From the NCBI GenBank assembly GCA_947169975.1, contig CAMVRT010000002.1, positions 62,001-126,000 of the forward strand: a DNA stretch of 64,000 bases, written 5' to 3'. The position numbers were made by a program, and so were the translations under genes. Below the pieces are notes generated by a model. The model was given only the letters and a program-made list of their open reading frames with translations. It was not told the DNA's origin and searched no databases. This document shows, one piece after another, positions 1 to 64,000 of the stretch; positions within the stretch are counted from its first letter, which is position 1, and each line of letters starts with the position of its first letter. This DNA is from an uncultured Oscillospiraceae bacterium (lineage in GTDB: Bacteria; Bacillota; Clostridia; Oscillospirales; Oscillospiraceae).

Positions 1-978
1 AACCGGGATGCCCTTGCCCTTCAGGCGGAAGACGGTGCCCGTCTGGGTACCCTCAGGGATGGCGTACTTCACCTTGCCGTCAATGGTGGGAATCTCCAGT
101 TCACCGCCCAGCACCGCCTGAGTAAAGGTGATGGGCGCCTCGCAAAACACGGCGGTACCATCTCGGCGGAAAATCTCATGAGGACGCACCATGACAGTGA
201 TCAGCAGATCGCCGCTGGGGCCTCCGTTGCGACCGGCATGGCCCTGGCCCCGCAGGGAGATGGTCTGCCCGTCGTCGATACCGGCGGGGATGGAGACCTT
301 GATGGTCTTGCGCTTGCGGACAGCACCCCGGCCGCTGCAGTCCGGGCAGGGCTGGTGGATGATCTTGCCGGTGCCGCCGCACTTGGGGCACACGGTCTGG
401 GACTGCATGACGCCGAAGGGAGTACGCTGGGCACGGGTCACGGTGCCGCTGCCGCGGCAGTCCGGGCAGACCTCCGGCGTGGTGCCGGGGGCGCAGCCGT
501 TGCCCTTGCAGGTGGGGCACTGCTCGCTGCGCTCCACTGTGACCTCTTTCTCGCAGCCGAAGGCCGCTTCGGTGAAGCTGATGGCCACACTGGCGCGAAT
601 GCTCTCGCCCCGCTGGGGACCGTTGCGCCGGGCCGCCGCAGAGCCGAAGCCGCCGCCGAAGAAGCTGCCGAAGATGTCGCCCAGATCGCCGAAATCGAAT
701 CCGGCGCCGTAGCCGCCCGCTCCGCCGGCGCCCGCCCCGTAGCTGGGATCCACGCCGGCAAAGCCGAACTGGTCGTACCGGGCCTTCTTCTCCGGATCGG
801 ACAGCACCTCGTTGGCCTCGTTGACCTCCTTGAACTTCTCCTCGGCCTCCTTGTCGCCGGGGTTCATGTCCGGGTGGTACTTCCGGGCCAGCTTTTTATA
901 CGCTTTTTTGATCTCGTCCTCGCTGGCGTCTCTGGAGACGCCCAGAACCTCGTAGTAATCGCGTTTATCCTGTGCCAT
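1..978 (-). CDS. dnaJ: Chaperone protein DnaJ (C-terminus cut by window start)
   Basis: Hsp40 co-chaperone that stimulates DnaK ATPase and delivers unfolded clients. The reading frame runs open to base 1, so about 326 codons are present and the last part of the C-terminal substrate domain is missing. Visible in order: J domain (residues 1-70) with HPD at 35-37, a Gly/Phe-rich linker (about 75-115), four CxxCxGxG zinc-finger repeats ([32 protein letters not shown]), then the start of the C-terminal beta domains. It is the last visible gene of the hrcA-grpE-dnaK-dnaJ operon, 74 bases after dnaK. The start is the ATG at 978, behind AGGAGA. Confidence 0.96.
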
Positions 979-999
979 GGATGGTCTCTCCTAATAACG

Positions 1000-1039
1000 C
1001 CGCAAACGGGGGCAGGTCTCCCTGTCCCCCCTTTTGCGG
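1000..1039 (-). promoter_or_regulatory. Intercistronic stem-loop between dnaK and dnaJ
   Basis: An inverted repeat pairs 1000-1016 with about 1022-1039 (outer arms CCGCAAA/TTTGCGG, inner arms rich in G/C with one bulge). Read in the operon direction it is not followed by a T-run, so it does not look like an intrinsic terminator. It is more likely an RNA processing or stability element that sets the dnaK:dnaJ ratio. The hairpin is seen in the sequence; the role is inferred. Confidence 0.55.
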
Positions 1040-1052
1040 ATGCGGTAATTCT

Positions 1053-2903
1053 TTATTTGTTCTGATCGTCGTCGTCCACGACCTTGTAGTCGGCGTCATA
1101 GTACTGACCGCCCTGGGCGCCGCCGGGGTTGGGACCGGCCTGACCGCCCATGTTGGGATCGCCCTGGGGAGCCTGCTGCTGATAGAGCTTCTCGCTCATC
1201 TTGTAGAACAGCTGGGTCAGCTCCTCGGTGGCGGCCTTGATGGCGGCGGTGTCGTCGCCCTTCAGGGTCTCCTTCAGCTTGTCAACGCCGGCCTGGATGG
1301 GGGCCTTCTCGCTCTCGGGCAGCTTGTCGCCCAGCTCGCTGAGGGTCTTCTCGGACTGGTAGACCATCTGGTCGGCCTGGTTGCGGACTTCCACCTTCTC
1401 CTTGATCTTGGCGTCCTCGGCGGCATACTGCTCGGCCTCCTTGACGGCCTTCTCAATGTCCTCCTTGCTCATGTTGGAGGAGGAGGTGATGGTGATGTGC
1501 TGCTCGGTGCCGGTGCCCAGATCCTTGGCGGACACGTTGACGATGCCGTTGGCGTCGATATCGAAGGTCACCTCGATCTGGGGCACACCGCGGCGGGCCG
1601 GAGCGATGCCGTCCAGATGGAAGCGGCCCAGGCTCTTGTTGGCGGCGGCCATCTCGCGCTCGCCCTGCAGCACGTTGACCTCCACGGAGGTCTGGTTATC
1701 AGCGGCGGTGGAGAAGATCTGGCTCTTCTTCACGGGGATGGTGGTGTTGCGCTCGATGAGGCGGGTGCACACGCCGCCCATGGTCTCGATGCCCAGGGAC
1801 AGAGGCGTCACGTCCAGCAGCAGCAGGCCCTTGACGTCGCCGGTCAGCACTCCGGCCTGGAGGGCGGCGCCCATGGCCACGCACTCATCGGGGTTGATGC
1901 CCTTAAAGGGCTCGGCGCCGGTGAAGTTCTTGACGGCCTCCACCACGGCGGGAATACGGCTGGAGCCGCCCACCATCAGCACCTTTGCCAGATCGCTGGG
2001 CTTCAGACCGGCGTCAGACATGGCCTGGCGGACAGGACCCATGGTGGCGTCCACCAGGTGGCCGGTGAGCTCGTTGAACTTGGCGCGGGTCAGTGTCACG
2101 TCCAGGTGCTTGGGGCCGGTGGCGTCGGCGGTGATATAGGGCAGGTTGATGTTGGAGGTGGTGACGCCGCTCAGCTCGATCTTGGCCTTCTCGGCGGCCT
2201 CCTTCAGACGCTGCATGGCCACCTTGTCGCCGCTGAGGTCGATGCCCTCAGCCTTCTTGAACTCGCTGACCAGATACTTCATGATGCACTGGTCGAAGTC
2301 GTCGCCGCCCAGACGGTTGTTGCCGGCGGTGGCCAGGACCTCGATGACGCCGTCATCGATCTCCAGAATGGACACATCGAAGGTGCCGCCGCCCAGGTCG
2401 TAGACCATGATCTTCTGGGCCTGCTCCTTGTCCACGCCGTAGGCCAGAGCGGCGGCGGTGGGCTCGTTGATGATACGCTTGACCTCCAGACCGGCGATCT
2501 TGCCGGCGTCCTTGGTGGCCTGACGCTGGGAGTCGGTGAAGTAGGCGGGGACGGTGATGACGGCCTCGGTGACGGTGCTGCCCAGATAGGCCTCGGCGTC
2601 GGATTTCAGCTTCTGCAGGATCATGGCGCTGATCTCCTGGGGGGTGTAGGCCTTGCCGTCGATGTTGACCCGGTGGTCGGAGCCCATCTCACGCTTGATG
2701 GAGGAGATGGTGCGGTCGGGATTGGTGATGGCCTGGCGCTTTGCCACCTGGCCCACCATGCGCTCGCCGGTCTTGGAGAAGGCCACCACGGACGGGGTGG
2801 TGCGGTTGCCCTCGGCGTTGGCGATGACGACTGCCTCGCCGCCCTCCATGACGGCTACGCAGGAGTTGGTCGTACCCAGATCGATACCGATAACTTTAGA
2901 CAT
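1053..2903 (-). CDS. dnaK: Molecular chaperone DnaK (Hsp70)
   Basis: ATP-dependent cytoplasmic Hsp70 that works with DnaJ and GrpE. At 616 residues it is complete and near the usual length for Firmicutes. The N-terminal phosphate loop [10 protein letters not shown] lies at about 5-14, the ATPase lobes run to about 360, the linker region [10 protein letters not shown] follows, then the beta-sandwich substrate domain and helical lid. The C-terminus is acidic (DDDDQNK). AGGAGG lies just upstream of the ATG at 2903. Unlike the tight hrcA/grpE junction, 264 bases separate it from grpE, and these hold a mosaic hairpin repeat. Confidence 0.98.
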
Positions 2904-2989
2904 AATGTTTGCCTCCTATTATACTTTCAATTTATTATTGTTTGGTTTTCAAATTGGTTCTATCAAAACGCAGCGGTAATTGCGTAATT

Positions 2990-3167
2990 GCCTCGCAGAG
3001 TTTCGCCGCCGCAGCGGCGAAAGAAATCAAATCATTTTTCACCGCGGCGTGTACGTGGTGAAAAATACCTCTCAGCCTGCGCAGTGTGCGAGCGTCTCAC
3101 GCAAGCGAGTGCGCGGAGCGGGCTGCAAGCCCTTTCGTTGAAAATGGCGCAGCTATTTTCAACGAAG
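2990..3167 (+). repeat. Mosaic hairpin repeat, copy 1 (between grpE and dnaK)
   Basis: A dispersed intergenic repeat, oriented here from GCCTCGCAGAG at the left to GGCTGCAAGCC and a terminal hairpin at the right. Three stem-loops are clear: TTTCGCCGC/GCGGCGAAA around a CGCA loop (about 3000-3022), TTTTTCACC/GGTGAAAAA (about 3035-3066), and a 15-bp terminal hairpin at 3134-3166. Related copies lie at 22040-22307 and from 63878 to the window end. The arms differ between copies but remain complementary within each. It occupies most of the grpE-dnaK gap inside the operon and would be transcribed. No encoded protein is plausible. Confidence 0.75.
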
Positions 3168-3728
3168 TCAGTTTGCGACTTTCACCACGGAGAACCGCAG
3201 CACCTTGTCGCCCATGATAAAGCCCTTCTGGAAGACCTCCACCACCGTGTTCTCTCCGGCGTTTTCGTCCTCCACGTGCATGACGGCGTTGTGCTTTTCC
3301 GGGTCGAAGGGCTGGCCCAGGGCCTCGATTTCGGTAACGCCCAGCTTGCCCAGCACGTCCAGCAGCTGCTTGGTGATCATTTCCAGGCCCTGTCGGTGGG
3401 GATCGTTCTCCTCACACTGGTTCACGCCACGCTGCAGATTGTCGTACACATCCAGGAACGGCTTGATGGTGTCGGCCTTGGCGGTGCCGTAGAGATTTTC
3501 CTTCTCCTTGGCGGTGCGCTTGCGGTAGTTGTCATATTCGGCGGCCAGACGGAGATATTTGTCGTTGCCGTCGCTGACCAGCTTGGCCAGGGCCTCCATC
3601 TTCTCCATCTGCTCCCGGGTAACGGTGAAGGTTTCCTCCTTCTCCCCGCTCTCCTCTGCCTGTGGCGCCGCCTGTTCCTCCGGAACGGGCTCGCTCTCCG
3701 GCAGGTCCTTCTTTTCCTTCTCGCTCAT
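3168..3728 (-). CDS. grpE: Nucleotide exchange factor GrpE
   Basis: Dimeric ADP/ATP exchange factor for DnaK. It has 186 residues. The first 45 or so are acidic and low in complexity, then comes a charged helical dimerisation segment (about 45-125, including YDNYRKRT and KPFLDVYDNLQRG), then the C-terminal beta domain ending EVFQKGFIMGDKVLRFSVVKVAN. The ATG overlaps the hrcA stop as ATGA, which suggests translational coupling. Its stop is immediately followed by the terminal hairpin of repeat copy 1. Confidence 0.97.
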   Translation of the reverse strand: MSEKEKKDLPESEPVPEEQAAPQAEESGEKEETFTVTREQMEKMEALAKLVSDGNDKYLRLAAEYDNYRKRTAKEKENLYGTAKADTIKPFLDVYDNLQRGVNQCEENDPHRQGLEMITKQLLDVLGKLGVTEIEALGQPFDPEKHNAVMHVEDENAGENTVVEVFQKGFIMGDKVLRFSVVKVAN

Positions 3729-4774
3729 TTCTCTTCCTCCTTGGGGGGTAACTGGTTCTTCTTGCCGAACATGGCGCTCAGGCTCTCGGCAAAGTAGCTG
3801 AGCCGGGCAGCCACGGTGGCATAATCCATGCGGGTGGGACCCACAACGCCCACCAGCCCCCGCATATTATCGCCGATATCGTAGCTGGCAATGACCACGC
3901 TGCTCTCCTTCAGGGCGTCGTTGACGTTCTCCGGCCCGATGAGGATCTGCATGGGGGTGTCGCCGGCGGGAACCGGCAGGTTCTCCTTGTTGTCCACCAT
4001 GAAGCTCATCAGGTCGTGGGCCTTGTCCACGTCCCGGTACTCCGGAAACTTCAGCAGCTGGCTGGCGCCGTTGGTGAAGACCTCCTGCCGCTCGCTCCTG
4101 GCCAGCAGCTCTCCGGCGTACTCCACCACACGGTTCAAAAGCAGGAACCAGTTTCCATCCACCTGATCGCTGAGGCTCATAAGGTGTCCGTTCATCTCGG
4201 CCTTGCCCACGCCGGTGAAGTGGGTATTGAGCAGGTGGCTCAGCTGGGGCAGCTGCTCCGCCTCCACCGGCAGGTCCAGCGCCATGAGCTGGCTCTTGAC
4301 CTGACTGTCCGACAGCATCACCACGGCGATGAAGCTGCGGCTGTCCACGGCAATGAGCTCAAAGCGCTGCACGGTGGCGGCGCTCTTGTGATCGGCCACG
4401 GTATAGGTGGGGTAGCCCACAATGCTGGACACCATCTGCCCCGCCCGGGAGATCATCTCGTCCGTGCCCGCCATGGTGCCGGACAGGGACCGGTTGATCT
4501 CCGCCGTCTCCTCGGCGCTGAGGGGCTTGCGCTCCATCAGCTCGTTGACGTACAGGCGGTAGCCCGCAGGCGAGGGGATGCGTCCGGCGGAGGTGTGGGG
4601 CTGCTCCAGATAGCCCAGCTCCGTCAGGTCCGCCAGCTCGTTGCGCACGGTGGCGGAGCTGATCTTGCCGGACATTTGCTCCACGATGGCCTTGGAGCCC
4701 ATGGGCTCCGCCGTGGCGATGTAGCCCTCCACCACGATCTTTAATATTTCCTTTTTCCGGCGGGTCAATTCCAT
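3725..4774 (-). CDS. hrcA: Heat-inducible transcription repressor HrcA
   Basis: Repressor of class I heat-shock genes that binds CIRCE and needs GroEL for activity. It has 349 residues: an N-terminal winged-helix (MELTRRKKEILKIVVEGYI to about 75) with the family signature SSATVRNELADLTELGYLEQPHTSAGRIPS, then a GAF-like dimerisation domain. A longer frame reaches 4828, but the ATG at 4774 has GGAGG seven bases upstream and begins at the family's usual N-terminus. It is first in its operon, directly downstream of a perfect CIRCE, so it represses itself and grpE-dnaK-dnaJ. Confidence 0.97.
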   Translation of the reverse strand: MELTRRKKEILKIVVEGYIATAEPMGSKAIVEQMSGKISSATVRNELADLTELGYLEQPHTSAGRIPSPAGYRLYVNELMERKPLSAEETAEINRSLSGTMAGTDEMISRAGQMVSSIVGYPTYTVADHKSAATVQRFELIAVDSRSFIAVVMLSDSQVKSQLMALDLPVEAEQLPQLSHLLNTHFTGVGKAEMNGHLMSLSDQVDGNWFLLLNRVVEYAGELLARSERQEVFTNGASQLLKFPEYRDVDKAHDLMSFMVDNKENLPVPAGDTPMQILIGPENVNDALKESSVVIASYDIGDNMRGLVGVVGPTRMDYATVAARLSYFAESLSAMFGKKNQLPPKEEEK

Positions 4775-4788
4775 GACGCTTCCTCCGT

Positions 4789-4815
4789 TTAGCACTCCTT
4801 TTCCCGGAGTGCTAA
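4789..4815 (-). promoter_or_regulatory. CIRCE operator
   Basis: A perfect match to the HrcA operator: TTAGCACTC, nine bases, GAGTGCTAA. It sits at the expected transcription start of the hrcA operon, 15 bases upstream of the start codon, so its RNA copy also lies in the 5' leader. Confidence 0.98.
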
Positions 4816-4818
4816 AAC

Positions 4819-4847
4819 AGTGTACCACCCCTTTCCTGCAAAGTCAA
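4819..4847 (-). promoter_or_regulatory. Promoter of the hrcA operon
   Basis: Reading on the minus strand, -35 TTGACT (4842-4847), 17-bp spacer, -10 TACACT (4819-4824). CIRCE begins right after the -10, as expected for HrcA repression. Confidence 0.85.
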
Positions 4848-4941
4848 TAGCTGGGGCTTTGAATTATTTGTAAACAAACAAGCCCATCCCACAAAGATGG
4901 CAGCATATGATTCATATGAGTTTTATAAGGAGGATCCCGCC

Positions 4942-5865
4942 ATGTCCATTTATACTTCTGTCGATCATCTCGTCGGCAACACCCCGCTGCTGGAGCTGGG
5001 AAATATGGAGCGGGAGGCGGGCCTGACGGCCCGGCTTCTGGTCAAGCTGGAGTATCTGAATCCCGCCGGATCCGTCAAGGACCGGGTGGCCCTGGCCATG
5101 ATCAACGACGCCGAGGCAAAAGGTCTGCTGCAGGCCGGCTCCGTCATCGTGGAGCCTACCTCCGGCAACACCGGCATCGGCCTTGCCGCCGTAGCGGCGG
5201 CAAGGGGATACCGGCTCATCATCGTCATGCCGGAGGACATGAGCAAAGAGCGCCGCCGCCTGCTGCGCGCCTACGGCGCGGAGCTGGTGCTGACGGCAGG
5301 GGGCATGGAGGGCGCCATCGCCAAAGCCGAGGCGCTGGCGGCGGAGATCCCCGGTGCCTTTCTTCCCGGACAGTTCGGCAACCCCGCCAATCCCGCCGCG
5401 CACTACATCTCTACCGGGCCGGAGATCTGGCGGGACACCGGCGGACAGGTGGACGTTTTCGTGGCGGGTGTGGGCACCGGCGGCACCGTCACCGGCGTAG
5501 GACGCTATCTGAAGGAGCAGAACCCGCTGGTAACGGTGGTGGCGGTGGAGCCCGCCGGCTCGGCGGTCCTCAGCGGCGGCGCTCCCGGCTGTCACGGACT
5601 GCAGGGCATCGGCGCGGGCTTTGTTCCGGAGGTTCTGGACAGGTTGGTCATCGACCAGATCATCCCCGTGACCGATGAGGACGCCTATGCCGCGGCACAG
5701 CTTCTGGCCCGCAGGGAGGGCGTGCTGGCGGGCATTTCCTCCGGTGCGGCGCTCTGGGCCGCCATGCAGGCGGCAAAACGCCCGGAAAGCCGGGGCAAGA
5801 CCGTGGTGGCGCTGCTGCCCGACGGCGGCGACCGCTATCTGTCCACGGCGCTGTATGGGGATTGA
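4942..5865 (+). CDS. cysK: Cysteine synthase (O-acetylserine sulfhydrylase)
   Basis: PLP enzyme that makes L-cysteine from O-acetylserine and sulfide. It has 307 residues, the family length. The PLP lysine is K46 in NPAGSVKDR, the substrate loop is EPTSGNTGIG, and the phosphate-binding loop is GVGTGGTVTGVG. ISSGAALWAA and the C-terminal LLPDGGDRYLST are also typical. The start is the ATG at 4942 behind AAGGAGG; an upstream in-frame ATG at 4897 has no such site. It stands alone, divergent from hrcA and convergent with folC. CysK versus CysM cannot be settled from sequence alone. Confidence 0.93.
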   Translation: MSIYTSVDHLVGNTPLLELGNMEREAGLTARLLVKLEYLNPAGSVKDRVALAMINDAEAKGLLQAGSVIVEPTSGNTGIGLAAVAAARGYRLIIVMPEDMSKERRRLLRAYGAELVLTAGGMEGAIAKAEALAAEIPGAFLPGQFGNPANPAAHYISTGPEIWRDTGGQVDVFVAGVGTGGTVTGVGRYLKEQNPLVTVVAVEPAGSAVLSGGAPGCHGLQGIGAGFVPEVLDRLVIDQIIPVTDEDAYAAAQLLARREGVLAGISSGAALWAAMQAAKRPESRGKTVVALLPDGGDRYLSTALYGD

Positions 5866-5901
5866 CCGGGAACAGGCCCATTACCGCCACGCAGCAAAAA
5901 A

Positions 5902-5934
5902 TCACGGGAAAGAGGCTGCGCCGCTTTCCCGTGA
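5902..5934. terminator. Bidirectional terminator between cysK and folC
   Basis: An 11-bp perfect stem, TCACGGGAAAG/CTTTCCCGTGA (5902-5912 with 5924-5934). A's precede it and CTTCTTTT follows, so it can end transcription of both convergent genes. Confidence 0.8.
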
Positions 5935-5951
5935 CTTCTTTTCATTTGTGA

Positions 5952-7241
5952 TTAACCTTCCAATGCCTTCTGCACGGCCTGCTTGATCTCGCCGTACATG
6001 TAAAGGGAGCCGAGGCACATCAGCGGCCGACCGGCCCGCTTGGCCAGAGGCAGCGCGGCGGCAACGCCGTCGGCAGGGGTGGCGCACACCGTGACGGGCA
6101 CGCCGCGGCGGCGGAACTCCTCGGCCAGATCGGCAGCGGCCAGAGAGCGGTCGCTGTCAGGCCGCACCGTCACCACGGCGGCGGCTACGGGGGCCAGCGC
6201 ATCCACCATGTCGCTGTGATCCTTGTCGGCCATGACGCCCATGACCAGCACCACCTTGCCGTCCGTCGTCAGAGGGGAGAGCAGGGCGCGGATGTTCTCC
6301 AGCGCGCCGGCTACGCCGTGGGGGTTGTGGGCGCCGTCGTACACCACCAGCGGCTCCCGGCTGAGGATGTCAAACCGGGCCTTCCAGCGGGTAGCGGCCA
6401 GACCCTGCGTCACCGCCTCGTCGGAGATGGCAAAGCCCTGCTGCCGCAGCAGGTCAACCGCCGTCAGCACCGTAGCGGTGTTGCGGGTCTGATACAAGCC
6501 CACCAGCGGGATATGGACGGCACGGCCGTCAAATCGGAAATCCGTACCGAAGAGGTCGGAGCGGATGTGGGAAATGGCGGAGAAATCCGTGTGGGTGCAG
6601 GCACTGCCCCGCTCTGCGGCGGTGCGGCGGATCACCGCCTCGGCGTCCGCATCGCACTCGCCGTAAAGGACGGGGACGCCGGGCTTGATAATGCCCGCCT
6701 TCTCCCCGGCGATCTGGGCGGTGGTATCGCCCAGCACGGCGCAGTGGTCCAGGGCGATACCGGTGATGACGGACAGCACGGTGGTGTCCACCACGTTGGT
6801 GGAATCCAGCCGGCCACCCAGTCCAACCTCCCACACCACCACATCGCAGCCCACCCGGCGGAAATAGACCAGCGCAATGGCGGTGATCAGCTCAAAGGCG
6901 GTGGGGCCGTCCTCCATGGCGTCGGCGCAGGTCTTCACCTGCTCCGTGGCCCATGCCAGCTCGTCATCGGGAATATCCTCGCCGCCGAAGCGGATGCGGT
7001 CGTTGAAATGCTCAATGAAGGGAGAGGTAAACAGGCCGACCCGGTACCCCGCCCTGCGGAGGATGGAATCCAGCATGGCGGAGACGGAGCCCTTGCCGTT
7101 GGTGCCGGCGATATGGATGAACCGTAGCTCCCGCTGGGGATCGCCCAGCATATGGCACAGCTCGGTGATCCGCGCAAGGCCGGGGCGGCTGCCCTTCCAC
7201 TCCACGGAGTCGAGATAGGCCATGGCCTCTTGATATGTCAT
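5952..7241 (-). CDS. folC: Bifunctional folylpolyglutamate / dihydrofolate synthase
   Basis: Adds glutamate to folates (and possibly to dihydropteroate) using ATP, which traps folate in the cell. About 429 residues of the Mur-ligase fold. The P-loop is GTNGKGSVSA at about 46-55; the central domain carries EVGLGGRLDSTNVV and GIALDHCAVLGDT; YDGAHNPHG marks the C-terminal domain. Two adjacent ATGs (7244, 7241) are possible; I list the second because AAGGAAG spaces better with it. It lies 38 bases downstream of folT and shares the THF riboswitch leader: uptake and retention of folate under one switch. Confidence 0.94.
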   Translation of the reverse strand: MTYQEAMAYLDSVEWKGSRPGLARITELCHMLGDPQRELRFIHIAGTNGKGSVSAMLDSILRRAGYRVGLFTSPFIEHFNDRIRFGGEDIPDDELAWATEQVKTCADAMEDGPTAFELITAIALVYFRRVGCDVVVWEVGLGGRLDSTNVVDTTVLSVITGIALDHCAVLGDTTAQIAGEKAGIIKPGVPVLYGECDADAEAVIRRTAAERGSACTHTDFSAISHIRSDLFGTDFRFDGRAVHIPLVGLYQTRNTATVLTAVDLLRQQGFAISDEAVTQGLAATRWKARFDILSREPLVVYDGAHNPHGVAGALENIRALLSPLTTDGKVVLVMGVMADKDHSDMVDALAPVAAAVVTVRPDSDRSLAAADLAEEFRRRGVPVTVCATPADGVAAALPLAKRAGRPLMCLGSLYMYGEIKQAVQKALEG

Positions 7242-7279
7242 CATAGGATCGCTTCCTTTTAAATAAATTGTTCATTAAA

Positions 7280-7795
7280 TCATCTGTATTTCTTTATCTG
7301 CCCGGCCAGCTTGATCAGCACCGGCAGCAGGATCAGGTTCAGCGGCACCAGCACGGCGTATTCCGGCAGGCGGTAGACAAACCAGCCCCAGTAGGTCCTG
7401 GAGCCGTAGAGCTGACTGACCCAGACGGTGTTGACAAACAGGCCCAGAAGGAGATTGTTGATGAGCGCCGGCGGCAGAATATGGAGGAAAAACCGGACGG
7501 GCTTCCTGTTGTAGAGAAACCAGCCGTAGACCGCGCCCATCAGCGCGCCGATCACGGTGAAGCCGGGGTGATAGGATCCGAAGGGAAACAGCAGCGCGCC
7601 GATGAGATCGGCCAGACCGCCCACCACAGCGCCTGCCGTGGGCCCGTAGACGATGGCGATCAGCGCCACGGGCACAAAGGCAAAGCCGATGGTCCAGCCG
7701 GCGGTGTGGATGGAGCAAAAGCGGTTCAGCACCACAGACAGCGCGGCCATCATGGCGCAGGCGGTGATGAGCCGCAGCGGAATTCTCCCCTTCAT
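7280..7795 (-). CDS. folT: Folate-specific ECF transporter S component (FolT-like)
   Basis: Membrane substrate-binding subunit that captures folate and docks on a shared ECF energising module encoded elsewhere. It has 171 residues and about six hydrophobic segments. YGPTAGAVVGGLADLIGALLF and the following GSYHPGFTVIGALMG match the folate S-component group. I chose the ATG at 7795 behind GGGAGG; an in-frame ATG at 7831 extends into the leader. Assignment to folate rather than another vitamin rests on three things: sequence, the folC neighbour and the upstream THF riboswitch. Confidence 0.88.
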   Translation of the reverse strand: MKGRIPLRLITACAMMAALSVVLNRFCSIHTAGWTIGFAFVPVALIAIVYGPTAGAVVGGLADLIGALLFPFGSYHPGFTVIGALMGAVYGWFLYNRKPVRFFLHILPPALINNLLLGLFVNTVWVSQLYGSRTYWGWFVYRLPEYAVLVPLNLILLPVLIKLAGQIKKYR

Positions 7796-7868
7796 AACGC
7801 AAAAAACCTCCCATAAATGACAGGCAGACATTCACCCGCCGATCATCCATGAGAGCTTCCTTGCATGG

Positions 7869-7972
7869 GACAGCGGGATGCGAGGGCGGTACTGCAAGGA
7901 GCTGCGCTCCTTTTCGTCCGGCGGACAACTCCCCGTTCCGCAGGCACTTGAACATACCGCACTCTACTCTGT
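7869..7972 (-). ncRNA. THF (tetrahydrofolate) riboswitch
   Basis: On the minus strand this leader matches the THF aptamer in order: GAGTAGA near the 5' end, TTCAAGTG, GGAACGGGGAGTTGTC, GGACGAA, then the closing strand TACCGC...GCATCCCGCTGT. ACAG/CTGT closes the outer helix and GCGGTA/TACCGC a long-range helix. Known THF riboswitches lie ahead of folT and other folate genes, as here. The expression platform is probably sequestration of the folT ribosome-binding site 70 bases downstream; that part is inference. Confidence 0.87.
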
Positions 7973-7987
7973 ACTGATAACACGATT

Positions 7988-8015
7988 ATTATAGCGTTCC
8001 GCCGGGAAAATGCAA
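7988..8015 (-). promoter_or_regulatory. Promoter of the folT-folC operon
   Basis: On the minus strand, -35 TTGCAT (8010-8015), 16-bp spacer, -10 TATAAT (7988-7993). The predicted start falls just before the riboswitch. Confidence 0.75.
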
Positions 8016-8125
8016 CCCCTTTTCGACATTCCGGCTCTGTCTTTCCATCGGGCGTATTTGTCCGCCGGCGGTGCGCATTTCTGTAAAAAATCTCCTTTAC
8101 CTGCTGACAAAACCGCAGCTGCTCA

Positions 8126-8154
8126 TTGACAAATCCCCTTAAAAAAGGTAGGAT
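8126..8154 (+). promoter_or_regulatory. Probable promoter of tdh-kbl
   Basis: -35 TTGACA (8126-8131), 17-bp spacer, -10 TAGGAT (8149-8154). The 455-base gap between folT and tdh holds this promoter, the opposing folT promoter and the THF riboswitch. I see no gene in it. Confidence 0.6.
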
Positions 8155-8250
8155 AAATTGATATCGACTTGATATTGTTTTTCTAATAGGAAGCTACTGG
8201 AAAAACCGTGTCTGCGCACAACAAAATTTTATCATAAGGGGACATGTAAG

Positions 8251-9291
8251 ATGAAAGAATGGATGGACGCTATTGTCAAGCCCTCTGCGGGCCCCGGACT
8301 GGAGCTGCGGCAGGTACCCGTGCCGGTACCCGGTCCCGGCGATGTCCTGATCAAAATCCACAAGACCGCCATCTGCGGTACGGACGTACATATCTACAAC
8401 TGGGATCCCTGGGCTGCTGAGCACATCACCCACCCGCCCATGACCATCGGCCACGAGTACGTGGGCGAGATCGCCGCCATGGGCGAGGGCGTCACCGGCC
8501 TCACCGTCGGCCAGCGGGTCTCCGGCGAGGGGCACATCACCTGCCACCGCTGCCGCAACTGCCACACCGGCAACATCCAGTGGTGCAAGAACACCTCCAG
8601 TGTGGGCGTGGACCGTGACGGCGCCTTTGCCGAGTATGTCTGCATCCCCCAGACCAACGTGATCCCCATCGACGAGAGTCTGGACGAGGACGTGGTGGCC
8701 TTCTTTGACGCCTTCGGCAACGCCACCCACACCGCCCTCATGTGGAACCTGGTGGGCGAGGACGTGCTGATCACCGGCGCAGGCCCCATCGGCATCATCG
8801 CCTCCGGCATCTGCAAGTACGCCGGCGCCCGCCGCGTCATCATCACCGATCTGAACGACTACCGCCTGGATCTGGCCCGGAAGATGGGCGTGGACTACGC
8901 CGTGAACACCGGCCGGGAGGATCTGCGGGAGGTCATGAAGCAGGCCGGCCTCACCGAGGGCTTTGACGTGGGTCTGGAGATGTCCGGCAACGCCGCCGCC
9001 TTCCGCCAGATGTGCTCCGTGATGCGCAACGGCGGCAAGATCTCTCTGCTGGGTCTGGGCAAGCCCATGGTGGAGGTGCCCATGAACGACATCATCTGCA
9101 AGGGCCTGACGCTGCAGGGCATCTACGGCCGGAAGATGGACAACTGGCACCAGATGAGCTACATGGTGCAGGGCGGCCTGGATCTGCACCCCGTTATCAC
9201 CCACCGCTTCCACTACACCGACTTTGAAAAGGGCTTCGCCGCCATGAACAGCGGCATGTCCGGCAAGGTCGTTCTGGACTGGACCAAATAA
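8251..9291 (+). CDS. tdh: L-threonine 3-dehydrogenase
   Basis: Zinc- and NAD-dependent medium-chain dehydrogenase that oxidises L-threonine to 2-amino-3-oxobutyrate. It has 346 residues. Catalytic-zinc ligands are C42 (AICGTD) and the GHEYVGE motif; structural-zinc cysteines are in the CHRCRNC...C cluster at about 101-115; the Rossmann loop is ITGAGPIGI. The product is unstable and is passed to Kbl, encoded 15 bases downstream, so the pair converts threonine and CoA to glycine and acetyl-CoA. ATG at 8251 follows AAGGGG. Confidence 0.95.
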   Translation: MKEWMDAIVKPSAGPGLELRQVPVPVPGPGDVLIKIHKTAICGTDVHIYNWDPWAAEHITHPPMTIGHEYVGEIAAMGEGVTGLTVGQRVSGEGHITCHRCRNCHTGNIQWCKNTSSVGVDRDGAFAEYVCIPQTNVIPIDESLDEDVVAFFDAFGNATHTALMWNLVGEDVLITGAGPIGIIASGICKYAGARRVIITDLNDYRLDLARKMGVDYAVNTGREDLREVMKQAGLTEGFDVGLEMSGNAAAFRQMCSVMRNGGKISLLGLGKPMVEVPMNDIICKGLTLQGIYGRKMDNWHQMSYMVQGGLDLHPVITHRFHYTDFEKGFAAMNSGMSGKVVLDWTK

Positions 9292-9306
9292 AAGGAGGAT
9301 CTGAAC

Positions 9307-10494
9307 ATGAAAACCGCACTCAAGAGCTTTGAGCAGGAGCTGCAGGCCATCCGCGACGCCGGTACCTGGCGCAATGAGCGGATCATCACCACCCCCCAGC
9401 GCTCCCGCATCGACACCACCGAAAAGCCCGCCGTCGTCAACATGTGCGCCAACAACTACCTGGGTCTTTCCAACAGCCCGGAGCTGATCGCCGCCGCCAA
9501 GGCCAGCTATGACCGCTGGGGCTTCGGTCTTTCCTCCGTCCGCTTCATCTGCGGCACCCAGGAGATCCACAAGGAGCTGGAGCGCAAGATCGCCGACTTC
9601 GTCGGCACCGATGACGCCATTCTCTACTCCTCCTGCTTCGACGCCAACGGCGGCCTGTTCGAGACCCTGCTGGGCCCGGATGACGCCGTCATCTCCGACG
9701 AGCTGAACCACGCCTCCATCATCGACGGCGTTCGCCTGTGCAAGGCCCACCGCTATCGCTACAAGAACAATGACATGGCCGATCTGCGCGCCCAGCTGGA
9801 GGCCGCCCGCGCCGCCGGCTGCCAGAAGATCATCATCGCCACCGACGGCGTGTTCTCCATGGACGGCTACATCGCCAACATGAAGGGCATCTGCGACCTG
9901 GCCGATGAGTTTGACGCTCTGACCATGGTGGACGACAGCCACGCTGTGGGCTTCATGGGCGAGCACGGCCGCGGCACCTGTGAGTACTGCGGCGTCATGG
10001 GCCGTGTGGACATCATCACCGGCACCTTCGGCAAGGCCATGGGCGGCGCCTCCGGCGGCTATACCGCTGCCCGCCAGCCCATCGTGGATCTGCTGCGCCA
10101 GCGCAGCCGCCCCTATCTGTTCTCCAACACCCTGGCCCCGGCCATCTGCGCCGCCACGCTGAAGACCATCGAGCTGCTGGAGTCCTCCACCGCTCTGCGC
10201 GACAAGGTTCACGAGAACGCCCGTTACTTCCGCGCCGAGATGGAGAAGCTGGGCTTCGATCTGCTGCCCGGCGAGCACCCCATTGTGCCCGTGATGCTGT
10301 ACGATCCCCGCATCGCCCAGGAGTTCGCCCGCCGCATGCTGGAGAAGGGCGTCTACGTGGTTGGCTTCTGCTATCCCGTGGTGCCCAAGGGCAAGGACCG
10401 CATCCGTACCCAGATCTCTGCCGGTCACACCAAGGAGGACTTGGACTTCGCCGTCAAGTGCTTCGGCGAGGTCAAGAAGGAAATGGGTCTGTAA
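9307..10494 (+). CDS. kbl: Glycine C-acetyltransferase (2-amino-3-ketobutyrate CoA ligase)
   Basis: PLP enzyme of the alpha-oxoamine synthase family that cleaves 2-amino-3-oxobutyrate with CoA to glycine and acetyl-CoA. It has 395 residues, the family length. The Schiff-base lysine is K243 in [31 protein letters not shown] precedes it and [12 protein letters not shown] is the cofactor-stacking segment. AAAGGAGG lies eight bases before the ATG. It is co-transcribed with tdh and followed by a strong terminator. Confidence 0.95.
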
Positions 10495-10509
10495 TCTTCC
10501 GCTTTTCAA

Positions 10510-10552
10510 CAGACTATGCCGCCTGCGGGCGGCATAGTCTGCGGTGTTTTCT
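10510..10552 (+). terminator. Terminator of tdh-kbl
   Basis: A perfect 14-bp stem (10510-10523 with 10528-10541), loop TGCG, then GGTGTTTTCTTT. Confidence 0.85.
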
Positions 10553-10589
10553 TTAATAGTATAAATTGATAATACAGGAGGACAACGAC

Positions 10590-12092
10590 ATGACATTAGA
10601 CGAAGCCAGAGTCGCCCTCAAGCAGCTGCAGGAGAAGATGTCCGCCTACGGTCACGCCCTGAGCCTGCTGTACTACGACGGCGTCACCGCGGCCCCCCGG
10701 GGTACCGCCGCCAACCGGGCCCAAACCATGGCCGTGCTCAGCGAGGAGCTCTACAAGCTGACCACCGGCGAGGAAACCGTGGCCCTGCTGGAGCTTCTGG
10801 ACGGGCACAAGGCGGAGCTGGATGAGAAGGAGCAGCGCATGGTGTTCCTGCTGCTCAAGGACATCCGCCGGATGCAGAAGATCCCCATGGACGAGTACAT
10901 CGCCCACGAGCGGCTGGTGGTGGAGGCCGAGGACGCCTGGCAGACCGCCAAGGAGAACTCCGATTTCCCCCTCTTCGAGCCGTATCTGGAGAAGCTGTTT
11001 GCCGACGCCCGGAAGTTCGCCCTCTACTGCGAGCCGGACAAGGATCCCTACGACTACTGGCTCAACGAGTATGAAGAGGGCCTGAACAAGGCCCGGGCCG
11101 ATGAGTTCTTCGCCACCATGCGGGGCCACATCGTGCCCCTGCTCCACAAGGTCTGCGCCGCGCCCCAGGTGGACACCGCCATCCTGCAGGGCATCTTCCC
11201 CGAGGCGCAGCAGGACGTGCTGAGCCGCAAGCTGATGGCCGTGATGGGTCTGGATCTCGATCACGTGGGTCTGGCCACCACCGAGCATCCCTTTACCACC
11301 AGCCTGGGCTCCCACCACGACGAGCGCATCACCACCCACTACTACGAGGACGATTTTGCCTCCTCCCTCTACAGCGTGATCCACGAGGGCGGCCACGCCC
11401 TGTACGACACCGGCAGCGATGACGCCTTGGCCTACACGGTGCTGGACGGCGGCGTGTCCATGGGCATCCACGAGAGCCAGAGCCGGTTCTATGAGAACCT
11501 GCTGGGCCGCAGCCGCGCCTTCTGCGAGTACCTGTTCCCCATTCTGGCGGAAATCTTCCCCGACAAGATGGCCGGACACAACGCCGAGGAGCTGTACAAG
11601 GCCCTGAACAAGGCCGAGCCATCCCTGATCCGCACCGAGGCCGACGAGCTGACCTACTGCCTCCACGTGCTGGTGCGCTACGAGCTGGAGAAGCGGGTCA
11701 TGGCCGGCGAGCTGGCCGTCCACGATCTGCCCGCGGAGTGGAACAGGCTCTACAAGGAGTATCTGGGCGTGGACGTGCCCGACGACCGGCACGGCGTGCT
11801 GCAGGACAGCCACTGGGCCGGCGGCGCCATCGGCTACTTCCCCTCCTACGCTCTGGGCAGCGCCTACGGCGCACAGTTCCTGCGGAAGATGAAGGAGACC
11901 GTGGACGTGGACGAGTGCCTGCGCCGCGGCGACTTCAAGCCCATCAACGACTGGAACCGGGAGCACATCTGGCAGTTCGGCTGCCTGTACCGTCCCGGCG
12001 AGCTGTTTGAGATGGCCACCGGAGAGGCCTTCGATCCCTCCGTTTTCGCCTCCTATCTGGAGGAGAAGTTTACCGAGCTGTATAACCTTTAA
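10590..12092 (+). CDS. M32-family metallocarboxypeptidase (Taq-type)
   Basis: Cytoplasmic zinc carboxypeptidase that trims C-terminal residues from peptides. It has 500 residues, the M32 length. The zinc motif HEGGH is at 265-269, followed by the family motif HESQSRFYENLLGRS, which supplies the third ligand glutamate. The start is the ATG at 10590 behind AGGAGG; an in-frame ATG at 10566 lies before that site. It is separated from kbl by a terminator and from the V-ATPase operon by 44 bases, so it may be the first gene of that transcript. A physiological peptide substrate cannot be inferred. Confidence 0.92.
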   Translation: MTLDEARVALKQLQEKMSAYGHALSLLYYDGVTAAPRGTAANRAQTMAVLSEELYKLTTGEETVALLELLDGHKAELDEKEQRMVFLLLKDIRRMQKIPMDEYIAHERLVVEAEDAWQTAKENSDFPLFEPYLEKLFADARKFALYCEPDKDPYDYWLNEYEEGLNKARADEFFATMRGHIVPLLHKVCAAPQVDTAILQGIFPEAQQDVLSRKLMAVMGLDLDHVGLATTEHPFTTSLGSHHDERITTHYYEDDFASSLYSVIHEGGHALYDTGSDDALAYTVLDGGVSMGIHESQSRFYENLLGRSRAFCEYLFPILAEIFPDKMAGHNAEELYKALNKAEPSLIRTEADELTYCLHVLVRYELEKRVMAGELAVHDLPAEWNRLYKEYLGVDVPDDRHGVLQDSHWAGGAIGYFPSYALGSAYGAQFLRKMKETVDVDECLRRGDFKPINDWNREHIWQFGCLYRPGELFEMATGEAFDPSVFASYLEEKFTELYNL

Positions 12093-12136
12093 TAAATGAT
12101 AGTTAATAATTTGGAATCGCGAAAGGCGGTGACAAG

Positions 12137-12451
12137 ATGTATTTGGACACAGTAAAAGAGATCCAAAAGCTGGAAGAGCAGATGGAGCAGGTCAAGACCC
12201 AGGCACGGACCCAGGCCCGTGAGGCCCAGGAAGCCGCGGAGAAGGCCGGCCGTGATCTGCTGGCCGAGACCCGCCAGACCATCCGCCAGGCGGACGCCGC
12301 GGCCATGGAGGCCTGCGAGGCACAGGCCGCCCAGCAGCGCGACGCCGTTCTGAAAGCGGCACAGGCCGACTGCCAGGCTCTGCGGGACCGGGCATCGGGC
12401 CGCATGGAGGACGCCGTTGCCCGGATCGTGGAAAGGGTGGTGGGGCGCTGA
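12137..12451 (+). CDS. ntpF: V-type ATPase peripheral stalk subunit G/H (NtpF-like)
   Basis: Small peripheral-stalk protein that pairs with subunit E to hold the A3B3 head still against the membrane motor. It has 104 residues and is almost entirely a charged, alanine- and glutamine-rich coiled coil (about 5-95), with no hydrophobic segment. Identity rests on this composition and on its place as first gene of an operon in the Enterococcus ntpFIKECGABD order. The next gene starts directly after the stop codon. Confidence 0.85.
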   Translation: MYLDTVKEIQKLEEQMEQVKTQARTQAREAQEAAEKAGRDLLAETRQTIRQADAAAMEACEAQAAQQRDAVLKAAQADCQALRDRASGRMEDAVARIVERVVGR

Positions 12452-14395
12452 ATGGCTATCGTCAAAATGAAGCGCCTGCGTCTGATCGCCCTGGAAAACG
12501 ACCGGACCACGCTTCTGCGGCGGCTGCAAAAGCTGGGCTGCCTGCACCTGAGCGAGCCGCCCTCTGATGAAACGGCGTGGGAGGGCCTTCTCCGGCGGGA
12601 GAGCGACCAGTCCGCGCAGCAGCACGCACAGCTGCGGCTGCTGCAGAGCGCGCTGGATGTGCTGAAGCGGTACGCTCCCCAGAAAACAGGCCTTCTGACT
12701 CCCCGCCCCATGGTATCCGAGCAGGACTTTCTCAACGAGCAGGAGCTGCCCGGCCACCTTGCGGTGGCAAAAGAGGTGACCGACCACGCCGCCGAGCTGA
12801 ACCGGCTGGTGGCCCAGGAGACGCGGCTCACCGGCGAGCGAGCCTCCCTGAATCCGTGGAGGGAACTGGACTTGCCCATGGAGATGACCGGCACAAAGAC
12901 GGTGAACGTCATCACCGGCACCGTGCCCGGTCCCGTAAACTTTGACCAGCTGCAGGGTCAGCTGGCCGACCAGGTGCCCGAGGCGGCGCTGTACCGCCTG
13001 TCCCAGAGCAGCGAGCAGCAGTGCCTGCTGCTGATGTGCCACAAGTCCGCCACCAATCAGGCGCTGGAGGTGCTGCGCAACAGCGGCTTTGCCCCCGGCC
13101 AGCTCAGCGGCTGGCGCGGCACAGTGGCTGAAAACGCCGCCCGTCTGGACGGCGAACTGGCGCGGATCCACCGCGAGGCCGAGCAGGAAAAGGCGGCGCT
13201 GGTGGCTCTGGGCGACAAGCAGGAGGAGCTGCGGCTGGCCGCCGACCGGATCGCCACGGAGCTGAACCGGGAGGAGAACAGCCACCGGCTGCTTACCGAT
13301 CAGCGCATCGTGTGCATGCAGGGCTGGGTGCCCGAGAGCGATGTGGCCCGGCTCACCGGCCTGCTGGAGCAGTTCGACTGCGCATGGGATCTGGCCGATC
13401 CCACCGAGGAGGAGTACCCCGACGTGCCGGTGAAGCTGAAGGGCAACTTTTTCACCCGTTCCATGAACTGCATCACCGAGCAGTACTCCCTGCCCGCCTA
13501 TGACGGCGTTGACCCCAACCCGGTCATGGCACCCTTCTTCATCTTTTTCTTCGGCATGATGATGGCGGACATGGCCTACGGCATCCTGATGATCGCGGGC
13601 TCCCTTCTGTTCCTGAAGAAAAAGCGGCCCGCCGACCCCAGCTTCATGGAGATGATCTTCTGGTGCGGCATCACCACCTTCATCTTCGGCGCGCTGACCG
13701 GCGGCTTCTTCGGCGATTTCATTCCCCAGCTGCTGCGGATCATCAATCCCAAGAGCACCTTTGAGATGCCGGCCCTGTTCACCCCGCTGAACGACACTCT
13801 GTCCATCATGATCGGCTCCCTGATCCTGGGCCTCATCCAGATCATCACCGGCATGACCGTCAGCGTGGTGAAGAAGACCAAGGACGGCCACTTCCAGGAC
13901 GCCCTGTGGGACGAGATCACCTGGTGGGTGATCCTGGCGGGCCTTGCGCTGATGGTCCTGAAGGTCGGCAATGTGGGCGGCGTGCCCGTGGTGCTGGTCA
14001 TCGGCGGACTGATGCTGCTCTACGGCTCCACCCATAACGCCAGGGGCTTCGGGAAGGTCACAGCGCTGATCTCCGCCATCTACAACGGCGTCACCGGCTT
14101 CTTCAGCGACACCCTTTCCTACGTGCGTCTGATGGCCCTGATGCTGTCCGGCTCCGTTATCGCCACGGTGTTCAACACACTGGGCGCCACCTTCGGCAAC
14201 GTGATCGTGTTCGTGATCGTGGCCATGATCGGCAACATCCTGAACCTGCTTCTGAACCTGCTGGGCTGCTATGTCCACGACATGCGCCTGCAGTTCCTGG
14301 AGTTCTTCAACCGCTTCTACAAGGGCGGCGGTATCGCATATCAACCCCTGTCACTTCAATCCAAAAACGTAGAAATTATTAAGGAGGATAAATAA
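12452..14395 (+). CDS. ntpI: V-type ATPase subunit I (membrane stator, a-type)
   Basis: Membrane stator that forms the ion half-channels beside the K ring. It has 647 residues. The N-terminal cytoplasmic part (about 1-340) is coiled-coil rich; about seven hydrophobic segments follow from FFIFFFGMMMADMAYG onward. The essential arginine is R559 in SYVRLMALMLSG, equivalent to the TM7 arginine of V-type a subunits. ATG follows the ntpF stop without a gap, indicating coupling. Confidence 0.95.
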   Translation: MAIVKMKRLRLIALENDRTTLLRRLQKLGCLHLSEPPSDETAWEGLLRRESDQSAQQHAQLRLLQSALDVLKRYAPQKTGLLTPRPMVSEQDFLNEQELPGHLAVAKEVTDHAAELNRLVAQETRLTGERASLNPWRELDLPMEMTGTKTVNVITGTVPGPVNFDQLQGQLADQVPEAALYRLSQSSEQQCLLLMCHKSATNQALEVLRNSGFAPGQLSGWRGTVAENAARLDGELARIHREAEQEKAALVALGDKQEELRLAADRIATELNREENSHRLLTDQRIVCMQGWVPESDVARLTGLLEQFDCAWDLADPTEEEYPDVPVKLKGNFFTRSMNCITEQYSLPAYDGVDPNPVMAPFFIFFFGMMMADMAYGILMIAGSLLFLKKKRPADPSFMEMIFWCGITTFIFGALTGGFFGDFIPQLLRIINPKSTFEMPALFTPLNDTLSIMIGSLILGLIQIITGMTVSVVKKTKDGHFQDALWDEITWWVILAGLALMVLKVGNVGGVPVVLVIGGLMLLYGSTHNARGFGKVTALISAIYNGVTGFFSDTLSYVRLMALMLSGSVIATVFNTLGATFGNVIVFVIVAMIGNILNLLLNLLGCYVHDMRLQFLEFFNRFYKGGGIAYQPLSLQSKNVEIIKEDK

Positions 14396-14397
14396 CA

Positions 14398-14889
14398 ATG
14401 TTTGCTTTTCTTGATTCGTTCGGCGGCCTGGCTCTGGCTTTTCTGGGCGCTGTCCTCGCTGTGACTATGTGCTGCATCGGCTCCGCCAAGGGCACCGGCA
14501 TGGTCGGTGAGGCCGCTGCCGGCCTGACCAGTGAGGATCCCGACAAGTCCACCAAGTGCCTGATCCTGCAGGTGCTGCCCGGCACCCAGGGCCTGTACGG
14601 CATGGTGGCATGGTTCTTCGTTCTGCTGACTCTCGGCATTTTCGGCGGCACCGGCAAAGTCGACGTCTCCACCGTGCAGGGCATGCGCATCTTCCTGGCC
14701 TGCCTGCCCATCACCTTCGGCGGCTGGCTCAGCGCCCTGTTCCAGGGCCGTGTGGCTGCTGCTTCCGTGAACATCGTGGCCAAGCACCCCGAGGCCTCCA
14801 CCAAGGGCATCATTTTCTGCGGTATCGTGGAGTTCTACGCCATCCTGTCCCTGCTGGCCACCATCCTGCTGCTCATGAACGCCATGTAA
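14398..14889 (+). CDS. ntpK: V-type ATPase subunit K (rotor ring proteolipid)
   Basis: Rotor ring subunit that carries the transported ion. It has 163 residues and is a duplicated two-helix hairpin with four membrane segments. The ion-binding carboxylate is E145 (VEFYAIL). L60, T63 and Q64 (LPGTQGLYG) and Q116 (FQGRVAAA) match the sodium-binding set L61, T64, Q65, Q110, E139 of Enterococcus hirae NtpK, so the enzyme is probably Na+-specific. The first hairpin has no carboxylate, as is usual for 16-kDa type subunits. AAGGAGG precedes the ATG, overlapping the end of ntpI. Confidence 0.95.
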   Translation: MFAFLDSFGGLALAFLGAVLAVTMCCIGSAKGTGMVGEAAAGLTSEDPDKSTKCLILQVLPGTQGLYGMVAWFFVLLTLGIFGGTGKVDVSTVQGMRIFLACLPITFGGWLSALFQGRVAAASVNIVAKHPEASTKGIIFCGIVEFYAILSLLATILLLMNAM

Positions 14890-14899
14890 GGAGTGTGCC

Positions 14900-15484
14900 A
14901 TGAACGGACTGGAAAAAATCACCGAGCGCATCCGGCGTGACGGTCAGGCCGAGGCGGACGCCATCCTGGCCGAGGCCGGCAAGCGTATCGAGACGGCCCA
15001 GGCCGGTTTCAAGGCGCAGGCCGCTCAGCTGACCGCCGACGCGGAGGCCAAGCGGCAGCGCGACACCGCCGAGCGGCTGGAGCGGCTTGCCGGCAGCGCC
15101 GACATGGAGCGCCGCCAGATGCTGCTTGCCGCCAAGCAGGGCTGCATCGACGACGCCTTTGCCAAGGCCGCCGATGCGCTGCGCGCTCTGCCCCGGGAGA
15201 AGTACATCGCTCTCCTGGCCAAGCTGGCCGCGGACAACGGCACCGGCAGCGAGGAGCTGATCCTCTCCGCAGCCGACCATGACGCCATCGGCCAGGCTGT
15301 GGTGTCCGCCGCCAACGCCGCCAAGTCCGGCGCCGCCTTTACCCTTTCCGCCGAAACGCGGGAGCTGGGCGGCGGTCTGGTGCTGAAAAACGGCCCGGTG
15401 GAGATCAACTGCGCCTTTGACACAACGCTGCGGCAGCTGCGCCAGGAGCTGGCCTCCGACGTGGCCCATGTGCTGTTTGACTGA
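14900..15484 (+). CDS. ntpE: V-type ATPase subunit E
   Basis: Peripheral stalk subunit that partners NtpF. It has 194 residues. The N-terminal half is a long alanine-rich helix (about 1-105); the C-terminal globular domain binds the top of subunit B and includes GGGLVLKNGPVEINCAFD and a final ELASDVAHVLFD, both typical. AAGGAG at the ntpK stop serves its ATG. Confidence 0.92.
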   Translation: MNGLEKITERIRRDGQAEADAILAEAGKRIETAQAGFKAQAAQLTADAEAKRQRDTAERLERLAGSADMERRQMLLAAKQGCIDDAFAKAADALRALPREKYIALLAKLAADNGTGSEELILSAADHDAIGQAVVSAANAAKSGAAFTLSAETRELGGGLVLKNGPVEINCAFDTTLRQLRQELASDVAHVLFD

Positions 15485-15498
15485 GAGGGGGCATCCCT

Positions 15499-16494
15499 TT
15501 GGCTAAAAAGAAGATCAAGGATACCGACTATCTCTTTCTGTCCGCCCGCATCCGTTCTCTGGAGCGCAATCTGCTGTCCAAGCCCCGTATGGAGCGCATG
15601 CTCCAGGCGGAGACCCCCGCGGAGTGCGCCCAGGTGCTGACGGAGCTGGGCTATCCCCCCTTTGATCCCGAGAGCGAGGCAGGACTCAACCGGGCGCTGT
15701 CCCAGGTGCGCGCCGATCTGTTCGCCGATCTGGCGCGGTTCATGCCTGACCCGGAGCTGCTGGACGTGTTCAAGCTGAAATACGACTACCACAACCTCAA
15801 GGCCCTGATCAAAGGCCGCGGCGCTGACGTCAACGCCCTGCTGGTGGACGCCGGACGCATCCGCGCCGACGATATGGCCGCCAAGTACCAGCAATCCGGC
15901 AAGTGGGACTTCCTGCCCGCACCCATGAGGGGCGCCGCCCAGGAGTCCGCCCGGGTGCTGGCCGAGACCGGCGATCCCCAGCGCAGCGATTTCGTGGTGG
16001 ACAAGGCTTATTTTGCCGAGATGCTGGAGCTGGCCAAGGCCTCCGGCTGCGGCTTCCTGCTGGACTACGTCCGCACCCAGATCGACGCGGCCAACCTGCG
16101 CTCCGCCGTCCGCACCACGCGGATGCACCGTGCCGCCACCTTCCTGCAGCAGGTGCTGTTTGAGGGCGGCGCCGTCAGCGTGGAGCGCATTCTGGCGGGA
16201 ATCTCCGGCGGCGTGGCCCCACTGTACCGCGGCACTCCCCTGCGGGAGGCGGCGGTGCTGGGCGACGAGGCCGTGGCCGGCGGCAGCCTGACCGCCTTTG
16301 AAAAGGCCTGCGACAACGCCGTGCTGGCCAAGGTGGGCCAGGCGCGCAGCGTGCCCTTCGGCCCCGAAGTGGCCATCGGCTACGTGGCGGCGAGGGAGAA
16401 CGAGTTTACCGCCGCCCGTATCATTATGGCCGGCCGGCTGGCCGGGCTGGGCAGCGACACTATCCGGGAAAGGCTGCGTGATTGCTATGTATAA
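15499..16494 (+). CDS. ntpC: V-type ATPase subunit C (d-type, rotor socket)
   Basis: Funnel-shaped subunit that links the central shaft to the K ring. It has 331 residues, with the family pattern YDYHNLKALIKG and a C-terminal AARIIMAGRLAGL. The start is a TTG at 15499 with GAGAGGGGG about eight bases upstream, which gives MAKKKIKDTDYLFLSARIR, a normal N-terminus for the family. Its last eight bases overlap the next gene. Confidence 0.9.
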   Translation: MAKKKIKDTDYLFLSARIRSLERNLLSKPRMERMLQAETPAECAQVLTELGYPPFDPESEAGLNRALSQVRADLFADLARFMPDPELLDVFKLKYDYHNLKALIKGRGADVNALLVDAGRIRADDMAAKYQQSGKWDFLPAPMRGAAQESARVLAETGDPQRSDFVVDKAYFAEMLELAKASGCGFLLDYVRTQIDAANLRSAVRTTRMHRAATFLQQVLFEGGAVSVERILAGISGGVAPLYRGTPLREAAVLGDEAVAGGSLTAFEKACDNAVLAKVGQARSVPFGPEVAIGYVAARENEFTAARIIMAGRLAGLGSDTIRERLRDCYV

Positions 16495-16795
16495 GATCGC
16501 TGTGATCGGCGACCGGGACAGCGTGCTGGGCTTCAAGGCCCTGGGACTGGACGTCTTCTTCGTGGAGACCGATGAGGCCGCCCGGGCCACACTGCACCGC
16601 CTGGTGCAGGAGGACTACGCCATCATCTATCTGACCGAGCAGCTGTCCACTCCCCTTCGCGCGGAGATCGCCAAGTACAAGGACTTTGCCGTCCCCGCCA
16701 TTATTCTGATCCCCGGCAAGACCGGTTCCCTGGGTCTGGCCGAGGCGGCGCTGCAGAGCGCGGTGGAGCGCGCCGTAGGCGCAGACATCTCTTGA
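16487..16795 (+). CDS. ntpG: V-type ATPase subunit F (NtpG)
   Basis: Small central-shaft subunit. 102 residues beginning MYKIAVIGDRDSVLGFKALG, the family hallmark, then a Rossmann-like fold with IIYLTEQ and PAIILIPGK. I chose the ATG at 16487, which overlaps the ntpC stop by eight bases. A GTG at 16478 is also possible and sits closer to GGGAAAGG. Much longer upstream frames are shadows of ntpC. Confidence 0.92.
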   Translation: MYKIAVIGDRDSVLGFKALGLDVFFVETDEAARATLHRLVQEDYAIIYLTEQLSTPLRAEIAKYKDFAVPAIILIPGKTGSLGLAEAALQSAVERAVGADIS

Positions 16796-16814
16796 AAGGA
16801 GAGCAACGCAACAA

Positions 16815-18587
16815 ATGGGAAAAATCATTAAAGTATCCGGCCCGCTGGTGGTGGCGGACGGCATGGCCGATGCCAACATGGCCGACGTCGTCCGCGTAGG
16901 TCCCCAGCGTCTGATCGGCGAGATCCTGAATATGACCGGCGACCGCGCCTCCATTCAGGTTTATGAGGAGACCTCCGGCCTTGGCCCCGGTGCCGACGTG
17001 GTGACCACCGGCGCGCCCCTGAGCGTGGAGCTGGGCCCCGGTCTGATCGAGAATATCTACGACGGCATCCAGCGCCCGCTGGAGGAGATCGTCAAGCGGG
17101 TGGGCGCCAACATCACCCGCGGCATTGAGGTGCCTCCCCTGCCCCGCGACAAGCAGTGGCAGTGGACGGCTGTTGCCAAGGTGGGCGACAAGGTCATCGG
17201 CGGCGACGTGCTGGGCACCGTGCCCGAGACCAGCTCCGTCCTCCACAAGATCATGGTGCCCAACGGCATCCGCGGCACCGTGGAGTGGATCGCCCCGGAG
17301 GGCAGCTACACCATTCAGGACGTGATCGCCAAGGTCCGCACCGAAAAGGGCGAGCTCCGCGAGCTGACCATGGTGCAGAAGTGGCCCGTCCGCGTGGGCC
17401 GTCCCTATCAAAAGAAGTTCCCGCCGGTGACGCCGCTCCAGTCCGGCCAGCGCGTCATTGACACCATGTTCCCCATCGCCAAAGGCGGCACCGCCGCTGT
17501 GCCCGGTCCCTTCGGCTCCGGCAAGACCGTGGTGCAGCACCAGCTGGCCAAGTGGTCCGACGTGGACATCGTGGTCTACATCGGCTGCGGCGAGCGCGGC
17601 AACGAGATGACCGATGTTCTGCGGGAGTTCCCGGAGCTGACCGATCCCCGCACCGGCGAGACGCTGATGAAGCGCACCGTGCTGATCGCCAATACCTCCG
17701 ATATGCCCGTGGCCGCCCGTGAGGCCAGCGTCTACACCGGCATCACCATCGCCGAGTATTTCCGCGATATGGGCTACCACGTTGCCGTCATCGCCGACTC
17801 CACCTCCCGCTGGGCCGAGGCTCTGCGCGAGATGTCCGGCCGTCTGGAGGAGATGCCCGGTGAGGAGGGCTACCCCGCCTACCTTGCCTCCCGTCTGGCC
17901 CAGTTCTACGAGCGCGCCGGCATGGTGCAGTGCGTGGGCAGCGACGGACGCACCGGCTCCCTGACCGCCGTGGGCGCCGTGTCGCCTCCGGGCGGCGACC
18001 TCTCCGAGCCCGTTTCCCAGGGCACCATGCGCATCGTCAAGGTGTTCTGGTCTCTGGACGCCTCCCTGGCCTATCGCCGTCACTTCCCCGCCATCAACTG
18101 GCTGAACTCCTACTCCCTGTACCTCGACTCCATGCGCCCCTGGTTCGACGAGAATCTGGGCCCCGAGTTCATGATCAACCGCGGCCGTGCCATGCACCTG
18201 CTGCAGGAGGAGAACGAGCTCAACGAGATCGTCCAGCTGGTGGGTAAGGACTCCCTGTCCGCCAGCGACCAGCTGACCCTGGAGATCGCCCGTATGCTGC
18301 GGGAGGACTTCCTGCAGCAGAACGCCTTTGTGGACGTGGACTCCTACTCCAGCTTCGACCGTCAGAAGCAGCTGCTGGGCCTGATCCTCCACTACGAGAA
18401 TCTCTGCCGCGGCGCTATCGCCAAGAACGTGGCGCTGCAGGATCTGTTCACCGTGCCCTCCCGGGAGCGGCTGGGCTGGGCCAAGTACACCGAGGCGGAC
18501 AAGTACGCCCAGGAGTATGAGGAGATCGGTCTGGACATGGACCGCGATATCAACGAACTGATCCGAAAGGCTGGTGAGGAAGAATGA
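16815..18587 (+). CDS. ntpA: V-type ATPase catalytic subunit A
   Basis: Catalytic subunit that hydrolyses or makes ATP. It has 590 residues. The P-loop GPFGSGKT is at about 231-238, followed by the arm residues and [11 protein letters not shown]; the V/A-type-specific bulge insertion (about 110-190) is present. [27 protein letters not shown] is the family signature. AAAGGAG lies before ATG. It overlaps ntpB by four bases (ATGA), which fits coupled 3:3 synthesis. Confidence 0.98.
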
Positions 18588-19960
18588 TGAAGGAATACCG
18601 TACCATCCACGAGGTTTCCGGCCCCCTGATGGTGGTGGAGCAGGTGGAGGGCGTCACCTACGATGAGCTGGCCGAGATCCAGCTCAACGACGGCACCGTC
18701 CGCCGCTGCAAGGTGCTGGAGGTCAACGGCGACCGCGCCGTGGTGCAGCTGTTCGACAGCTCCGCCGGCATCAACCTGCGGGACAGCAAGATCCGCTTCC
18801 TGGGCCACCCCCTGCAGATGGGCGTGTCCGGCGACATGCTGGGCCGCGTGTTCAACGGCATGGGCCAGCCCATCGACGGCGGTCCCGAGCTGCTGGCCGA
18901 GAAGTACATGGACATCAACGGCCTGCCCATGAACCCCGCCGCCCGGGACTACCCCAATGAGTTTATCCAGACCGGCGTGTCCACCATCGACGGTCTGAAC
19001 ACCCTGGTCCGCGGCCAGAAGCTGCCCATCTTCTCCGGCTCCGGTCTGCCCCACGCCAATCTGGCTGCCCAGATCGCACGCCAGGCCAGGGTGCTGGACG
19101 ACACCTCCAACTTCGCCGTGGTGTTCGCCGCCATCGGCATCACCTTCGAGGAGTCCGAGTTCTTCGTCCGCGAGTTCAAGCGCACCGGCGCCATCGACCG
19201 CACGGTGCTGTTCACCAATCTGGCCAACGACCCCGCCGTGGAGCGTATCGCCACGCCCCGCATGGCCCTGACCGCCGCCGAGTACCTGGCCTTTGAGAAG
19301 GAGATGCAGGTCCTGGTCATCATGACCGACATCACCAACTACGCCGAGGCTCTGCGTGAGGTCTCCGCCGCCAAGAAGGAGGTCCCCGGCCGCCGCGGCT
19401 ATCCCGGCTACCTGTACACCGACCTGGCCTCCCTCTATGAGCGCGCCGGCCGCCGTCTGGGCTGCAAGGGCTCCATCACCATGATCCCCATTCTGACCAT
19501 GCCCGAGGACGACAAGACCCACCCCATCCCCGATCTGACGGGCTACATCACCGAGGGCCAGATCATTCTGAGCCGCGACCTGTACCGCAAGAACATCCAG
19601 CCCCCCGTGGATGTGCTGCCCAGCCTGAGCCGTCTGAAAGACAAGGGCGTGGGCGAGGGCAAGACCCGGGAGGATCACGCCCCCACTATGAACCAGCTGT
19701 TCGCTGCCTACGCCTCCGGCAAGGAGGCCAAGGAGCTGATGACCATTCTGGGCGAGGCCGCGTTGAGCCCCATCGACCTGATCTACGCCAAGTTCGCCGA
19801 TGAGTTCGAGAAGCGCTACGTCAACCAGGGCTTTGAGGAGAACCGCTCCATCCAGCAAACACTGGATCTGGGCTGGGAGCTGCTGAGCATGATCCCCCGG
19901 TCTGAGCTGAAGCGTATCAAGCCGGAGATGCTGGACAAGTACCTGCCCAAGAAAGGCTGA
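18584..19960 (+). CDS. ntpB: V-type ATPase regulatory subunit B
   Basis: Non-catalytic nucleotide-site subunit of the A3B3 head. It has 458 residues. It lacks a canonical P-loop: the equivalent region reads [21 protein letters not shown], as in other B subunits. [30 protein letters not shown] is the family signature and supplies the arginine finger segment. It starts at the ATG overlapping the ntpA stop. Confidence 0.97.
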
Positions 19961-19968
19961 GGTGCGCC

Positions 19969-20619
19969 ATGGCCGGTAAAACCATCAACCCCACCCGCAT
20001 GGAGCTGACCCGGCTGAAGGGCCGGCTCAAAACCGCCGTGCGGGGCCACAAGCTGCTCAAGGACAAGCGGGACGAGATGATGAAGCAGTTTCTGGACATC
20101 GTCCGCCGCAACCGCGTCCTGCGCAGGAAGGTGGAGGAGGGCCTCCAGCGGGCCAACGCCGCCATTGCCGTGGCCTCCGCCGTCATGGGACCGGAGATCC
20201 TGGAGCAGGCCTTGCTCTACCCCAAGGCCGGCGTGGAGCTGGACGTCAGCTTCCGCAACATCATGTCGGTGAATGTGCCCGCTTATGATTTCCGCACCAC
20301 CGGCGGCGACGGCACCGAGATCTACCCCTACGGCTTCGCCCAGACCAGTGGCGAGCTGGATGCCGCTCTGGAATCGCTGAACAGCGTGTTCCGGGATATG
20401 CTGGAGCTGGCGGAGGTGGAAAAATCCATGCAGCTGCTGGCCCAGGAGATCGAGAAGACACGCCGCCGCGTCAACGCCCTGGAGTACGTCATGATCCCGG
20501 AGACCCAGCGGAATATCCGCTACATCTCCATGAAGCTGGACGAGAACGAGCGCGGCAACACCACCCGATTGATGAAGGTCAAGGACATGGTGCTGCAGGA
20601 CGCCCACAACTTCAAATAA
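19969..20619 (+). CDS. ntpD: V-type ATPase subunit D (central shaft)
   Basis: Central rotor shaft, analogous to F-ATPase gamma. It has 216 residues, with long N- and C-terminal helices forming a coiled coil: NPTRMELTRLKGRLKTAVRGHKLLKDKRDEM is the diagnostic N-terminus, and RRRVNALEYVMIP lies in the C-terminal helix. It is the last gene of the operon; homologues of ntpH and ntpJ are not present after it. A terminator follows. Confidence 0.97.
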   Translation: MAGKTINPTRMELTRLKGRLKTAVRGHKLLKDKRDEMMKQFLDIVRRNRVLRRKVEEGLQRANAAIAVASAVMGPEILEQALLYPKAGVELDVSFRNIMSVNVPAYDFRTTGGDGTEIYPYGFAQTSGELDAALESLNSVFRDMLELAEVEKSMQLLAQEIEKTRRRVNALEYVMIPETQRNIRYISMKLDENERGNTTRLMKVKDMVLQDAHNFK

Positions 20620-20625
20620 GTCCGG

Positions 20626-20668
20626 AAAGGGACGCTGTGCACGGCGCAGCGTCCCTTTCATCTGTTTT
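20626..20668 (+). terminator. Terminator of the V-ATPase operon
   Basis: A perfect 12-bp stem AAAGGGACGCTG/CAGCGTCCCTTT (20626-20637 with 20647-20658), followed by a T-rich tract with TTTTT. Confidence 0.85.
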
Positions 20669-20695
20669 TCTAATGCATCGTATCAAAAACAGGTA

Positions 20696-20724
20696 TTGTA
20701 CTTATTGCAGATTTGCGATATAAT
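20696..20724 (+). promoter_or_regulatory. Promoter of the CofE-like gene
   Basis: -35 TTGTAC (20696-20701), 17-bp spacer, -10 TATAAT (20719-20724). Confidence 0.75.
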
Positions 20725-20795
20725 TATTATGTTGGGCTTATGCTTGGCAGATGCGTTTTTTACAAACTGTTGATATATAAAAAGGAGATGTTTTC

Positions 20796-21995
20796 ATGAG
20801 CAGACTGATCGGCACCGTGGCAAGAGGCATCCGCGCACCCATCTTCCGCGAGGGCGACAACATTGTCACCGGCGTGACCGACGCCGTGCTGGCCGCGCTG
20901 AAGAGCGGCGGCATTGAGGCCCGCGACAAGGACGTGGTGGCCGTGACCGAGTCCGTGGTGGCCCGCTGCCAGGGCAACTACGCTACGGTGGCGCAGATCT
21001 CCGCCGACGTCCGGGCCAAGACCGGCGGCAAGACCGTAGGCGTCACCTTCCCCATCCTCAGCCGCAACCGCTTCTCCCTGCTGCTCAAGGGCATCGCCGG
21101 GGGCTGCGAGAAGGTGGTTCTCATGCTGTCCTATCCCTCCGACGAGGTGGGCAACCATCTGGTTAGCCTGGATCAGCTGGACGAGGCGGGCATCGACCCC
21201 TGGCACGACGTGCTGAACCTCCAGCAGTTCCGCGCCGCCTTCGGCCAGGTGATCCATCCCTTCACCGGCGTGGACTACGTGGCCTACTATCAGGAGCTCA
21301 TCGAGTCCATGGGCGCACAGGCGGAGATCGTGTTTGCCAACCGGGTGCAGACCGTGCTGGACTACACCGACACCGTCATCTGCTGCGACATTCACACCCG
21401 GGCTCGCTCCAAGCGGCTGCTGAAGGCCGCCGGCGCCCGCGTGGTGCTGGGTCTGGACGACCTGCTGACCGCCCCCGTGGACGGCAGCGGCTATAACGAG
21501 ACCTACGGCCTGCTGGGCAGCAACAAGGCCGACGAGGAGCGCATCAAGCTCTTTCCCCGCGACACCATGACCGTTGCCCGGGAGATCGGCCGCCTCATGA
21601 GCGAGGCCACCGGCAAGCGCATCGAGGCCATGGTCTACGGCGACGGCGCCTTCAAGGATCCCGCCGGCAAGATCTGGGAGCTGGCGGACCCCGTCGTCTC
21701 CCCCGGCTACACCGACGGTCTCATCGGCACCCCCAACGAGCTGAAGCTGAAGTATCTGGCGGACAAGGACTTCGCCGACCTCAGCGGCGAGGCGCTGCAG
21801 CAGGCCATCTCCGAGAAAATCCGGGCCAAGGACGCCAAGGTATCTCTGGTGGGCAACATGATCTCCGAGGGCACCACCCCCCGGAACCTCACCGACCTGA
21901 TCGGCTCCCTGTGCGACCTGACCTCCGGCTCCGGCGACAAGGGCACCCCCATTGTGTATATCCAGGGCTATTTCGACAACTACACCAACGAGTAA
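20796..21995 (+). CDS. CofE-like gamma-glutamyl ligase (F420-0:L-glutamate ligase family)
   Basis: Member of the F420-0:gamma-glutamyl ligase family, which adds glutamate to a carboxyl or phosphodiester-linked acceptor using GTP or ATP. It has 399 residues, longer than archaeal CofE (about 250). The conserved N-terminal half contains DKDVVAVTESVVAR and the later VYGDGAFKDPAGKIWELADP segment. No other F420 genes are visible here, and most gut Clostridia are not known to make F420, so the true acceptor is unknown. It is monocistronic, with its own promoter and terminator. Confidence 0.75.
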   Translation: MSRLIGTVARGIRAPIFREGDNIVTGVTDAVLAALKSGGIEARDKDVVAVTESVVARCQGNYATVAQISADVRAKTGGKTVGVTFPILSRNRFSLLLKGIAGGCEKVVLMLSYPSDEVGNHLVSLDQLDEAGIDPWHDVLNLQQFRAAFGQVIHPFTGVDYVAYYQELIESMGAQAEIVFANRVQTVLDYTDTVICCDIHTRARSKRLLKAAGARVVLGLDDLLTAPVDGSGYNETYGLLGSNKADEERIKLFPRDTMTVAREIGRLMSEATGKRIEAMVYGDGAFKDPAGKIWELADPVVSPGYTDGLIGTPNELKLKYLADKDFADLSGEALQQAISEKIRAKDAKVSLVGNMISEGTTPRNLTDLIGSLCDLTSGSGDKGTPIVYIQGYFDNYTNE

Positions 21996-22007
21996 AATGC
22001 TCTTAAA

Positions 22008-22039
22008 CGAAAGAGGAGCGGCGCCGCCGCTCCTCTTTT
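22008..22039 (+). terminator. Terminator, left copy of a 32-bp direct repeat
   Basis: A hairpin GAGGAGCGGCG/CGCCGCTCCTC with a T4 tail, just after the CofE-like gene. The whole 32 bases recur identically at 22308-22339, exactly 300 bases downstream, on the other side of the mosaic repeat. Confidence 0.8.
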
Positions 22040-22307
22040 CAGCTTGTCAAAAAAGCCTCGCAGAGTTCGCGCCGCGCACGGCGCGAAGATATTTAATCGT
22101 ATTTTGCCGCGGCGTTACGTGAGCGCCCAAATCTATGATTTGGCTGCGCGAACTTATGCATGCGAGCGAAGCGAGTCGTAGTACGTGGCAAAATACACCT
22201 CTCAGACTACGAAGTGTGCGAATTGTCCGCCATTGGCGGACAATGAGTGCGCGCAGTAGGCTGCAAGCCTTTTGTCAAAAAACGGCATTGCCGTTTTTTG
22301 ACAGTCT
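22040..22307 (+). repeat. Mosaic hairpin repeat, copy 2
   Basis: A 268-base element between two identical 32-bp terminators. From left to right: TTGTCAAAAAA, GCCTCGCAGAG, a hairpin TTCGCGCCG/CGGCGCGAA around CGCA, a hairpin TATTTTGCC/GGCAAAATA with an insert holding CCAAATC/GATTTGG, then ACCTCTCAG, a hairpin TTGTCCGCC/GGCGGACAA, GGCTGCAAGCC and a terminal hairpin (22273-22303). It shares the order of parts with copy 1, but the arms differ and stay complementary. The 360-base gap holds only this and the terminators; short ORFs across it are not credible. Confidence 0.78.
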
Positions 22308-22339
22308 CGAAAGAGGAGCGGCGCCGCCGCTCCTCTTTT
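22308..22339 (+). terminator. Terminator, right copy of the 32-bp direct repeat
   Basis: Identical to 22008-22039. It lies between the mosaic repeat and the converging lipoprotein gene and could act in either direction, because the hairpin is flanked by AAA on the left and TTTT on the right. Confidence 0.75.
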
Positions 22340-22355
22340 AATTATTCCTTCCCTG

Positions 22356-22796
22356 TCAGCCGTTTACGGGAGTAATGGTGATTTTGGGTAAATTTCGGTC
22401 GTTCTTCTGGTTGCCGCTGCCGTGAGTGCCCACGAAGACGACCCAAAGCTCGTTCTGTCCGGGCTGCAGTGAAATCTCCTCTGACCGCTGCTTTATTCCA
22501 TCTGCAAATGCTCTGGCGGTCTCATCGTCCACAGCATAACCGGGCAAGGCGCTCTCCGTCACCAGTCCGTTCTTCACGTCGTCCCGAAACTCCCCGGAAA
22601 TGCGCACAGTCATCGCATCTCCGGCAAGATTGTCGATCCGGAGGCGACACAGAAACAGCACCTCATCCTGACAGATGGCAAAGTCGGAAAAGAAGGAATC
22701 CCTCTCTATCAGTTTCACCGGCTCTTTGGTGCTCGAGCAAGCTGTCAGAAGCAGCAGCACGGCAATCAGCAGGGACACGAGCCGTCTACTTCTCAT
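22356..22796 (-). CDS. Small lipoprotein of the GntR/ABC operon
   Basis: Predicted lipoprotein of 146 residues. It has a short signal with a leucine-rich core and lipobox LTAC (cysteine at about 20); the rest is a soluble extracytoplasmic domain I do not recognise, with a C-terminal segment NELWVVFVGTHGSG and KITITPVNG. The ATG at 22796 overlaps the end of the permease gene by 11 bases, so it is translated as part of that operon. It may be an accessory or sensor of the transporter; function unknown. Confidence 0.7.
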   Translation of the reverse strand: MRSRRLVSLLIAVLLLLTACSSTKEPVKLIERDSFFSDFAICQDEVLFLCRLRIDNLAGDAMTVRISGEFRDDVKNGLVTESALPGYAVDDETARAFADGIKQRSEEISLQPGQNELWVVFVGTHGSGNQKNDRNLPKITITPVNG

Positions 22797-24552
22797 TTGT
22801 CCCTTCCTCCGGGAGCGTCAGGCCGTACTCCTTCAGCAGGGCAAGCGCATTGATGTTGCCCTCCCGGATCATGTCTGTGGTGTAGCTGCCCTGCTCCGTG
22901 TCCAGCGTCAGCTCGACGGGGAGCCAATCCTCCCGATACAGATCCTCCGGCTTGACGGGGGCGTCCGCATCCGCCTCCAGAGCATGGTACAGTGCCAGGC
23001 ACTGCTCCGCCGTCAGCTCGATCTGCTGACCGGACTCATAACTGGCAGCATAGCCGCCGGTGAACCGTTCGCCGTAGGCGCCGCGATCCGGCAGCAGGTC
23101 GAGGACGCGGGCGCCCGGCTGATTCAGCAGCGCAGTCAGCGCCTGATAGACCGCCGGATCCGCCAGATCCGCCTGATATCTTCTGGCCATCCAGTCCCCG
23201 CCGCGAAGGCCGTACCGGAAGGAAAGGTAAATAGGGGTTCCGGTATGGTCGGGATCCTGCCGCGTCAGCGCACGGTGAAGCTCCACCATGGCCCGGATCA
23301 CATCGGGATCCTCGCTGTCCACGTAAGCGCCATTGCAGCTGAACTCCACATCGGCCACCTGCTCCGGCTGGGGCACGCGCTTCTGGTAGCCGGTGACATC
23401 CAGCCTGACACACACGCACACGGCGATGAGCACCAGCCAAAGCGCCGCAAGACCCAGAAGGGTGCGCCGGTCAAAGATCTTGTAGGACTTGCGCAGCAGC
23501 ATCTCCACGCCGCAGTACGTCAGACCGCCCATGATGACCTGGCAGATGATGAGACCCAGCACATGCCGTCCGCCGTTTAGAAAGATTTCATACACGAAGG
23601 TACCCAGGGCCAGACCGGCGGCAATGGAGATGACGTACTTCACCACCGGGCGCAGCCACGGAAAAACGATGGCGTCACCGGCGGTCTCGCTGTGGCGGGC
23701 GCGGTACAGCACCCAGGCAAGAGCCAGCAGCCCGACGCCCACCAGGGCGTAGATCAGCACAGTGGGCAGTGCCTCGGGGTTGACGGTGAACAGCGTAGCG
23801 CCCTTCCGGTACAGTTCCGCGTCGAAGCGGGTCGGCTCATGCAGCTGCAGCGCGCCGGTCAGCTTTATCACCGGCGTCAGCCAAGTGACCGCCCGTCCGG
23901 GGACGAAGCTGGGTTCATATCCCATCCACAGGATGGCGGCAATACCGTTGAGAACGGCGTAATAGGCCATCACTACGAAGTTGAGGCCGAAGTAGATCAC
24001 CGGCACCGCCAACAGCCAGCCGGTGGCCATGGCGCACAGCGCGCCGAAGGCCAGGAAGAAGAAGCCCATCAGCTCCGTCACCAGCAGCCAGATCAGCAGG
24101 GGGATAATGTCCACAATTCCCAACAGCCCTTCCATCAGCAGGGACAGCAGGAAGGTAAGGAGGTTGGCTGCCGTCAGCATGGACATGCCGGCGGCGAAGT
24201 GGGCCAGGAACTGCCGTGTCCGTGTGACGGGCAGGGCATGCATCAATCCCACGGAATTGGACTTCATCAGGTAGCCGAACAGAATCATGGCCAGCCCCAC
24301 GCCCAGAAGCAGGTTGATGACAGCGAAGGCCGAAAGGCTTTCGTATATATGGCAAGCCATCTGGTACGCGCGCTGGGCGTGTTCCTCCGCCTCGGACAGC
24401 TCGACTGCCATATTCATGGCGCCGCTGCCCAAATTCCAGATCGCCACCGGCATGGCAAAGAAGGAGATGAAGGCATACAGGAAGGTCAGCGGCCAGAACC
24501 GGCGCCAGTCGCTGCGGATCAGCGTTTTAGAGCACGATGTCGCGAACCGCAT
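22786..24552 (-). CDS. ABC transporter permease with C-terminal extracytoplasmic domain
   Basis: Integral membrane partner of the ATPase encoded upstream. It has 588 residues. About ten hydrophobic segments lie between 15 and 400; after the last one, a soluble domain of about 190 residues follows (from RLDVTGYQKRVPQ to the end). The longest frame begins at 24573, but its first codons contain the GGGAGG that serves the ATG at 24552, so I use the latter. It overlaps the ATPase gene by 26 bases. The layout resembles YtrABCDEF-type and bacitracin-stress exporters regulated by small GntR proteins; substrate unknown. Confidence 0.8.
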   Translation of the reverse strand: MRFATSCSKTLIRSDWRRFWPLTFLYAFISFFAMPVAIWNLGSGAMNMAVELSEAEEHAQRAYQMACHIYESLSAFAVINLLLGVGLAMILFGYLMKSNSVGLMHALPVTRTRQFLAHFAAGMSMLTAANLLTFLLSLLMEGLLGIVDIIPLLIWLLVTELMGFFFLAFGALCAMATGWLLAVPVIYFGLNFVVMAYYAVLNGIAAILWMGYEPSFVPGRAVTWLTPVIKLTGALQLHEPTRFDAELYRKGATLFTVNPEALPTVLIYALVGVGLLALAWVLYRARHSETAGDAIVFPWLRPVVKYVISIAAGLALGTFVYEIFLNGGRHVLGLIICQVIMGGLTYCGVEMLLRKSYKIFDRRTLLGLAALWLVLIAVCVCVRLDVTGYQKRVPQPEQVADVEFSCNGAYVDSEDPDVIRAMVELHRALTRQDPDHTGTPIYLSFRYGLRGGDWMARRYQADLADPAVYQALTALLNQPGARVLDLLPDRGAYGERFTGGYAASYESGQQIELTAEQCLALYHALEADADAPVKPEDLYREDWLPVELTLDTEQGSYTTDMIREGNINALALLKEYGLTLPEEGTNEK

Positions 24553-25423
24553 AGTCCTCACCTCCCATTTCATAGATAAAGATCTCCTCCAGCGTCAGGG
24601 GGATGGCCTCCAGCAACACAGGATTCGTGATCTGCATCCTGCGCAGGATCTCCTCACTGCTGCCCCGGACGATATAGGTGTGGACCCTGCCCACGTTGGA
24701 GTGGTGCAGGATCTTCAGCTCGGCAGGCAGCTCCGGCACCGCGCCGGGGAACACCACCTGCAGCTTTACCGTGTTGTCCTGCAGCTCGCTGAGGGTGCGC
24801 TCCAGCAGGATCCTGCCCTTGCTCATGATGCCCACATGGTCGCACACGTCCTCCAGCTCCCGCAGGTTGTGGGAGGACACCAGCACCGTGGTGCCACGGG
24901 CGGCCACGTCGTCCAGCAGCAGGGACCACACCTGGCGGCGCATCACCGGATCCAGGCCGTCCACCGGCTCATCCAGCACCAGCACCTCCGGCATGCAGCT
25001 CATGGTCAGCCAGAAGGCCGCCTGCTTCTGCATGCCCTTGCTCATGCGGCGGATGGGCTGCCTCTCGTTCAGCGGGAACACCGCCTTCATTTTCTCATAC
25101 CGCTCGGCGCTGAAGGTGGGGTACATCCCCTCATAAAACCGGGCCATCTCGGAGATGGAGGCCTGGGGGAAATAGTACCAGTCATCGCCGATCACCGCCA
25201 TGCGGCGCTTGACGGCAGGATTCTCCCACACCGGCTTCCCGTCCAGCAGCAGCTCGCCGCTGTCGGGCCGGTACACGCCGGTGAGATGACGGATGATAGT
25301 GGATTTTCCCGCTCCGTTGGGGCCAACCAGTCCGTACACAGCGCCCTTGGGCACCGTCATGGTGGCTCCGTCCAGGGCACGGAAAGCGTCAAAGGTTTTG
25401 ACTACGTTTTTTGCCTCAAGCAT
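24527..25423 (-). CDS. ABC transporter ATP-binding protein
   Basis: Nucleotide-binding subunit for the adjacent permease. It has 298 residues. Walker A GPNGAGKST at about 34-42, Walker B VLVLDEP followed by VDGLDP, switch histidine in VSSHNLRELE. The signature motif is degenerate: RMSKGMQKQ in place of LSGGQ, as seen in several drug/bacitracin-type exporters. A C-terminal extension of about 80 residues follows the ATPase core. It overlaps the gntR gene by eight bases. Confidence 0.92.
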   Translation of the reverse strand: MLEAKNVVKTFDAFRALDGATMTVPKGAVYGLVGPNGAGKSTIIRHLTGVYRPDSGELLLDGKPVWENPAVKRRMAVIGDDWYYFPQASISEMARFYEGMYPTFSAERYEKMKAVFPLNERQPIRRMSKGMQKQAAFWLTMSCMPEVLVLDEPVDGLDPVMRRQVWSLLLDDVAARGTTVLVSSHNLRELEDVCDHVGIMSKGRILLERTLSELQDNTVKLQVVFPGAVPELPAELKILHHSNVGRVHTYIVRGSSEEILRRMQITNPVLLEAIPLTLEEIFIYEMGGEDYAVRDIVL

Positions 25424-25781
25424 GGCCCTCGCCTCCTTCCCAAAGTGACATCCATTCCTCCTGCGTCATGCCCAGCTCCCGCAGCTCCTGCACCACGGGG
25501 CGCAGCCGCTCCGTCAGCTCCCGTTTGCGGCCGTCATTCTGCGACTGTCCGTCCGCCACGAAGGTGCCCTTGCCGCCCACGGTACAGACGAAGCCCTCAC
25601 TCTCCAGCTCGCTGTAAGCCCGGGCAATGGTGTTGGGATTGACGGTCAGCTCCGTGGCCAGCTGCCGCACCGAGGGCAGCCGGTCGCCGCTTTGCAGTAC
25701 ACCCGTCACCATCAGCCGCCGCAGGCCGTCCTTCACCTGCTCGTAGATAGGCCGGGCATCCCGGTAGTCCAGATGGATCAT
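25416..25781 (-). CDS. GntR-family transcriptional regulator (YtrA subfamily)
   Basis: Short regulator of 121 residues: winged helix (about 1-75: PIYEQVKDGLRRLMVTG, LPSVRQLATELTVNPNTIARAYSELESEG) and a small helical C-terminal dimerisation tail, with no ligand-binding domain, as in YtrA. The ATG at 25781 follows AAGGAGG; the longer frame to 25850 runs through the promoter and is rejected. It is the first gene of an overlapping four-gene operon (regulator, ATPase, permease, lipoprotein), and its promoter carries a matching palindrome, so self-repression is likely. Confidence 0.9.
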   Translation of the reverse strand: MIHLDYRDARPIYEQVKDGLRRLMVTGVLQSGDRLPSVRQLATELTVNPNTIARAYSELESEGFVCTVGGKGTFVADGQSQNDGRKRELTERLRPVVQELRELGMTQEEWMSLWEGGEGHA

Positions 25782-25811
25782 ACAGGCATCCCTCCTTTTC
25801 AACTGCATTTC

Positions 25812-25844
25812 GCTAACTGTATTAACCGAATTAGTACAGTTAGC
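25812..25844 (-). promoter_or_regulatory. Probable GntR operator
   Basis: A perfect 10-bp inverted repeat GCTAACTGTA / TACAGTTAGC (25812-25821 and 25835-25844) with a 13-base spacer. The distal arm overlaps the -10 and the other lies downstream of the start, so binding would block transcription of the gntR-ABC operon. Confidence 0.75.
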
Positions 25845-25870
25845 ATACACCCCGTTTTTGATTCTGTCAA
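25842..25870 (-). promoter_or_regulatory. Promoter of the gntR-ABC operon
   Basis: On the minus strand, -35 TTGACA (25865-25870), 17-bp spacer, -10 TATGCT (25842-25847). Confidence 0.8.
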
Positions 25871-25933
25871 GGGGTATTTTTCAAGTTTTTTCCGGGCATA
25901 CTGGAGGTACATTATATAAGGAGGCGCGGAAAA

Positions 25934-26125
25934 ATGCACGCGAACGTTCTGCAAAAGGCCTGCATCCAATGCGGCCTGTGTCCCACCATCTGCCCGGAGG
26001 TATTTCACCTGCCCGACGAGGGCGGCAGCGCCCAGGCCGTTTCCGACGAGATCCCCGTAGAGCTGCAGGCTGACGTCCAGACGGCGGCAGACAGCTGCCC
26101 CACCGGCGCCATTGAGGTTCATTGA
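25934..26125 (+). CDS. Single-cluster ferredoxin
   Basis: Small soluble electron carrier of 63 residues. Cysteines C10, C13 and C16 (CIQCGLC) plus the distal cysteine in SCPTGAI would bind one [4Fe-4S] cluster; a further C20 in TICPE is extra. The second half is acidic and lacks a second full CxxCxxC motif, so this is a monocluster type. AAGGAGG lies eight bases before the ATG. It is not linked by context to a particular reductase. Confidence 0.85.
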   Translation: MHANVLQKACIQCGLCPTICPEVFHLPDEGGSAQAVSDEIPVELQADVQTAADSCPTGAIEVH

Positions 26126-26180
26126 GCGGCAAAACCGCCTGTTTTTCCGAAAAAATATCCTGTTTTTTGGAAAATTGTCC

Positions 26181-26209
26181 TTTACAAATGATATTCGGTG
26201 TGGTAATCT
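26181..26209 (+). promoter_or_regulatory. Probable promoter of rpsO
   Basis: -35 TTTACA (26181-26186), 17-bp spacer, -10 TAATCT (26204-26209) with an extended-10 TG. Confidence 0.6.
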
Positions 26210-26216
26210 TACAAAG

Positions 26217-26323
26217 TACGCGACTATGCGTAACATAGGCCCCCTCTCTTAGTGATGCGGATCGATTTCACCTGTCCCATCACTCAGGACGCGGGCAAAA
26301 TTCAAGAAAGGTGGAAACACACT
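26217..26323 (+). promoter_or_regulatory. rpsO leader with two small hairpins
   Basis: The leader contains CTATG/CATAG (26224-26228, 26234-26238) and AGTGATG/CATCACT (26251-26257, 26278-26284). S15 regulates its own mRNA through leader structure in several bacteria, by different folds. This could be such a site, but no known class was matched. Confidence 0.35.
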
Positions 26324-26590
26324 ATGATGCTGAAAGAGCAGAAGACCTCCATTATCGAGGCCAACCGCACCCACGAGACTGACACCGGTTCTCCCGAAGT
26401 CCAGGTCGCTATCCTGACCGAGCGGATCAACCAGCTGACCGCCCATCTGAAGGTGCATCCCCACGACTTCCACAGCCGCCGCGGTATGCAGATGATGATC
26501 GGTAAGCGCCGTCGTCTGCTGGACTACCTGGCCAAGAAGGACATCGAGCGTTACCGTGCCCTGATCGCCAAGCTGGGCCTGCGCAAGTAA
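26324..26590 (+). CDS. rpsO: 30S ribosomal protein S15
   Basis: Primary 16S rRNA-binding protein of the small-subunit platform. It has 88 residues (usual length 88-89), with the family core [19 protein letters not shown] and [18 protein letters not shown]. The longest frame starts at 26252, but the paired ATGs at 26324/26327 follow AAAGGTGG and give the standard N-terminus. rpsO followed by pnp is a conserved gene order; here a terminator lies between them. Confidence 0.97.
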
Positions 26591-26603
26591 TCGAGGGAAA
26601 ACA

Positions 26604-26633
26604 GGGTGGTGCGCCTTGCGCACCGCCCTTCTT
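26604..26633 (+). terminator. Terminator of rpsO
   Basis: An 11-bp GC-rich stem (26604-26614 with 26618-26628, one T-G pair) followed by TTCTTT. Leakage or a second start must feed pnp. Confidence 0.7.
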
Positions 26634-26662
26634 TCACATTATCACCATCCCGCAACACCCGC

Positions 26663-26762
26663 CCCGCGGAGGAACGGGCAGGGCTTTTAGAACTTGAAAA
26701 TGGGCCTCCGGCCGTACCGGAGACGTGTTTTCAAGTGCTAAACGGCTTGCTCCTTCCGCGGG
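26663..26762 (+). promoter_or_regulatory. Long hairpin in the pnp leader
   Basis: An imperfect stem of about 45 bp: outer arms CCCGCGGA/TCCGCGGG, a middle section TTTTAGAACTTGAAAA/TTTTCAAGTGCTAAA, and an apical CTCCGG/CCGGAG. It ends 28 bases before the pnp start. In Escherichia coli, PNPase represses itself after RNase III cuts a leader stem. A comparable control is plausible here but inferred. Confidence 0.7.
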
Positions 26763-26790
26763 AGAACGAAAAGAAAAGGAGCTTGCAAAC

Positions 26791-28962
26791 ATGTCAACCA
26801 TTATTACCCATCGCCAGTTTCCCAACTACCGCAAGTACACCATGGATCTGGCCGGCCGTCCCCTCTCCCTGGAGGTGGGCAAGCTGGCCGAGCTGGCCAA
26901 CGCCGCCGTCATGGTCACCTACGGCGACACCAGCGTTCTCTGCTGCGTCACCGCAGCCCCCCGTCCCCGTGACGGCATCGACTTCTTCCCCCTGAGCGTG
27001 GACTTCGAGGAGAAGATGTACGCCGTGGGCCGCATCCCCGGCAGCTTCAACCGCCGCGAAGGCCGTCCCGGCGAGAAGGGCATCCTGACCTCCCGCGTCA
27101 TCGACCGCCCCATCCGCCCCCTGTTCCCCTACGATTTCCGCAACGACGTGTCCGTCATGTGCACCGTCATGAGCGTGGATCACGACTGCTCTCCCGAGAT
27201 CGCTGCTCTCATCGGCACCTCCGCCGCTTTGGCCATCTCCGACATCCCCTGGAACGGCCCTGTGGGCGCCCTGAAGGTGGGTCTGGTGGACGGCAAACTG
27301 GTCTTTAACCCCAACGCCGAGCAGCGCAAGGTCAGCGATCTGGACGTGACCGTGGTCTCCACCGGCAAGAAGGTGGTCATGATCGAGGCCGGCGCCAACG
27401 AGGTGCCCAACGACGTCATGTTCGAGGCCATTCGCTCCGCCCACGAGGAGAACCAGAAGCAGGTCGAGCTCATCAACCGCATGGTCTCCGAGATCGGCAA
27501 GCCCAAGTTCGACTATCCCCACGCCGACTTCGACCAGGTGCTGTTTGACCGCATTGTGGCAGACTTCATGGACGAGGCCAAGGCCGCCATGGATACCGAC
27601 GACAAGAACGTCCGCGAGGCCCGCTGGAACGAGATGATCGAGCACTGGCACGAGAAGTATCTGGAAGAGTTCCCCAACATGGACCAGTATCTGGACGAGA
27701 TCACCTACAAGTTCCAGAAGAAGATCGTCAAGGCCTGGCTGCTGGAGGGTCATCGCGTGGATGGCCGCCAGAAGAACGAGATCCGTCCCCTGGCCGCCGA
27801 AGTGGGCGTGCTGCCCCGCGTTCACGGCTCCGGCCTGTTTACCCGCGGCCAGACCCAGGTGCTCTCCGTCGCCACTCTCGATACCCTGTCCGCCAACCAG
27901 AAGCTGGACACCATCTGGGAGGAGACCGAGAAGCGCTATATGCACCACTACAACTTCCCCGGCTACTCCGTGGGCGAGGCCAAGCCGGCCCGCAGCCCCG
28001 GACGCCGTGAGATCGGCCACGGCGCCCTCGCCGAGCGCGCCCTGCTGCCCGTGATCCCCCCTGTGGAGGAGTTCCCCTACGCCATCCGCGTGGTGTCCGA
28101 GGTCGTGTCCTCCAACGGCTCCACCTCCCAGGGCTCCATCTGCGGCTCCACCCTGGCTTTGATGGACGCCGGCGTGCCCATCAAGGCTCCCGTGGCCGGC
28201 ATCTCCTGCGGTCTGATCCAGGACGACGACGGCTCCTTTACCACCTTCATCGACATCCAGGGCGTGGAGGACTTCCACGGCGAGATGGACTTCAAGGTGG
28301 CCGGCACCAAGCAGGGCATCACCGCCATCCAGATGGATCTGAAGAACGACGGCCTGACCATGGAGATCATCCGCAACGCGCTGGACATCACCTACGACGC
28401 CCGCGTGCAGATCCTGGACCAGATCATGCTGCCCGTGATCGCCGAGCCCAGACCCGAGGTCAGCCCCTACGCTCCCAAGATGATCACCATGCACATCGAC
28501 CCGGACAAGATCCGCGAGGTCATCGGCAAGGGCGGCAGCGTGATCCAGAAGATCGTGGCCGAGTCCGGCGCCAAGGTGGACATCGACGACGACGGTACCA
28601 TCCACATCGCCTCTCCCAACGCCGAGAGCTGCGAGATGGCCAAGAAGTTCATCGACGAGATCGTATTCGTGCCCGAGGTGGGCCAGCTGTACTACGGCCG
28701 CGTCGTCAGCTATCTGACCAGCAAGCAGAACGGTGCGCAGCTGGGTGCCTTCATTGAGCTGGCTCCCGGAAAGGACGGCCTGTGCCATATCTCCAAGGTG
28801 GCCGAGCGCCGCGTGGAGAAGGTGGAAGACGTGCTGAAGATCGGCGACATGACCTGGGTCAAGGTGGTGGAGATTGACGAGAAGGGCCGCGTCAACCTCA
28901 GCCGCAAGGACGCTCTTAAGGAGATCGCCGAGAAAGAAGCCAACGGCGAGATCATCAAGTAA
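26791..28962 (+). CDS. pnp: Polyribonucleotide nucleotidyltransferase (PNPase)
   Basis: Phosphorolytic 3'-5' exoribonuclease of mRNA decay, a trimer. It has 723 residues: first RNase PH domain (about 10-140, with FFPLSVDFEEKMYA and GRIPGSFNRREGRP), helical linker, second RNase PH domain (about 325-470, catalytic region with RSPGRREIGHGALAERAL), KH domain (IREVIGKGGSVIQKI) and S1 domain (YYGRVVSYL...GLCHISKVAERRVEKVEDV). The start is the ATG at 26791 behind AAAGGAG; an in-frame ATG at 26725 lies inside the leader hairpin and is rejected. Confidence 0.98.
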   Translation: MSTIITHRQFPNYRKYTMDLAGRPLSLEVGKLAELANAAVMVTYGDTSVLCCVTAAPRPRDGIDFFPLSVDFEEKMYAVGRIPGSFNRREGRPGEKGILTSRVIDRPIRPLFPYDFRNDVSVMCTVMSVDHDCSPEIAALIGTSAALAISDIPWNGPVGALKVGLVDGKLVFNPNAEQRKVSDLDVTVVSTGKKVVMIEAGANEVPNDVMFEAIRSAHEENQKQVELINRMVSEIGKPKFDYPHADFDQVLFDRIVADFMDEAKAAMDTDDKNVREARWNEMIEHWHEKYLEEFPNMDQYLDEITYKFQKKIVKAWLLEGHRVDGRQKNEIRPLAAEVGVLPRVHGSGLFTRGQTQVLSVATLDTLSANQKLDTIWEETEKRYMHHYNFPGYSVGEAKPARSPGRREIGHGALAERALLPVIPPVEEFPYAIRVVSEVVSSNGSTSQGSICGSTLALMDAGVPIKAPVAGISCGLIQDDDGSFTTFIDIQGVEDFHGEMDFKVAGTKQGITAIQMDLKNDGLTMEIIRNALDITYDARVQILDQIMLPVIAEPRPEVSPYAPKMITMHIDPDKIREVIGKGGSVIQKIVAESGAKVDIDDDGTIHIASPNAESCEMAKKFIDEIVFVPEVGQLYYGRVVSYLTSKQNGAQLGAFIELAPGKDGLCHISKVAERRVEKVEDVLKIGDMTWVKVVEIDEKGRVNLSRKDALKEIAEKEANGEIIK

Positions 28963-28980
28963 TAAACTATTGACTAGCAC

Positions 28981-29027
28981 AAAAAGCAGGACGGGTCAAT
29001 ACCCGCCCTGCTTTTTGTTTTGTTGTC
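28981..29027 (+). terminator. Terminator of pnp
   Basis: AAAAAGCAGG and CGGG pair with CCCG and CCTGCTTTTT (28981-28995 with 29002-29016), followed by GTTTTG. Confidence 0.85.
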
Positions 29028-29077
29028 TTTTCGGCTCTGTCATCCATAAATTGCGTAATCCGGTGCATGATTTACCG

Positions 29078-29106
29078 TTGTCCTTGGCAGACACGTTTGG
29101 TATAAT
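29078..29106 (+). promoter_or_regulatory. Promoter of the acidic-repeat lipoprotein gene
   Basis: -35 TTGTCC (29078-29083), 17-bp spacer, -10 TATAAT (29101-29106). Confidence 0.7.
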
Positions 29107-29153
29107 ACAAATACCATATATTCGGAAGATCACAAAAAAGGGAGACCAGTGAT

Positions 29154-29843
29154 ATGAAAAAAACAAAACGAGGAATTTTGAAACTGTGGATGTGCATGGC
29201 CGCCCTGTTTCTGACAGTTGTATTGTGTGCCGCCTGCGGCAGCAGCAAGCAAACACAGGCGCCGTCGGAAAAAACTGAACCGACGCAGGACGAGATAGCA
29301 GATCCGGTTCAGGACGAAACAACAGACCCGGCTCAGGATGAGACAACAGCTCCGGCTGATAGTCAGCCCGAAGAACAGCCGGGGGATAACTTCACCATCC
29401 CCGAAATCCCCACGGGCACCCAGGGTGTGTTGTCCGATTATATGTGGGATATTAATTTGGGCATCCGCCAACTTGATGGTGACGATCATATAGTCATGGC
29501 TACTTGGGCCGAATACTCTGGAAATGGCGCGCTGTTCGATAGTAATACTTATGATACGCTGGCGTATGTTCTCTTTTTCGATAAAAACAATGATTGCATT
29601 GAAGAAGACGGCGAAGACGTAGAATTCATTATTGTTGACCTTTTTGCCAAGCAGGAAAACCTGGAACAGGTCAAAAGATACTTGCCCCTGTTCGTTCTGC
29701 AGAACAACCCGGATGTAACGTTGGAGAAGGCAAAGACCATTGTGGAGACATGCTTGAATTCGGCTGCATACAGCGGTGACGGCATGGCTTGCTACTATTT
29801 CGAAAGCGACGGGATGTTCCACTTTATTTCGACCTGCAAATAA
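29154..29843 (+). CDS. Lipoprotein with acidic tandem repeats, function unknown
   Basis: 229 residues. A basic N-terminus and hydrophobic core end in lipobox LCAAC (cysteine at about 28). A low-complexity linker (about 33-78) carries three imperfect eight-residue repeats, PTQDEIAD, PVQDETTD and PAQDETTA. The C-terminal globular domain (about 85-229) contains an acidic cluster DKNNDCIEEDGEDVEF, loosely reminiscent of a metal-binding loop. The gene is clearly more A+T-rich than its neighbours and monocistronic, so it may be a recent acquisition. I do not recognise the family. Confidence 0.75.
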   Translation: MKKTKRGILKLWMCMAALFLTVVLCAACGSSKQTQAPSEKTEPTQDEIADPVQDETTDPAQDETTAPADSQPEEQPGDNFTIPEIPTGTQGVLSDYMWDINLGIRQLDGDDHIVMATWAEYSGNGALFDSNTYDTLAYVLFFDKNNDCIEEDGEDVEFIIVDLFAKQENLEQVKRYLPLFVLQNNPDVTLEKAKTIVETCLNSAAYSGDGMACYYFESDGMFHFISTCK

Positions 29844-29883
29844 AATGCCGGTTGAATATGCGCGTATCTCAAAAATGATAATT

Positions 29884-29925
29884 TACCCAAGAGGGCGGGA
29901 GGATAACCTCCCGCCCTCTTGGGTA
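29884..29925. terminator. Bidirectional terminator
   Basis: A perfect 19-bp stem (29884-29902 with 29907-29925) and an ATAA loop between convergent genes. The run after the stem is short on T, so its strength rests on the stem. Confidence 0.75.
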
Positions 29926-29986
29926 TAACACTATTTCGCATTGGATTCTTTAGCGATTCTCCGTGTTTCTTATGCATTTGTTCCAT

Positions 29987-31231
29987 TTACTCCGCCCCAA
30001 ATCGCACGTAGGTGGCCGGATCGCCGTCTCCATCCATCATGACGTGGGTGTAGTATATGGTGCCGTCGATTTCCACCTGATCCACCACAGTATCGACGCC
30101 GCCCGTCACCGCCGCGCCGCGGCGGCAGTACACCGCGGGATCCAGGGCCGTCTCGATAATGACCACCGCGGCGTCCTCGGAATACGCCTCCACGGTGACG
30201 CCTCTGTCCACCATCAGGCAGCTCTGGCTGCCCTCTGCGTTGAGCCGGATGGCCGGCTCATCGCCGCCGTCGATGGTCAGCCGGCCGTCGCCGGTGAAGG
30301 TGATGCTGCCGCCGTACATGGCGCCCCAGACCATCAGCGTCTGCAGCCGGTTCTCGCCGATGAGCCGGATGGTGAAGCCGTTGCCCATGAGGTTCACGTC
30401 CAGCACGCTGCCGGAGAAGTTCTCCAGCGTCAGGGTGTTGGCGGCCCGGTCATAGCTGGCTCCGGGCAAGGTCCCCTCCTCGACCCCCTCCATCTCCCGG
30501 TAATATCCGCCTGCGTGGAGGAAAACGAACTCCTGCGCATCCTCCGATGCAATGCGCACATACTCCTCCGAGCCGAATTCGCTCCAGGCGTAGTCCCCGG
30601 CAAAGTCGGGATCCGGATTGGGCAGGACTGGGAAGGCATCGTCGTCTTCAACCGGGCCGGACACCTCATAGTGGATCACCCGGCGGTAAACGTACGTCAC
30701 CGTTCCCTGGGCGATATAGGCGTGCTCCATGTCGTCCGGATCGCCCACAATGATACAGTCGTCGCTGTAGATCGTGTCCACCAGGACGCTCTCCTCCCGG
30801 ACAAGGCGCATGCCGTCCGGATCGCCGCCCACGTCAGATACCCATGCGCGGGCCTCGTCCAGCACCCGCTCCTCGTCCCCGCCGGTGAAGACGGCAGTCT
30901 CGCCGGTGGACACAATGGTCACGCGGAACTCGACGTCGGAAATCTCCTCCTCGCCGGGCCCGATCTGACGTTCCTCGGGAGGCTGCTCCTCCAGCGCGTC
31001 GGCGCCCAGCGGGTCTGCGTTGAACGACGCCAGCCACAGGGACGTAGCCGCCACCGTGGCCGCCAGCGGCACCAGCATCAATCGCTTCAGCAGCCGGTGC
31101 CGGTTGTCCCTCGCTCTGCGGGTACCGGGGCGCGGCGAAAACTCCTCGCCGGGCAGATCCACCGGCTCGGCGGGCACGCGGTATTCCTCCGGGGGCGGGG
31201 TAAACTCTTCCGGAACACGGTGAAACTCCAT
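29987..31231 (-). CDS. Membrane-anchored extracytoplasmic protein, function unknown
   Basis: 414 residues. The N-terminal 48 are cytoplasmic, rich in Pro and Glu, and end in a basic patch (RRARDNRHRLLKR). One membrane segment (about 50-69, LMLVPLAATVAATSLWLA) follows, then an acidic exported domain. Between about 240 and 370, short hydrophobic strands (NTLTLENFSGSVLDVNLMG, FTIRLIGENRLQTLMVWG, GSITFTGDGRLTIDG) suggest a parallel beta-helix like those of adhesins or carbohydrate-binding proteins. AAAGGAGGGG precedes the ATG. It lies 30 bases after mscS, probably in one transcript. Confidence 0.7.
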   Translation of the reverse strand: MEFHRVPEEFTPPPEEYRVPAEPVDLPGEEFSPRPGTRRARDNRHRLLKRLMLVPLAATVAATSLWLASFNADPLGADALEEQPPEERQIGPGEEEISDVEFRVTIVSTGETAVFTGGDEERVLDEARAWVSDVGGDPDGMRLVREESVLVDTIYSDDCIIVGDPDDMEHAYIAQGTVTYVYRRVIHYEVSGPVEDDDAFPVLPNPDPDFAGDYAWSEFGSEEYVRIASEDAQEFVFLHAGGYYREMEGVEEGTLPGASYDRAANTLTLENFSGSVLDVNLMGNGFTIRLIGENRLQTLMVWGAMYGGSITFTGDGRLTIDGGDEPAIRLNAEGSQSCLMVDRGVTVEAYSEDAAVVIIETALDPAVYCRRGAAVTGGVDTVVDQVEIDGTIYYTHVMMDGDGDPATYVRFGAE

Positions 31232-31261
31232 GATCCGATCCCCTCCTTTCGCCTCTCGCCG

Positions 31262-32149
31262 TTACCTGTCGGTATGCACGTCCACCTGGGGGAAGGGGCA
31301 CTCCACGCCCAGCTTGCGGAAGCCCAGCAGCAGGTCGTGGTTCAGTGTGCGGATTCCGGCGTAGATGTCCTTCTCCTCCACGTTCACCAGGAAGCGCAGC
31401 ACTACCGCGCTGTCCGCCAGCGCCTGTACGCCCAGATAGACCGGCGGTTCCTTCATCATATCCGGATGCGCGGCATAGATGCGCTGCATCAGGGCGGGGA
31501 TCGCCGCCTCCAGCTTCTCCAGATCCGTGGCGTAGGGGATGCTGATGTCGCTGATGCTGCGGGACACGCGATCCGAGCGGTTGAGGATGTTCCGCATATC
31601 CGAGTTGTTGACGATCTTCACGTTGTCGCCGGGATCGGTGATGCTGGTGGTGCGGATGCCGATGTTCGTGACAGTGCCCCGGAAGCCGTCCACCTCCACG
31701 ATATCGCCCACGTTGTACTGATTCTCAAAGATCATGAATGCGCCCGTCACCACGTCGGTGATGAGGCTCTCGGCGCTGAAGCCCACAATCAGAGCCAGCA
31801 CTCCCACGCTGGCCACGATGGTGGACACGTTGACGCCCAGAATGGACAGGCCCCAACAGAGGATCACGATGACCGCCACGTACTTGAGGAGGCTGGACAC
31901 GATGGACAGCACCGAGCGGGCCCGGTGGCTCTGGGGCTTGGGCAGGCTCAGCAGGAATATCAGCAGCGACTCCACTGCCAGCACAAAGAAGATCATCAGC
32001 AGCACCTTCCAGATGCTGGCCAGATCAACCTTGATGCTCCCCAGCTGCTCCCAGCTCACCGCCCTGGTGAGGATGCCGGCGCCAAGCAGTACGCCCAGCA
32101 CGGCAACAAATGCGATCAGACGGATCACCGCCGATTTGCTTTTTTTCAT
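31262..32149 (-). CDS. Small-conductance mechanosensitive channel (MscS family)
   Basis: 295 residues. Three membrane segments are visible (about 8-28, 47-69, 86-108), then the pore-lining helix with ASVGVLALIVGFSAESLITDVVTGAFMIFENQYNVGDIV, the MscS signature, and the cytoplasmic beta domain (about 140-280). It releases solutes on hypo-osmotic shock. The ATG follows GGGAGGAG. The anchored protein immediately downstream may be an accessory factor; that is inference. Confidence 0.92.
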   Translation of the reverse strand: MKKSKSAVIRLIAFVAVLGVLLGAGILTRAVSWEQLGSIKVDLASIWKVLLMIFFVLAVESLLIFLLSLPKPQSHRARSVLSIVSSLLKYVAVIVILCWGLSILGVNVSTIVASVGVLALIVGFSAESLITDVVTGAFMIFENQYNVGDIVEVDGFRGTVTNIGIRTTSITDPGDNVKIVNNSDMRNILNRSDRVSRSISDISIPYATDLEKLEAAIPALMQRIYAAHPDMMKEPPVYLGVQALADSAVVLRFLVNVEEKDIYAGIRTLNHDLLLGFRKLGVECPFPQVDVHTDR

Positions 32150-32265
32150 GGTCGCTCCTCCCTCTCTCTCCGCCTAAGGCGGCACTGGTTATTGTTTCCA
32201 GTTTCCACGCCATTATTGTATGTGTTATGCGGACACTTGTCAACAAAAAGAGGAGCGAACATGAG

Positions 32266-32298
32266 AAAAGCAGGACAGGTGCTGCCCGTCCCGCTTTT
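32266..32298 (-). terminator. Terminator of the zinc-ribbon gene
   Basis: On the minus strand, AAAAGCGGGACGGG pairs (with G-T pairs) with CCTGTCCTGCTTTT. It lies between this gene and mscS downstream. Confidence 0.6.
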
Positions 32299-32309
32299 GT
32301 TGTCTCGTT

Positions 32310-32702
32310 TTATTTCGTTTTCCGGTTGATCTCGTGGAGCAGCCGGATGACCTCCGAGAAGCCCAGCAGCATTGTGCCGGCAAACAGTCCCGCGATCCAG
32401 TAGACCAGCATCAGGATGAAGCTGGGGTCTCCCTTCAGGTCCTTCCCCAGCAAAATTCCCGCCAAAAATGCAACGGCATAAACCACATAAGCCAAGGCCT
32501 TCAGAATGGTGGCCACGATATTGTTCTCTAAAGCATTCTCTTCCGTTGCTTCGGGTGCAAGAATCTGTCCTTTTGCAACATTTTCCTTTTCTTCTTCTGA
32601 AACGCCTTCGCCGAACACATGCCCGCAGTTCCAGCATTTTGCCGCATCATTGGCACACCACGTTCCGCAGGCCTCGCATTTTTTTCTCTCCAATCCTGCC
32701 AC
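32310..32702 (-). CDS. Zinc-ribbon membrane protein, function unknown
   Basis: 130 residues. An N-terminal zinc ribbon (CEACGTWC and CWNCG, four cysteines within the first 30 residues) is followed by an acidic linker and two hydrophobic segments (about 62-82 and 92-113). I use a GTG start at 32702 because AAAGGAGG lies eight bases upstream. An in-frame ATG at 32738 is possible but its AAAGGAA is only a few bases away. Such proteins are common in Clostridia with no assigned role. Confidence 0.7.
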   Translation of the reverse strand: MAGLERKKCEACGTWCANDAAKCWNCGHVFGEGVSEEEKENVAKGQILAPEATEENALENNIVATILKALAYVVYAVAFLAGILLGKDLKGDPSFILMLVYWIAGLFAGTMLLGFSEVIRLLHEINRKTK

Positions 32703-32849
32703 TTCTGTCTCCTCCTTTTGCGTTCGAAAGGGCTCCATTTCCTTTCTGTTGCGCCTATTATACCATGCAGTTTTCCAAAATGTGTGGGCCGGCGGCCCAA
32801 TTTTGGCGTTTTTTTGTTTTTTTAATAAAAAATATCGTTCCGCGCAGCC

Positions 32850-32920
32850 TTTTTTTGTCTGCAGGCAAAAAAACAGTTGACACGCCCATATCTAATATAC
32901 TATATTAGGTATGGGCGTGG
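32850..32920 (+). promoter_or_regulatory. Promoter with a long operator-like palindrome upstream of mnmE
   Basis: The 320-base gap before mnmE holds a T7/A7 palindrome (32850-32873), -35 TTGACA (32877-32882), and an imperfect 39-bp palindrome (32881-32919) whose arms are CACGCCCATA / TATGGGCGTG outside and CTAATATA / TATATTAG inside. The -10 (TATATT, 32901-32906, 18-bp spacer) lies within the inner arm, so a bound dimer would block it. The regulator is unknown. The rest of the gap is A/T-rich with no gene. Confidence 0.6.
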
Positions 32921-33021
32921 GGTGTATTATGATAGGTTAGACAAACCTTTTTCTTTTCAAGCAGGGAAAAATATGGTATAATATTTTGTCAATCATCATA
33001 TTTCCACCCGGAGGTCGTCCC

Positions 33022-34389
33022 ATGTCTGATACCATTGCCGCCATTGCCACGCCGCAAGCCCCCAGTGCCATCGGGATCCTGCGCCTTTCCGGGCCATCGA
33101 CCCTGACCGTGCTGGAGCGTGTGTTCCGCGCCAAAAACGGGCGATCTGTTTTGGAGCAGACGCCCCGTACCATGGTGCTGGGCGATCTGCTGGACAGCGA
33201 AGGCCGGGTCTTGGACAACGTGCTGTGCGTCTTTTTCCCCGGACCGGACAGCTACACCGGCGAGGACGGCGCCGAGCTCCACTGCCACGGCTCACCCGTG
33301 GTGCTGGACGAGGGGCTGCGGGCTCTGTTTGCCGCCGGAGCGCGGCAGGCCAGAGGCGGGGAGTTCACCCAGCGGGCCTTTTTGAACGGCCGGATGGATC
33401 TCATTCAGGCGGAGGCTGTGGCGGATCTCATCGACGCGGAGACCGCCGAGGCCGCCCGCAACGCCGCACTTCAGCTCACCGGCAGCCTCAGCCGTCTGGT
33501 GGATGGGATCTACAACGGCGTCATGGAGCTGGTCAGCCGGTTCTACGCCGTGGTGGACTATCCCGACGAGGACATCGGCGAGCACACCCGGGAGCAGATG
33601 CTGGATACCCTGCGTCGGGCGGAAAACGACCTGGCCGAGCTGCGGGCAACCTTTTCCCGGGGACAGCTGCTGAAATCCGGCGTGCCCACGGTGATTCTGG
33701 GCAAGCCAAACGCCGGCAAGTCCTCTCTGCTCAACGCTTTGCTGGGCTACGACCGGGCCATTGTCACCGACGTGGCCGGCACCACCCGGGACACGGTGGA
33801 GGAGAAGGTACGCTGCGACCATGTGCTGCTGCGGCTCATTGACACCGCCGGCATCCGCTCCGCGGAAAACGAAGTCGAACGGCTGGGGGTGGAGCGCAGC
33901 CGCGCCGCCGCAAGGCAGGCGTCGCTGGCTCTGCTGGTGCTGGACGGCTCCGCCCCGTTGAATGACGAGGATGAGGCCGCCATCGAAGTGGCCACAACCG
34001 TGGCCAATCTGCTGGTGGTGGTCAACAAGAGCGACCTACCCCGGCGCATCGACGTGGGCCGTCTGGCCGATCGCTTTGACAACGTGATGTCTCTCAGCGC
34101 CAAAACGGGAGAGGGCGTCGCCGCTCTCACAGACGCCATCGCGGCGCTGTACCCCGCCGGGGTTGACACGCCGGGCCGCCTGCTCACCAACGCCCGGCAG
34201 GCTGACGCTGTCAGCCGCGCGCTTTCCGCCGTGCAGAGCGCACGTGCCGCTCTGCGCATCGGCATGACGCCGGATGTTGTGCTCACAGACGCCGAAGCGG
34301 CTCTGGCCGCCCTGGGCGAGCTGAACGGCAAGTCCGTCCGGGAGGATCTGGTTTCCACCATCTTTTCACGCTTCTGCGTGGGCAAATAA
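33022..34389 (+). CDS. mnmE: tRNA modification GTPase MnmE
   Basis: With MnmG, it modifies the wobble uridine (cmnm5U) of several tRNAs. It has 455 residues: an N-terminal formyl-THF-binding domain (about 1-118), a helical domain, and an inserted G domain with GKPNAGKSS (about 229), DVAGTTRD, DTAG and NKSD. The C-terminal motif is FCVGK with the conserved Cys at 452. The ATG at 33022 follows GGAGG; the longer frame from 32986 has no such site. It is separated here from rsmG and parAB, with which it often clusters in Firmicutes. Confidence 0.97.
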   Translation: MSDTIAAIATPQAPSAIGILRLSGPSTLTVLERVFRAKNGRSVLEQTPRTMVLGDLLDSEGRVLDNVLCVFFPGPDSYTGEDGAELHCHGSPVVLDEGLRALFAAGARQARGGEFTQRAFLNGRMDLIQAEAVADLIDAETAEAARNAALQLTGSLSRLVDGIYNGVMELVSRFYAVVDYPDEDIGEHTREQMLDTLRRAENDLAELRATFSRGQLLKSGVPTVILGKPNAGKSSLLNALLGYDRAIVTDVAGTTRDTVEEKVRCDHVLLRLIDTAGIRSAENEVERLGVERSRAAARQASLALLVLDGSAPLNDEDEAAIEVATTVANLLVVVNKSDLPRRIDVGRLADRFDNVMSLSAKTGEGVAALTDAIAALYPAGVDTPGRLLTNARQADAVSRALSAVQSARAALRIGMTPDVVLTDAEAALAALGELNGKSVREDLVSTIFSRFCVGK

Positions 34390-34418
34390 AGAGAAAAAGC
34401 CATAGGAGGAGATCATAA

Positions 34419-35291
34419 ATGCGAGATTACATCATCATGACCGACAGCTGCTGCGACCTGACCGATGAGATGGCCCGGGAGCTGGAGCTGGAGGTGCTGC
34501 CCCTGACCATGCGCATGGACGGGCAGGAGTACCCCAACTATCTGGATGGCCGCGCCATCACCAACGAGGAGTTTTACCGCCGCCTGCGCGCCGGAAAAAT
34601 GTCCACCACCGCCGCCGTGAACCCCGAACAGTTTTCCGACGCCATGCGGAAGATCCTTGCGCAGGGCAAGGACATCGTGTGCATCTGCTTCTCCTCCGCT
34701 CTGTCCACCACCTATCAGTCCGCCGTTATCGCCGCCCAGGACGTGGAGCCCGAATTTCCCGGCAGCCACATCTATGTGGTGGACTCCCTCAGCGCCAGCC
34801 GGGGCCAGGGCCTGCTGATCTATCTGGCTGCCCAGAAGAAGCGGGAGGGTCTCTCCGCGCCGGAGCTGGCCCGGTGGGTGGAGGACAACAAGCTGACCCT
34901 TTGCCACTGGTTCACCGTGGACGATCTGAACTTCCTCAAGCGGGGCGGCCGGCTCTCCGCCGGCGCCGCGCTGTTCGGCACCATGCTGTCCATCAAGCCG
35001 GTGATGCACACCTCCAACGAAGGCAAGCTGGTACCCATGGACAAGGTCCGGGGCCGCAAGGCCAGCCTGAACGCCCTCATCGACAAGGTGGGCGAGCTGG
35101 GCGTGGATCTGGACAAGCAGATCATGTTCATCTGCCACGCCGACTGCCTGAAGGAGTCCGAGGAGGTGGCCGCCGAGCTGAAGCGCCGCTACGGCGTCCG
35201 GGAGGTCTACATCCACTATATCGGGCCGGTCATCGGCAGTCACACCGGCCCCGGCACCATGGGCCTGTTCTTTGTGGGACGGGAGCGCTGA
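34419..35291 (+). CDS. DegV family protein (fatty-acid-binding)
   Basis: 290 residues with the two-domain DegV fold: N-terminal TDSCCDLTDEMARE, MSTTAAVNPEQF, CICFSSALSTTYQSA, the DSLSAS strand and FLKRGGRLSAGAAL. The family binds long-chain fatty acids; some members act as FakB for phospholipid synthesis from exogenous fatty acids. FakB or another role cannot be decided here, since no fakA kinase is adjacent. AGGAGG lies before the ATG. Its stop overlaps the prmA start (TGATG). Confidence 0.9.
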   Translation: MRDYIIMTDSCCDLTDEMARELELEVLPLTMRMDGQEYPNYLDGRAITNEEFYRRLRAGKMSTTAAVNPEQFSDAMRKILAQGKDIVCICFSSALSTTYQSAVIAAQDVEPEFPGSHIYVVDSLSASRGQGLLIYLAAQKKREGLSAPELARWVEDNKLTLCHWFTVDDLNFLKRGGRLSAGAALFGTMLSIKPVMHTSNEGKLVPMDKVRGRKASLNALIDKVGELGVDLDKQIMFICHADCLKESEEVAAELKRRYGVREVYIHYIGPVIGSHTGPGTMGLFFVGRER

Positions 35292-36244
35292 TGAACTGGC
35301 TGGAATTGAAAATCGACACCGCCCCCGCCGGGCTGGATGCCGTAACAGAATTACTGGAGGACCTGGGCGTCACCGGCCTCGTCATCGACGACGAGGGGGA
35401 TTTCCACGACTTTCTGGAGCACAACCGGCAGTACTGGGACTATGTGGACGAGGAGTTGCTGGCCCAGAAACGGGGCGTCAGCCGGGTGACGTTTTACGCC
35501 TCGGACGACGACGAGGGCTACGGTCTGGTGGCCCGCGTCCGGGTGGCTCTGGCGACACTGAAAGCGGAGCACCCCGAATACGCCCCCCTCCTGATGACCA
35601 TGAATCGGGTGGCCGACGCCGACTGGGAGAACAACTGGAAGCAGTTTTATAAGCCCATGGAGATCGGCCAGCGGCTCATCGTGGTGCCGGAGTGGGAGAA
35701 GGCCAACACCCACGGCCGGATCCCTCTGATCCTCAATCCCGGTCTCACCTTCGGCACCGGCAGCCACGCCACCACCCGGCTGTGCCTCACCGCGCTGGAA
35801 AAGCACGTCCGCGGCGGCGAAAAGGTGCTGGATCTGGGCTGCGGCAGCGGAATTTTGTCCATCGCCGCCCTGCTGCTTGGCGCAGACCGGGCCTTCGCCT
35901 GCGACATCGACGAAAAGTGCGTGGATGTGGCCTATGAAAACGCCGCCCTCAACGGCATCGGAAAGGATCGCTACACCGTCCGCTGGGGCGACGTGCTGTC
36001 CGACCGCCAGCTCCAGTCGGAGTTCGGCAGAGATTATGACGTGATCGTGGCCAATATCGTCTCCGACGTCATCATCGGTCTGGCTGGCCAGGTGCGGCCG
36101 TTCTTGAAGGCCGACGGCATTTTCCTGTGCTCCGGCATCATTGACGACCGCGCAGCAGAGGTGGCGGATGTGCTGCGGCAAAAGGGCTGGGAGATCGCCG
36201 AAGAGCGCAGCAGCGAGGGCTGGTTCAGCTACCTGTGCCGCTGA
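35291..36244 (+). CDS. prmA: Ribosomal protein L11 methyltransferase
   Basis: SAM-dependent enzyme that trimethylates ribosomal protein L11. It has 317 residues. An N-terminal L11-recognition domain (about 1-90), a linker, and a class I methyltransferase domain with LDLGCGSGILSIAAL (about 178-192) and FGTGSHATTRLCL just before it. NIVSDVIIGL takes the place of the usual NILA-type motif. The ATG overlaps the degV stop by one base, so the two are coupled. Confidence 0.95.
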   Translation: MNWLELKIDTAPAGLDAVTELLEDLGVTGLVIDDEGDFHDFLEHNRQYWDYVDEELLAQKRGVSRVTFYASDDDEGYGLVARVRVALATLKAEHPEYAPLLMTMNRVADADWENNWKQFYKPMEIGQRLIVVPEWEKANTHGRIPLILNPGLTFGTGSHATTRLCLTALEKHVRGGEKVLDLGCGSGILSIAALLLGADRAFACDIDEKCVDVAYENAALNGIGKDRYTVRWGDVLSDRQLQSEFGRDYDVIVANIVSDVIIGLAGQVRPFLKADGIFLCSGIIDDRAAEVADVLRQKGWEIAEERSSEGWFSYLCR

Positions 36245-36257
36245 AACGACATATAGA

Positions 36258-36295
36258 AAAACAGCACCGACGGCATGCGCCGTCGGTGCTGTTTT
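36258..36295. terminator. Bidirectional terminator between prmA and vanW
   Basis: A perfect 16-bp stem AAAACAGCACCGACGG/CCGTCGGTGCTGTTTT (36258-36273 with 36280-36295) with A's and T's on the two sides. Confidence 0.9.
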
Positions 36296-36300
36296 CATCA

Positions 36301-38250
36301 TCAGTCTTCCGGTTCAGGTTCCGGTTCGGGCTCCGGTTCGGGTTCCGGTTCCGGCTCGGGTTCGGGTTCCGGCTCGGGTTCGGGTTCCGGTTCGGGTTCG
36401 GGCTCCGGTTCGGGTTCGGGCTCCGGCTCCGGTTCGGGCTCCGGCTCCGGCGTCGGTTCAGGCTCCGGAGTCGGTTCAGGCTCCGGTGTGGGTTCAGGCT
36501 CCGGCGTCGGTTCAGGCTCCGGCGTGGGTTCAGGCTCCGGCGTGGGAGTCGGCGTCGGCGCGGGGCCAACGCGGTAGATCACGGGACGCATATCGTAGTT
36601 GCTGGTGGCCTCAAAGGTCTCGGAAATCAGCGTGCCGTCTGCGGCGTAGACCTGCCGCCACGTCTTCACCACGTAGCCGGTATAGCCGCTCTGCTCCTGC
36701 ACCTTCTGACCCGGACGCAGACTGTTGTCCACCACCGTCTGTTCGGTAGCGGGAATGGTGGAGATCGTCTTGCTGACCATCTTCACATAGGTGCTGTCCG
36801 TCTTGGTGCCGTAGATCCTCACAGTCACCGTATTGTTGTTGGTGTAGCTGGTCTCAATGCGGATGGGATAGTCGGTATTGTTGCGGAACTTGAAGTCCGT
36901 ATAGGGGTAGAAGGTGGTGGCGTCGCAGCCGAAGGGGATATAGCTGGGAGCGTACTGGTGGCAGGAGCGATCCACGATCTCCAGATTGCTCAACAGCGAA
37001 GCATAATAGGTGGTGGAGGCCACCTGGCACACGCCGCCGCCGGCCACATCCACCGTCTTGCCGCCCACATAGGCGGGGGCGGGGAAATACCCGTTGGCTA
37101 TGGTGGGATCGCCCACCACGCCGTTATAGGAGAAAACCTCTCCGCTGTTGAGAATGGTGCCGTTGACCGTTTCGGCCGCCTTGCGCACGTTCTTCTGCCG
37201 GTTTTCGGAGCCGGAGGCCACGGTGCTGTACTCACCCAGCAGGTCGCGGAACAGGACGCCCTCCAGATCCGCCTTATACACCGTGGGATAAGTGACAGTG
37301 CTGGGCACCAGAATCTCCTGGCCGGGTTCGGCCTGATCCAGCAGTTCTCTGGCTGCCTCCAGATCAAAATCCACGCCGATCCGGGCCTCTGTCAGCTGGC
37401 CGGTCTTTTTGTCAAGCCCGGCGTTGACCATATCGCTGTGGACCTCCTCATACACCACAGCCAGGTCAATGGGCTGGGCCGCGGTGGTGGCATACCTGCA
37501 GGTAATGGGGCTCAGGTCGCCGGTGGCCACGGCGCGTCCGATATCAGCCCGCAGAGCGGCCCGGTCAATCTCTATGCCGTCCCGGGGCTTGGTCACAAAC
37601 AGGCCGCGCTCCTCATCCAGCCGATAGGCGCCATCCACTGTGGTGCCGCCCAGACGCTGGCACAGATCGTCCACCGCACGGTCGATGGCACGATCGTCCA
37701 CCGTCATGTGCATGTCGATATCCGTCCTCTCCTTGCTTCCCGTCAGCATATTCCAGCCGCCGGCAAGGAAGCCGGTGCGGCCAACGCGGAGCGCCTCATC
37801 GGCCGCCTCCTCCGCCGACATCGTCACGGCCAGATCCGTATAGGAGATGCTTCCCAGCTCCTTGTCGCCCATGACCAGGGGGATCCTTTTTTCATCGCAG
37901 AGCCGGGGGCCTTCCTTCTCCCACAGCTCCACAACCTGCTCACGGGTCATGCCGCTGACGTCCACTCCCATGATGCTGGTGCCCTCCTGCACGGTATCCC
38001 GGCCTGCAGCTACGGTGCACAGGCCTATGTAAGCGCCGACCAGCCCCACCACGGCAATGCCAACCGCCAGCAGCGCGATCCATCCCTTGCGGCGCCGCGG
38101 GGCTTCCACTCCCTCCGGTGCTGTGTCTCCGGTATTCTGGGGCAGCTCCTGCTGTCCCTGATCGTATTCGGCGCAGGCGTCCGTCAGTTCATATTTCGGG
38201 TCGGTCTCCGGCCCGGGATCCTGTCCGACGACAGTGCGTTCCTCATCCAT
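36301..38250 (-). CDS. VanW family protein with a long Pro-Glu repeat tail
   Basis: 649 residues. Cytoplasmic N-terminus, one membrane anchor (about 55-78), then an extracytoplasmic part: putative peptidoglycan-binding domains (about 90-320), the VanW domain (about 330-470; [26 protein letters not shown]), a G5-like segment, and about 86 C-terminal residues of TPEPEP-type repeats. The tail is probably a rod spanning the wall. The start at 38250 follows AAGGAGG; the ATG at 38274 overlaps nothing useful. VanW domains occur in glycopeptide-resistance clusters, but most, like this one, are not tied to resistance. Confidence 0.88.
36304..36563 (-). repeat. Hexanucleotide-type microsatellite encoding the Pro-Glu tail
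   Basis: About 260 bases of near-repeats of CCGGAACCGGAG-like units (read on the minus strand). On the plus strand the same DNA reads as Ser-Gly repeats. Such arrays change length by slippage, so this tail is likely to vary between strains. Confidence 0.85.
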
Positions 38251-38402
38251 CAAGATTCCTCCTTCCATGCGCATTCCGGCGCAGGTTAGCTTATCTTTGT
38301 ATTATATCACAGCCGCAGCAAATCGCGACAGGTGTTTTCCGGTTTTTTGCTATATTCGTGGCTATTATACCGTCTGCCGCGGCAAAAAGCGTTACATTTC
38401 CA

Positions 38403-39221
38403 TTACAAGGCGCGTCTGCCGCCGTTGGGAATGCGGATGGTCAGCACCAGGCAGCCGTCATCATCCTGCCTCTCCCATGCGGCGCCAACACCCGCCTGAC
38501 GCATCATTCGCACGCCACGGTCCACGCTGTTGAGGAACAGCCGCACGTCCTTAATGACATAGGTGGGGCGTCGGCGCGGCGGCGTGGTCTGGGCAGCCTT
38601 GAGCCGATCTTCTATGTAGGCCTCGGTCTGGGCCACATTCCAGCCGTTTTTTACGATGGCCGCCACCGCACTGTGCTGGGCCTCCTCGTCGCCCAGACGC
38701 AGCAGTGCGCGGGCGTGGCGCTCGGTGAGGCCGTTGTCACGGATCATCTGCCGCACACTCTCCGGCAGGCGCAGCAGACGCAGCTTGTTGGCCACGCCGG
38801 ACTGGGACTTGCCAATCTTCTCCGCTGCCGCCTCCTGGCTCAGGCCGTATTGCCGGATCAGCCGGGCGATGGCCTCCGCCTCCTCCCAGCAGTCCAGATC
38901 CCGGCGCTGCAGGTTCTCGATCAGAGCCAGAAGGGCGCTGTCCTCCTCCCCCACCCGGGCGATGAGACAGGGCACCTCCCGCAAGCCGGCCATCTGTGCG
39001 GCGCGGAGCCGACGCTCGCCGGCCACCAGCTCATATTCCCGGCCCAGCCGGCGCACCGTCAGCGGCTGGAGAATGCCGTAGGTGCGGATGCTCTCTGCCA
39101 GCTCCCGCAGGCCGTCGGCGTCAAAAACGCGGCGGGGCTGGCGGGGATTGGGTCGGATCTGGGCGGCCGGGATATACTGGACTCTGGCCGACAAAAACTC
39201 CCCTCGACGCGGATCTCTCAT
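38403..39221 (-). CDS. noc: Nucleoid occlusion protein-like ParB paralogue (Noc-type)
   Basis: 272 residues, ParB/Spo0J family: CTP-binding N-terminal domain with GERRLR at 68-73, then the helix-turn-helix. Residues that separate Noc from Spo0J are of the Noc kind: Q140 in KSQS, K146, R151 and R168, at the same spacing as Noc Q173/K179/K184/R201 (Caulobacter ParB numbering). The clear Noc-type site at 56132 supports this. It lacks the N-terminal amphipathic membrane helix of Bacillus Noc. The ATG at 39221 has GGGAGGG; the ATG at 39227 touches that site. Confidence 0.82.
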   Translation of the reverse strand: MRDPRRGEFLSARVQYIPAAQIRPNPRQPRRVFDADGLRELAESIRTYGILQPLTVRRLGREYELVAGERRLRAAQMAGLREVPCLIARVGEEDSALLALIENLQRRDLDCWEEAEAIARLIRQYGLSQEAAAEKIGKSQSGVANKLRLLRLPESVRQMIRDNGLTERHARALLRLGDEEAQHSAVAAIVKNGWNVAQTEAYIEDRLKAAQTTPPRRRPTYVIKDVRLFLNSVDRGVRMMRQAGVGAAWERQDDDGCLVLTIRIPNGGRRAL

Positions 39222-39293
39222 GGTCATCCCTCCCTTTCCGCCTTATTTTACACGTCAGCGGCGGAAAAGACGGTCGAGAACCGTCGGGAAATC

Positions 39294-39333
39294 AAAAAAG
39301 CCCGACAGACAACCGGGCGGTCGTCTGCCGGGC
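39294..39333 (-). terminator. Terminator of dnaD-dnaI-like genes
   Basis: On the minus strand, an 11-bp stem GCCCGGCAGAC/GTCTGTCGGGC (one G-T pair) followed directly by six T's. Confidence 0.85.
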
Positions 39334-39351
39334 GGGCATTTGCGCGGCAAG

Positions 39352-40347
39352 TCAGTTGATTTGGCGCTTCTGGCGGCGGATATCCTCGCCGAAGAAGGGC
39401 AGGATCTCATACTCGCCCTCCAGGCGGGAGAGAATCTGGGGGGAATAGCGGCGTCCGATCTCCTCCGGCGTCAGGTTGGTATTGATGATGGTCTGCTTGC
39501 CGGAGAGCAGACGGCCGTTGACAATCTGATACAGGGCGCTTTGCACGAAGGTCGTGGTCATCTCCGTGCCCAGATCGTCCATGATCAGCAGGTCGCAGGC
39601 CATGCAGCGGTTCACGGCTTCCTCCGTCTCCTCATCCTCATCCCGGCGGAACTTCAGGTTCTCCATCTGATTGAAAATGTGTCCCGCCGTGTCGTACACC
39701 ACGGAGAATCCGTTTTCGCTGACCACACGGGCAATGCAGGCGGACAGAAACGTCTTGCCCAGGCCGGGATCGCCGGACAGCAGCAGGTTGCCGCTGCGGC
39801 GGGAGAACTGATAGGCATAGTCCCGGCAGGCATCGTAGTTCCGCTCCATGTTGGTCCGGGGCGAAATGCCCATTTGGGGCCAGGGCTCCGGGCTGTACCA
39901 CTTGAACTCGAAGCTTTCAAAGCTGGCTGTGCCCACATCCAGCATTTGGGACAGCTCCCGGATCTGGGCGCGGGCATAGTACTTGCGCAGGCAGCGGCAC
40001 ATGACGCCTTCCCGAAAGCCGGTGTCGCCGCACAGCATGCAGAAGGGCTTTTCCTCCAGCTCATCGGGCTCGTAGCCGTGGGCCATCAGAATGGCGCTGC
40101 GCTCCCGCTGCAGGGAGAGATTCTGTTGGCGGATCTCCCGCAGGGCCGGCATGGGGTCTGTTCCCCGGCGCAGGGCAGCCGCCACCACCTGAGACATGGT
40201 GCCGCGCAGCGCGCTGTCGATTTCCTTCAGACGGGGAAGCTCGCGAAAAATCTTCTCCTGCCGCGCGGCAAAGGCGGCGGCGCGGCTTTGCTTGTCCTGT
40301 TCAAACTGCGCTATGGCGCGGCGCAGGATCTTCTTGTCGTATGTCAC
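39352..40347 (-). CDS. DnaI/DnaC-like helicase loader ATPase
   Basis: AAA+ protein that loads the replicative helicase. It has 331 residues. The N-terminal helical region (about 1-95) is followed by a zinc-binding cluster (CMLCGDTG and CRC, about 103-121) and an ATPase core with Walker A GDPGLGKT (about 190) and Walker B LLIMDDLG (about 246). It is downstream of a DnaD-like gene in the same direction, and the pair parallels the DnaB/DnaD-DnaI loading system of Firmicutes. It could be called DnaC or DnaI; I give no symbol. Confidence 0.87.
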   Translation of the reverse strand: MTYDKKILRRAIAQFEQDKQSRAAAFAARQEKIFRELPRLKEIDSALRGTMSQVVAAALRRGTDPMPALREIRQQNLSLQRERSAILMAHGYEPDELEEKPFCMLCGDTGFREGVMCRCLRKYYARAQIRELSQMLDVGTASFESFEFKWYSPEPWPQMGISPRTNMERNYDACRDYAYQFSRRSGNLLLSGDPGLGKTFLSACIARVVSENGFSVVYDTAGHIFNQMENLKFRRDEDEETEEAVNRCMACDLLIMDDLGTEMTTTFVQSALYQIVNGRLLSGKQTIINTNLTPEEIGRRYSPQILSRLEGEYEILPFFGEDIRRQKRQIN

Positions 40348-40359
40348 GGCGCATCCCCC

Positions 40360-41277
40360 CTACTTCTTGATGTATCGGAGCATCCAGTCGTTTTTGTCAC
40401 CCGGGCCGCCGGCGCCGTCACGGCTGCCCCGGTCTGTGCGGGGCTGGCGGGCGCCCTTTTCCACGTCCTCCGCCGTGTGCCAGCCGTTTTCCTGCCAGCG
40501 GCGCAGGATGGCGCTCAAATAGCGCCAGTTCAGTTCCTTTTTATACAGGATCGTCTGGTCGTAGGCCAGGGCCACCAGCTCCGGTGAAACGCCCTGCTCC
40601 ATCCAGCGGGTGACGTACTTTTCCTCGCTCTCCACCGGCTTTCTCCCGCCGATCTGCAGCGCGCGGAGGTACGCGCCCATCTGCTCCTGTCTCTCGGCGT
40701 ACTGCCGCAGATATTCGGCCGCGGAGGTCTGGTCAAACAAGCCCTGCTTGGCCCAGTAGTAGCCCTCCTTCTCAATCTGGCGCAGCGTAGGGCGGCGGCC
40801 TTCGCCGAAGCGGGTCTCCACGCGGCTGACGCAGTGGTTCACCAGCAGATAGATCACGTCCGGCGGCATGCCCAGATCGTCGTATAAGCCCGCCAGGATC
40901 TGGAGATCGGCGGTTTTCAGCTTTTTGCCCAGCTTGTTCTCCACCTGTACCACCAGCGCGGCAAAGGCGCTGTCGCCCTCCAGCATGGCGGCCAAGTCCT
41001 CGGTGGTGTAGACAGGCCGCTCCTCCGCCGGTTCGGGAGGCGCCACGGCGCTGTCCAGCAGGCCCAGCTGCTGCAGCGTATTCTCGGCGGCGGCCAGGCG
41101 CAGCTCGCTCCAGCGCAGGCGGCTCTGGATCTCCCGGGGCGTCACGCCGCCGGAGGCGCGCAGCAAAAACAGGTACAGCAGCGCGGCGTCGCCGTCAGCC
41201 CGGGTAATCAGCTTGTCCAGCCGCGCGGCGGGCAGCGACACGGCCTGATCCTCTCCATGCAGGATATATCCGCTCAT
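40360..41277 (-). CDS. DnaD-domain replication initiation protein
   Basis: Probable primosome protein acting before helicase loading. About 305 residues: a winged-helix-like N-terminal part (about 10-80, DAALLYLFLLRASGG, LRLAAAENTLQQLGLL) and two DnaD-type domains (about 110-190 and 205-275), the second with YVTRWMEQGVSPELVALAYD and LNWRYLSAILRRW. A basic disordered C-terminus follows. Two ATGs, 41280 and 41277; the second spaces better with AAGGAGG. It is 12 bases upstream of the DnaI-like gene. Confidence 0.87.
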   Translation of the reverse strand: MSGYILHGEDQAVSLPAARLDKLITRADGDAALLYLFLLRASGGVTPREIQSRLRWSELRLAAAENTLQQLGLLDSAVAPPEPAEERPVYTTEDLAAMLEGDSAFAALVVQVENKLGKKLKTADLQILAGLYDDLGMPPDVIYLLVNHCVSRVETRFGEGRRPTLRQIEKEGYYWAKQGLFDQTSAAEYLRQYAERQEQMGAYLRALQIGGRKPVESEEKYVTRWMEQGVSPELVALAYDQTILYKKELNWRYLSAILRRWQENGWHTAEDVEKGARQPRTDRGSRDGAGGPGDKNDWMLRYIKK

Positions 41278-41376
41278 CATGGCGCCTCCTTTCCGAAATA
41301 TGTCCTTTTATTTTACAATAAAAGTCCGTTTTCGTAAAGATGCGCCTTCCCGTTTTTAAAAATTTCCTGTCGATGC

Positions 41377-41405
41377 TTTACGGGTATTGTGGTTTGTGAT
41401 ATAAT
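41377..41405 (+). promoter_or_regulatory. Extended -10 promoter of zapA
   Basis: TTTACG (41377-41382), 17-bp spacer, TG at 41397-41398 and -10 TATAAT (41400-41405). Confidence 0.7.
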
Positions 41406-41479
41406 TCATTCTGTATAAGTGTTATTATGCCCGGAAATAAGAGAAAGACGGGAAATTGGAGAAAGGATGGGATATCACC

Positions 41480-41794
41480 ATGGCTAATCGCGTTACGATG
41501 AACATCTGCGGAGAGAGCTACACCCTGATCGCGGAGGAGAGCCCCTCCTACATGGAGCGAGTGGGCAATCTGGTCAACGAGCAGCTGACGAAGGTCATGG
41601 AGGGCACCAAGGCCAGCCGCACCGACGCCGCTATTCTGGCCGCCATCAATATTGCCGACGAGCTGCTGAAGTCCCAGGAGAGCGCCGAAAACCTGCGCCG
41701 CCAGCTCAAGACCTATCTGGACGAGGCCGCCCAGGCCAAGAACGAGGTCTCCGAGCTGAAGCGCCAGCTGTTCAAGGCCCAGAACCGCAAGTAA
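41480..41794 (+). CDS. zapA: Cell division protein ZapA
   Basis: Small FtsZ-associated protein that bundles FtsZ filaments at midcell. It has 104 residues. The N-terminal head (NRVTMNICGESYTLIAEE) and GNLVNEQL...TDAAILAAINIADEL are diagnostic, followed by a C-terminal coiled coil (about 65-104). A TTG at 41456 could extend it by eight residues, but the ATG gives the usual N-terminus. Its stop overlaps the next start (TAATG). Confidence 0.9.
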   Translation: MANRVTMNICGESYTLIAEESPSYMERVGNLVNEQLTKVMEGTKASRTDAAILAAINIADELLKSQESAENLRRQLKTYLDEAAQAKNEVSELKRQLFKAQNRK

Positions 41795-43872
41795 TGATTG
41801 AGCTGCTCTCCCCTGCGGGATCCCGGGACGCACTGATTGCCGCCGTGCAGAGCGGCGCCGACGCCGTGTACATGGGCTTCGGCAGCTTCAACGCCCGGCG
41901 CAACGCCCAGAACTTCACCGACGAGGAATTCGCCCAGGCGGTGGCCTACTGCCATCTGCGGGGCGTGAAGGTCTATCTGACGCTGAACACCCTGCTGACC
42001 GACCGGGAGCTGCCCGCTGCGGCGGACGCCCTGCGCCGGGCCAGCGGCATGGGCGTGGACGCCGTGCTGGTGCAGGACTGGGGCGTGCTGACTCTGGCGC
42101 AGGAAGTTGCGCCGGATCTGCCCATCCACGCCAGCACCCAGATGAGCCTGTTCACTTTGGGCGGGGCAAAGCTGGCGGAAAAGCTGGGCATCGAGCGGGT
42201 GGTGCTGGCCCGGGAATTGAGCCGCCGCGACATTGCCGCCATCTGCGATGGCTGCGGCGCCGAGGTGGAGGTGTTCGTCCACGGCGCGCTGTGCATGTGC
42301 TACTCCGGCCAGTGCGCCATGAGCGCCCTCATCGGCCAGCGCAGCGGCAACCGGGGCACCTGCGCTCAACCCTGCCGCCTGCCCTACGGGGTCAACGGTC
42401 CCTGCACCGGAGACCATCCGTTGAGCCTGAAGGACGCCAACCTCTCCGCCTGTCTGCAGGAGCTGGAAAACATGGGCGTGGCCTGCCTGAAGATCGAAGG
42501 GCGCATGAAGCGGCCGGAGTACGTGGCCGTGGTCACCGCCATTTACCGCCGCCTGCTGGACGAGCATCGCGCTCCCACGCCGCAGGAGGTACAGGAGCTG
42601 GAGGCCGCCTTCAGCCGCAGCGGCTTTACCGACGGCTATTACCGGGGCGAAAAAGGCCCTCACATGCTGGGCATGCGCCCGGAGAACGCCCGCTGGCCCG
42701 AGGATCTCTTCGCCAGGGCGCGGCAGGAATATGAAAACGCCGAGCACCGGGCCGTCCCGGTGTCCATGCGCTGTGCCGTCCATGCCGGAGAGCCTGCCAC
42801 GCTGACGGCGGAGGCCCGCGGCATCGCCGTCACCGTATCCGGTCCCGTACCGGAGGCCGCCCGCACCCGCGCGATCACGGCGGAGGAGCTGTGTCAGCGT
42901 CTCGGCAAAACCGGCGGCACCGCCTTTGTCCCCGCGTCTGTTGTCGCGGAGGCGGACGAGGGCCTGTCCCTGTCCGCCGGCGCCGTCAACGGTCTGCGAC
43001 GGCAGGCGCTGGAGGAGCTGACAGAACAGCTCTCCCTGCCTCCCGTGAACGGCACATGGCCCCGGCGCACTGCCGCCGAGGCGGAGCTGCCTCCCTGCGA
43101 TGTAAAAGCCGGCGCACCTCTTTTCACATGCTCCATCACAAGAGCCGATCAGCTGACGGTGGAATTGGCCGAAAACGCAGAGGCCGTGTATATTCCGCTG
43201 GAGCTTTTGGATACAATGGATTTGACCCCCTTTGCCGCCAAAACGAAGCTCTTTGCCGTGCTGCCCCGGGTCTTCCGCACGGAGGACGAGGCCGTCTTCC
43301 GCCAGAAGCTGGCGCGCACGACTGCGCTCACCGGCGCGGTGGTGGGCAATCTGGGGCACCTGCCCGTCGTGGACGGGTTGGGGCTGGAGATCCGGGGCGA
43401 CTTCGGCCTCAATGTGTTCAACTCCCGCGCCCTGCTGTTCCTGCGGGAGCAGGGACTGCAAAGCGCCACTGTCTCCTTTGAGCTGCGCCACCAGCAGGTG
43501 CGGGATCTGCGCAAATACCTGCCCTGCGAGGCTATTGTCTACGGCCGGCTGCCTCTGATGATCACGGAGAACTGTGCCGCCGCCAACCGCACCGGCTGCT
43601 CCCACGGACAGGGCTGCACCCTCACCGACCGCACCGGCGCGGAATTTCCCGTGCTGTGCGCCTACGGCTGCCGCAACGAGATCCAGAACAGCCGTGTGCT
43701 GTTTCTGGCCGACAAGCCGGAGTATCGGCGCTGCGGCCTGACCTACGCCCGGCTGCGGTTTACCACCGAGTCACCGGAGGAGTGCCTCACCATTCTGCGC
43801 CGCTATCTGGGGCTGTCCGCTTGGACGCCCGCCGACTATACACGCGGTCTTTTCTATCGCGGTGTGGACTGA
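41794..43872 (+). CDS. Peptidase U32 family protein (rRNA/tRNA hydroxylase type)
   Basis: 692 residues. U32 core (about 1-300) with cysteines C167, C169, C174, C190 and C194 (CMCYSGQC, RGTCAQPCR), then a large C-terminal extension of the DUF3656 kind with another Cys-rich patch near 600-625. Despite the name, characterised relatives (RlhA, TrhP) make 5-hydroxycytidine or 5-hydroxyuridine in 23S rRNA or tRNA from prephenate. The size and layout are closest to RlhA, but the substrate is not proven here. Coupled to zapA by a one-base overlap, a common clostridial pairing. Confidence 0.87.
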   Translation: MIELLSPAGSRDALIAAVQSGADAVYMGFGSFNARRNAQNFTDEEFAQAVAYCHLRGVKVYLTLNTLLTDRELPAAADALRRASGMGVDAVLVQDWGVLTLAQEVAPDLPIHASTQMSLFTLGGAKLAEKLGIERVVLARELSRRDIAAICDGCGAEVEVFVHGALCMCYSGQCAMSALIGQRSGNRGTCAQPCRLPYGVNGPCTGDHPLSLKDANLSACLQELENMGVACLKIEGRMKRPEYVAVVTAIYRRLLDEHRAPTPQEVQELEAAFSRSGFTDGYYRGEKGPHMLGMRPENARWPEDLFARARQEYENAEHRAVPVSMRCAVHAGEPATLTAEARGIAVTVSGPVPEAARTRAITAEELCQRLGKTGGTAFVPASVVAEADEGLSLSAGAVNGLRRQALEELTEQLSLPPVNGTWPRRTAAEAELPPCDVKAGAPLFTCSITRADQLTVELAENAEAVYIPLELLDTMDLTPFAAKTKLFAVLPRVFRTEDEAVFRQKLARTTALTGAVVGNLGHLPVVDGLGLEIRGDFGLNVFNSRALLFLREQGLQSATVSFELRHQQVRDLRKYLPCEAIVYGRLPLMITENCAAANRTGCSHGQGCTLTDRTGAEFPVLCAYGCRNEIQNSRVLFLADKPEYRRCGLTYARLRFTTESPEECLTILRRYLGLSAWTPADYTRGLFYRGVD

Positions 43873-43953
43873 TTTTGACGGGAAATCTGATAATATTCTG
43901 TAATATATTTTGTATCTTATACATATAGTTTTCATAACAGGAGCCATTTTGAT

Positions 43954-44403
43954 ATGGAATTGAAGATCAAGGCGCTGTCGCCCCGCATCGGGCGGGACAT
44001 TCCTGCGCCCCGTTTTGCCACCCCCGGCGCCGCCGCCATGGATCTGTGCGCCTGCGTGGATGAACCCGTCACGCTGGCGGCAGGCCAGCGTGCGCTGATC
44101 CCCACCGGGATTGCCATCGCTCTGCCGGACGCGCAGCACGTGGCGCTGGTGTTCGCCCGCAGCGGGCTGGGCATCAAAAAAGGCGTGTGCCTGTCCAACG
44201 GCGTCGGCGTCATCGACAGCGACTATCGCGGCGAGATCGGCGTGGGGCTGGTGAACCTGTCCGGCGAGAGCTACACCGTGCAGCCCGGGGACCGCATTGC
44301 ACAGCTGATGGTGGTGCCGGTGGTGCAGCCAACCCTATCCTTTGTGGATGCGCTGGATGAGACGGAGCGGGGTCAGGGCGGCTTCGGCTCCACGGGGCGG
44401 TGA
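43954..44403 (+). CDS. dut: dUTP diphosphatase
   Basis: Trimeric dUTPase that keeps uracil out of DNA and supplies dUMP. It has 149 residues with the five family motifs in order: AAMDLCAC, ARSGLG, GVIDSDYRGEIGV, GDRIAQLMV and the C-terminal RGQGGFGSTGR, which closes over the active site. AGGAG lies upstream of the ATG. It is first in a run with maf, mreC, mreD and PBP2. Confidence 0.96.
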   Translation: MELKIKALSPRIGRDIPAPRFATPGAAAMDLCACVDEPVTLAAGQRALIPTGIAIALPDAQHVALVFARSGLGIKKGVCLSNGVGVIDSDYRGEIGVGLVNLSGESYTVQPGDRIAQLMVVPVVQPTLSFVDALDETERGQGGFGSTGR

Positions 44404-44408
44404 GCGCC

Positions 44409-44990
44409 ATGGCAAGAATCGTGCTGGCCTCCGCCTCTCCCCGGCGGCAGGAGCTGCTGCGCCGTATCGGTGTGACCGATTTTACCGTCCGGGTACCCCA
44501 CGTGGAGGAATACTATCCCGACGACCTGACGCCGCCGGAAATCGTCACCTACATCTCCCGGGAGAAATCTTTTGCTGTGGATTCTGCCCCCGACGAGATC
44601 GTCATTACCGCCGACACCATGGTGTTTCTGGACGACGCCCGGCTGGGAAAGCCCCGGGACGAACAACACGCCCTGGCAATGCTTTCCGCTTTACAGGGCC
44701 GCTGCCACACGGTTTGCACCGGCGTCACCGTGCGACAGGGCGACCGGGCCGTCAGCGACGTTCAGTCCACCCTTGTCTATTTTCGTCCCGCCGGCCGGGA
44801 CGAGCTTCTGGCCTATATCGCCGGCGGCGAGCCCATGGACAAGGCCGGTGCATACGGCGTCCAGGGTCAGGGCGCGCTGCTGGTGGAGCGCATTGACGGC
44901 GACTTTTTCAACGTCATGGGCCTGCCTGTGGCGCTGCTGGAACGCATGTTGGCCGGGTTCGGCGTACATTTGCTGTCTCCCAAGGAGTAA
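44409..44990 (+). CDS. maf: Maf-family nucleotide pyrophosphatase
   Basis: Hydrolyses non-canonical or excess nucleoside triphosphates (dTTP/UTP type). It has 193 residues. ASASPRRQELLRRIG is the phosphate-binding N-terminus, VITADTMVFLD carries the conserved Asp, GKPRDEQHALAMLSAL follows, and AGAYGVQGQGALLVERIDGDFFNVMGLP is diagnostic. The ATG at 44409 is preferred over the GTG at 44400, which overlaps dut. maf next to mreC is a conserved order. Confidence 0.94.
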   Translation: MARIVLASASPRRQELLRRIGVTDFTVRVPHVEEYYPDDLTPPEIVTYISREKSFAVDSAPDEIVITADTMVFLDDARLGKPRDEQHALAMLSALQGRCHTVCTGVTVRQGDRAVSDVQSTLVYFRPAGRDELLAYIAGGEPMDKAGAYGVQGQGALLVERIDGDFFNVMGLPVALLERMLAGFGVHLLSPKE

Positions 44991-44992
44991 CT

Positions 44993-45826
44993 ATGAAGGG
45001 TTTTTTCACCAAAAACGGGATATTGCTGCTCTCTGCCGTCACCATTGTGGCGGTGGTCATGTGCGTCGTTGCCGCCCTTACCAGCGGCACCGGGTTTTTG
45101 CATAACGCGGCGGGCATCCTCGTCTCGCCCTTCCGCAGTCTGGGCGCCACTGTGTCCGGCTGGGTACAGGACGTAGGCGGGCATTTCCGCAGCGTGGAGG
45201 ATCTGCGCCGGGAAAATGCGGCGCTGCGGAAAGAGAACGCGGAGCTGCAGGAGCAGAACCGTCGGGCTCAGAACGACAGTGAGGAGAATCAACGGCTGCG
45301 CAATGTGTTGGAGCTGCGGCAGCAGCGGCAGGATTTCCAGCTGGAATCCGCCCGCGTCACCGAGCAGAGCATGTCAAACTGGGCCTCCGCCCTGACGCTC
45401 AGCAAGGGCACTTCCTCCGGCGTGGCCATCGGCAACTGCGTTATCGACGAGTACGGCTACCTGGTGGGCGTCATCACCGACGCAGGGCTCAACTGGAGCA
45501 CCGTTACCACCGTTATTGACCCGGAGTCTCAGCTGGGCGCCGCCGTGTTCCGCACCCGGGAGCCGGCGGTTGTCAGCGGGGATCTGCGGCTCATGAGCCA
45601 GGGAAAGCTGAAGCTGGACTATGTGCAGGGCGATCTTATCAACGGAGATCTGATCGTCACCTCCGGTCTGGGGGGTTACTTTCCTCCCGACCTGGTGATC
45701 GGTACGGTGGAGGATGTACTGGCCAACGAGAGCGGTATGGGAAAATACGCCGTTCTGACGGCGAAAACGGATCCCAACAGCCTGTCCCAGGTCTTTATTA
45801 TCACAGGCTTTGACGTGGTGGAGTGA
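44993..45826 (+). CDS. mreC: Rod shape-determining protein MreC
   Basis: Bitopic scaffold of the elongasome. It has 277 residues: one membrane segment (about 8-28), a coiled coil (about 65-105, RRENAALRKENAELQEQNRR), then two beta domains with NWASALTLSKGTSSGVAIGNCVI and a C-terminal VEDVLANESGMGKYAVLTAKTD. The ATG is two bases after the maf stop. No mreB gene precedes it. Confidence 0.93.
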   Translation: MKGFFTKNGILLLSAVTIVAVVMCVVAALTSGTGFLHNAAGILVSPFRSLGATVSGWVQDVGGHFRSVEDLRRENAALRKENAELQEQNRRAQNDSEENQRLRNVLELRQQRQDFQLESARVTEQSMSNWASALTLSKGTSSGVAIGNCVIDEYGYLVGVITDAGLNWSTVTTVIDPESQLGAAVFRTREPAVVSGDLRLMSQGKLKLDYVQGDLINGDLIVTSGLGGYFPPDLVIGTVEDVLANESGMGKYAVLTAKTDPNSLSQVFIITGFDVVE

Positions 45827-45835
45827 GGAACGGCC

Positions 45836-46342
45836 ATGAACCAGAGGAACATTTGGTATCGCTGGCTGTTCTACGGCCTGGCGGCGGAGCTATTTCTCAT
45901 TCTGCAGGCGGTGGTGCTGTGGCGGATCCGCTTTTGGGGCATTCATCCGTTCCTGCCTCCGGTGCTGGTGGCTGTGGCCGCGTCATGGGAGAGCCGGCAG
46001 GAGGGTCTGTGCGCCGCCGCCGTGTTCGGTCTGCTGTGCGACCTGACCATGACGCCGCCGATCCCCTGCTTTTACGTGCTGACCTTCGTCACCACTGCGT
46101 TTCTGGCCGGTCTGGTGGCAAAACGCTGGATCCAGCCGGGCTTTATCTGCGCCCTCGCCATGTCTCTGGTGGCTATCTTCATCAACGGGGCGACCCAGGC
46201 GCTGATGCTGTCCTTCCGCGGCGTCTACGATCCGGCCGCTGCGGTCTCTATCCTCGGGCGGGAGCTGCTGCTCACCGCACCGCTGATCCCCTTTGTCTAT
46301 CTGCTGTTCCGGCGGATCCACCGGCGTTTCCCGGCAGAATAA
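45836..46342 (+). CDS. mreD: Rod shape-determining protein MreD
   Basis: Membrane partner of MreC and PBP2. It has 168 residues and about five hydrophobic segments, as in the family. There is little sequence signature, but the position between mreC and the class B PBP settles it. GAGG lies before the ATG. Confidence 0.85.
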   Translation: MNQRNIWYRWLFYGLAAELFLILQAVVLWRIRFWGIHPFLPPVLVAVAASWESRQEGLCAAAVFGLLCDLTMTPPIPCFYVLTFVTTAFLAGLVAKRWIQPGFICALAMSLVAIFINGATQALMLSFRGVYDPAAAVSILGRELLLTAPLIPFVYLLFRRIHRRFPAE

Positions 46343-46429
46343 TACGGTTTACGACGACCGCGATCCGCGAATCAGCGCTTTACTTTTCTCAACACTTTTT
46401 AACGGGGATTTGTATTGGGGAGTTTTGTC

Positions 46430-48451
46430 ATGAATCACAATCCGTTAAAACCGAAACTGGCGGCGGTTGCCGTGTTTTTTTCCCTGTTTTTGCTGGTTTT
46501 CGTCGCCACGCTCTATAATACACAGATCATTCACGGCACGGAGTATCAGGCCCAATCCCGCACCAGCAACACCACAACCCAGGAGGTATACGCCTCCCGC
46601 GGTATCATCACCGACCGGAACGGAAAGCTGCTGGTGGGCAACCGCCTGACCTATACCCTCACCCTGTCTGCCGACGCGTTCAGCGACGACGCGCAGGCCA
46701 ATGACCTTATCAGCCGCCTGATCCGGCTATGCGGGGAAAATGACACGGTATGGAATGACTCCCTGCCCATCTCCGCAGAGCCGCCCTTTCAGTATCTTTC
46801 CGCCTCTTCCTCTGCCAACAAAGCCTTTGCCGCGTTTCTCAAGGAGAATAACATCACCCGGACGGGAGAGGGTACTCTGCCGGCAGCGCAGGTCATTGCA
46901 CGGCTGCGGGTCTTGTTCGGCATCCCCTCCCATCTGTCCGATCTGGAGGCCCGGCAGATCATCGGCGTGCGTTATGAGCTGTCGCTCCAGCCCTCCTATC
47001 TGTTTGCCGGCGACGTGCCCGTGGCGCTCATCAGCCAGATCGTGGACGGGCAGTTTCCCGGCGTGACCACCGGCACCGCCTCAGCCCGTGAGTACTATAC
47101 CCCCTATGCCGCCCATATTCTGGGCCGCATCTCCCGCATCTATGCCGAGGACTGGGATAAATACCGGGAATTGGGCTATTCTATGAACGCTCTGGTGGGC
47201 TCCAGCGGCGTGGAGGCCGCCTTCGAGAACTATCTCCACGGCACTGACGGCACACGGCTCATCACCACCGACGAAAACGGACGCATTACCGGCGAGCTGT
47301 ACTCTGTTCCGCCCCAGCCGGGCAACGCGGTGGCTCTGACCCTGGATATCGATCTGCAGCGGGACGTGGAGGAGACCCTGGGCCGCACCATTGACGCCAT
47401 GATTGCCAGCGACGGGATCCAGCGGGGCGGCGGCGCAGCCGTCATCAAGGTGGGTACCGGCGAAGTGCTGGCTCTGGCTTCCTATCCCACATACGATCTG
47501 GCCCATTTTGATCAGATTTACAACGACCTGCTGGAGGATCCCCGGCTGCCCATGTTCAACCGAGCCACCGACGGCGCCTATGCGCCCGGCTCCACCTTCA
47601 AGCCCTGCACAGCGGTGGCCGCGCTGGAAAGCGGGATCATTTCCCCCTCCACTACCATTCGCACAAAGGGAATCTATACCTATTACGCTTATCCCCAGCC
47701 CACCTGCTGGATCTACGGTATGTACGGCGGCAACCACGGCAGCATCAATGTAAGCCAGGCGCTTACCGTATCCTGCAACTACTTTTTTTTCGAGGTAGGC
47801 CGCCTGATGGGCATTGAAACCCTGGATAACTACGCCACCCAATTCGGTCTGGGACAGCACACCGGCATCGAGATCGGCGATTCCGCCGGCGCACTGGCTT
47901 CGCCGGAGTACGCCGCCTCCCATGACCTGGACTGGACCGACGGCCAGACCCTCACCGCCTCCATCGGCCAGAGCTACAATCTGTTCACCCCTCTGCAGCT
48001 GGCAAACTATACCGCCACCCTGGCCTCCGGCGGCGAGCACTACCGGGCGCACCTGCTCAAGGACGTGAAAACCTATGACAATTCCCAGCTGGTGATGGTC
48101 TGTGACGAGGATCCCCTCAATGTGGTGGAGATGAGCGAGAGTACCAAGCAGGCGGTCCGCCTGGGTATGCGCAATCTGGTGCTCCACGGCAGCATCTCCT
48201 CCCTGTTCACCCGCTGCATCGTCCCCGCCGCCGCCAAGACCGGCACTGCCCAGGTGGGCACCGAGATCAACAACGGCGTTCTGGTGGCCTACGCGCCCTA
48301 TGACAATCCCGAAATCGCCGTGGCAGTGGTCATTGAAAAGGGCGGCGGAGGTTACTATCTGGGCAACACCGTGGTGGATATTATCAACTCCTACTTCGCT
48401 CGTGACGACAGCACCGCCGTAACCGCGGGCGAAAATACTCTGCTGAAGTGA
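46430..48451 (+). CDS. mrdA: Penicillin-binding protein 2 (class B transpeptidase, elongation type)
   Basis: DD-transpeptidase for cylindrical wall synthesis. About 673 residues: N-terminal membrane anchor (about 13-35), dimerisation/pedestal domain (about 50-290), transpeptidase domain with nucleophile S388 in GSTFK, SCN at about 447 and KTG at about 603. The ATG at 46430 follows GGGGAG; a TTG at 46415 is less likely. It ends the mreCD-PBP2 set; RodA is not adjacent. Confidence 0.93.
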   Translation: MNHNPLKPKLAAVAVFFSLFLLVFVATLYNTQIIHGTEYQAQSRTSNTTTQEVYASRGIITDRNGKLLVGNRLTYTLTLSADAFSDDAQANDLISRLIRLCGENDTVWNDSLPISAEPPFQYLSASSSANKAFAAFLKENNITRTGEGTLPAAQVIARLRVLFGIPSHLSDLEARQIIGVRYELSLQPSYLFAGDVPVALISQIVDGQFPGVTTGTASAREYYTPYAAHILGRISRIYAEDWDKYRELGYSMNALVGSSGVEAAFENYLHGTDGTRLITTDENGRITGELYSVPPQPGNAVALTLDIDLQRDVEETLGRTIDAMIASDGIQRGGGAAVIKVGTGEVLALASYPTYDLAHFDQIYNDLLEDPRLPMFNRATDGAYAPGSTFKPCTAVAALESGIISPSTTIRTKGIYTYYAYPQPTCWIYGMYGGNHGSINVSQALTVSCNYFFFEVGRLMGIETLDNYATQFGLGQHTGIEIGDSAGALASPEYAASHDLDWTDGQTLTASIGQSYNLFTPLQLANYTATLASGGEHYRAHLLKDVKTYDNSQLVMVCDEDPLNVVEMSESTKQAVRLGMRNLVLHGSISSLFTRCIVPAAAKTGTAQVGTEINNGVLVAYAPYDNPEIAVAVVIEKGGGGYYLGNTVVDIINSYFARDDSTAVTAGENTLLK

Positions 48452-48460
48452 GAACGCTGT

Positions 48461-50332
48461 ATGTCTGATCGTTTTATCTTTGATCCCCGCGATGAACGCT
48501 ACAAAACCCCATTCGGCGCCGTGAAGCGCGGCGGCGACGTGACCTTTACCCTGCGGCCTCTGGCCGGTGAGGGCTTCGTGGCCTGCGAGCTGCTGGCCGA
48601 CTGTGAATTTGCCGGCGAACAGCGCCTTGCCCCCCTCCGCGACGAGGGCGGGCACGGTGACCTGTTCAGCGGCGTCTTTACCGCGCCTGACACGCCCGAG
48701 CTGATCTGGTACGCCTTCCGCTTCATTCGGCAGGATGGCTCCTACGCCTTTTTCGGGCGCAACGGCTACTGCCCCCAGGAGCATCTGCAGCGCTGGCAGC
48801 TGACGGTTTATGACGAAACATTCGTGACGCCCCAATGGTTTGGCAACGGTGTGACATACCAGATTTTCCCAGACCGTTTTTGCCGTCTGGATCTGCCGGA
48901 TCCCACCGGCATGGTGGGTGAGCGCGCGGTGCACCAGGATTGGCGCGATCAACCGGTGTATCGGCCCAACGAGCGGGGCCAGATCACCAACAGCGACTTT
49001 TTCGGCGGCAGCCTGCAGGGCATTATCTCCAAACTGGACTACCTGGCGGAGCTGTCTGTCACCACGCTGTATCTGTGCCCCATTTTTGAGGCGGATTCCA
49101 ACCACCGCTACAATACGGCCGACTATCTGTCCATCGATCCCATGCTGGGCACAGAGGATGATTTTATTACACTGTGCCGGGCGGCTCATGAGCGTGGCAT
49201 GCGGGTGATGCTGGACGGCGTGTTCAATCACACCGGTTCCAACAGCCGTTATTTCAATGCGCTGGGTCACTATCCCCAGTTGGGTGCTGCCCAGAGTCAG
49301 AATTCCATTTTTTATCCCTGGTACTCCTTTCACCGCTGGCCGGACGAGTACGACGCCTGGTGGGGCGTACAGACACTGCCCGCCGTCAATGAAAACAACG
49401 AGGATTACCGCCGTTTTATTATCTCCGGGGAGAACAGCGTGATTCGTCACTGGATGCGCTGCGGCGCAGATGCCTGGCGGCTGGACGTGGCCGACGAGCT
49501 GCCCGACGACTTTATCGCCGAGATCCGCGCCGTGATGACGGAGGAAAAGCCGGACAGCTTCCTGCTGGGGGAGGTCTGGGAGGACGGCAGCAACAAGATC
49601 TCCTATTCCCGCCGCCGCCGCTATCTGCTGGGGGGCGAGACCAACGGCCTCATGAACTATCCCTTCCGCAGCGCGGCGCTGAGCTGGGTGGCCGGCGGTG
49701 ACGCCGCCGATTTTCGTGACGCCATGGAGACGCTGCGGGAAAACTATCCCCCCGCCGCCTTCTACTCCGCCCTGAATATTCTGGGTACCCACGACACGGT
49801 GCGGGTCCTGACCCTGTTGGGTGCCTCCCGCGGTGCCGAGACCGGCACCAAGGATCAGAGGGCGGCCTACCGCCTCAGTCCCGCCGAACGCATCCGCGGC
49901 TCCATGCGGCTGCGTCTTGCCGCCCTGCTGCTCTACGCCTTTCCCGGCTCGCCCACGATCTACTACGGGGACGAGGTAGGCATGGAGGGCTTTGAGGATC
50001 CGCTGAACCGGGGCACCTTCCCCTGGGGAAGTGAGGATGGCGCTCTTCTGAAGTATTTTCGCCGTTTGGGTGCTCTGCGGAAAGAACGCAGCTCCCTGCA
50101 GCGCGGCGGCATCACCTATCTGTACGCTCAAGGCGGCGGTCTGGTCTTTCGCCGGGAGACAGCGGAGGAGCAGACGCTTATTGCCCTCAACGCAGGTGAC
50201 GAGCCTCTGGAGCTGATGCTGCCCTGGCCGACCACCATTGCCGCCGACGCGTTGACCGGACAGCAATTCTTTGTCCGGGACGAGATGCTGCACCTGTCTG
50301 TGCCGCCTGTTTCCGGATTGATGTTGATCTGA
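48461..50332 (+). CDS. GH13 alpha-glycosidase (neopullulanase / cyclomaltodextrinase type)
   Basis: Intracellular alpha-glucan hydrolase (no signal peptide). It has 623 residues. An N-terminal CBM34-like beta domain (about 1-125) is typical of dimeric neopullulanases and cyclomaltodextrinases; the (beta/alpha)8 barrel follows with YQIFPDRF, DGVFNHTG, nucleophile D342 in WRLDVADE, acid/base E371 in LLGEVWED and D444 in GTHDT. A C-terminal beta domain ends it. The exact substrate (pullulan, cyclodextrin or maltooligosaccharide) is open. It lies 10 bases after PBP2, an unexpected partner. Confidence 0.9.
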   Translation: MSDRFIFDPRDERYKTPFGAVKRGGDVTFTLRPLAGEGFVACELLADCEFAGEQRLAPLRDEGGHGDLFSGVFTAPDTPELIWYAFRFIRQDGSYAFFGRNGYCPQEHLQRWQLTVYDETFVTPQWFGNGVTYQIFPDRFCRLDLPDPTGMVGERAVHQDWRDQPVYRPNERGQITNSDFFGGSLQGIISKLDYLAELSVTTLYLCPIFEADSNHRYNTADYLSIDPMLGTEDDFITLCRAAHERGMRVMLDGVFNHTGSNSRYFNALGHYPQLGAAQSQNSIFYPWYSFHRWPDEYDAWWGVQTLPAVNENNEDYRRFIISGENSVIRHWMRCGADAWRLDVADELPDDFIAEIRAVMTEEKPDSFLLGEVWEDGSNKISYSRRRRYLLGGETNGLMNYPFRSAALSWVAGGDAADFRDAMETLRENYPPAAFYSALNILGTHDTVRVLTLLGASRGAETGTKDQRAAYRLSPAERIRGSMRLRLAALLLYAFPGSPTIYYGDEVGMEGFEDPLNRGTFPWGSEDGALLKYFRRLGALRKERSSLQRGGITYLYAQGGGLVFRRETAEEQTLIALNAGDEPLELMLPWPTTIAADALTGQQFFVRDEMLHLSVPPVSGLMLI

Positions 50333-50341
50333 CAGCGATTT

Positions 50342-50377
50342 CCCCCTGTGTTTCACGTGAAACACAGGGGGTTTTTT
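50342..50377 (+). terminator. Terminator hairpin that contains a parS site
   Basis: A perfect 30-bp palindrome (50342-50371) followed by six T's (50372-50377), directly after the GH13 stop. The central 16 bases are the consensus parS, so the same DNA serves as an intrinsic terminator in RNA and as a ParB site in DNA. Confidence 0.88.
50349..50364. promoter_or_regulatory. parS centromere site 1
   Basis: TGTTTCACGTGAAACA, an exact match to the 16-bp bacterial parS. It lies 112 bases upstream of parA, and parS sites usually mark the origin-proximal part of the chromosome. Confidence 0.96.
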
Positions 50378-50475
50378 CGTCTTTCGCCAAAAAATGTCTT
50401 GATTGATTCCCGGTTTGTGATATACTGTATTTAACATAGGAAAGTATATCGTATTGCGGGACAGGAGGGCGCAGT

Positions 50476-51231
50476 GTGGCCAAGATCGTAGCGATTGTCA
50501 ATCAAAAAGGCGGCGTAGGAAAAACCACCACATGTGTCAATTTGACCGCTGCGTTAAAGCAGGCGGGCAAGCGGGTGCTGCTGTGCGATTTCGATCCCCA
50601 GGCCAACGCCACCTCCGGCATGGGTGTGGACAAAACCGTATCCAACGGTGTTTATGATGTGCTGATCAACGGAAAAGACATACATAACGCCATCGTCCCC
50701 ACCCGCTACGGCGATGTGCTGCCATCCAGCAAAGCGCTTGCCGGCGCCGGCATCGAGATGATCGAAATGGAAAACCGCCAGTTTTTGCTGAAAAAAGCCC
50801 TGGATCAGGTGCGCGACGACTATGATTTCATTTTTATCGACTGTCCTCCCTCTCTGGAGCTGTTGACCCTTAACGCCCTGTGTGCCGCGGACTCCCTGCT
50901 GGTGCCGGTACAGGGGGAATACTACGCTTTGGAAGGCCTCAGCGACCTGATGAATACGGTACGCATCGTGCGCAGGGGGATGAATCCCAATCTGAACATG
51001 GAGGGCGTGCTTTTGACCATGTTCGACGGGCGCACCAATCTGGCCATTCAGGTGGCCAGGGAGGTCAAGCGATTCTTCCCCGGCAAGGTGTACTCCACCG
51101 TGGTGCCCCGAAATGTGCGGCTCAGCGAGGCACCCAGCCACGGCAAGCCCATTACTGCATACGACCGTAGCTGTCGCGGCGCCGAGGCTTATACGGCGCT
51201 GGCCGCGGAGTTTTTAAAGAAGAATTCCTGA
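50476..51231 (+). CDS. parA: Chromosome partitioning ATPase ParA (Soj)
   Basis: Deviant-Walker ATPase that moves or regulates ParB-parS complexes and, in Bacillus, DnaA. It has 251 residues. Signature lysine K11 and P-loop KGGVGKTT (11-18), CDFDPQANAT, FIDCPPSL and the C-terminal SEAPSHGKPITAYD are all typical. The start is a GTG at 50476 behind AGGAGG. The gene is followed by parB with a 15-base gap. Confidence 0.96.
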   Translation: MAKIVAIVNQKGGVGKTTTCVNLTAALKQAGKRVLLCDFDPQANATSGMGVDKTVSNGVYDVLINGKDIHNAIVPTRYGDVLPSSKALAGAGIEMIEMENRQFLLKKALDQVRDDYDFIFIDCPPSLELLTLNALCAADSLLVPVQGEYYALEGLSDLMNTVRIVRRGMNPNLNMEGVLLTMFDGRTNLAIQVAREVKRFFPGKVYSTVVPRNVRLSEAPSHGKPITAYDRSCRGAEAYTALAAEFLKKNS

Positions 51232-51246
51232 AAGGAGTGATTATCC

Positions 51247-52116
51247 GTGGCAAACAATGCCAAAGGTCTCGGCAAGGGCCTGGGCGCTCTGCTGGGAGAC
51301 AATTTTTTGGACACTCCCGAGGAGAAGGAACGCCTCTACCTCCCCATTTCCCAGGTAGAGAGCTGCTCTGCCCAGCCCCGGAAGCAGTTTGACCCCGATG
51401 CTTTGGCCGATCTGGCCGATTCCATCCGCCAGCACGGCATTATTCAGCCGCTGACGGTGCGAAAGCTACAATCCGGCTACTATCAGATCATTGCCGGTGA
51501 GCGCCGCTGGCGCGCTGCCCGCATGGCAGGTCTGGACGAGGTGCCTGCCATCGTCATTGAGGCGGACGACCGCAAGGCCATGGAGCTGGCCATGATCGAG
51601 AACCTCCAGCGAGAGGATCTGAACCCCATGGAGGAGGCCGAGGGTTACCACACGCTGGTGAGCCAGTATGGCCTCACTCAGGAGCAGGCGGCATCCCAGG
51701 TGGGCAAATCCCGCAGCGCCGTGGCCAACGCCCTTCGGCTCCTGAACCTGACCCCCGCCGTCCGCACAATGGTGGAGGATGGCAAGCTTTCCGGCGGCCA
51801 TGCCCGGGCTCTGCTGCCTCTGGCCCCCACTGTACAGGAAAACGCCGCCGCCATCGTGGTGAAAAACGAGCTCTCCGTCCGCCAGACGGAATTGCTGGTG
51901 AAAAAGCTCACCGCCGAAAAGCGGACCAAGAAAGCGCCTACCACCGCCCTCACTGTCAATTACGCCGAGGAGGCCGCCCGTGAGCTTTCCAGCCGCCTGG
52001 GTCGTGGCTGCAAAATCGTCACCGGCCGTAAAAAGGGCCGCATTGAACTGGAATACTACGATCTGGACGATCTGAACAGCCTTATTGACGCCCTGTATAC
52101 CATGAAAAAGAAATAA
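51247..52116 (+). CDS. parB: Chromosome partitioning protein ParB (Spo0J)
   Basis: CTP-dependent DNA clamp that loads at parS. It has 289 residues: N-terminal ParA-stimulating segment (GLGKGLGALLGD), CTP-binding GERRWR at 84-89, helix-turn-helix with KSRS (R156), A162, N167 and G184, the Spo0J set for reading parS, and a C-terminal dimer domain ending DDLNSLIDALYTMKKK. The start is GTG at 51247 behind AAAGGAG. Two parS sites flank the parAB pair. Confidence 0.96.
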   Translation: MANNAKGLGKGLGALLGDNFLDTPEEKERLYLPISQVESCSAQPRKQFDPDALADLADSIRQHGIIQPLTVRKLQSGYYQIIAGERRWRAARMAGLDEVPAIVIEADDRKAMELAMIENLQREDLNPMEEAEGYHTLVSQYGLTQEQAASQVGKSRSAVANALRLLNLTPAVRTMVEDGKLSGGHARALLPLAPTVQENAAAIVVKNELSVRQTELLVKKLTAEKRTKKAPTTALTVNYAEEAARELSSRLGRGCKIVTGRKKGRIELEYYDLDDLNSLIDALYTMKKK

Positions 52117-52130
52117 CTGACGCCCCACGG

Positions 52131-52146
52131 CGTTTCACGTGAAACA
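52131..52146. promoter_or_regulatory. parS site 2 in the serS leader
   Basis: CGTTTCACGTGAAACA, 15 of 16 matches to consensus parS (first base differs). It lies between parB and serS, 20 bases before the serS start codon, so ParB loading here sits in transcribed DNA. Confidence 0.92.
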
Positions 52147-52165
52147 TCAAAGGAGAGACAACCCT

Positions 52166-53488
52166 ATGCTTGACATTCGTTTTCTGCGGGAAAACCCCGA
52201 GCTGGTCAAGGAGAACATTCGCAAGAAGTTTCAGAACGGCAAACTGCCCCTGGTGGATGAGGCTATCGCTCTGGACGCGGAGAAGCGATCCGCTATGGCG
52301 GAGACCGAGGCCCTGAAGGCCGAGCGCAACAAGCTCAGCAAGGCCAACGGTCCTTTGTACGGGCAGCTGAAAAAGTGCACGGATGAGGTCAAAAAGGCCG
52401 AATTACAGGCGCAAATCGACGCCAATAATGCCGCAGTCAAGGCAAACGCCGACCGCATGGCCCAGCTGGACGCCCGGATCGAGCAGGCCTCGGAGCAGCT
52501 GAACAAGATCATGATGGTCATCCCCCAGATGATCGATCCCAGCGTTCCCATCGGCCCGGACGACAGCTGCAACGTGGAGGTTCAGCGCTTCGGCGAGCCC
52601 AAGGTGCCTGACTTTGAAATCCCCTACCACACCGACATTATGGAACGCTTTGACGGCGTGGACATGGACGCCGCCGGCCGCGTCTCCGGCAACGGCTTCT
52701 ATTATCTCATGGGCGACATCGCCCGGCTTCACAGTGCCGTCACCGCCTATGCCCGGGATTTCATGATCAACAAGGGCTTCACCTACTGCATTCCCCCCTT
52801 CATGATCCGCGGCAACGTGGTTACCGGCGTCATGAGCTTTGCCGAGATGGACGCCATGATGTACAAGATCGAGGGCGAGGATCTCTATTTGATCGGTACC
52901 AGTGAGCACTCCATGATCGGCAAGTTCATCGACCAGATCATTCCGGAGGACAAGCTGCCCCAGACCCTCACCTCCTATTCCCCCTGCTTCCGCAAGGAAA
53001 AGGGCGCCCACGGCATCGAGGAACGGGGCGTGTACCGCATCCACCAGTTTGAAAAGCAGGAAATGGTGGTGCTGTGCCGTCCCGAGGAGAGCATGAAGTG
53101 GTACGAGCAGATGTGGCGCTACAGCGTGGAGCTGTTCCGCTCTCTGGACATTCCCGTACGGCAGCTGGACTGCTGCTCCGGCGATCTGGCCGACCTGAAG
53201 GTCAAGTCCTGCGACATCGAGGCCTGGTCTCCCCGCCAGCAGAAGTACTTTGAGGTCTGCTCCTGCTCCAACCTGGGCGACGCCCAGGCCCGCCGCCTGA
53301 AAATCCGCGTCAAGGGCGCTGACGGCAAGATGTATCTGCCCCACACCCTCAACAACACCGTGGTGGCGCCGCCCCGGATGCTCATCGCCTTCCTGGAGAA
53401 CAACCTCCAGGCCGACGGCTCCGTGCTGATCCCCGCCGCCCTGCGGCCCTATATGGGCGGCTGTGACCGTCTGGTCCCGAAGCATTGA
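52166..53488 (+). CDS. serS: Seryl-tRNA synthetase
   Basis: Class II aminoacyl-tRNA synthetase for serine. About 440 residues: N-terminal coiled-coil tRNA arm (about 30-105), motif 2 in SPCFRKEKGAHGIEERGVYRIHQF, motif 3 near LPHTLNNTVVAPPRMLIAFLEN. The ATG at 52166 follows AAAGGAG; a longer frame begins with a GTG inside the parS site and is rejected. The downstream SSNLGDAQARRLKIR stretch is standard. No T-box precedes this gene. Confidence 0.97.
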   Translation: MLDIRFLRENPELVKENIRKKFQNGKLPLVDEAIALDAEKRSAMAETEALKAERNKLSKANGPLYGQLKKCTDEVKKAELQAQIDANNAAVKANADRMAQLDARIEQASEQLNKIMMVIPQMIDPSVPIGPDDSCNVEVQRFGEPKVPDFEIPYHTDIMERFDGVDMDAAGRVSGNGFYYLMGDIARLHSAVTAYARDFMINKGFTYCIPPFMIRGNVVTGVMSFAEMDAMMYKIEGEDLYLIGTSEHSMIGKFIDQIIPEDKLPQTLTSYSPCFRKEKGAHGIEERGVYRIHQFEKQEMVVLCRPEESMKWYEQMWRYSVELFRSLDIPVRQLDCCSGDLADLKVKSCDIEAWSPRQQKYFEVCSCSNLGDAQARRLKIRVKGADGKMYLPHTLNNTVVAPPRMLIAFLENNLQADGSVLIPAALRPYMGGCDRLVPKH

Positions 53489-53546
53489 CAACTTTGGGTA
53501 TTATTCTTGCAATAATATACAAATTTTAATCAAAAGGAGAGGTATT

Positions 53547-53960
53547 ATGAAAAAGATCGGTAAGGAATTCAAGGAATTCATTATGCGCGGCAACGTGGTG
53601 GATCTGGCCATCGGCGTTGTCATCGGCGCTGCGTTCGGCGCCATTACCACGTCCCTGGTTGGCGACATCATTACCCCGCTTCTGGCCTGGCTGTTCGGCA
53701 CGCCCAACACGGACGCGCTGAATATCGTCCTGCGCGCCGGCGATGAGGCCGCCGGCATTGAGCCGCTGGTTCTCGGTCTGGGTACCTTTGTTGGAGCCAT
53801 TATCAACTTCCTCATCATCGCGCTGGTGCTGTTCTGCGTCATCAAGGGCATCAACAAGCTGAAGAAGCCCGAGGCGCCTGCCGAGGAGCCCGCCCCCGCC
53901 GGCCCCACCACCGAGGAGCTGCTGGGCGAGATCCGCGACCTGCTGAAGGAAAACAAGTAA
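53547..53960 (+). CDS. mscL: Large-conductance mechanosensitive channel MscL
   Basis: Pentameric emergency osmotic valve. It has 137 residues: N-terminal amphipathic helix (KKIGKEFKEFIMRGNVVDLA), pore helix TM1 with IGVVIGAAFGAITTSLVGDIITP, a short periplasmic loop, TM2 (about 75-98) and a cytoplasmic helix after a Pro/Ala/Glu linker. AAAAGGAGAGG precedes the ATG at 53547. The stop overlaps the rsmG start (TAATG). Confidence 0.96.
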   Translation: MKKIGKEFKEFIMRGNVVDLAIGVVIGAAFGAITTSLVGDIITPLLAWLFGTPNTDALNIVLRAGDEAAGIEPLVLGLGTFVGAIINFLIIALVLFCVIKGINKLKKPEAPAEEPAPAGPTTEELLGEIRDLLKENK

Positions 53961-54658
53961 TGCTCCATATCCTCACCGAGGGGTTGGCGCAGATGGGTCT
54001 GCCCACCTGCGCCGCCCCGCGGCTGGCGGAATTTGCCGGGATGGTGCTGGAGAAGAACAAGGTCATGAACCTGACCGCCATCACCGACGGCGCCGATTTT
54101 GCCGCGCTGCACCTGCTGGATTCCGCCGTTTTGCTGACCATCGCCGATTTTCGGGGCAAGAAGGCGGTGGACGTAGGCACCGGCGCCGGCTTTCCCGGCA
54201 TGCCCCTCCGCATTCTGGAGCCGGACTTCGATCTGACGCTGCTGGACAGTCTGGGCAAGCGGATAGCTTTTTTGCAGGATACCTGCGCCCAAATGGGTCT
54301 TGCACGGGTGGAAGCCGTCCACGCACGGGCGGAGGAGTTCGCCGCGGACCGCCGGGAGAGCTATGACATCGCCACATCCCGTGCCGTGGCGGCGCTGAAC
54401 GTGCTGTGCGAGCTGGCTTTGCCCCTGGTTCGTGTGGGCGGCTGCTTCCTGGCCATGAAATCCGTGGACTCGGACGCCGAGATCGACGCTGCCCGAGGCG
54501 CCATCGGCCAGCTGGGCGGACACATCCGGGCGATCCGCAACTATACGATTCCCGGCACCGACGTGCAGCACCGGGTGGTCATCATCGACAAGCTGCGGCC
54601 CACGCCGCAGCAGTATCCCCGCGCCTTTGCCAAGATCAAGAAAAATCCGCTGAAATAA
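53960..54658 (+). CDS. rsmG: 16S rRNA (guanine-527-N7) methyltransferase RsmG
   Basis: SAM-dependent methylation of G527 of 16S rRNA (formerly GidB). It has 232 residues with VDVGTGAGFPGMPLRI as the SAM site (about 71-86), NLTAITD upstream and ATSRAVAALNVL downstream. It is coupled to mscL by a one-base overlap. In most Firmicutes it sits between mnmG and parA or noc; here it is after parAB and mscL. Confidence 0.94.
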   Translation: MLHILTEGLAQMGLPTCAAPRLAEFAGMVLEKNKVMNLTAITDGADFAALHLLDSAVLLTIADFRGKKAVDVGTGAGFPGMPLRILEPDFDLTLLDSLGKRIAFLQDTCAQMGLARVEAVHARAEEFAADRRESYDIATSRAVAALNVLCELALPLVRVGGCFLAMKSVDSDAEIDAARGAIGQLGGHIRAIRNYTIPGTDVQHRVVIIDKLRPTPQQYPRAFAKIKKNPLK

Positions 54659-54675
54659 GATAATAGAGGTACGTT

Positions 54676-55413
54676 ATGGGCAAGATCATCGCAGTCGTAT
54701 CGGGCAAGGGAGGCACCGGTAAGACCTCCTTTACCGCCAACACCGGTCTGGCGCTGGCGGCGCTGGGCTATCATGTGCTGTGCCTGGACTGCGACATCAC
54801 CCTGCGCAATCTGGATCTGGCTCTGGGCCTCAGCGACAGCGCCGTGATGGACTTCTCCGACGTACTGGAGGGTCGCTGCGCCCTGTCCGACGCCGTGGTC
54901 AGCCACCGGAAATACCCCAGGTTGGATCTGCTGGCAGCCCCCGTCACTGACGGACGTCCGCCCTATACGCCCCGGCAAATGGGAGAGCTGTTCCGGCAGC
55001 TCCGCACCGTCTATGACTACTGTCTGGTGGATGCGCCGGCCGGTCTTGGTCTGGGCTTTCACCTGGCTGCCGACTTCGCCGACAGCGCCGTGGTGGTCAC
55101 CACCACCGACCAATCCGCCCTGCGGGATGCCCAGCGCACCGTCATGGAGCTGGGCCGCTTCCCCAACGGCAAGGTTCATCTGGTGGTGAACCGCGTCCAG
55201 CGCCGGATGCTCCGGGCGCTCCACACCACCATTGACGACGCCATCGATTCTGCGGGTCTGCCCTTGCTGGGCGTGATACCGGAGGATCGTGACCTGACCC
55301 TGGCCCTGAATCAGGGCATCCCTCCGCGGGATTGCGGCGCCTGCGCCGCCCGTGCCTATGACAACATTGCCAAGCGCATCGCGGGACGGCGTGTTCCGCT
55401 GATGAGAATATAA
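54676..55413 (+). CDS. minD: MinD-like septum site-determining ATPase
   Basis: Deviant-Walker ATPase that positions division inhibitors. It has 245 residues: K11 and P-loop KGGTGKTS, CDITLRNLDLALGL and DFSDVLEGRC, which match MinD rather than ParA, then VDAPAGLG. The C-terminus ends RIAGRRVPLMRI and I do not see the usual 10-15-residue amphipathic membrane helix. No minC or minE is adjacent. It may be a MinD acting with a distant MinC, or a repurposed relative. Confidence 0.85.
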   Translation: MGKIIAVVSGKGGTGKTSFTANTGLALAALGYHVLCLDCDITLRNLDLALGLSDSAVMDFSDVLEGRCALSDAVVSHRKYPRLDLLAAPVTDGRPPYTPRQMGELFRQLRTVYDYCLVDAPAGLGLGFHLAADFADSAVVVTTTDQSALRDAQRTVMELGRFPNGKVHLVVNRVQRRMLRALHTTIDDAIDSAGLPLLGVIPEDRDLTLALNQGIPPRDCGACAARAYDNIAKRIAGRRVPLMRI

Positions 55414-55434
55414 CGAGAAAGGAGGCGATCTTCT

Positions 55435-55851
55435 GTGAATATCGCCATCATCGCCCACGACAACAAAAAGGAGCTGATGGTCCAGTTCTGCACGGCCTAC
55501 TGCGGCATTCTGGCCCATCACACCATCTGCGCCACGGCCACCACCGGCCAGCAGATCGCCGAGGCCACCGGACTCACCATCCACCGCTTTTTGTCCTTCC
55601 GCCACGGCGGCGGGCAGCAGATCGCCGCCCGCATCGCCTACAACGAGATCGATCTGGTGCTCTGCTTCAACGACCCCAGCGCCAAGAGCATCCACGAGGA
55701 CGTGCTGTACATCGCCCGTCTGTGTGACCAGAACAATGTGCCTTTTGCCAGCAACGTGGCCACCGCCGAGATGCTGATCCTGGGCCTTGCCCGGGGCGAT
55801 CTGGACTGGCGTGACATTGTCAATCCCAAAACCAAGCCCTTTACCGCTTGA
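55435..55851 (+). CDS. mgsA: Methylglyoxal synthase-like protein lacking the catalytic Asp
   Basis: 138 residues. The fold and motifs of methylglyoxal synthase are present: AHDNKK (8-12), ATTGQQIAEATG, CFNDPS, SIHED and PFASNVATAEM. But the GGDQQ motif reads GGGQQ (58-62), so G60 replaces the Asp equivalent to E. coli Asp71, the proposed catalytic base, and the preceding SGPMG-type phosphate loop is changed to SFRHG. It may be weakly active, inactive or have another phosphate-ester substrate. Start is GTG at 55435 behind AAGGAGG. Its stop overlaps the -35 of the hisS promoter. Confidence 0.85.
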   Translation: MNIAIIAHDNKKELMVQFCTAYCGILAHHTICATATTGQQIAEATGLTIHRFLSFRHGGGQQIAARIAYNEIDLVLCFNDPSAKSIHEDVLYIARLCDQNNVPFASNVATAEMLILGLARGDLDWRDIVNPKTKPFTA

Positions 55852-55876
55852 CATTTGATTCCAAACTGCATACAAT
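55848..55876 (+). promoter_or_regulatory. Promoter of the T-box-hisS-aspS transcript
   Basis: -35 TTGACA (55848-55853), 17-bp spacer, -10 TACAAT (55871-55876). The -35 overlaps the mgsA stop codon. Confidence 0.88.
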
Positions 55877-55882
55877 AGCTAT

Positions 55883-56127
55883 TTAGTAGCGATCCGCGAG
55901 GACGGGACAGGAGTAGCTCCGCACCACCGCACACAGAGAGGCGCGCCATTGGCTGCAAGCGCGCCGCGGCGACGGAAGGAAGACAGTCCCCGAGCGGAGG
56001 TGGAAACACCTGCGGCGCTCCCCGCACCATGGGAGCATGAAAGGGCCTATTTGGCTGAATTTGGGTGGCACCACGAAGTGTTGACTGCAGCGCTCTCGTC
56101 CCAAACAGGGGACGAGAGCGTTTTTTT
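55883..56127 (+). ncRNA. T-box leader of hisS
   Basis: tRNA-sensing leader. AGTAG and AGAGAGG elements of stem I lie near 55912 and 55935, followed by the near-invariant T-box GGGTGGCACCACG (56063-56075), which pairs with an uncharged tRNA acceptor end. A 12-bp terminator (56091-56102 with 56109-56120) and seven T's follow. A CAC triplet at 56007-56009 could be the histidine specifier, but it can also pair in a GAAA tetraloop hairpin, so I do not insist. Uncharged tRNA-His should stabilise the antiterminator and turn on hisS and aspS. Confidence 0.93.
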
Positions 56128-56131
56128 CTTG

Positions 56132-56145
56132 ATTTCCCGGGAAAT
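56132..56145. promoter_or_regulatory. Noc-binding site (NBS-like)
   Basis: ATTTCCCGGGAAAT, an exact match to the 14-bp Noc operator known from Bacillus subtilis, embedded in a 16-bp palindrome GATTTCCCGGGAAATC. It lies between the T-box terminator and the hisS start. A Noc-like ParB is encoded at 38403-39221. Confidence 0.85.
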
Positions 56146-56184
56146 CAGCCCTATTTGCGGGCAAAAACAGGAAGGAGAAACACC

Positions 56185-57543
56185 ATGGAGAAATTGAAAC
56201 CCCGCACCCTGTCCGGCTTCATGGAGCTGCTGCCCCAGCCCCAGCAGCAGATGGAGCGGATGATGGAGGTACTGCGCAGCACCTATTCCCTCTACGGCTT
56301 CACGCCGCTGGACACCCCTATCATCGAGTCCAGCGAGGTGCTGCTGGCCAAGGGCGGCGGCGACACGGAGAAGCAGATCTACCGCTTTACCAAGGGCGAC
56401 AGCGACCTGAGCCTGCGCTTTGACCTGACGGTGCCTCTGGCCAAATACGTGGCGCTGCACTACAACGAGCTGGCCTTCCCCTTCCGCCGCTATCAGATCG
56501 GCAAGGTGTACCGCGGCGAGCGGGCCCAGCGAGGCCGGTTCCGGGAGTTCTATCAGGCCGATATCGACGTCATCGGCGACGGCAAGCTGGACATCACCAA
56601 CGAGGCGGAGATCCCCGCCATTATCTATCAGACCTTCACCACCCTGGGCCTGCGCCGCTTCCAGATCCGGGTCAACAACCGGAAGATCCTCAACGGCTTT
56701 TACGCCATGCAGGGTCTCACGGAGCGCAGCGGCGACATTATGCGCACGGTGGACAAGCTGGACAAAATCGGCGCCGCGAAGGTGCGTGTCTGCCTTGTGG
56801 ACGACTGCGGTCTCACCGCCGACCAGGCCGACGAGATTTTGAAGTTTATTGCCATCACCGGCTCCAACGCCGATGTCCTTTCTGCCCTGCAGCAATACGC
56901 CGGAAAAAACGAAATCTTTGACGCAGGTCTGGGCGAGCTGAACACGGTGGTGAAATACCTGTCCGCCTTCGGCGTGCCGGAGGAGAACTTCGCCGTGGAT
57001 CTGACCATCGCCCGCGGCCTGGATTACTACACCGGCACGGTGTACGAGACCACCCTACTGGATCACCCGGAGATCGGCTCCGTCTGCTCCGGCGGACGGT
57101 ACGACAATCTGGCGGAATACTACACCGACAAGCAGCTGCCCGGCGTGGGCATCTCCATCGGGTTGACCCGCCTGTTCTACGTACTGGGCGAGCAGGGCAT
57201 GCTCAACGGCGATCTGCCTACCGCCCCCGCCGACGTGCTGGTGATCCCCATGACGGAGGATCTGGCCCCCGCCATTGCCCTGTCCACCGCTCTCCGCGGT
57301 GCCGGGATCCGCACCCAGCTCTACACCGAGGCCAAGAAATTCAAGGCCAAGATGAACTACGCCGACAAGCTGGGCATTCCCTACGTGGTGTTCCTGGGCG
57401 ACGACGAGATCGCCAAGGACGTGGTCACCTGCAAGGATATGGCCACCGGCGAGCAAACTACCCTGTCTCTGGACGGCACGCTCCAGCGCATCCGGGAGGG
57501 TCTGGCTGCCAGGAATGCCGGCGCTGTGATCCTGGAAAAGTGA
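56185..57543 (+). CDS. hisS: Histidyl-tRNA synthetase
   Basis: Class II synthetase for histidine. It has 452 residues: motif 2 in YRGERAQRGRFREFYQADID, histidine A motif ARGLDYYTGTVYE, C-terminal anticodon domain (about 345-452). The ATG at 56185 follows AAGGAG; the longer frame runs back through the T-box and is rejected. It is transcribed after a T-box and probably with aspS, a common clostridial pairing. Confidence 0.96.
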   Translation: MEKLKPRTLSGFMELLPQPQQQMERMMEVLRSTYSLYGFTPLDTPIIESSEVLLAKGGGDTEKQIYRFTKGDSDLSLRFDLTVPLAKYVALHYNELAFPFRRYQIGKVYRGERAQRGRFREFYQADIDVIGDGKLDITNEAEIPAIIYQTFTTLGLRRFQIRVNNRKILNGFYAMQGLTERSGDIMRTVDKLDKIGAAKVRVCLVDDCGLTADQADEILKFIAITGSNADVLSALQQYAGKNEIFDAGLGELNTVVKYLSAFGVPEENFAVDLTIARGLDYYTGTVYETTLLDHPEIGSVCSGGRYDNLAEYYTDKQLPGVGISIGLTRLFYVLGEQGMLNGDLPTAPADVLVIPMTEDLAPAIALSTALRGAGIRTQLYTEAKKFKAKMNYADKLGIPYVVFLGDDEIAKDVVTCKDMATGEQTTLSLDGTLQRIREGLAARNAGAVILEK

Positions 57544-57550
57544 TTATTAT

Positions 57551-57577
57551 TTGTTATATTTCAACACAATATAACAA
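57551..57577. repeat. AT-rich perfect inverted repeat between hisS and aspS
   Basis: TTGTTATATT and AATATAACAA, 10-bp perfect arms with a 7-base spacer, just after the hisS stop in an A+T-rich island of about 115 bases. No T-box or terminator is visible in this gap. It could be an operator or a weak hairpin. Confidence 0.6.
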
Positions 57578-57659
57578 TTTGTATTCCCGCACTCTTTACT
57601 GTTTGTAATATTCTTTTGAAATAATACCATATTTTATCACTAGATAAGGAGAAACCGAT

Positions 57660-59438
57660 ATGATGCAAATGCGTACTCATACCTGCAACGAGCTGCGTCT
57701 TTCTGACGTGGGCAAGCAGGTGAAGCTGGTGGGCTGGATGGAGAACGTCCGCACCGTGGGCAGCAACTTCGCTTTCGTGGTGCTGCGGGACTTCTACGGC
57801 ACCACCCAGATCGTCATCGAGAGCGAGGACATGATGGCCGCCATCCGGGACGTGAACAAGGAGTCCACCATCTCCGTGGAGGGCGTGGTGCGGGAGCGCT
57901 CCAGCAAGAACCCCAAGCAGGCCACCGGTGAAATCGAAGTGGTCCCCAACAAGATCGAGGTGCTGGGCCGCTGCCGCTACAACAGCCTGCCCTTTGAGAT
58001 CAACCGCAGCCGCGAGGCCGATGAGACGGCCCGTCTGAAGTACCGCTATCTGGATCTGCGCAATCCCGCCGTGAAGAACAACATCATCCTGCGCTGCCAG
58101 GTCATCGCCGCCATCCGGAAGGCCATGATGGACCACGGCTTCCTGGAGATCACCACCCCCATCCTCACCGCCAGCTCCCCCGAAGGCGCCCGGGACTATC
58201 TGGTGCCCGCCCGGAAGCACCCCGGCAAGTTCTACGCCCTGCCCCAGGCGCCCCAACAGTTCAAGCAGCTGCTGATGACCTCCGGCTTCGACCGTTATTT
58301 CCAGATCGCCCCCTGCTTCCGGGATGAGGACGCCCGGGGCGACCGCTCCCCCGGTGAGTTCTATCAGCTGGATATGGAGATGGCCTTTGCCACCCAGGAC
58401 GACGTATTCGCCGTGCTGGAGGACGTGTTCCCGCCCATCTTCGCCAAATACGGCAAGTACAGCGTGGCCTCCTCCGCTCCCTTCCACCGCATCGCCTACA
58501 ACGACGCCATGGAGACCTACGGCTCCGACAAGCCGGACCTGCGCATCGACCTCATCTGCCAGGACATCACCGAGACGGTGAAGGGCTGCGGCTTTGAGCC
58601 CATCGACGGCAAGGTGGTCAAGGCCGTGGTGGTGAAGGACTGCAAGCTGGCCCGCAAGGCCATTGACAAGCTGTGCGCCGACGTGGAGGTGCAGACCGCC
58701 AACAAGCCCTTCTGGTTCAAGCTGGACGAGAACGGCGAGCTCTCCGGCGGCATCGCCAAGTTCCTGGGCGGCTGCAAGGACGCACTGGTGGAGCAGCTGG
58801 GTCTGGTGCCCGGCGCTTTCGTGGGCGTGGCCGCCGGCAAGAAGGAGCTGGCCCAGAAGACCGCCGGCGTCCTGCGCAGCAAGCTGGGCGCTGCCTGCGA
58901 GGGCCACATGGACGTGGAGCGCTACGAGTTCTGCTGGATCGTGGACTTCCCCATGTACGAGATCGGCGAGGAGTCCGGCCAGCTGGAGTTCTGCCACAAT
59001 CCCTTCTCCATGCCCAACGGCGGTCTGGAGACGCTGCTGAAGGCCGAGCGGGGCTGGATCGACCCGCTGGACATCTATGCCAACCAGTACGATCTGGTGT
59101 GCAACGGTGTGGAGCTCAGTTCCGGCGCCGTCCGGAACCACGATCCCGAGATCATGATCAAGGCCTTTGAGCTGGTGCGTCTGGGCGAGGAGGACGTGAA
59201 GAAGAAGTTCCCCGCCATGTACAACGCCTTCTGCTACGGCGCGCCTCCTCACGCCGGTATCGCTCCGGGCGTGGACCGTATCGTCATGCTGCTGGCCGGC
59301 GAGAGTTCCATCCGTGAGATCATCCCCTTCCCCATGAACAAGAACGCCCAGGATCTGATGATGGGCGCTCCCTCCACCGTGGAGCAGAAGCAGCTGGACG
59401 AGCTGCACATCGCCTTCGTTGGCGAGCTGGAGGAGTAA
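57660..59438 (+). CDS. aspS: Aspartyl-tRNA synthetase
   Basis: Class IIb synthetase. It has 592 residues, the bacterial length: N-terminal OB-fold (about 10-105), class II core with the QAPQQFKQLLMTSGFDRYFQIAPCFRDED motif 2, the bacterial GAD insertion (about 295-425), and motif 3 in APPHAGIAPGVDRIVMLLAG. AAGGAGA precedes paired ATGs at 57660 and 57663. Whether it is discriminating or charges tRNA-Asn too cannot be read by eye. Confidence 0.96.
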   Translation: MMQMRTHTCNELRLSDVGKQVKLVGWMENVRTVGSNFAFVVLRDFYGTTQIVIESEDMMAAIRDVNKESTISVEGVVRERSSKNPKQATGEIEVVPNKIEVLGRCRYNSLPFEINRSREADETARLKYRYLDLRNPAVKNNIILRCQVIAAIRKAMMDHGFLEITTPILTASSPEGARDYLVPARKHPGKFYALPQAPQQFKQLLMTSGFDRYFQIAPCFRDEDARGDRSPGEFYQLDMEMAFATQDDVFAVLEDVFPPIFAKYGKYSVASSAPFHRIAYNDAMETYGSDKPDLRIDLICQDITETVKGCGFEPIDGKVVKAVVVKDCKLARKAIDKLCADVEVQTANKPFWFKLDENGELSGGIAKFLGGCKDALVEQLGLVPGAFVGVAAGKKELAQKTAGVLRSKLGAACEGHMDVERYEFCWIVDFPMYEIGEESGQLEFCHNPFSMPNGGLETLLKAERGWIDPLDIYANQYDLVCNGVELSSGAVRNHDPEIMIKAFELVRLGEEDVKKKFPAMYNAFCYGAPPHAGIAPGVDRIVMLLAGESSIREIIPFPMNKNAQDLMMGAPSTVEQKQLDELHIAFVGELEE

Positions 59439-59464
59439 ACCGTGTTTGAGAAAGGAGCAGAACT

Positions 59465-59776
59465 ATGAAGCTTTACAACATCGACCACATCCCCGGCGTG
59501 GAGATCGAGGCCCTGGGCATGGTGCGCGGCGCCGTGGTCCAGAGCAAGCACATTGGCAAGGACCTGATGGCCGGCTTCAAGACCCTGGTGGGCGGCGAGA
59601 TCAAGGGCTATACCGAGATGCTCAACGAGGCCCGTTCCATTGCCACGCAGCGCATGGTCGCCGAGGCGGAGTCCGTGGGCGCGGACGCCGTGGTGAACGT
59701 ACGCTATGCCAGCAGCGCCGTCATGGACGGCGCCGCCGAGGTGCTGGCCTACGGCACCGCCGTGCGCATCAAGTAA
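59465..59776 (+). CDS. YbjQ/UPF0145 family protein
   Basis: 103 residues of the heavy-metal-binding-domain family that forms pentameric rings: GVEIEALGMVRGAVVQSKHIGKD, TEMLNEARSIATQRM and GADAVVNVRYASS are the conserved blocks. Biochemical role unknown. AAAGGAG precedes the ATG; it follows aspS by 26 bases and is followed by a terminator, so it ends this transcript. Confidence 0.9.
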   Translation: MKLYNIDHIPGVEIEALGMVRGAVVQSKHIGKDLMAGFKTLVGGEIKGYTEMLNEARSIATQRMVAEAESVGADAVVNVRYASSAVMDGAAEVLAYGTAVRIK

Positions 59777-59791
59777 ACCCCTAACCGAAAA

Positions 59792-59819
59792 AATGGGCGG
59801 CAAAAGCCGCCCATTTTCC
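59792..59819 (+). terminator. Terminator of hisS-aspS-ybjQ transcript
   Basis: A perfect 10-bp stem AATGGGCGGC/GCCGCCCATT (59792-59801 with 59806-59815), flanked by A's and TTT. Confidence 0.82.
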
Positions 59820-59839
59820 CCACAAAGGAGGATCCTGCC

Positions 59840-60985
59840 ATGGAAACCGTCAAGCTGTACTACGAGGACGCCTATCTGCGCAAATTTGACGCATCCGTCC
59901 TGTCCTGCGAGGCCGCCAAAGGCGGCTTTGCCGTCGTGCTGGATCGCACCGCCTTTTACCCTGAGGGCGGCGGTCAGCCCGCCGACCACGGCACATTGGG
60001 CGGCGCAAGGGTGCTGGATGTCCACGAAAAGGACGGCGTCATCACCCACACCTGCGACAAGGCGCTGACCGTGGGCGAGACCGTCACCGGCGAAATTCAG
60101 TGGGAGCGCCGCTTTGATCACATGCAGCAGCACTCCGGCGAGCACATCGTCAGCGGCATGCTCTGCGCCGCCTATCACTGCGACAACACCGGCTTCCATC
60201 TGGGCGCCGACACCGTCATCATCGACTACAACGCCGATATCAGCTGGGACGATCTCATGGAGATCGAGCGCCGCGCCAACCGGTACATCTGGGCCGACCA
60301 CCCCTTTGAGACCCTGTGGCCCTCGCCGTCACTGCTGGCCGGCCTGCCCTACCGCAGCAAGAAGGAGCTGACCGGCCAGGTTCGCATCGCCTTTTTCCCC
60401 GGCGCCGATATGTGCGCCTGCTGCGGCACACACGTCCGCAGCAGCGGACAGGTGGGGCTGGTGAAGTTTCTCTCCTGCCAGAAGTTCCGCAGCGGCGTCC
60501 GTCTGGAGCTGGTGTGCGGCCGGCGGGCGCTGCACTATCTGTCCCGCTGCTGGGAGCAGAGCCTGCAGATCGGCCAGTCCCTGTCCGTCAAGCCTCAGGA
60601 TACCTTTGCCGCCGTGGAGCGGCTGCAGCGGGAGCTCAGCGAGACCCGCGCTCGCTGTGTCTCCCTGGAGGAGGACGTCTTTGCCCGCATCGCCGAGGAA
60701 AACCGGGGCAAAGGCGACGTGCTGCTGATCCGCCCGCCCATGACCTCCGACGCCGCCCGGAAGCTGTGCGACGCGGTAAGCGCCGCCTGCGGCGGCCGCT
60801 GCGCCGTCTTTGCCGGGGAAAGCGGCGCATACAAATATGCCGTCATCCATCCCGGCCACGACATCCGGGACTTTGTCAAGTCTCTCAACGCCGCACTCAA
60901 CGGACGCGGGGGCGGCCGGGACGGCTTTGCCCAGGGCAGCGTACAGGCTGCCGAGGCGGATATCCGGGCCTTTTTCATGGGATAA
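59840..60985 (+). CDS. Alanyl-tRNA editing protein (AlaX-type, long form)
   Basis: Free-standing editing enzyme that deacylates mischarged tRNA-Ala (Ser or Gly). It has 381 residues: AlaRS-like second additional domain with zinc ligands HMQQH (HxxxH) and CCGTH (CxxxH), preceded by YPEGGGQPADHG, then a C-terminal DHHA1 domain (about 270-381) that ends in GGGGRDGFAQGSV-like sequence. The AlaRS catalytic core is absent. AAAGGAGG precedes the ATG. Confidence 0.92.
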   Translation: METVKLYYEDAYLRKFDASVLSCEAAKGGFAVVLDRTAFYPEGGGQPADHGTLGGARVLDVHEKDGVITHTCDKALTVGETVTGEIQWERRFDHMQQHSGEHIVSGMLCAAYHCDNTGFHLGADTVIIDYNADISWDDLMEIERRANRYIWADHPFETLWPSPSLLAGLPYRSKKELTGQVRIAFFPGADMCACCGTHVRSSGQVGLVKFLSCQKFRSGVRLELVCGRRALHYLSRCWEQSLQIGQSLSVKPQDTFAAVERLQRELSETRARCVSLEEDVFARIAEENRGKGDVLLIRPPMTSDAARKLCDAVSAACGGRCAVFAGESGAYKYAVIHPGHDIRDFVKSLNAALNGRGGGRDGFAQGSVQAAEADIRAFFMG

Positions 60986-61060
60986 ATGAGGAATACGGAT
61001 TGCCGCGCCGCCGTTGGCGGCTCACAATGACAGACGGACGGATTTTGCACAATTTCCAAA

Positions 61061-61112
61061 AGAAAAGCGCTGAAACGGGCTGATTTCCCCGTTTCGGCGC
61101 TTTTCTTTTTCC
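61061..61112 (+). terminator. Terminator of alaX
   Basis: A 19-bp stem (61061-61079 with about 61088-61106, one mismatch-type pair) followed by TTTTTCC. Confidence 0.8.
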
Positions 61113-61170
61113 ACAAATCATGTTATACTGTTTATTTGTGTAACAAACTTAGATAAAGGAATTTCCCGCC

Positions 61171-62541
61171 ATGAAAGAAAACAAGCTGGGCGTCATGCCC
61201 ATTTCCAAGCTGATCTGGAACATGTCTCTGCCCATCATCGCGTCCATGCTGGTGCAGGCTCTCTACAACATCGTGGACAGCGTCTTCGTGTCCATGGTCA
61301 ACGAGCAATCCCTCACCGCCGTATCTCTGGCCTTTCCCGCTCAGCAGCTGATGATCGGCCTGGCCACCGGCACCGCCGTAGGCGTCAACGCCCTGATGGG
61401 CCGCGCCCTGGGCGCCAAACAGCAGGAGCGGGCCGACCGGGTGGCCATCAACGGCGTGTTTCTGGCCCTTCTGGGCTTCGTTCTCTGTGCCGTGCTGGGT
61501 CTCACGCTCAGCGATGTGTTTTTCCGCGCCCAGACCCAGGTGGACGAGATCGTCGCTCTGGGCGACAGCTACCTGCGCATCGTCACCGGCTGCTCCTTCG
61601 CCGTGTTCGGCCAGGTCATGTTCGAGCGGCTGCTGCAGGGCACCGGGCGCTCCATTTACTCCATGTACACCCAGGGCCTCGGCGCCATCATCAATCTGAT
61701 TCTCGATCCGGTGTTCATCTTCGTGTTCCGGCTGGGTGTGGCCGGCGCCGCCATTGCCACCGTTATCGGTCAGTGCTGCGCCTGCGCCCTGGCGATCCAC
61801 TTCAACCTCACCAAGAACCACGACATCCACTTGCACTTTCGGGGCTTTCGGCCTGACTGGCGCATCATAGGCAGCATTTACGCCATCGGCCTGCCCTCCG
61901 TCATCATGATGGCCATCGGCTCGGTGATGACCTTCCTGATGAACAAGATCCTTATCGTCTATCACGCTGCTCACGAGACCGCCGCCACCGTATTCGGCAT
62001 CTACTTCAAGCTCAACAGCTTCATCTTTATGCCCGTGTTCGGCCTGAACAACGGCGTAGTGCCCATTGTGGCCTATAATTACGGCGCCCAGAACCGCAGC
62101 CGCCTCACGGAAGCCATCCGCCGCAGCGTCATTTACGCCTCCTGCATCATGCTTTTCGGCATGGTCATTTTTCTGACGGTGCCTGGGCTGCTGTTGAGTA
62201 TCTTTAACGCCAGCAGCAACATGCTCAAGGTAGGCGTCCCCTGCCTGCGGATCATCTGCCTGAGCTTTTCCTTTGCCGGCGCCTGCATCGCTCTGGGCAG
62301 CTCCTTCCAGGCCCTGGGCAAGTCCGTCTACTCCATGATCAACTCCATTGTCCGCCAGCTGATCTTCCTGATCCCCGCCGCCTATCTGCTGGCCCGCTAC
62401 GGCGCCTCCGTGGGCAACAGCGATTTGGTGTGGTGGTCCTACCCCATCGCCGAGATCGCCTCCCTCATTATGACCCTCATCTTTTTCCGCCGCGTCTACC
62501 GCACGCTGATTGCGCCGCTGCCCCTCCACGGGGCGGAATGA
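61171..62541 (+). CDS. MATE family efflux transporter
   Basis: Cation-coupled multidrug or metabolite exporter. It has 456 residues in 12 predicted membrane segments. N-terminal MPISKLIWNMSLPIIASMLVQALYNIVDSVFVS and GALGAKQQERAD-like loop, then LDPVFIF and NYGAQNRSRLTEAIR in the second half, show the two pseudo-repeats of the family. Substrate not inferable. It ends 64 bases before nadE. Confidence 0.93.
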   Translation: MKENKLGVMPISKLIWNMSLPIIASMLVQALYNIVDSVFVSMVNEQSLTAVSLAFPAQQLMIGLATGTAVGVNALMGRALGAKQQERADRVAINGVFLALLGFVLCAVLGLTLSDVFFRAQTQVDEIVALGDSYLRIVTGCSFAVFGQVMFERLLQGTGRSIYSMYTQGLGAIINLILDPVFIFVFRLGVAGAAIATVIGQCCACALAIHFNLTKNHDIHLHFRGFRPDWRIIGSIYAIGLPSVIMMAIGSVMTFLMNKILIVYHAAHETAATVFGIYFKLNSFIFMPVFGLNNGVVPIVAYNYGAQNRSRLTEAIRRSVIYASCIMLFGMVIFLTVPGLLLSIFNASSNMLKVGVPCLRIICLSFSFAGACIALGSSFQALGKSVYSMINSIVRQLIFLIPAAYLLARYGASVGNSDLVWWSYPIAEIASLIMTLIFFRRVYRTLIAPLPLHGAE

Positions 62542-62605
62542 TCGCCTTGCATCTTCCCCCGAAACGGGGTACAATACAGATAGAAAAATAATCGGAGGTA
62601 CGACC

Positions 62606-63388
62606 ATGGAATTCAACGCGAGAATGCAACTGGCCGGTCTGCTGGAGTGGATGGATCAGCAGATGAAGAACTGCGGCGGCAAGACTGCCGTCATCGGCAT
62701 CTCCGGCGGCAAGGACAGCTCCGTGGTGGCGGCGCTGGCCGCGGCCGCCTATGGCCGGGAGAACGTGTACGGCGTGCTGATGCCCGACGGCGTCCAGCCG
62801 GATATCGACTACAGCAACGGTCTGGTGGACGTGCTGCAGATTCCCCACTGCACCATCAACATCCACGCTGCCGTCCGGGGCGTGCTGGACGAGATGGAGG
62901 CCGCGGGCATGGAGCCCAGCCGCCAGACGGTGGTCAACCTGCCGCCCCGCATCCGCATGTCCACTCTGTACGCCATTGCCCAGACCCTGCCCGGCGGCAT
63001 CGTCATCAACACCTCCAACCTCAGCGAGGACTGGGTGGGCTACTGCACCGTCTACGGCGACAGCGCCGGCGCCTTCTCCCCCCTGGGCATGTACACCACC
63101 GAGGAGGTCATCGCTCTGGGCCGTGAGCTGGGCCTGCCGGAGAAGTTCCTGGTGAAGGCTCCCTCCGACGGCCTCACCGGCCTCACCGACGAGGACAACC
63201 TGGGCTTTACCTATCACGCCGTCAACGAGTATATCCGCCGCGGTGTGGTGGATCCCGAGATCAAGGAGCAGATCGACCGCAAGCACCGCTTCAGCCGCTT
63301 CAAGTTCCAGACCCTGCCGGTGTATCAGAACGGCCTGCCTATGGCGCTGGAGGACGAAACCGACTTCTACAACCCCAACAAGCGGTGA
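62606..63388 (+). CDS. nadE: NAD+ synthetase (ammonia-dependent)
   Basis: Last step of NAD synthesis: amidation of deamido-NAD with ATP. It has 260 residues and no glutaminase domain, so it uses ammonia. PP-loop SGGKDSS is at 33-39; NTSNLSEDWVGY and KAPSDGLTGLTDEDNLG follow, as in the family. The ATG at 62606 follows CGGAGG; the frame upstream to 62510 overlaps the MATE gene and is rejected. Confidence 0.95.
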   Translation: MEFNARMQLAGLLEWMDQQMKNCGGKTAVIGISGGKDSSVVAALAAAAYGRENVYGVLMPDGVQPDIDYSNGLVDVLQIPHCTINIHAAVRGVLDEMEAAGMEPSRQTVVNLPPRIRMSTLYAIAQTLPGGIVINTSNLSEDWVGYCTVYGDSAGAFSPLGMYTTEEVIALGRELGLPEKFLVKAPSDGLTGLTDEDNLGFTYHAVNEYIRRGVVDPEIKEQIDRKHRFSRFKFQTLPVYQNGLPMALEDETDFYNPNKR

Positions 63389-63474
63389 TGTTCCACTAAA
63401 TATGGTGGTTTCGTTTTTGACTACCGCAATTTCTTGAATCATGCGAAAAAAAGAGGAAAATCCAAAAAAAGTGC

Positions 63475-63503
63475 TTGCATTTTCCTTTGGAAGATGCTAA
63501 AAT
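63475..63503 (+). promoter_or_regulatory. Promoter of rpsT
   Basis: -35 TTGCAT (63475-63480), 17-bp spacer, -10 TAAAAT (63498-63503). Confidence 0.85.
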
Positions 63504-63566
63504 ATCATCCTGCGTGGAAGTTTTCTGACTGACACGGACTATTTTGATATCGGGGAGGTGTTTGGT

Positions 63567-63830
63567 TTGCCGAATATCAAGTCTGCGAAGAAGCGCGTTC
63601 TGGTGGCAGAGGCCCGCAACGCCCGCAACAAGGCCAATAAGTCCGCTCTGAAGACTGCTATCAAGAAGTTCGAGGCTGCTGCCGCTGAAGGCAATCGCAC
63701 CGAGGCCGAGGGCACTTACAAGGTTGCAGTGAAGGCGATCGACAAGGCCGCCGCCAAGGGTCTGCTTCATAAGAACAATGCCGCTCACAAGAAGAGCGCT
63801 CTGACTCTGAAGCTGAACAACGTTGGCTGA
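63567..63830 (+). CDS. rpsT: 30S ribosomal protein S20
   Basis: Primary binder of 16S rRNA. It has 87 residues, highly basic helices with the family N-terminus PNIKSAKKRVL and the C-terminal LLHKNNAAHKKSALTLKLN. I use the TTG at 63567 as start: it has GGGGAGG eight bases upstream and gives the standard MPNIKSA. The GTG at 63558 lies within that ribosome-binding site. Confidence 0.96.
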   Translation: MPNIKSAKKRVLVAEARNARNKANKSALKTAIKKFEAAAAEGNRTEAEGTYKVAVKAIDKAAAKGLLHKNNAAHKKSALTLKLNNVG

Positions 63831-63843
63831 TTGAACCAAACAG

Positions 63844-63870
63844 AAGGACGTCCGTGAGGGCGTCCTTTTT
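63844..63870 (+). terminator. Terminator of rpsT
   Basis: A 10-bp stem AAGGACGTCC/GGGCGTCCTT (one T-G pair) at 63844-63853 with 63858-63867, then T's. Confidence 0.85.
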
Positions 63871-63877
63871 CCATTGC

Positions 63878-64000
63878 TTCAACGAAAATGGCAGGACCAT
63901 TTTCGTTGATCGGGCTTGCAGCCTGCTGCGCGCACAGCTAACGCATAAGTTCGCCCAGCCAAATCAAAGATTTGGGGGCTTACTTATCGCTTGCGTGAGA
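63878..64000 (-). repeat. Mosaic hairpin repeat, copy 3 (runs off the window)
   Basis: Opposite orientation to copies 1 and 2. On the minus strand it ends with GGCTGCAAGCC and a 13-bp terminal hairpin TCAACGAAAATGG/CCATTTTCGTTGA (63879-63909). Before the core it carries the module CCAAATC/GATTTGG...GCGAACTTATGC that copy 2 has elsewhere, and the TCTCACGCAAGCGA segment of copy 1. It begins eight bases after the rpsT terminator. Its far end is not in view. Confidence 0.75.

Follow-up and report, generated by a model that had tools for sequence, protein, structure and literature searches.

Some members of the IS1182 family in ISfinder have long target repeats. In staphylococci, IS1272, which belongs to this family, and TnSha1 insert into hairpins, including confirmed terminators, and the available text of the two reports describes their targets as stem-loops without a sequence consensus, with both orientations of TnSha1 seen at one terminator (PMC5678879, PMC4923244). 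As described there, the stem-loop is deleted or replaced and no duplication is formed (PMC5678879, PMC4923244). Pathway b of a model in the accessible part of one of these reports places the joins at the 5' feet, which leads to duplication of the whole stem-loop (PMC5678879). Among small non-coding repeats, BOX, RUP and SPRITE of Streptococcus pneumoniae have predicted RNA folds and are enriched at gene ends, BOX being modular and SPRITE terminator-like according to the available text (PMC3049150). In the Bacillus cereus group, bcr1 is presented in the available text as a dispersed structured repeat of 147-167 bp, and the title of its original paper speaks of 'mobile element characteristics' (as cited in PMC2267715). 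ERIC, Correia and other bacterial MITEs are folded, non-autonomous and mostly intergenic elements that can alter transcript stability, as far as the accessible portions go (PMC10969869), and REP sequences are given as palindromes of 20-40 bp in PMC3733652.

The family analysed here resembles IS1272 and TnSha1, as described in the available text, in its stem-loop or terminator target and in the transposase family name, IS1182, common to both, but it duplicates the whole hairpin, which fits pathway b, and carries no gene (PMC5678879). Like BOX, RUP and SPRITE it is small, non-coding, folded and found near gene ends; for those repeats, which we compared by description only, the available text reports neither whole-terminator duplication nor compensatory changes (PMC3049150). 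None of ERIC, Correia and the other MITEs is described in the accessible portions of PMC10969869 as duplicating a terminator hairpin, and IS1182 is unmentioned in them. At about 200 bp and with target duplications, the present element also differs from REP sequences. The bcr1 repeat, reportedly with target duplication and covariation, is by the available description a dispersed structured repeat like the present family, but of another taxon. Rfam models of structured RNAs score sequence and fold together, a signal of the same kind; no family of Rfam release 15 matched the element at the curated score in the window or in three loci with copies, and a relaxed threshold gave nothing but sub-threshold matches in those three loci, none of them convincing. 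In addition, we found no description of this family in the literature searched, most subscription journals lying outside the search, in agreement with the original prediction, which knew of no matching named family.

The window, that is, the whole 64,000-nucleotide stretch analysed (G000:C2:62001-126000), comes from a 2.16-Mb genome of an uncultured Oscillospiraceae bacterium, hereafter the source genome. The original prediction described a dispersed hairpin repeat with three cores in fixed order; when both strands were read, copies 1 (2990-3167) and 2 (22040-22307) had the three cores in order and the arms as quoted. The third copy is real, continuing beyond the window as a full copy to about G000:C2:126169 (extended locus L035), but it lies on the minus strand and its left core is GGGCATCGCAGATTT instead of GCCTCGCAGAG, with ACCTCTCAG present. 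The features are as follows.

2987..3131, plus strand: copy 1, folded core (closing stem, P2, P3 and P4; 134.8 bits with covariance model R1)
Copy 1, plus strand: P2 arms TTTCGCCGC/GCGGCGAAA, by sequence reading
Copy 1, plus strand: P3 arms TTTTTCACC/GGTGAAAAA, by sequence reading
3132..3167, plus strand: copy 1, terminal hairpin P5, TTTCGTTGAAAAT..ATTTTCAACGAA
22008..22039, plus strand: copy 2, left target copy, a terminator-like hairpin with a T-run behind the upstream gene
22040..22307, plus strand: copy 2, the whole element (268 bp with its nested insert)
22040..22054, plus strand: copy 2, left terminal inverted repeat, CAGCTTGTCAAAAAA
22060..22063 and 22261..22264, plus strand: copy 2, closing stem P1, 5' side GCAG and 3' side CTGC
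22066..22087, plus strand: copy 2, hairpin P2, TTCGCGCCG-CGCA-CGGCGCGAA
22099..22196, plus strand: copy 2, hairpin P3 (arms 22099-22111 and 22184-22196)
22114..22181, plus strand: copy 2, nested hairpin unit in the P3 loop, TACGTGAGCGCCCAAATCTATGATTTGG...GTCGTAG
22203..22263, plus strand: copy 2, hairpin P4 (about 22207-22258) with flanks
22273..22303, plus strand: copy 2, terminal hairpin P5, TGTCAAAAAACGGCATTGCCGTTTTTTGACA
22294..22307, plus strand: copy 2, right terminal inverted repeat, TTTTTTGACAGTCT
22308..22339, plus strand: copy 2, right target copy, a hairpin, terminator-like by scan
63878..64000, minus strand: copy 3, truncated at the window edge, right part only (P5, GGCTGCAAGCC, and P4 with a nested unit)

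Copy 2 is flanked by a perfect 32-bp direct repeat, itself a hairpin, at 22008-22039 and 22308-22339, so that 22040-22307 is exactly the element; this duplication was absent from the original prediction. Its right terminal repeat forms the 3' arm of P5, and the nested insert splits the conserved apical motif of P3. Copy 1 lies between grpE and dnaK, and neither a terminal repeat nor a target duplication was recognised there. As a separate observation, both ends of copy 2 (22294-22307 and 22040-22054) contain TTGACA facing outward, which could give neighbouring genes a -35 box; no promoter-like site was found inside or beside copy 2. The window also holds a THF riboswitch on the minus strand (7869-7973, 76.1 bits), its one Rfam match at the curated score.

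Within the window alone, matches to the cores with mismatches allowed were within chance (4 against a shuffle mean of 2.3, and 6 against 10.95). Across the whole source genome, there are 28 occurrences of GGCTGCAAGCC and none of its reversed pattern, four of the 28 being unrelated on reading (L039, L050, L058 and L061), and CCTCGCAGAG occurs 17 times against 7 for its control. Copy 2 used as a DNA query gave 87 matches in the source genome, many of them partial. Using R1, a covariance model of the element core built from 39 sequences, we found at least 34 copies in the source genome and 82, of which 66 are nearly full-length, in a relative (G018) that is probably Vescimonas fastidiosa, the genus probably being Vescimonas (Oscillospiraceae). 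The repeat is thus dispersed, as had been claimed, and further copies are abundant. A scan of 90 genomes with the covariance model, which scored no more than 34 candidates in each genome under stricter filters than the G018 search, so that per-genome copy counts are lower bounds, detected copies in 43: 31 of 32 genomes of the same genus, the source genome included, 10 of 23 from other genera of the family, and two of 35 from elsewhere in the order, both of one genus of another family. Between grpE and dnaK, where 27 of 30 loci were measured, a full copy is found in two (the source genome and G007) and a remnant consisting of the start and P2 in a third (G001); the 24 loci without the core comprise 21 short and three longer intergenic regions. 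Two further observations concern distribution. In the genus of another family (G042; L291, L292, L294, L295 and L296), the P1-P3 half is kept and followed by a different P4 region and more hairpins, and five human-faecal phage records match the element (MT836333.1, MT835961.1, MT838656.1, MT839839.1 and MT835783.1).

The element family is mobile. Young copies that we read in several species have the same hairpin on either side. For a systematic comparison of flanks, removal of short, motif-less and duplicate rows reduced 187 model matches to 156, one of which had too little flank, leaving 155. Calling a duplication where the local flank match scored at least 14 and above all 60 shuffles, we recognised one in 68 of the 155 copies and none in the other 87. 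Of the 68 duplicated pieces, 64 are hairpins folding at -11 kcal/mol or better, and most of these consist almost entirely of the hairpin; lengths range over 14-45 bp for all 68 and 19-41 bp for the 64 hairpins. Empty sites are available for two insertions behind the same gene. The hairpin that is double at copy 2 in the source genome is single and element-free in G025, and a near-identical single hairpin occupies the orthologous place in G019. Another hairpin there is single in G022 and double in G024, and the G024 element has the orientation opposite to that of copy 2. By a crude ORF test that over-calls genes, 83 of the 86 copies with enough flank, 70 more having too little, have a gene end on one or both sides, and by the same crude test no insertion orientation bias was detected (left-only 19, right-only 10, p 0.14).

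The hairpin, the T-run and the position suggest that the target is a transcription terminator. That the duplications vary in length and follow the palindrome points to an extruded hairpin at whose feet both strands would be joined. Stem-loop replacement of the IS1272 type does not apply, since the hairpin stands on both sides here and is single at the empty site, and we dropped integration by a Cas1-like enzyme or a reverse transcriptase after seeing IS1182 ends with matching duplications.

The element is short and non-coding and has terminal inverted repeats. Both ends of copy 2, read inward, give TGTCAAAAAA, and young copies of several species have ends similar to its CAGCTTGTCAAAAAA/TTTTTTGACAGTCT. 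As for the transposase that the original prediction asked for, the source genome has one gene of the IS1182 family (NF033551, 396 bits against a cut-off of 270), with one end matching that of the repeat; the ends and target of the repeat are of the IS1182 type. The gene has an intact frame of 470 residues from an inner methionine, with the Pfam domains DDE_Tnp_1_6, DDE_Tnp_1 and DUF772. The element's left end, CAGCTTGTCAAA, lies between this gene and a hairpin, and TCAGCTTGTCAAAGAA is found downstream of the gene, directly adjoining a hairpin. Compared with related IS loci, the left tip of the source genome's IS1182 copy is short by about 8 bp. With this damaged left end (L157, about 2885-2905), the IS, the sole IS1182 copy found in the source genome whose frame is intact, may serve the elements and perhaps not itself. 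The same locus also contains another dispersed hairpin repeat, TGTCATTCCGAGG..GGGAATCCG with GGATTGCC..CTCGCAATGACA, which has variable complementary middles and is found repeatedly in these genomes (L157 2930-3180, L417 and L419).

Related IS loci were collected by scanning named genomes with the source genome's transposase protein; 80 were kept and 41 examined, several from the same genomes. A direct repeat of 14-64 bp surrounds an element of 1.48-1.75 kb in 30 of these 41, the remaining 11 having no direct repeat, and 27 of the 30 repeats are complete hairpins by eye. The ends of the related IS, CAG..TGTC(A/G)AAAAA and its inverse, are like those of the repeat. A weak model match beside the IS in L185 (E 0.0011) was spurious when read.

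The fold of the core consists of a closing stem, P1, and the hairpins P2, P3 and P4; the terminal hairpin P5, which is terminator-like, comes next. Matched changes of both arms are seen in P2, P3 and the upper part of P4, both across species and among the copies of one genome. RNAalifold, applied to 50 copies from 11 genomes, gave 53 pairs, 24 of which have both sides changed. In the 39 core sequences, 97.0% of cells pair, compared to 81.8 +/- 0.6% when shuffled and 29-49% when slid by 1-3 columns; both-sided change affects 27 of 46 pairs, with 233 such cells against 72.9 in the shuffled data. We evaluated covariation with our own R-scape-like implementation (G-test with average-product correction), in which the null re-places the substitutions of each branch and is thus tree-aware, on two alignments fitted to the covariance model, a procedure that favours pairing: A3 with 107 rows and A4 with 66 V. 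fastidiosa rows. At the strict threshold for all pairs, 7 of the 8 pairs passing in A3 and 3 of 3 in A4 belong to the structure. Tested alone, 18 of 44 structure pairs pass in A3 and 11 of 44 in A4; among the remaining column pairs the same cut is passed by 19 of 11131 and 14 of 10687. Changes on both sides of a pair on the same branch numbered 140 (A3) and 43 (A4), where independent sides would give 7.8 and 2.3, and single-side changes numbered 160 and 69. Unpaired columns carry 9.7 substitutions each and paired columns 5.0 in A3, and 3.7 and 1.8 in A4. P1, which is almost invariant, and the lower P4 stem vary too little to receive covariation support. A covariance model and a covariation test of the kind that had been proposed thus gave significant pairs beyond phylogeny.

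A representative core has a folding energy of -73.3 kcal/mol (z -5.4) for the plus strand and -66.4 kcal/mol (z -4.5) for the minus strand. At four A3 positions G.T is the commonest pair on the plus strand, three of them in the lower P4 stem, where there is no covariation support. Sporadic G.T and A.C mismatches number 40 versus 22 (p 0.03) and 36 versus 24 (p 0.16), and this excess of G.T over A.C is weakly suggestive of a folded plus strand.

Smaller units also occur in and around the fold. The hairpin unit TAAGTGAGCGCCCAAATC..GATTTGG..GAACTTATGC, found in the window at 22114-22181 and in L035, L036, L044, L056 and L062, sits in the P3 loop, on the P2 side or in P4, and it is present inside unrelated repeats on contigs C8, C15 and C29 as well. 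An insert, CCCCAAGGG...GCTGG, occupies the P3 loop in copies of G003, G022 and G026 (L137, L143, L144, L145, L146 and L152) and the P2 loop in G007 (L248); one orthologous copy has it in G026 but lacks it in G024 (L145, L154).

The duplicated terminator hairpins, being identical at the start, serve as an internal control for the coordinated change. Twenty-seven of the 64 are still identical, and over 664 stem pairs, counted in equal-length pairs only, there are 30 one-sided and 2 two-sided differences. For the element itself we compared nearest neighbours in V. fastidiosa, counting base pairs, so that one block swap is counted several times, and applying Fisher tests. At an unpaired distance of up to 4% (18 pairs of copies), P2 and P4 together show 16 two-sided and 13 one-sided changes and P1 shows 1 and 9; when the limit is raised to 7% (42 pairs), the counts for P2-P4 are 99 and 45. 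Two-sided changes are absent from the 4 pairs under 2%. Since the terminators change mostly one-sidedly and the element often two-sidedly, coordinated change is a property of the element and not of hairpins generally. The coordinated arm change put forward in the original prediction therefore stands above both the tree-aware null and this control, and a general palindrome-correcting mechanism is rejected, as no such correction is seen in the duplicated terminators. Old-type copies of V. fastidiosa, 26 of 27 of which have no recognised duplication, whether eroded or never present, form 99.5% of P2 pairs (80% if the sides were independent) and 94% of P4 pairs (86%); in the same copies there is no pairing excess in P3 (92.3 versus 92.0%) or P1 (98.1 versus 98.1%).

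We read the coordinated change as selection for the fold together with exchange of hairpin modules between copies. Overall, it is probable that the repeat is a MITE-like, non-autonomous mobile family of about 200 bp that is moved in trans by IS1182, with its fold under selection and its hairpins exchanged. An IS1182-family DDE transposase acting in trans would join both element ends to the two feet of an extruded hairpin, and gap repair would then copy the hairpin, leaving a whole hairpin on each side. Insertion into a terminator in this manner would spare the genes, because a terminator remains on both sides. Selection would act on folding of the plus strand, most likely in RNA form, and the copies would obtain ready-made matched arms by exchanging whole hairpins.

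The identity of the mover is complicated by the distribution of the transposase. The protein of the source genome finds a match in only 5 of the 32 genus genomes and is unmatched in 27, and the family model, run on 21 genus genomes, added broken transposase fragments in G003 and G005. In V. fastidiosa, with its 66 nearly full-length and many recent-looking copies, there is no match to this transposase, and one exact terminal-repeat word, which changed ends would escape, leads to no larger element; it returned copies already known, matches apparently due to chance, and derivatives with internal deletions. The apparent derivatives (L408, L409, L410, L413 and L415) retain the terminal repeat along with portions of the end hairpins. 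A helper may have done its work and then disappeared, or another enzyme may be involved. These data speak for a transposase outside IS1182 that shares the terminal repeats and the target habit by chance. We regard this as improbable, since both the end sequence and the duplication of a whole hairpin match many IS1182 elements, a helper can vanish after a burst, and several of the genomes are incomplete. REP/RAYT palindromes lack target duplications, and a REP/RAYT-like element moved as single-stranded DNA, for which the hairpin-rich and intergenic character of the repeat might be cited, is hardly credible given a length of about 200 bp, terminal inverted repeats, hairpin duplications of 19-41 bp, and ends that match a DDE element.

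The role of selection in the preferred reading can be challenged from two directions. In a neutral mobile element, the arms would keep their complementarity because hairpins are rewritten as units, by template switching inside the palindrome or by copy-to-copy gene conversion, with no selection involved. Several observations favour this account: the 26 typed copies of group a in V. fastidiosa are otherwise similar but combine a small number of alternative P2, P4 and P5 hairpins, with four-gamete combinations in 6, 2 and 3 of the 36 comparisons, by pattern-based hairpin typing that leaves 8 of the 26 copies without a P5 type. At one orthologous place (L308 versus L341, in G009 and G018) the P5 apex has been swapped, and P2-P4 differ there in scattered single bases. 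In the RNAalifold set, P3 shows block changes and almost no one-sided intermediates, and between the grpE-dnaK copies of the source genome and G007 it differs at four adjacent pairs, all compensated. On the other hand, the terminator hairpins of the same copies diverge mostly one-sidedly (30 versus 2), P2 is paired almost perfectly in copies where no duplication was recognised, and group b contains no four-gamete combination (0 of 36, 0 of 6 and 0 of 6), so we consider purely neutral rewriting unlikely, albeit a serious contender. The choice between selection and arm rewriting posed in the original prediction is consequently not an either/or, as pairing selection and, in V. fastidiosa, whole-hairpin exchange both contribute. 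Alternatively, hosts may keep old copies as structured 3' ends or bidirectional terminators through P5 and select for pairing after insertion. The old copies in the source genome have P5 outer arms that differ from copy to copy and are complementary by eye, around a conserved, terminator-like centre of A-tract, stem and T-tract, a pattern that would fit use as terminators. An apparent gene end lies beside most copies (83 of 86 by the crude, over-calling ORF test), and the orthologous pair L036:8215 / L125 has paired changes in P5. We nevertheless find host-level use about equally unlikely, because positions are often unshared between species, 2 of 27 measured loci having the entire grpE-dnaK copy and one more a remnant, and because the core P1-P4, which a terminator would not need, is also conserved.

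Taken together with dozens of copies per genome in many species, these features provide a data set in which selection, module exchange and neutral decay are separable, and in which the duplicated terminator hairpins act as a built-in control. We tentatively entertain, while rating it below an even chance, a further step: that the core is a functional structured RNA spread by an IS1182-type system to dozens of gene ends per genome, its fold being kept after insertion. If so, the hosts or the element would use the fold at the 3' ends of transcripts, and insertion that duplicates the terminator would make such wholesale spread harmless.
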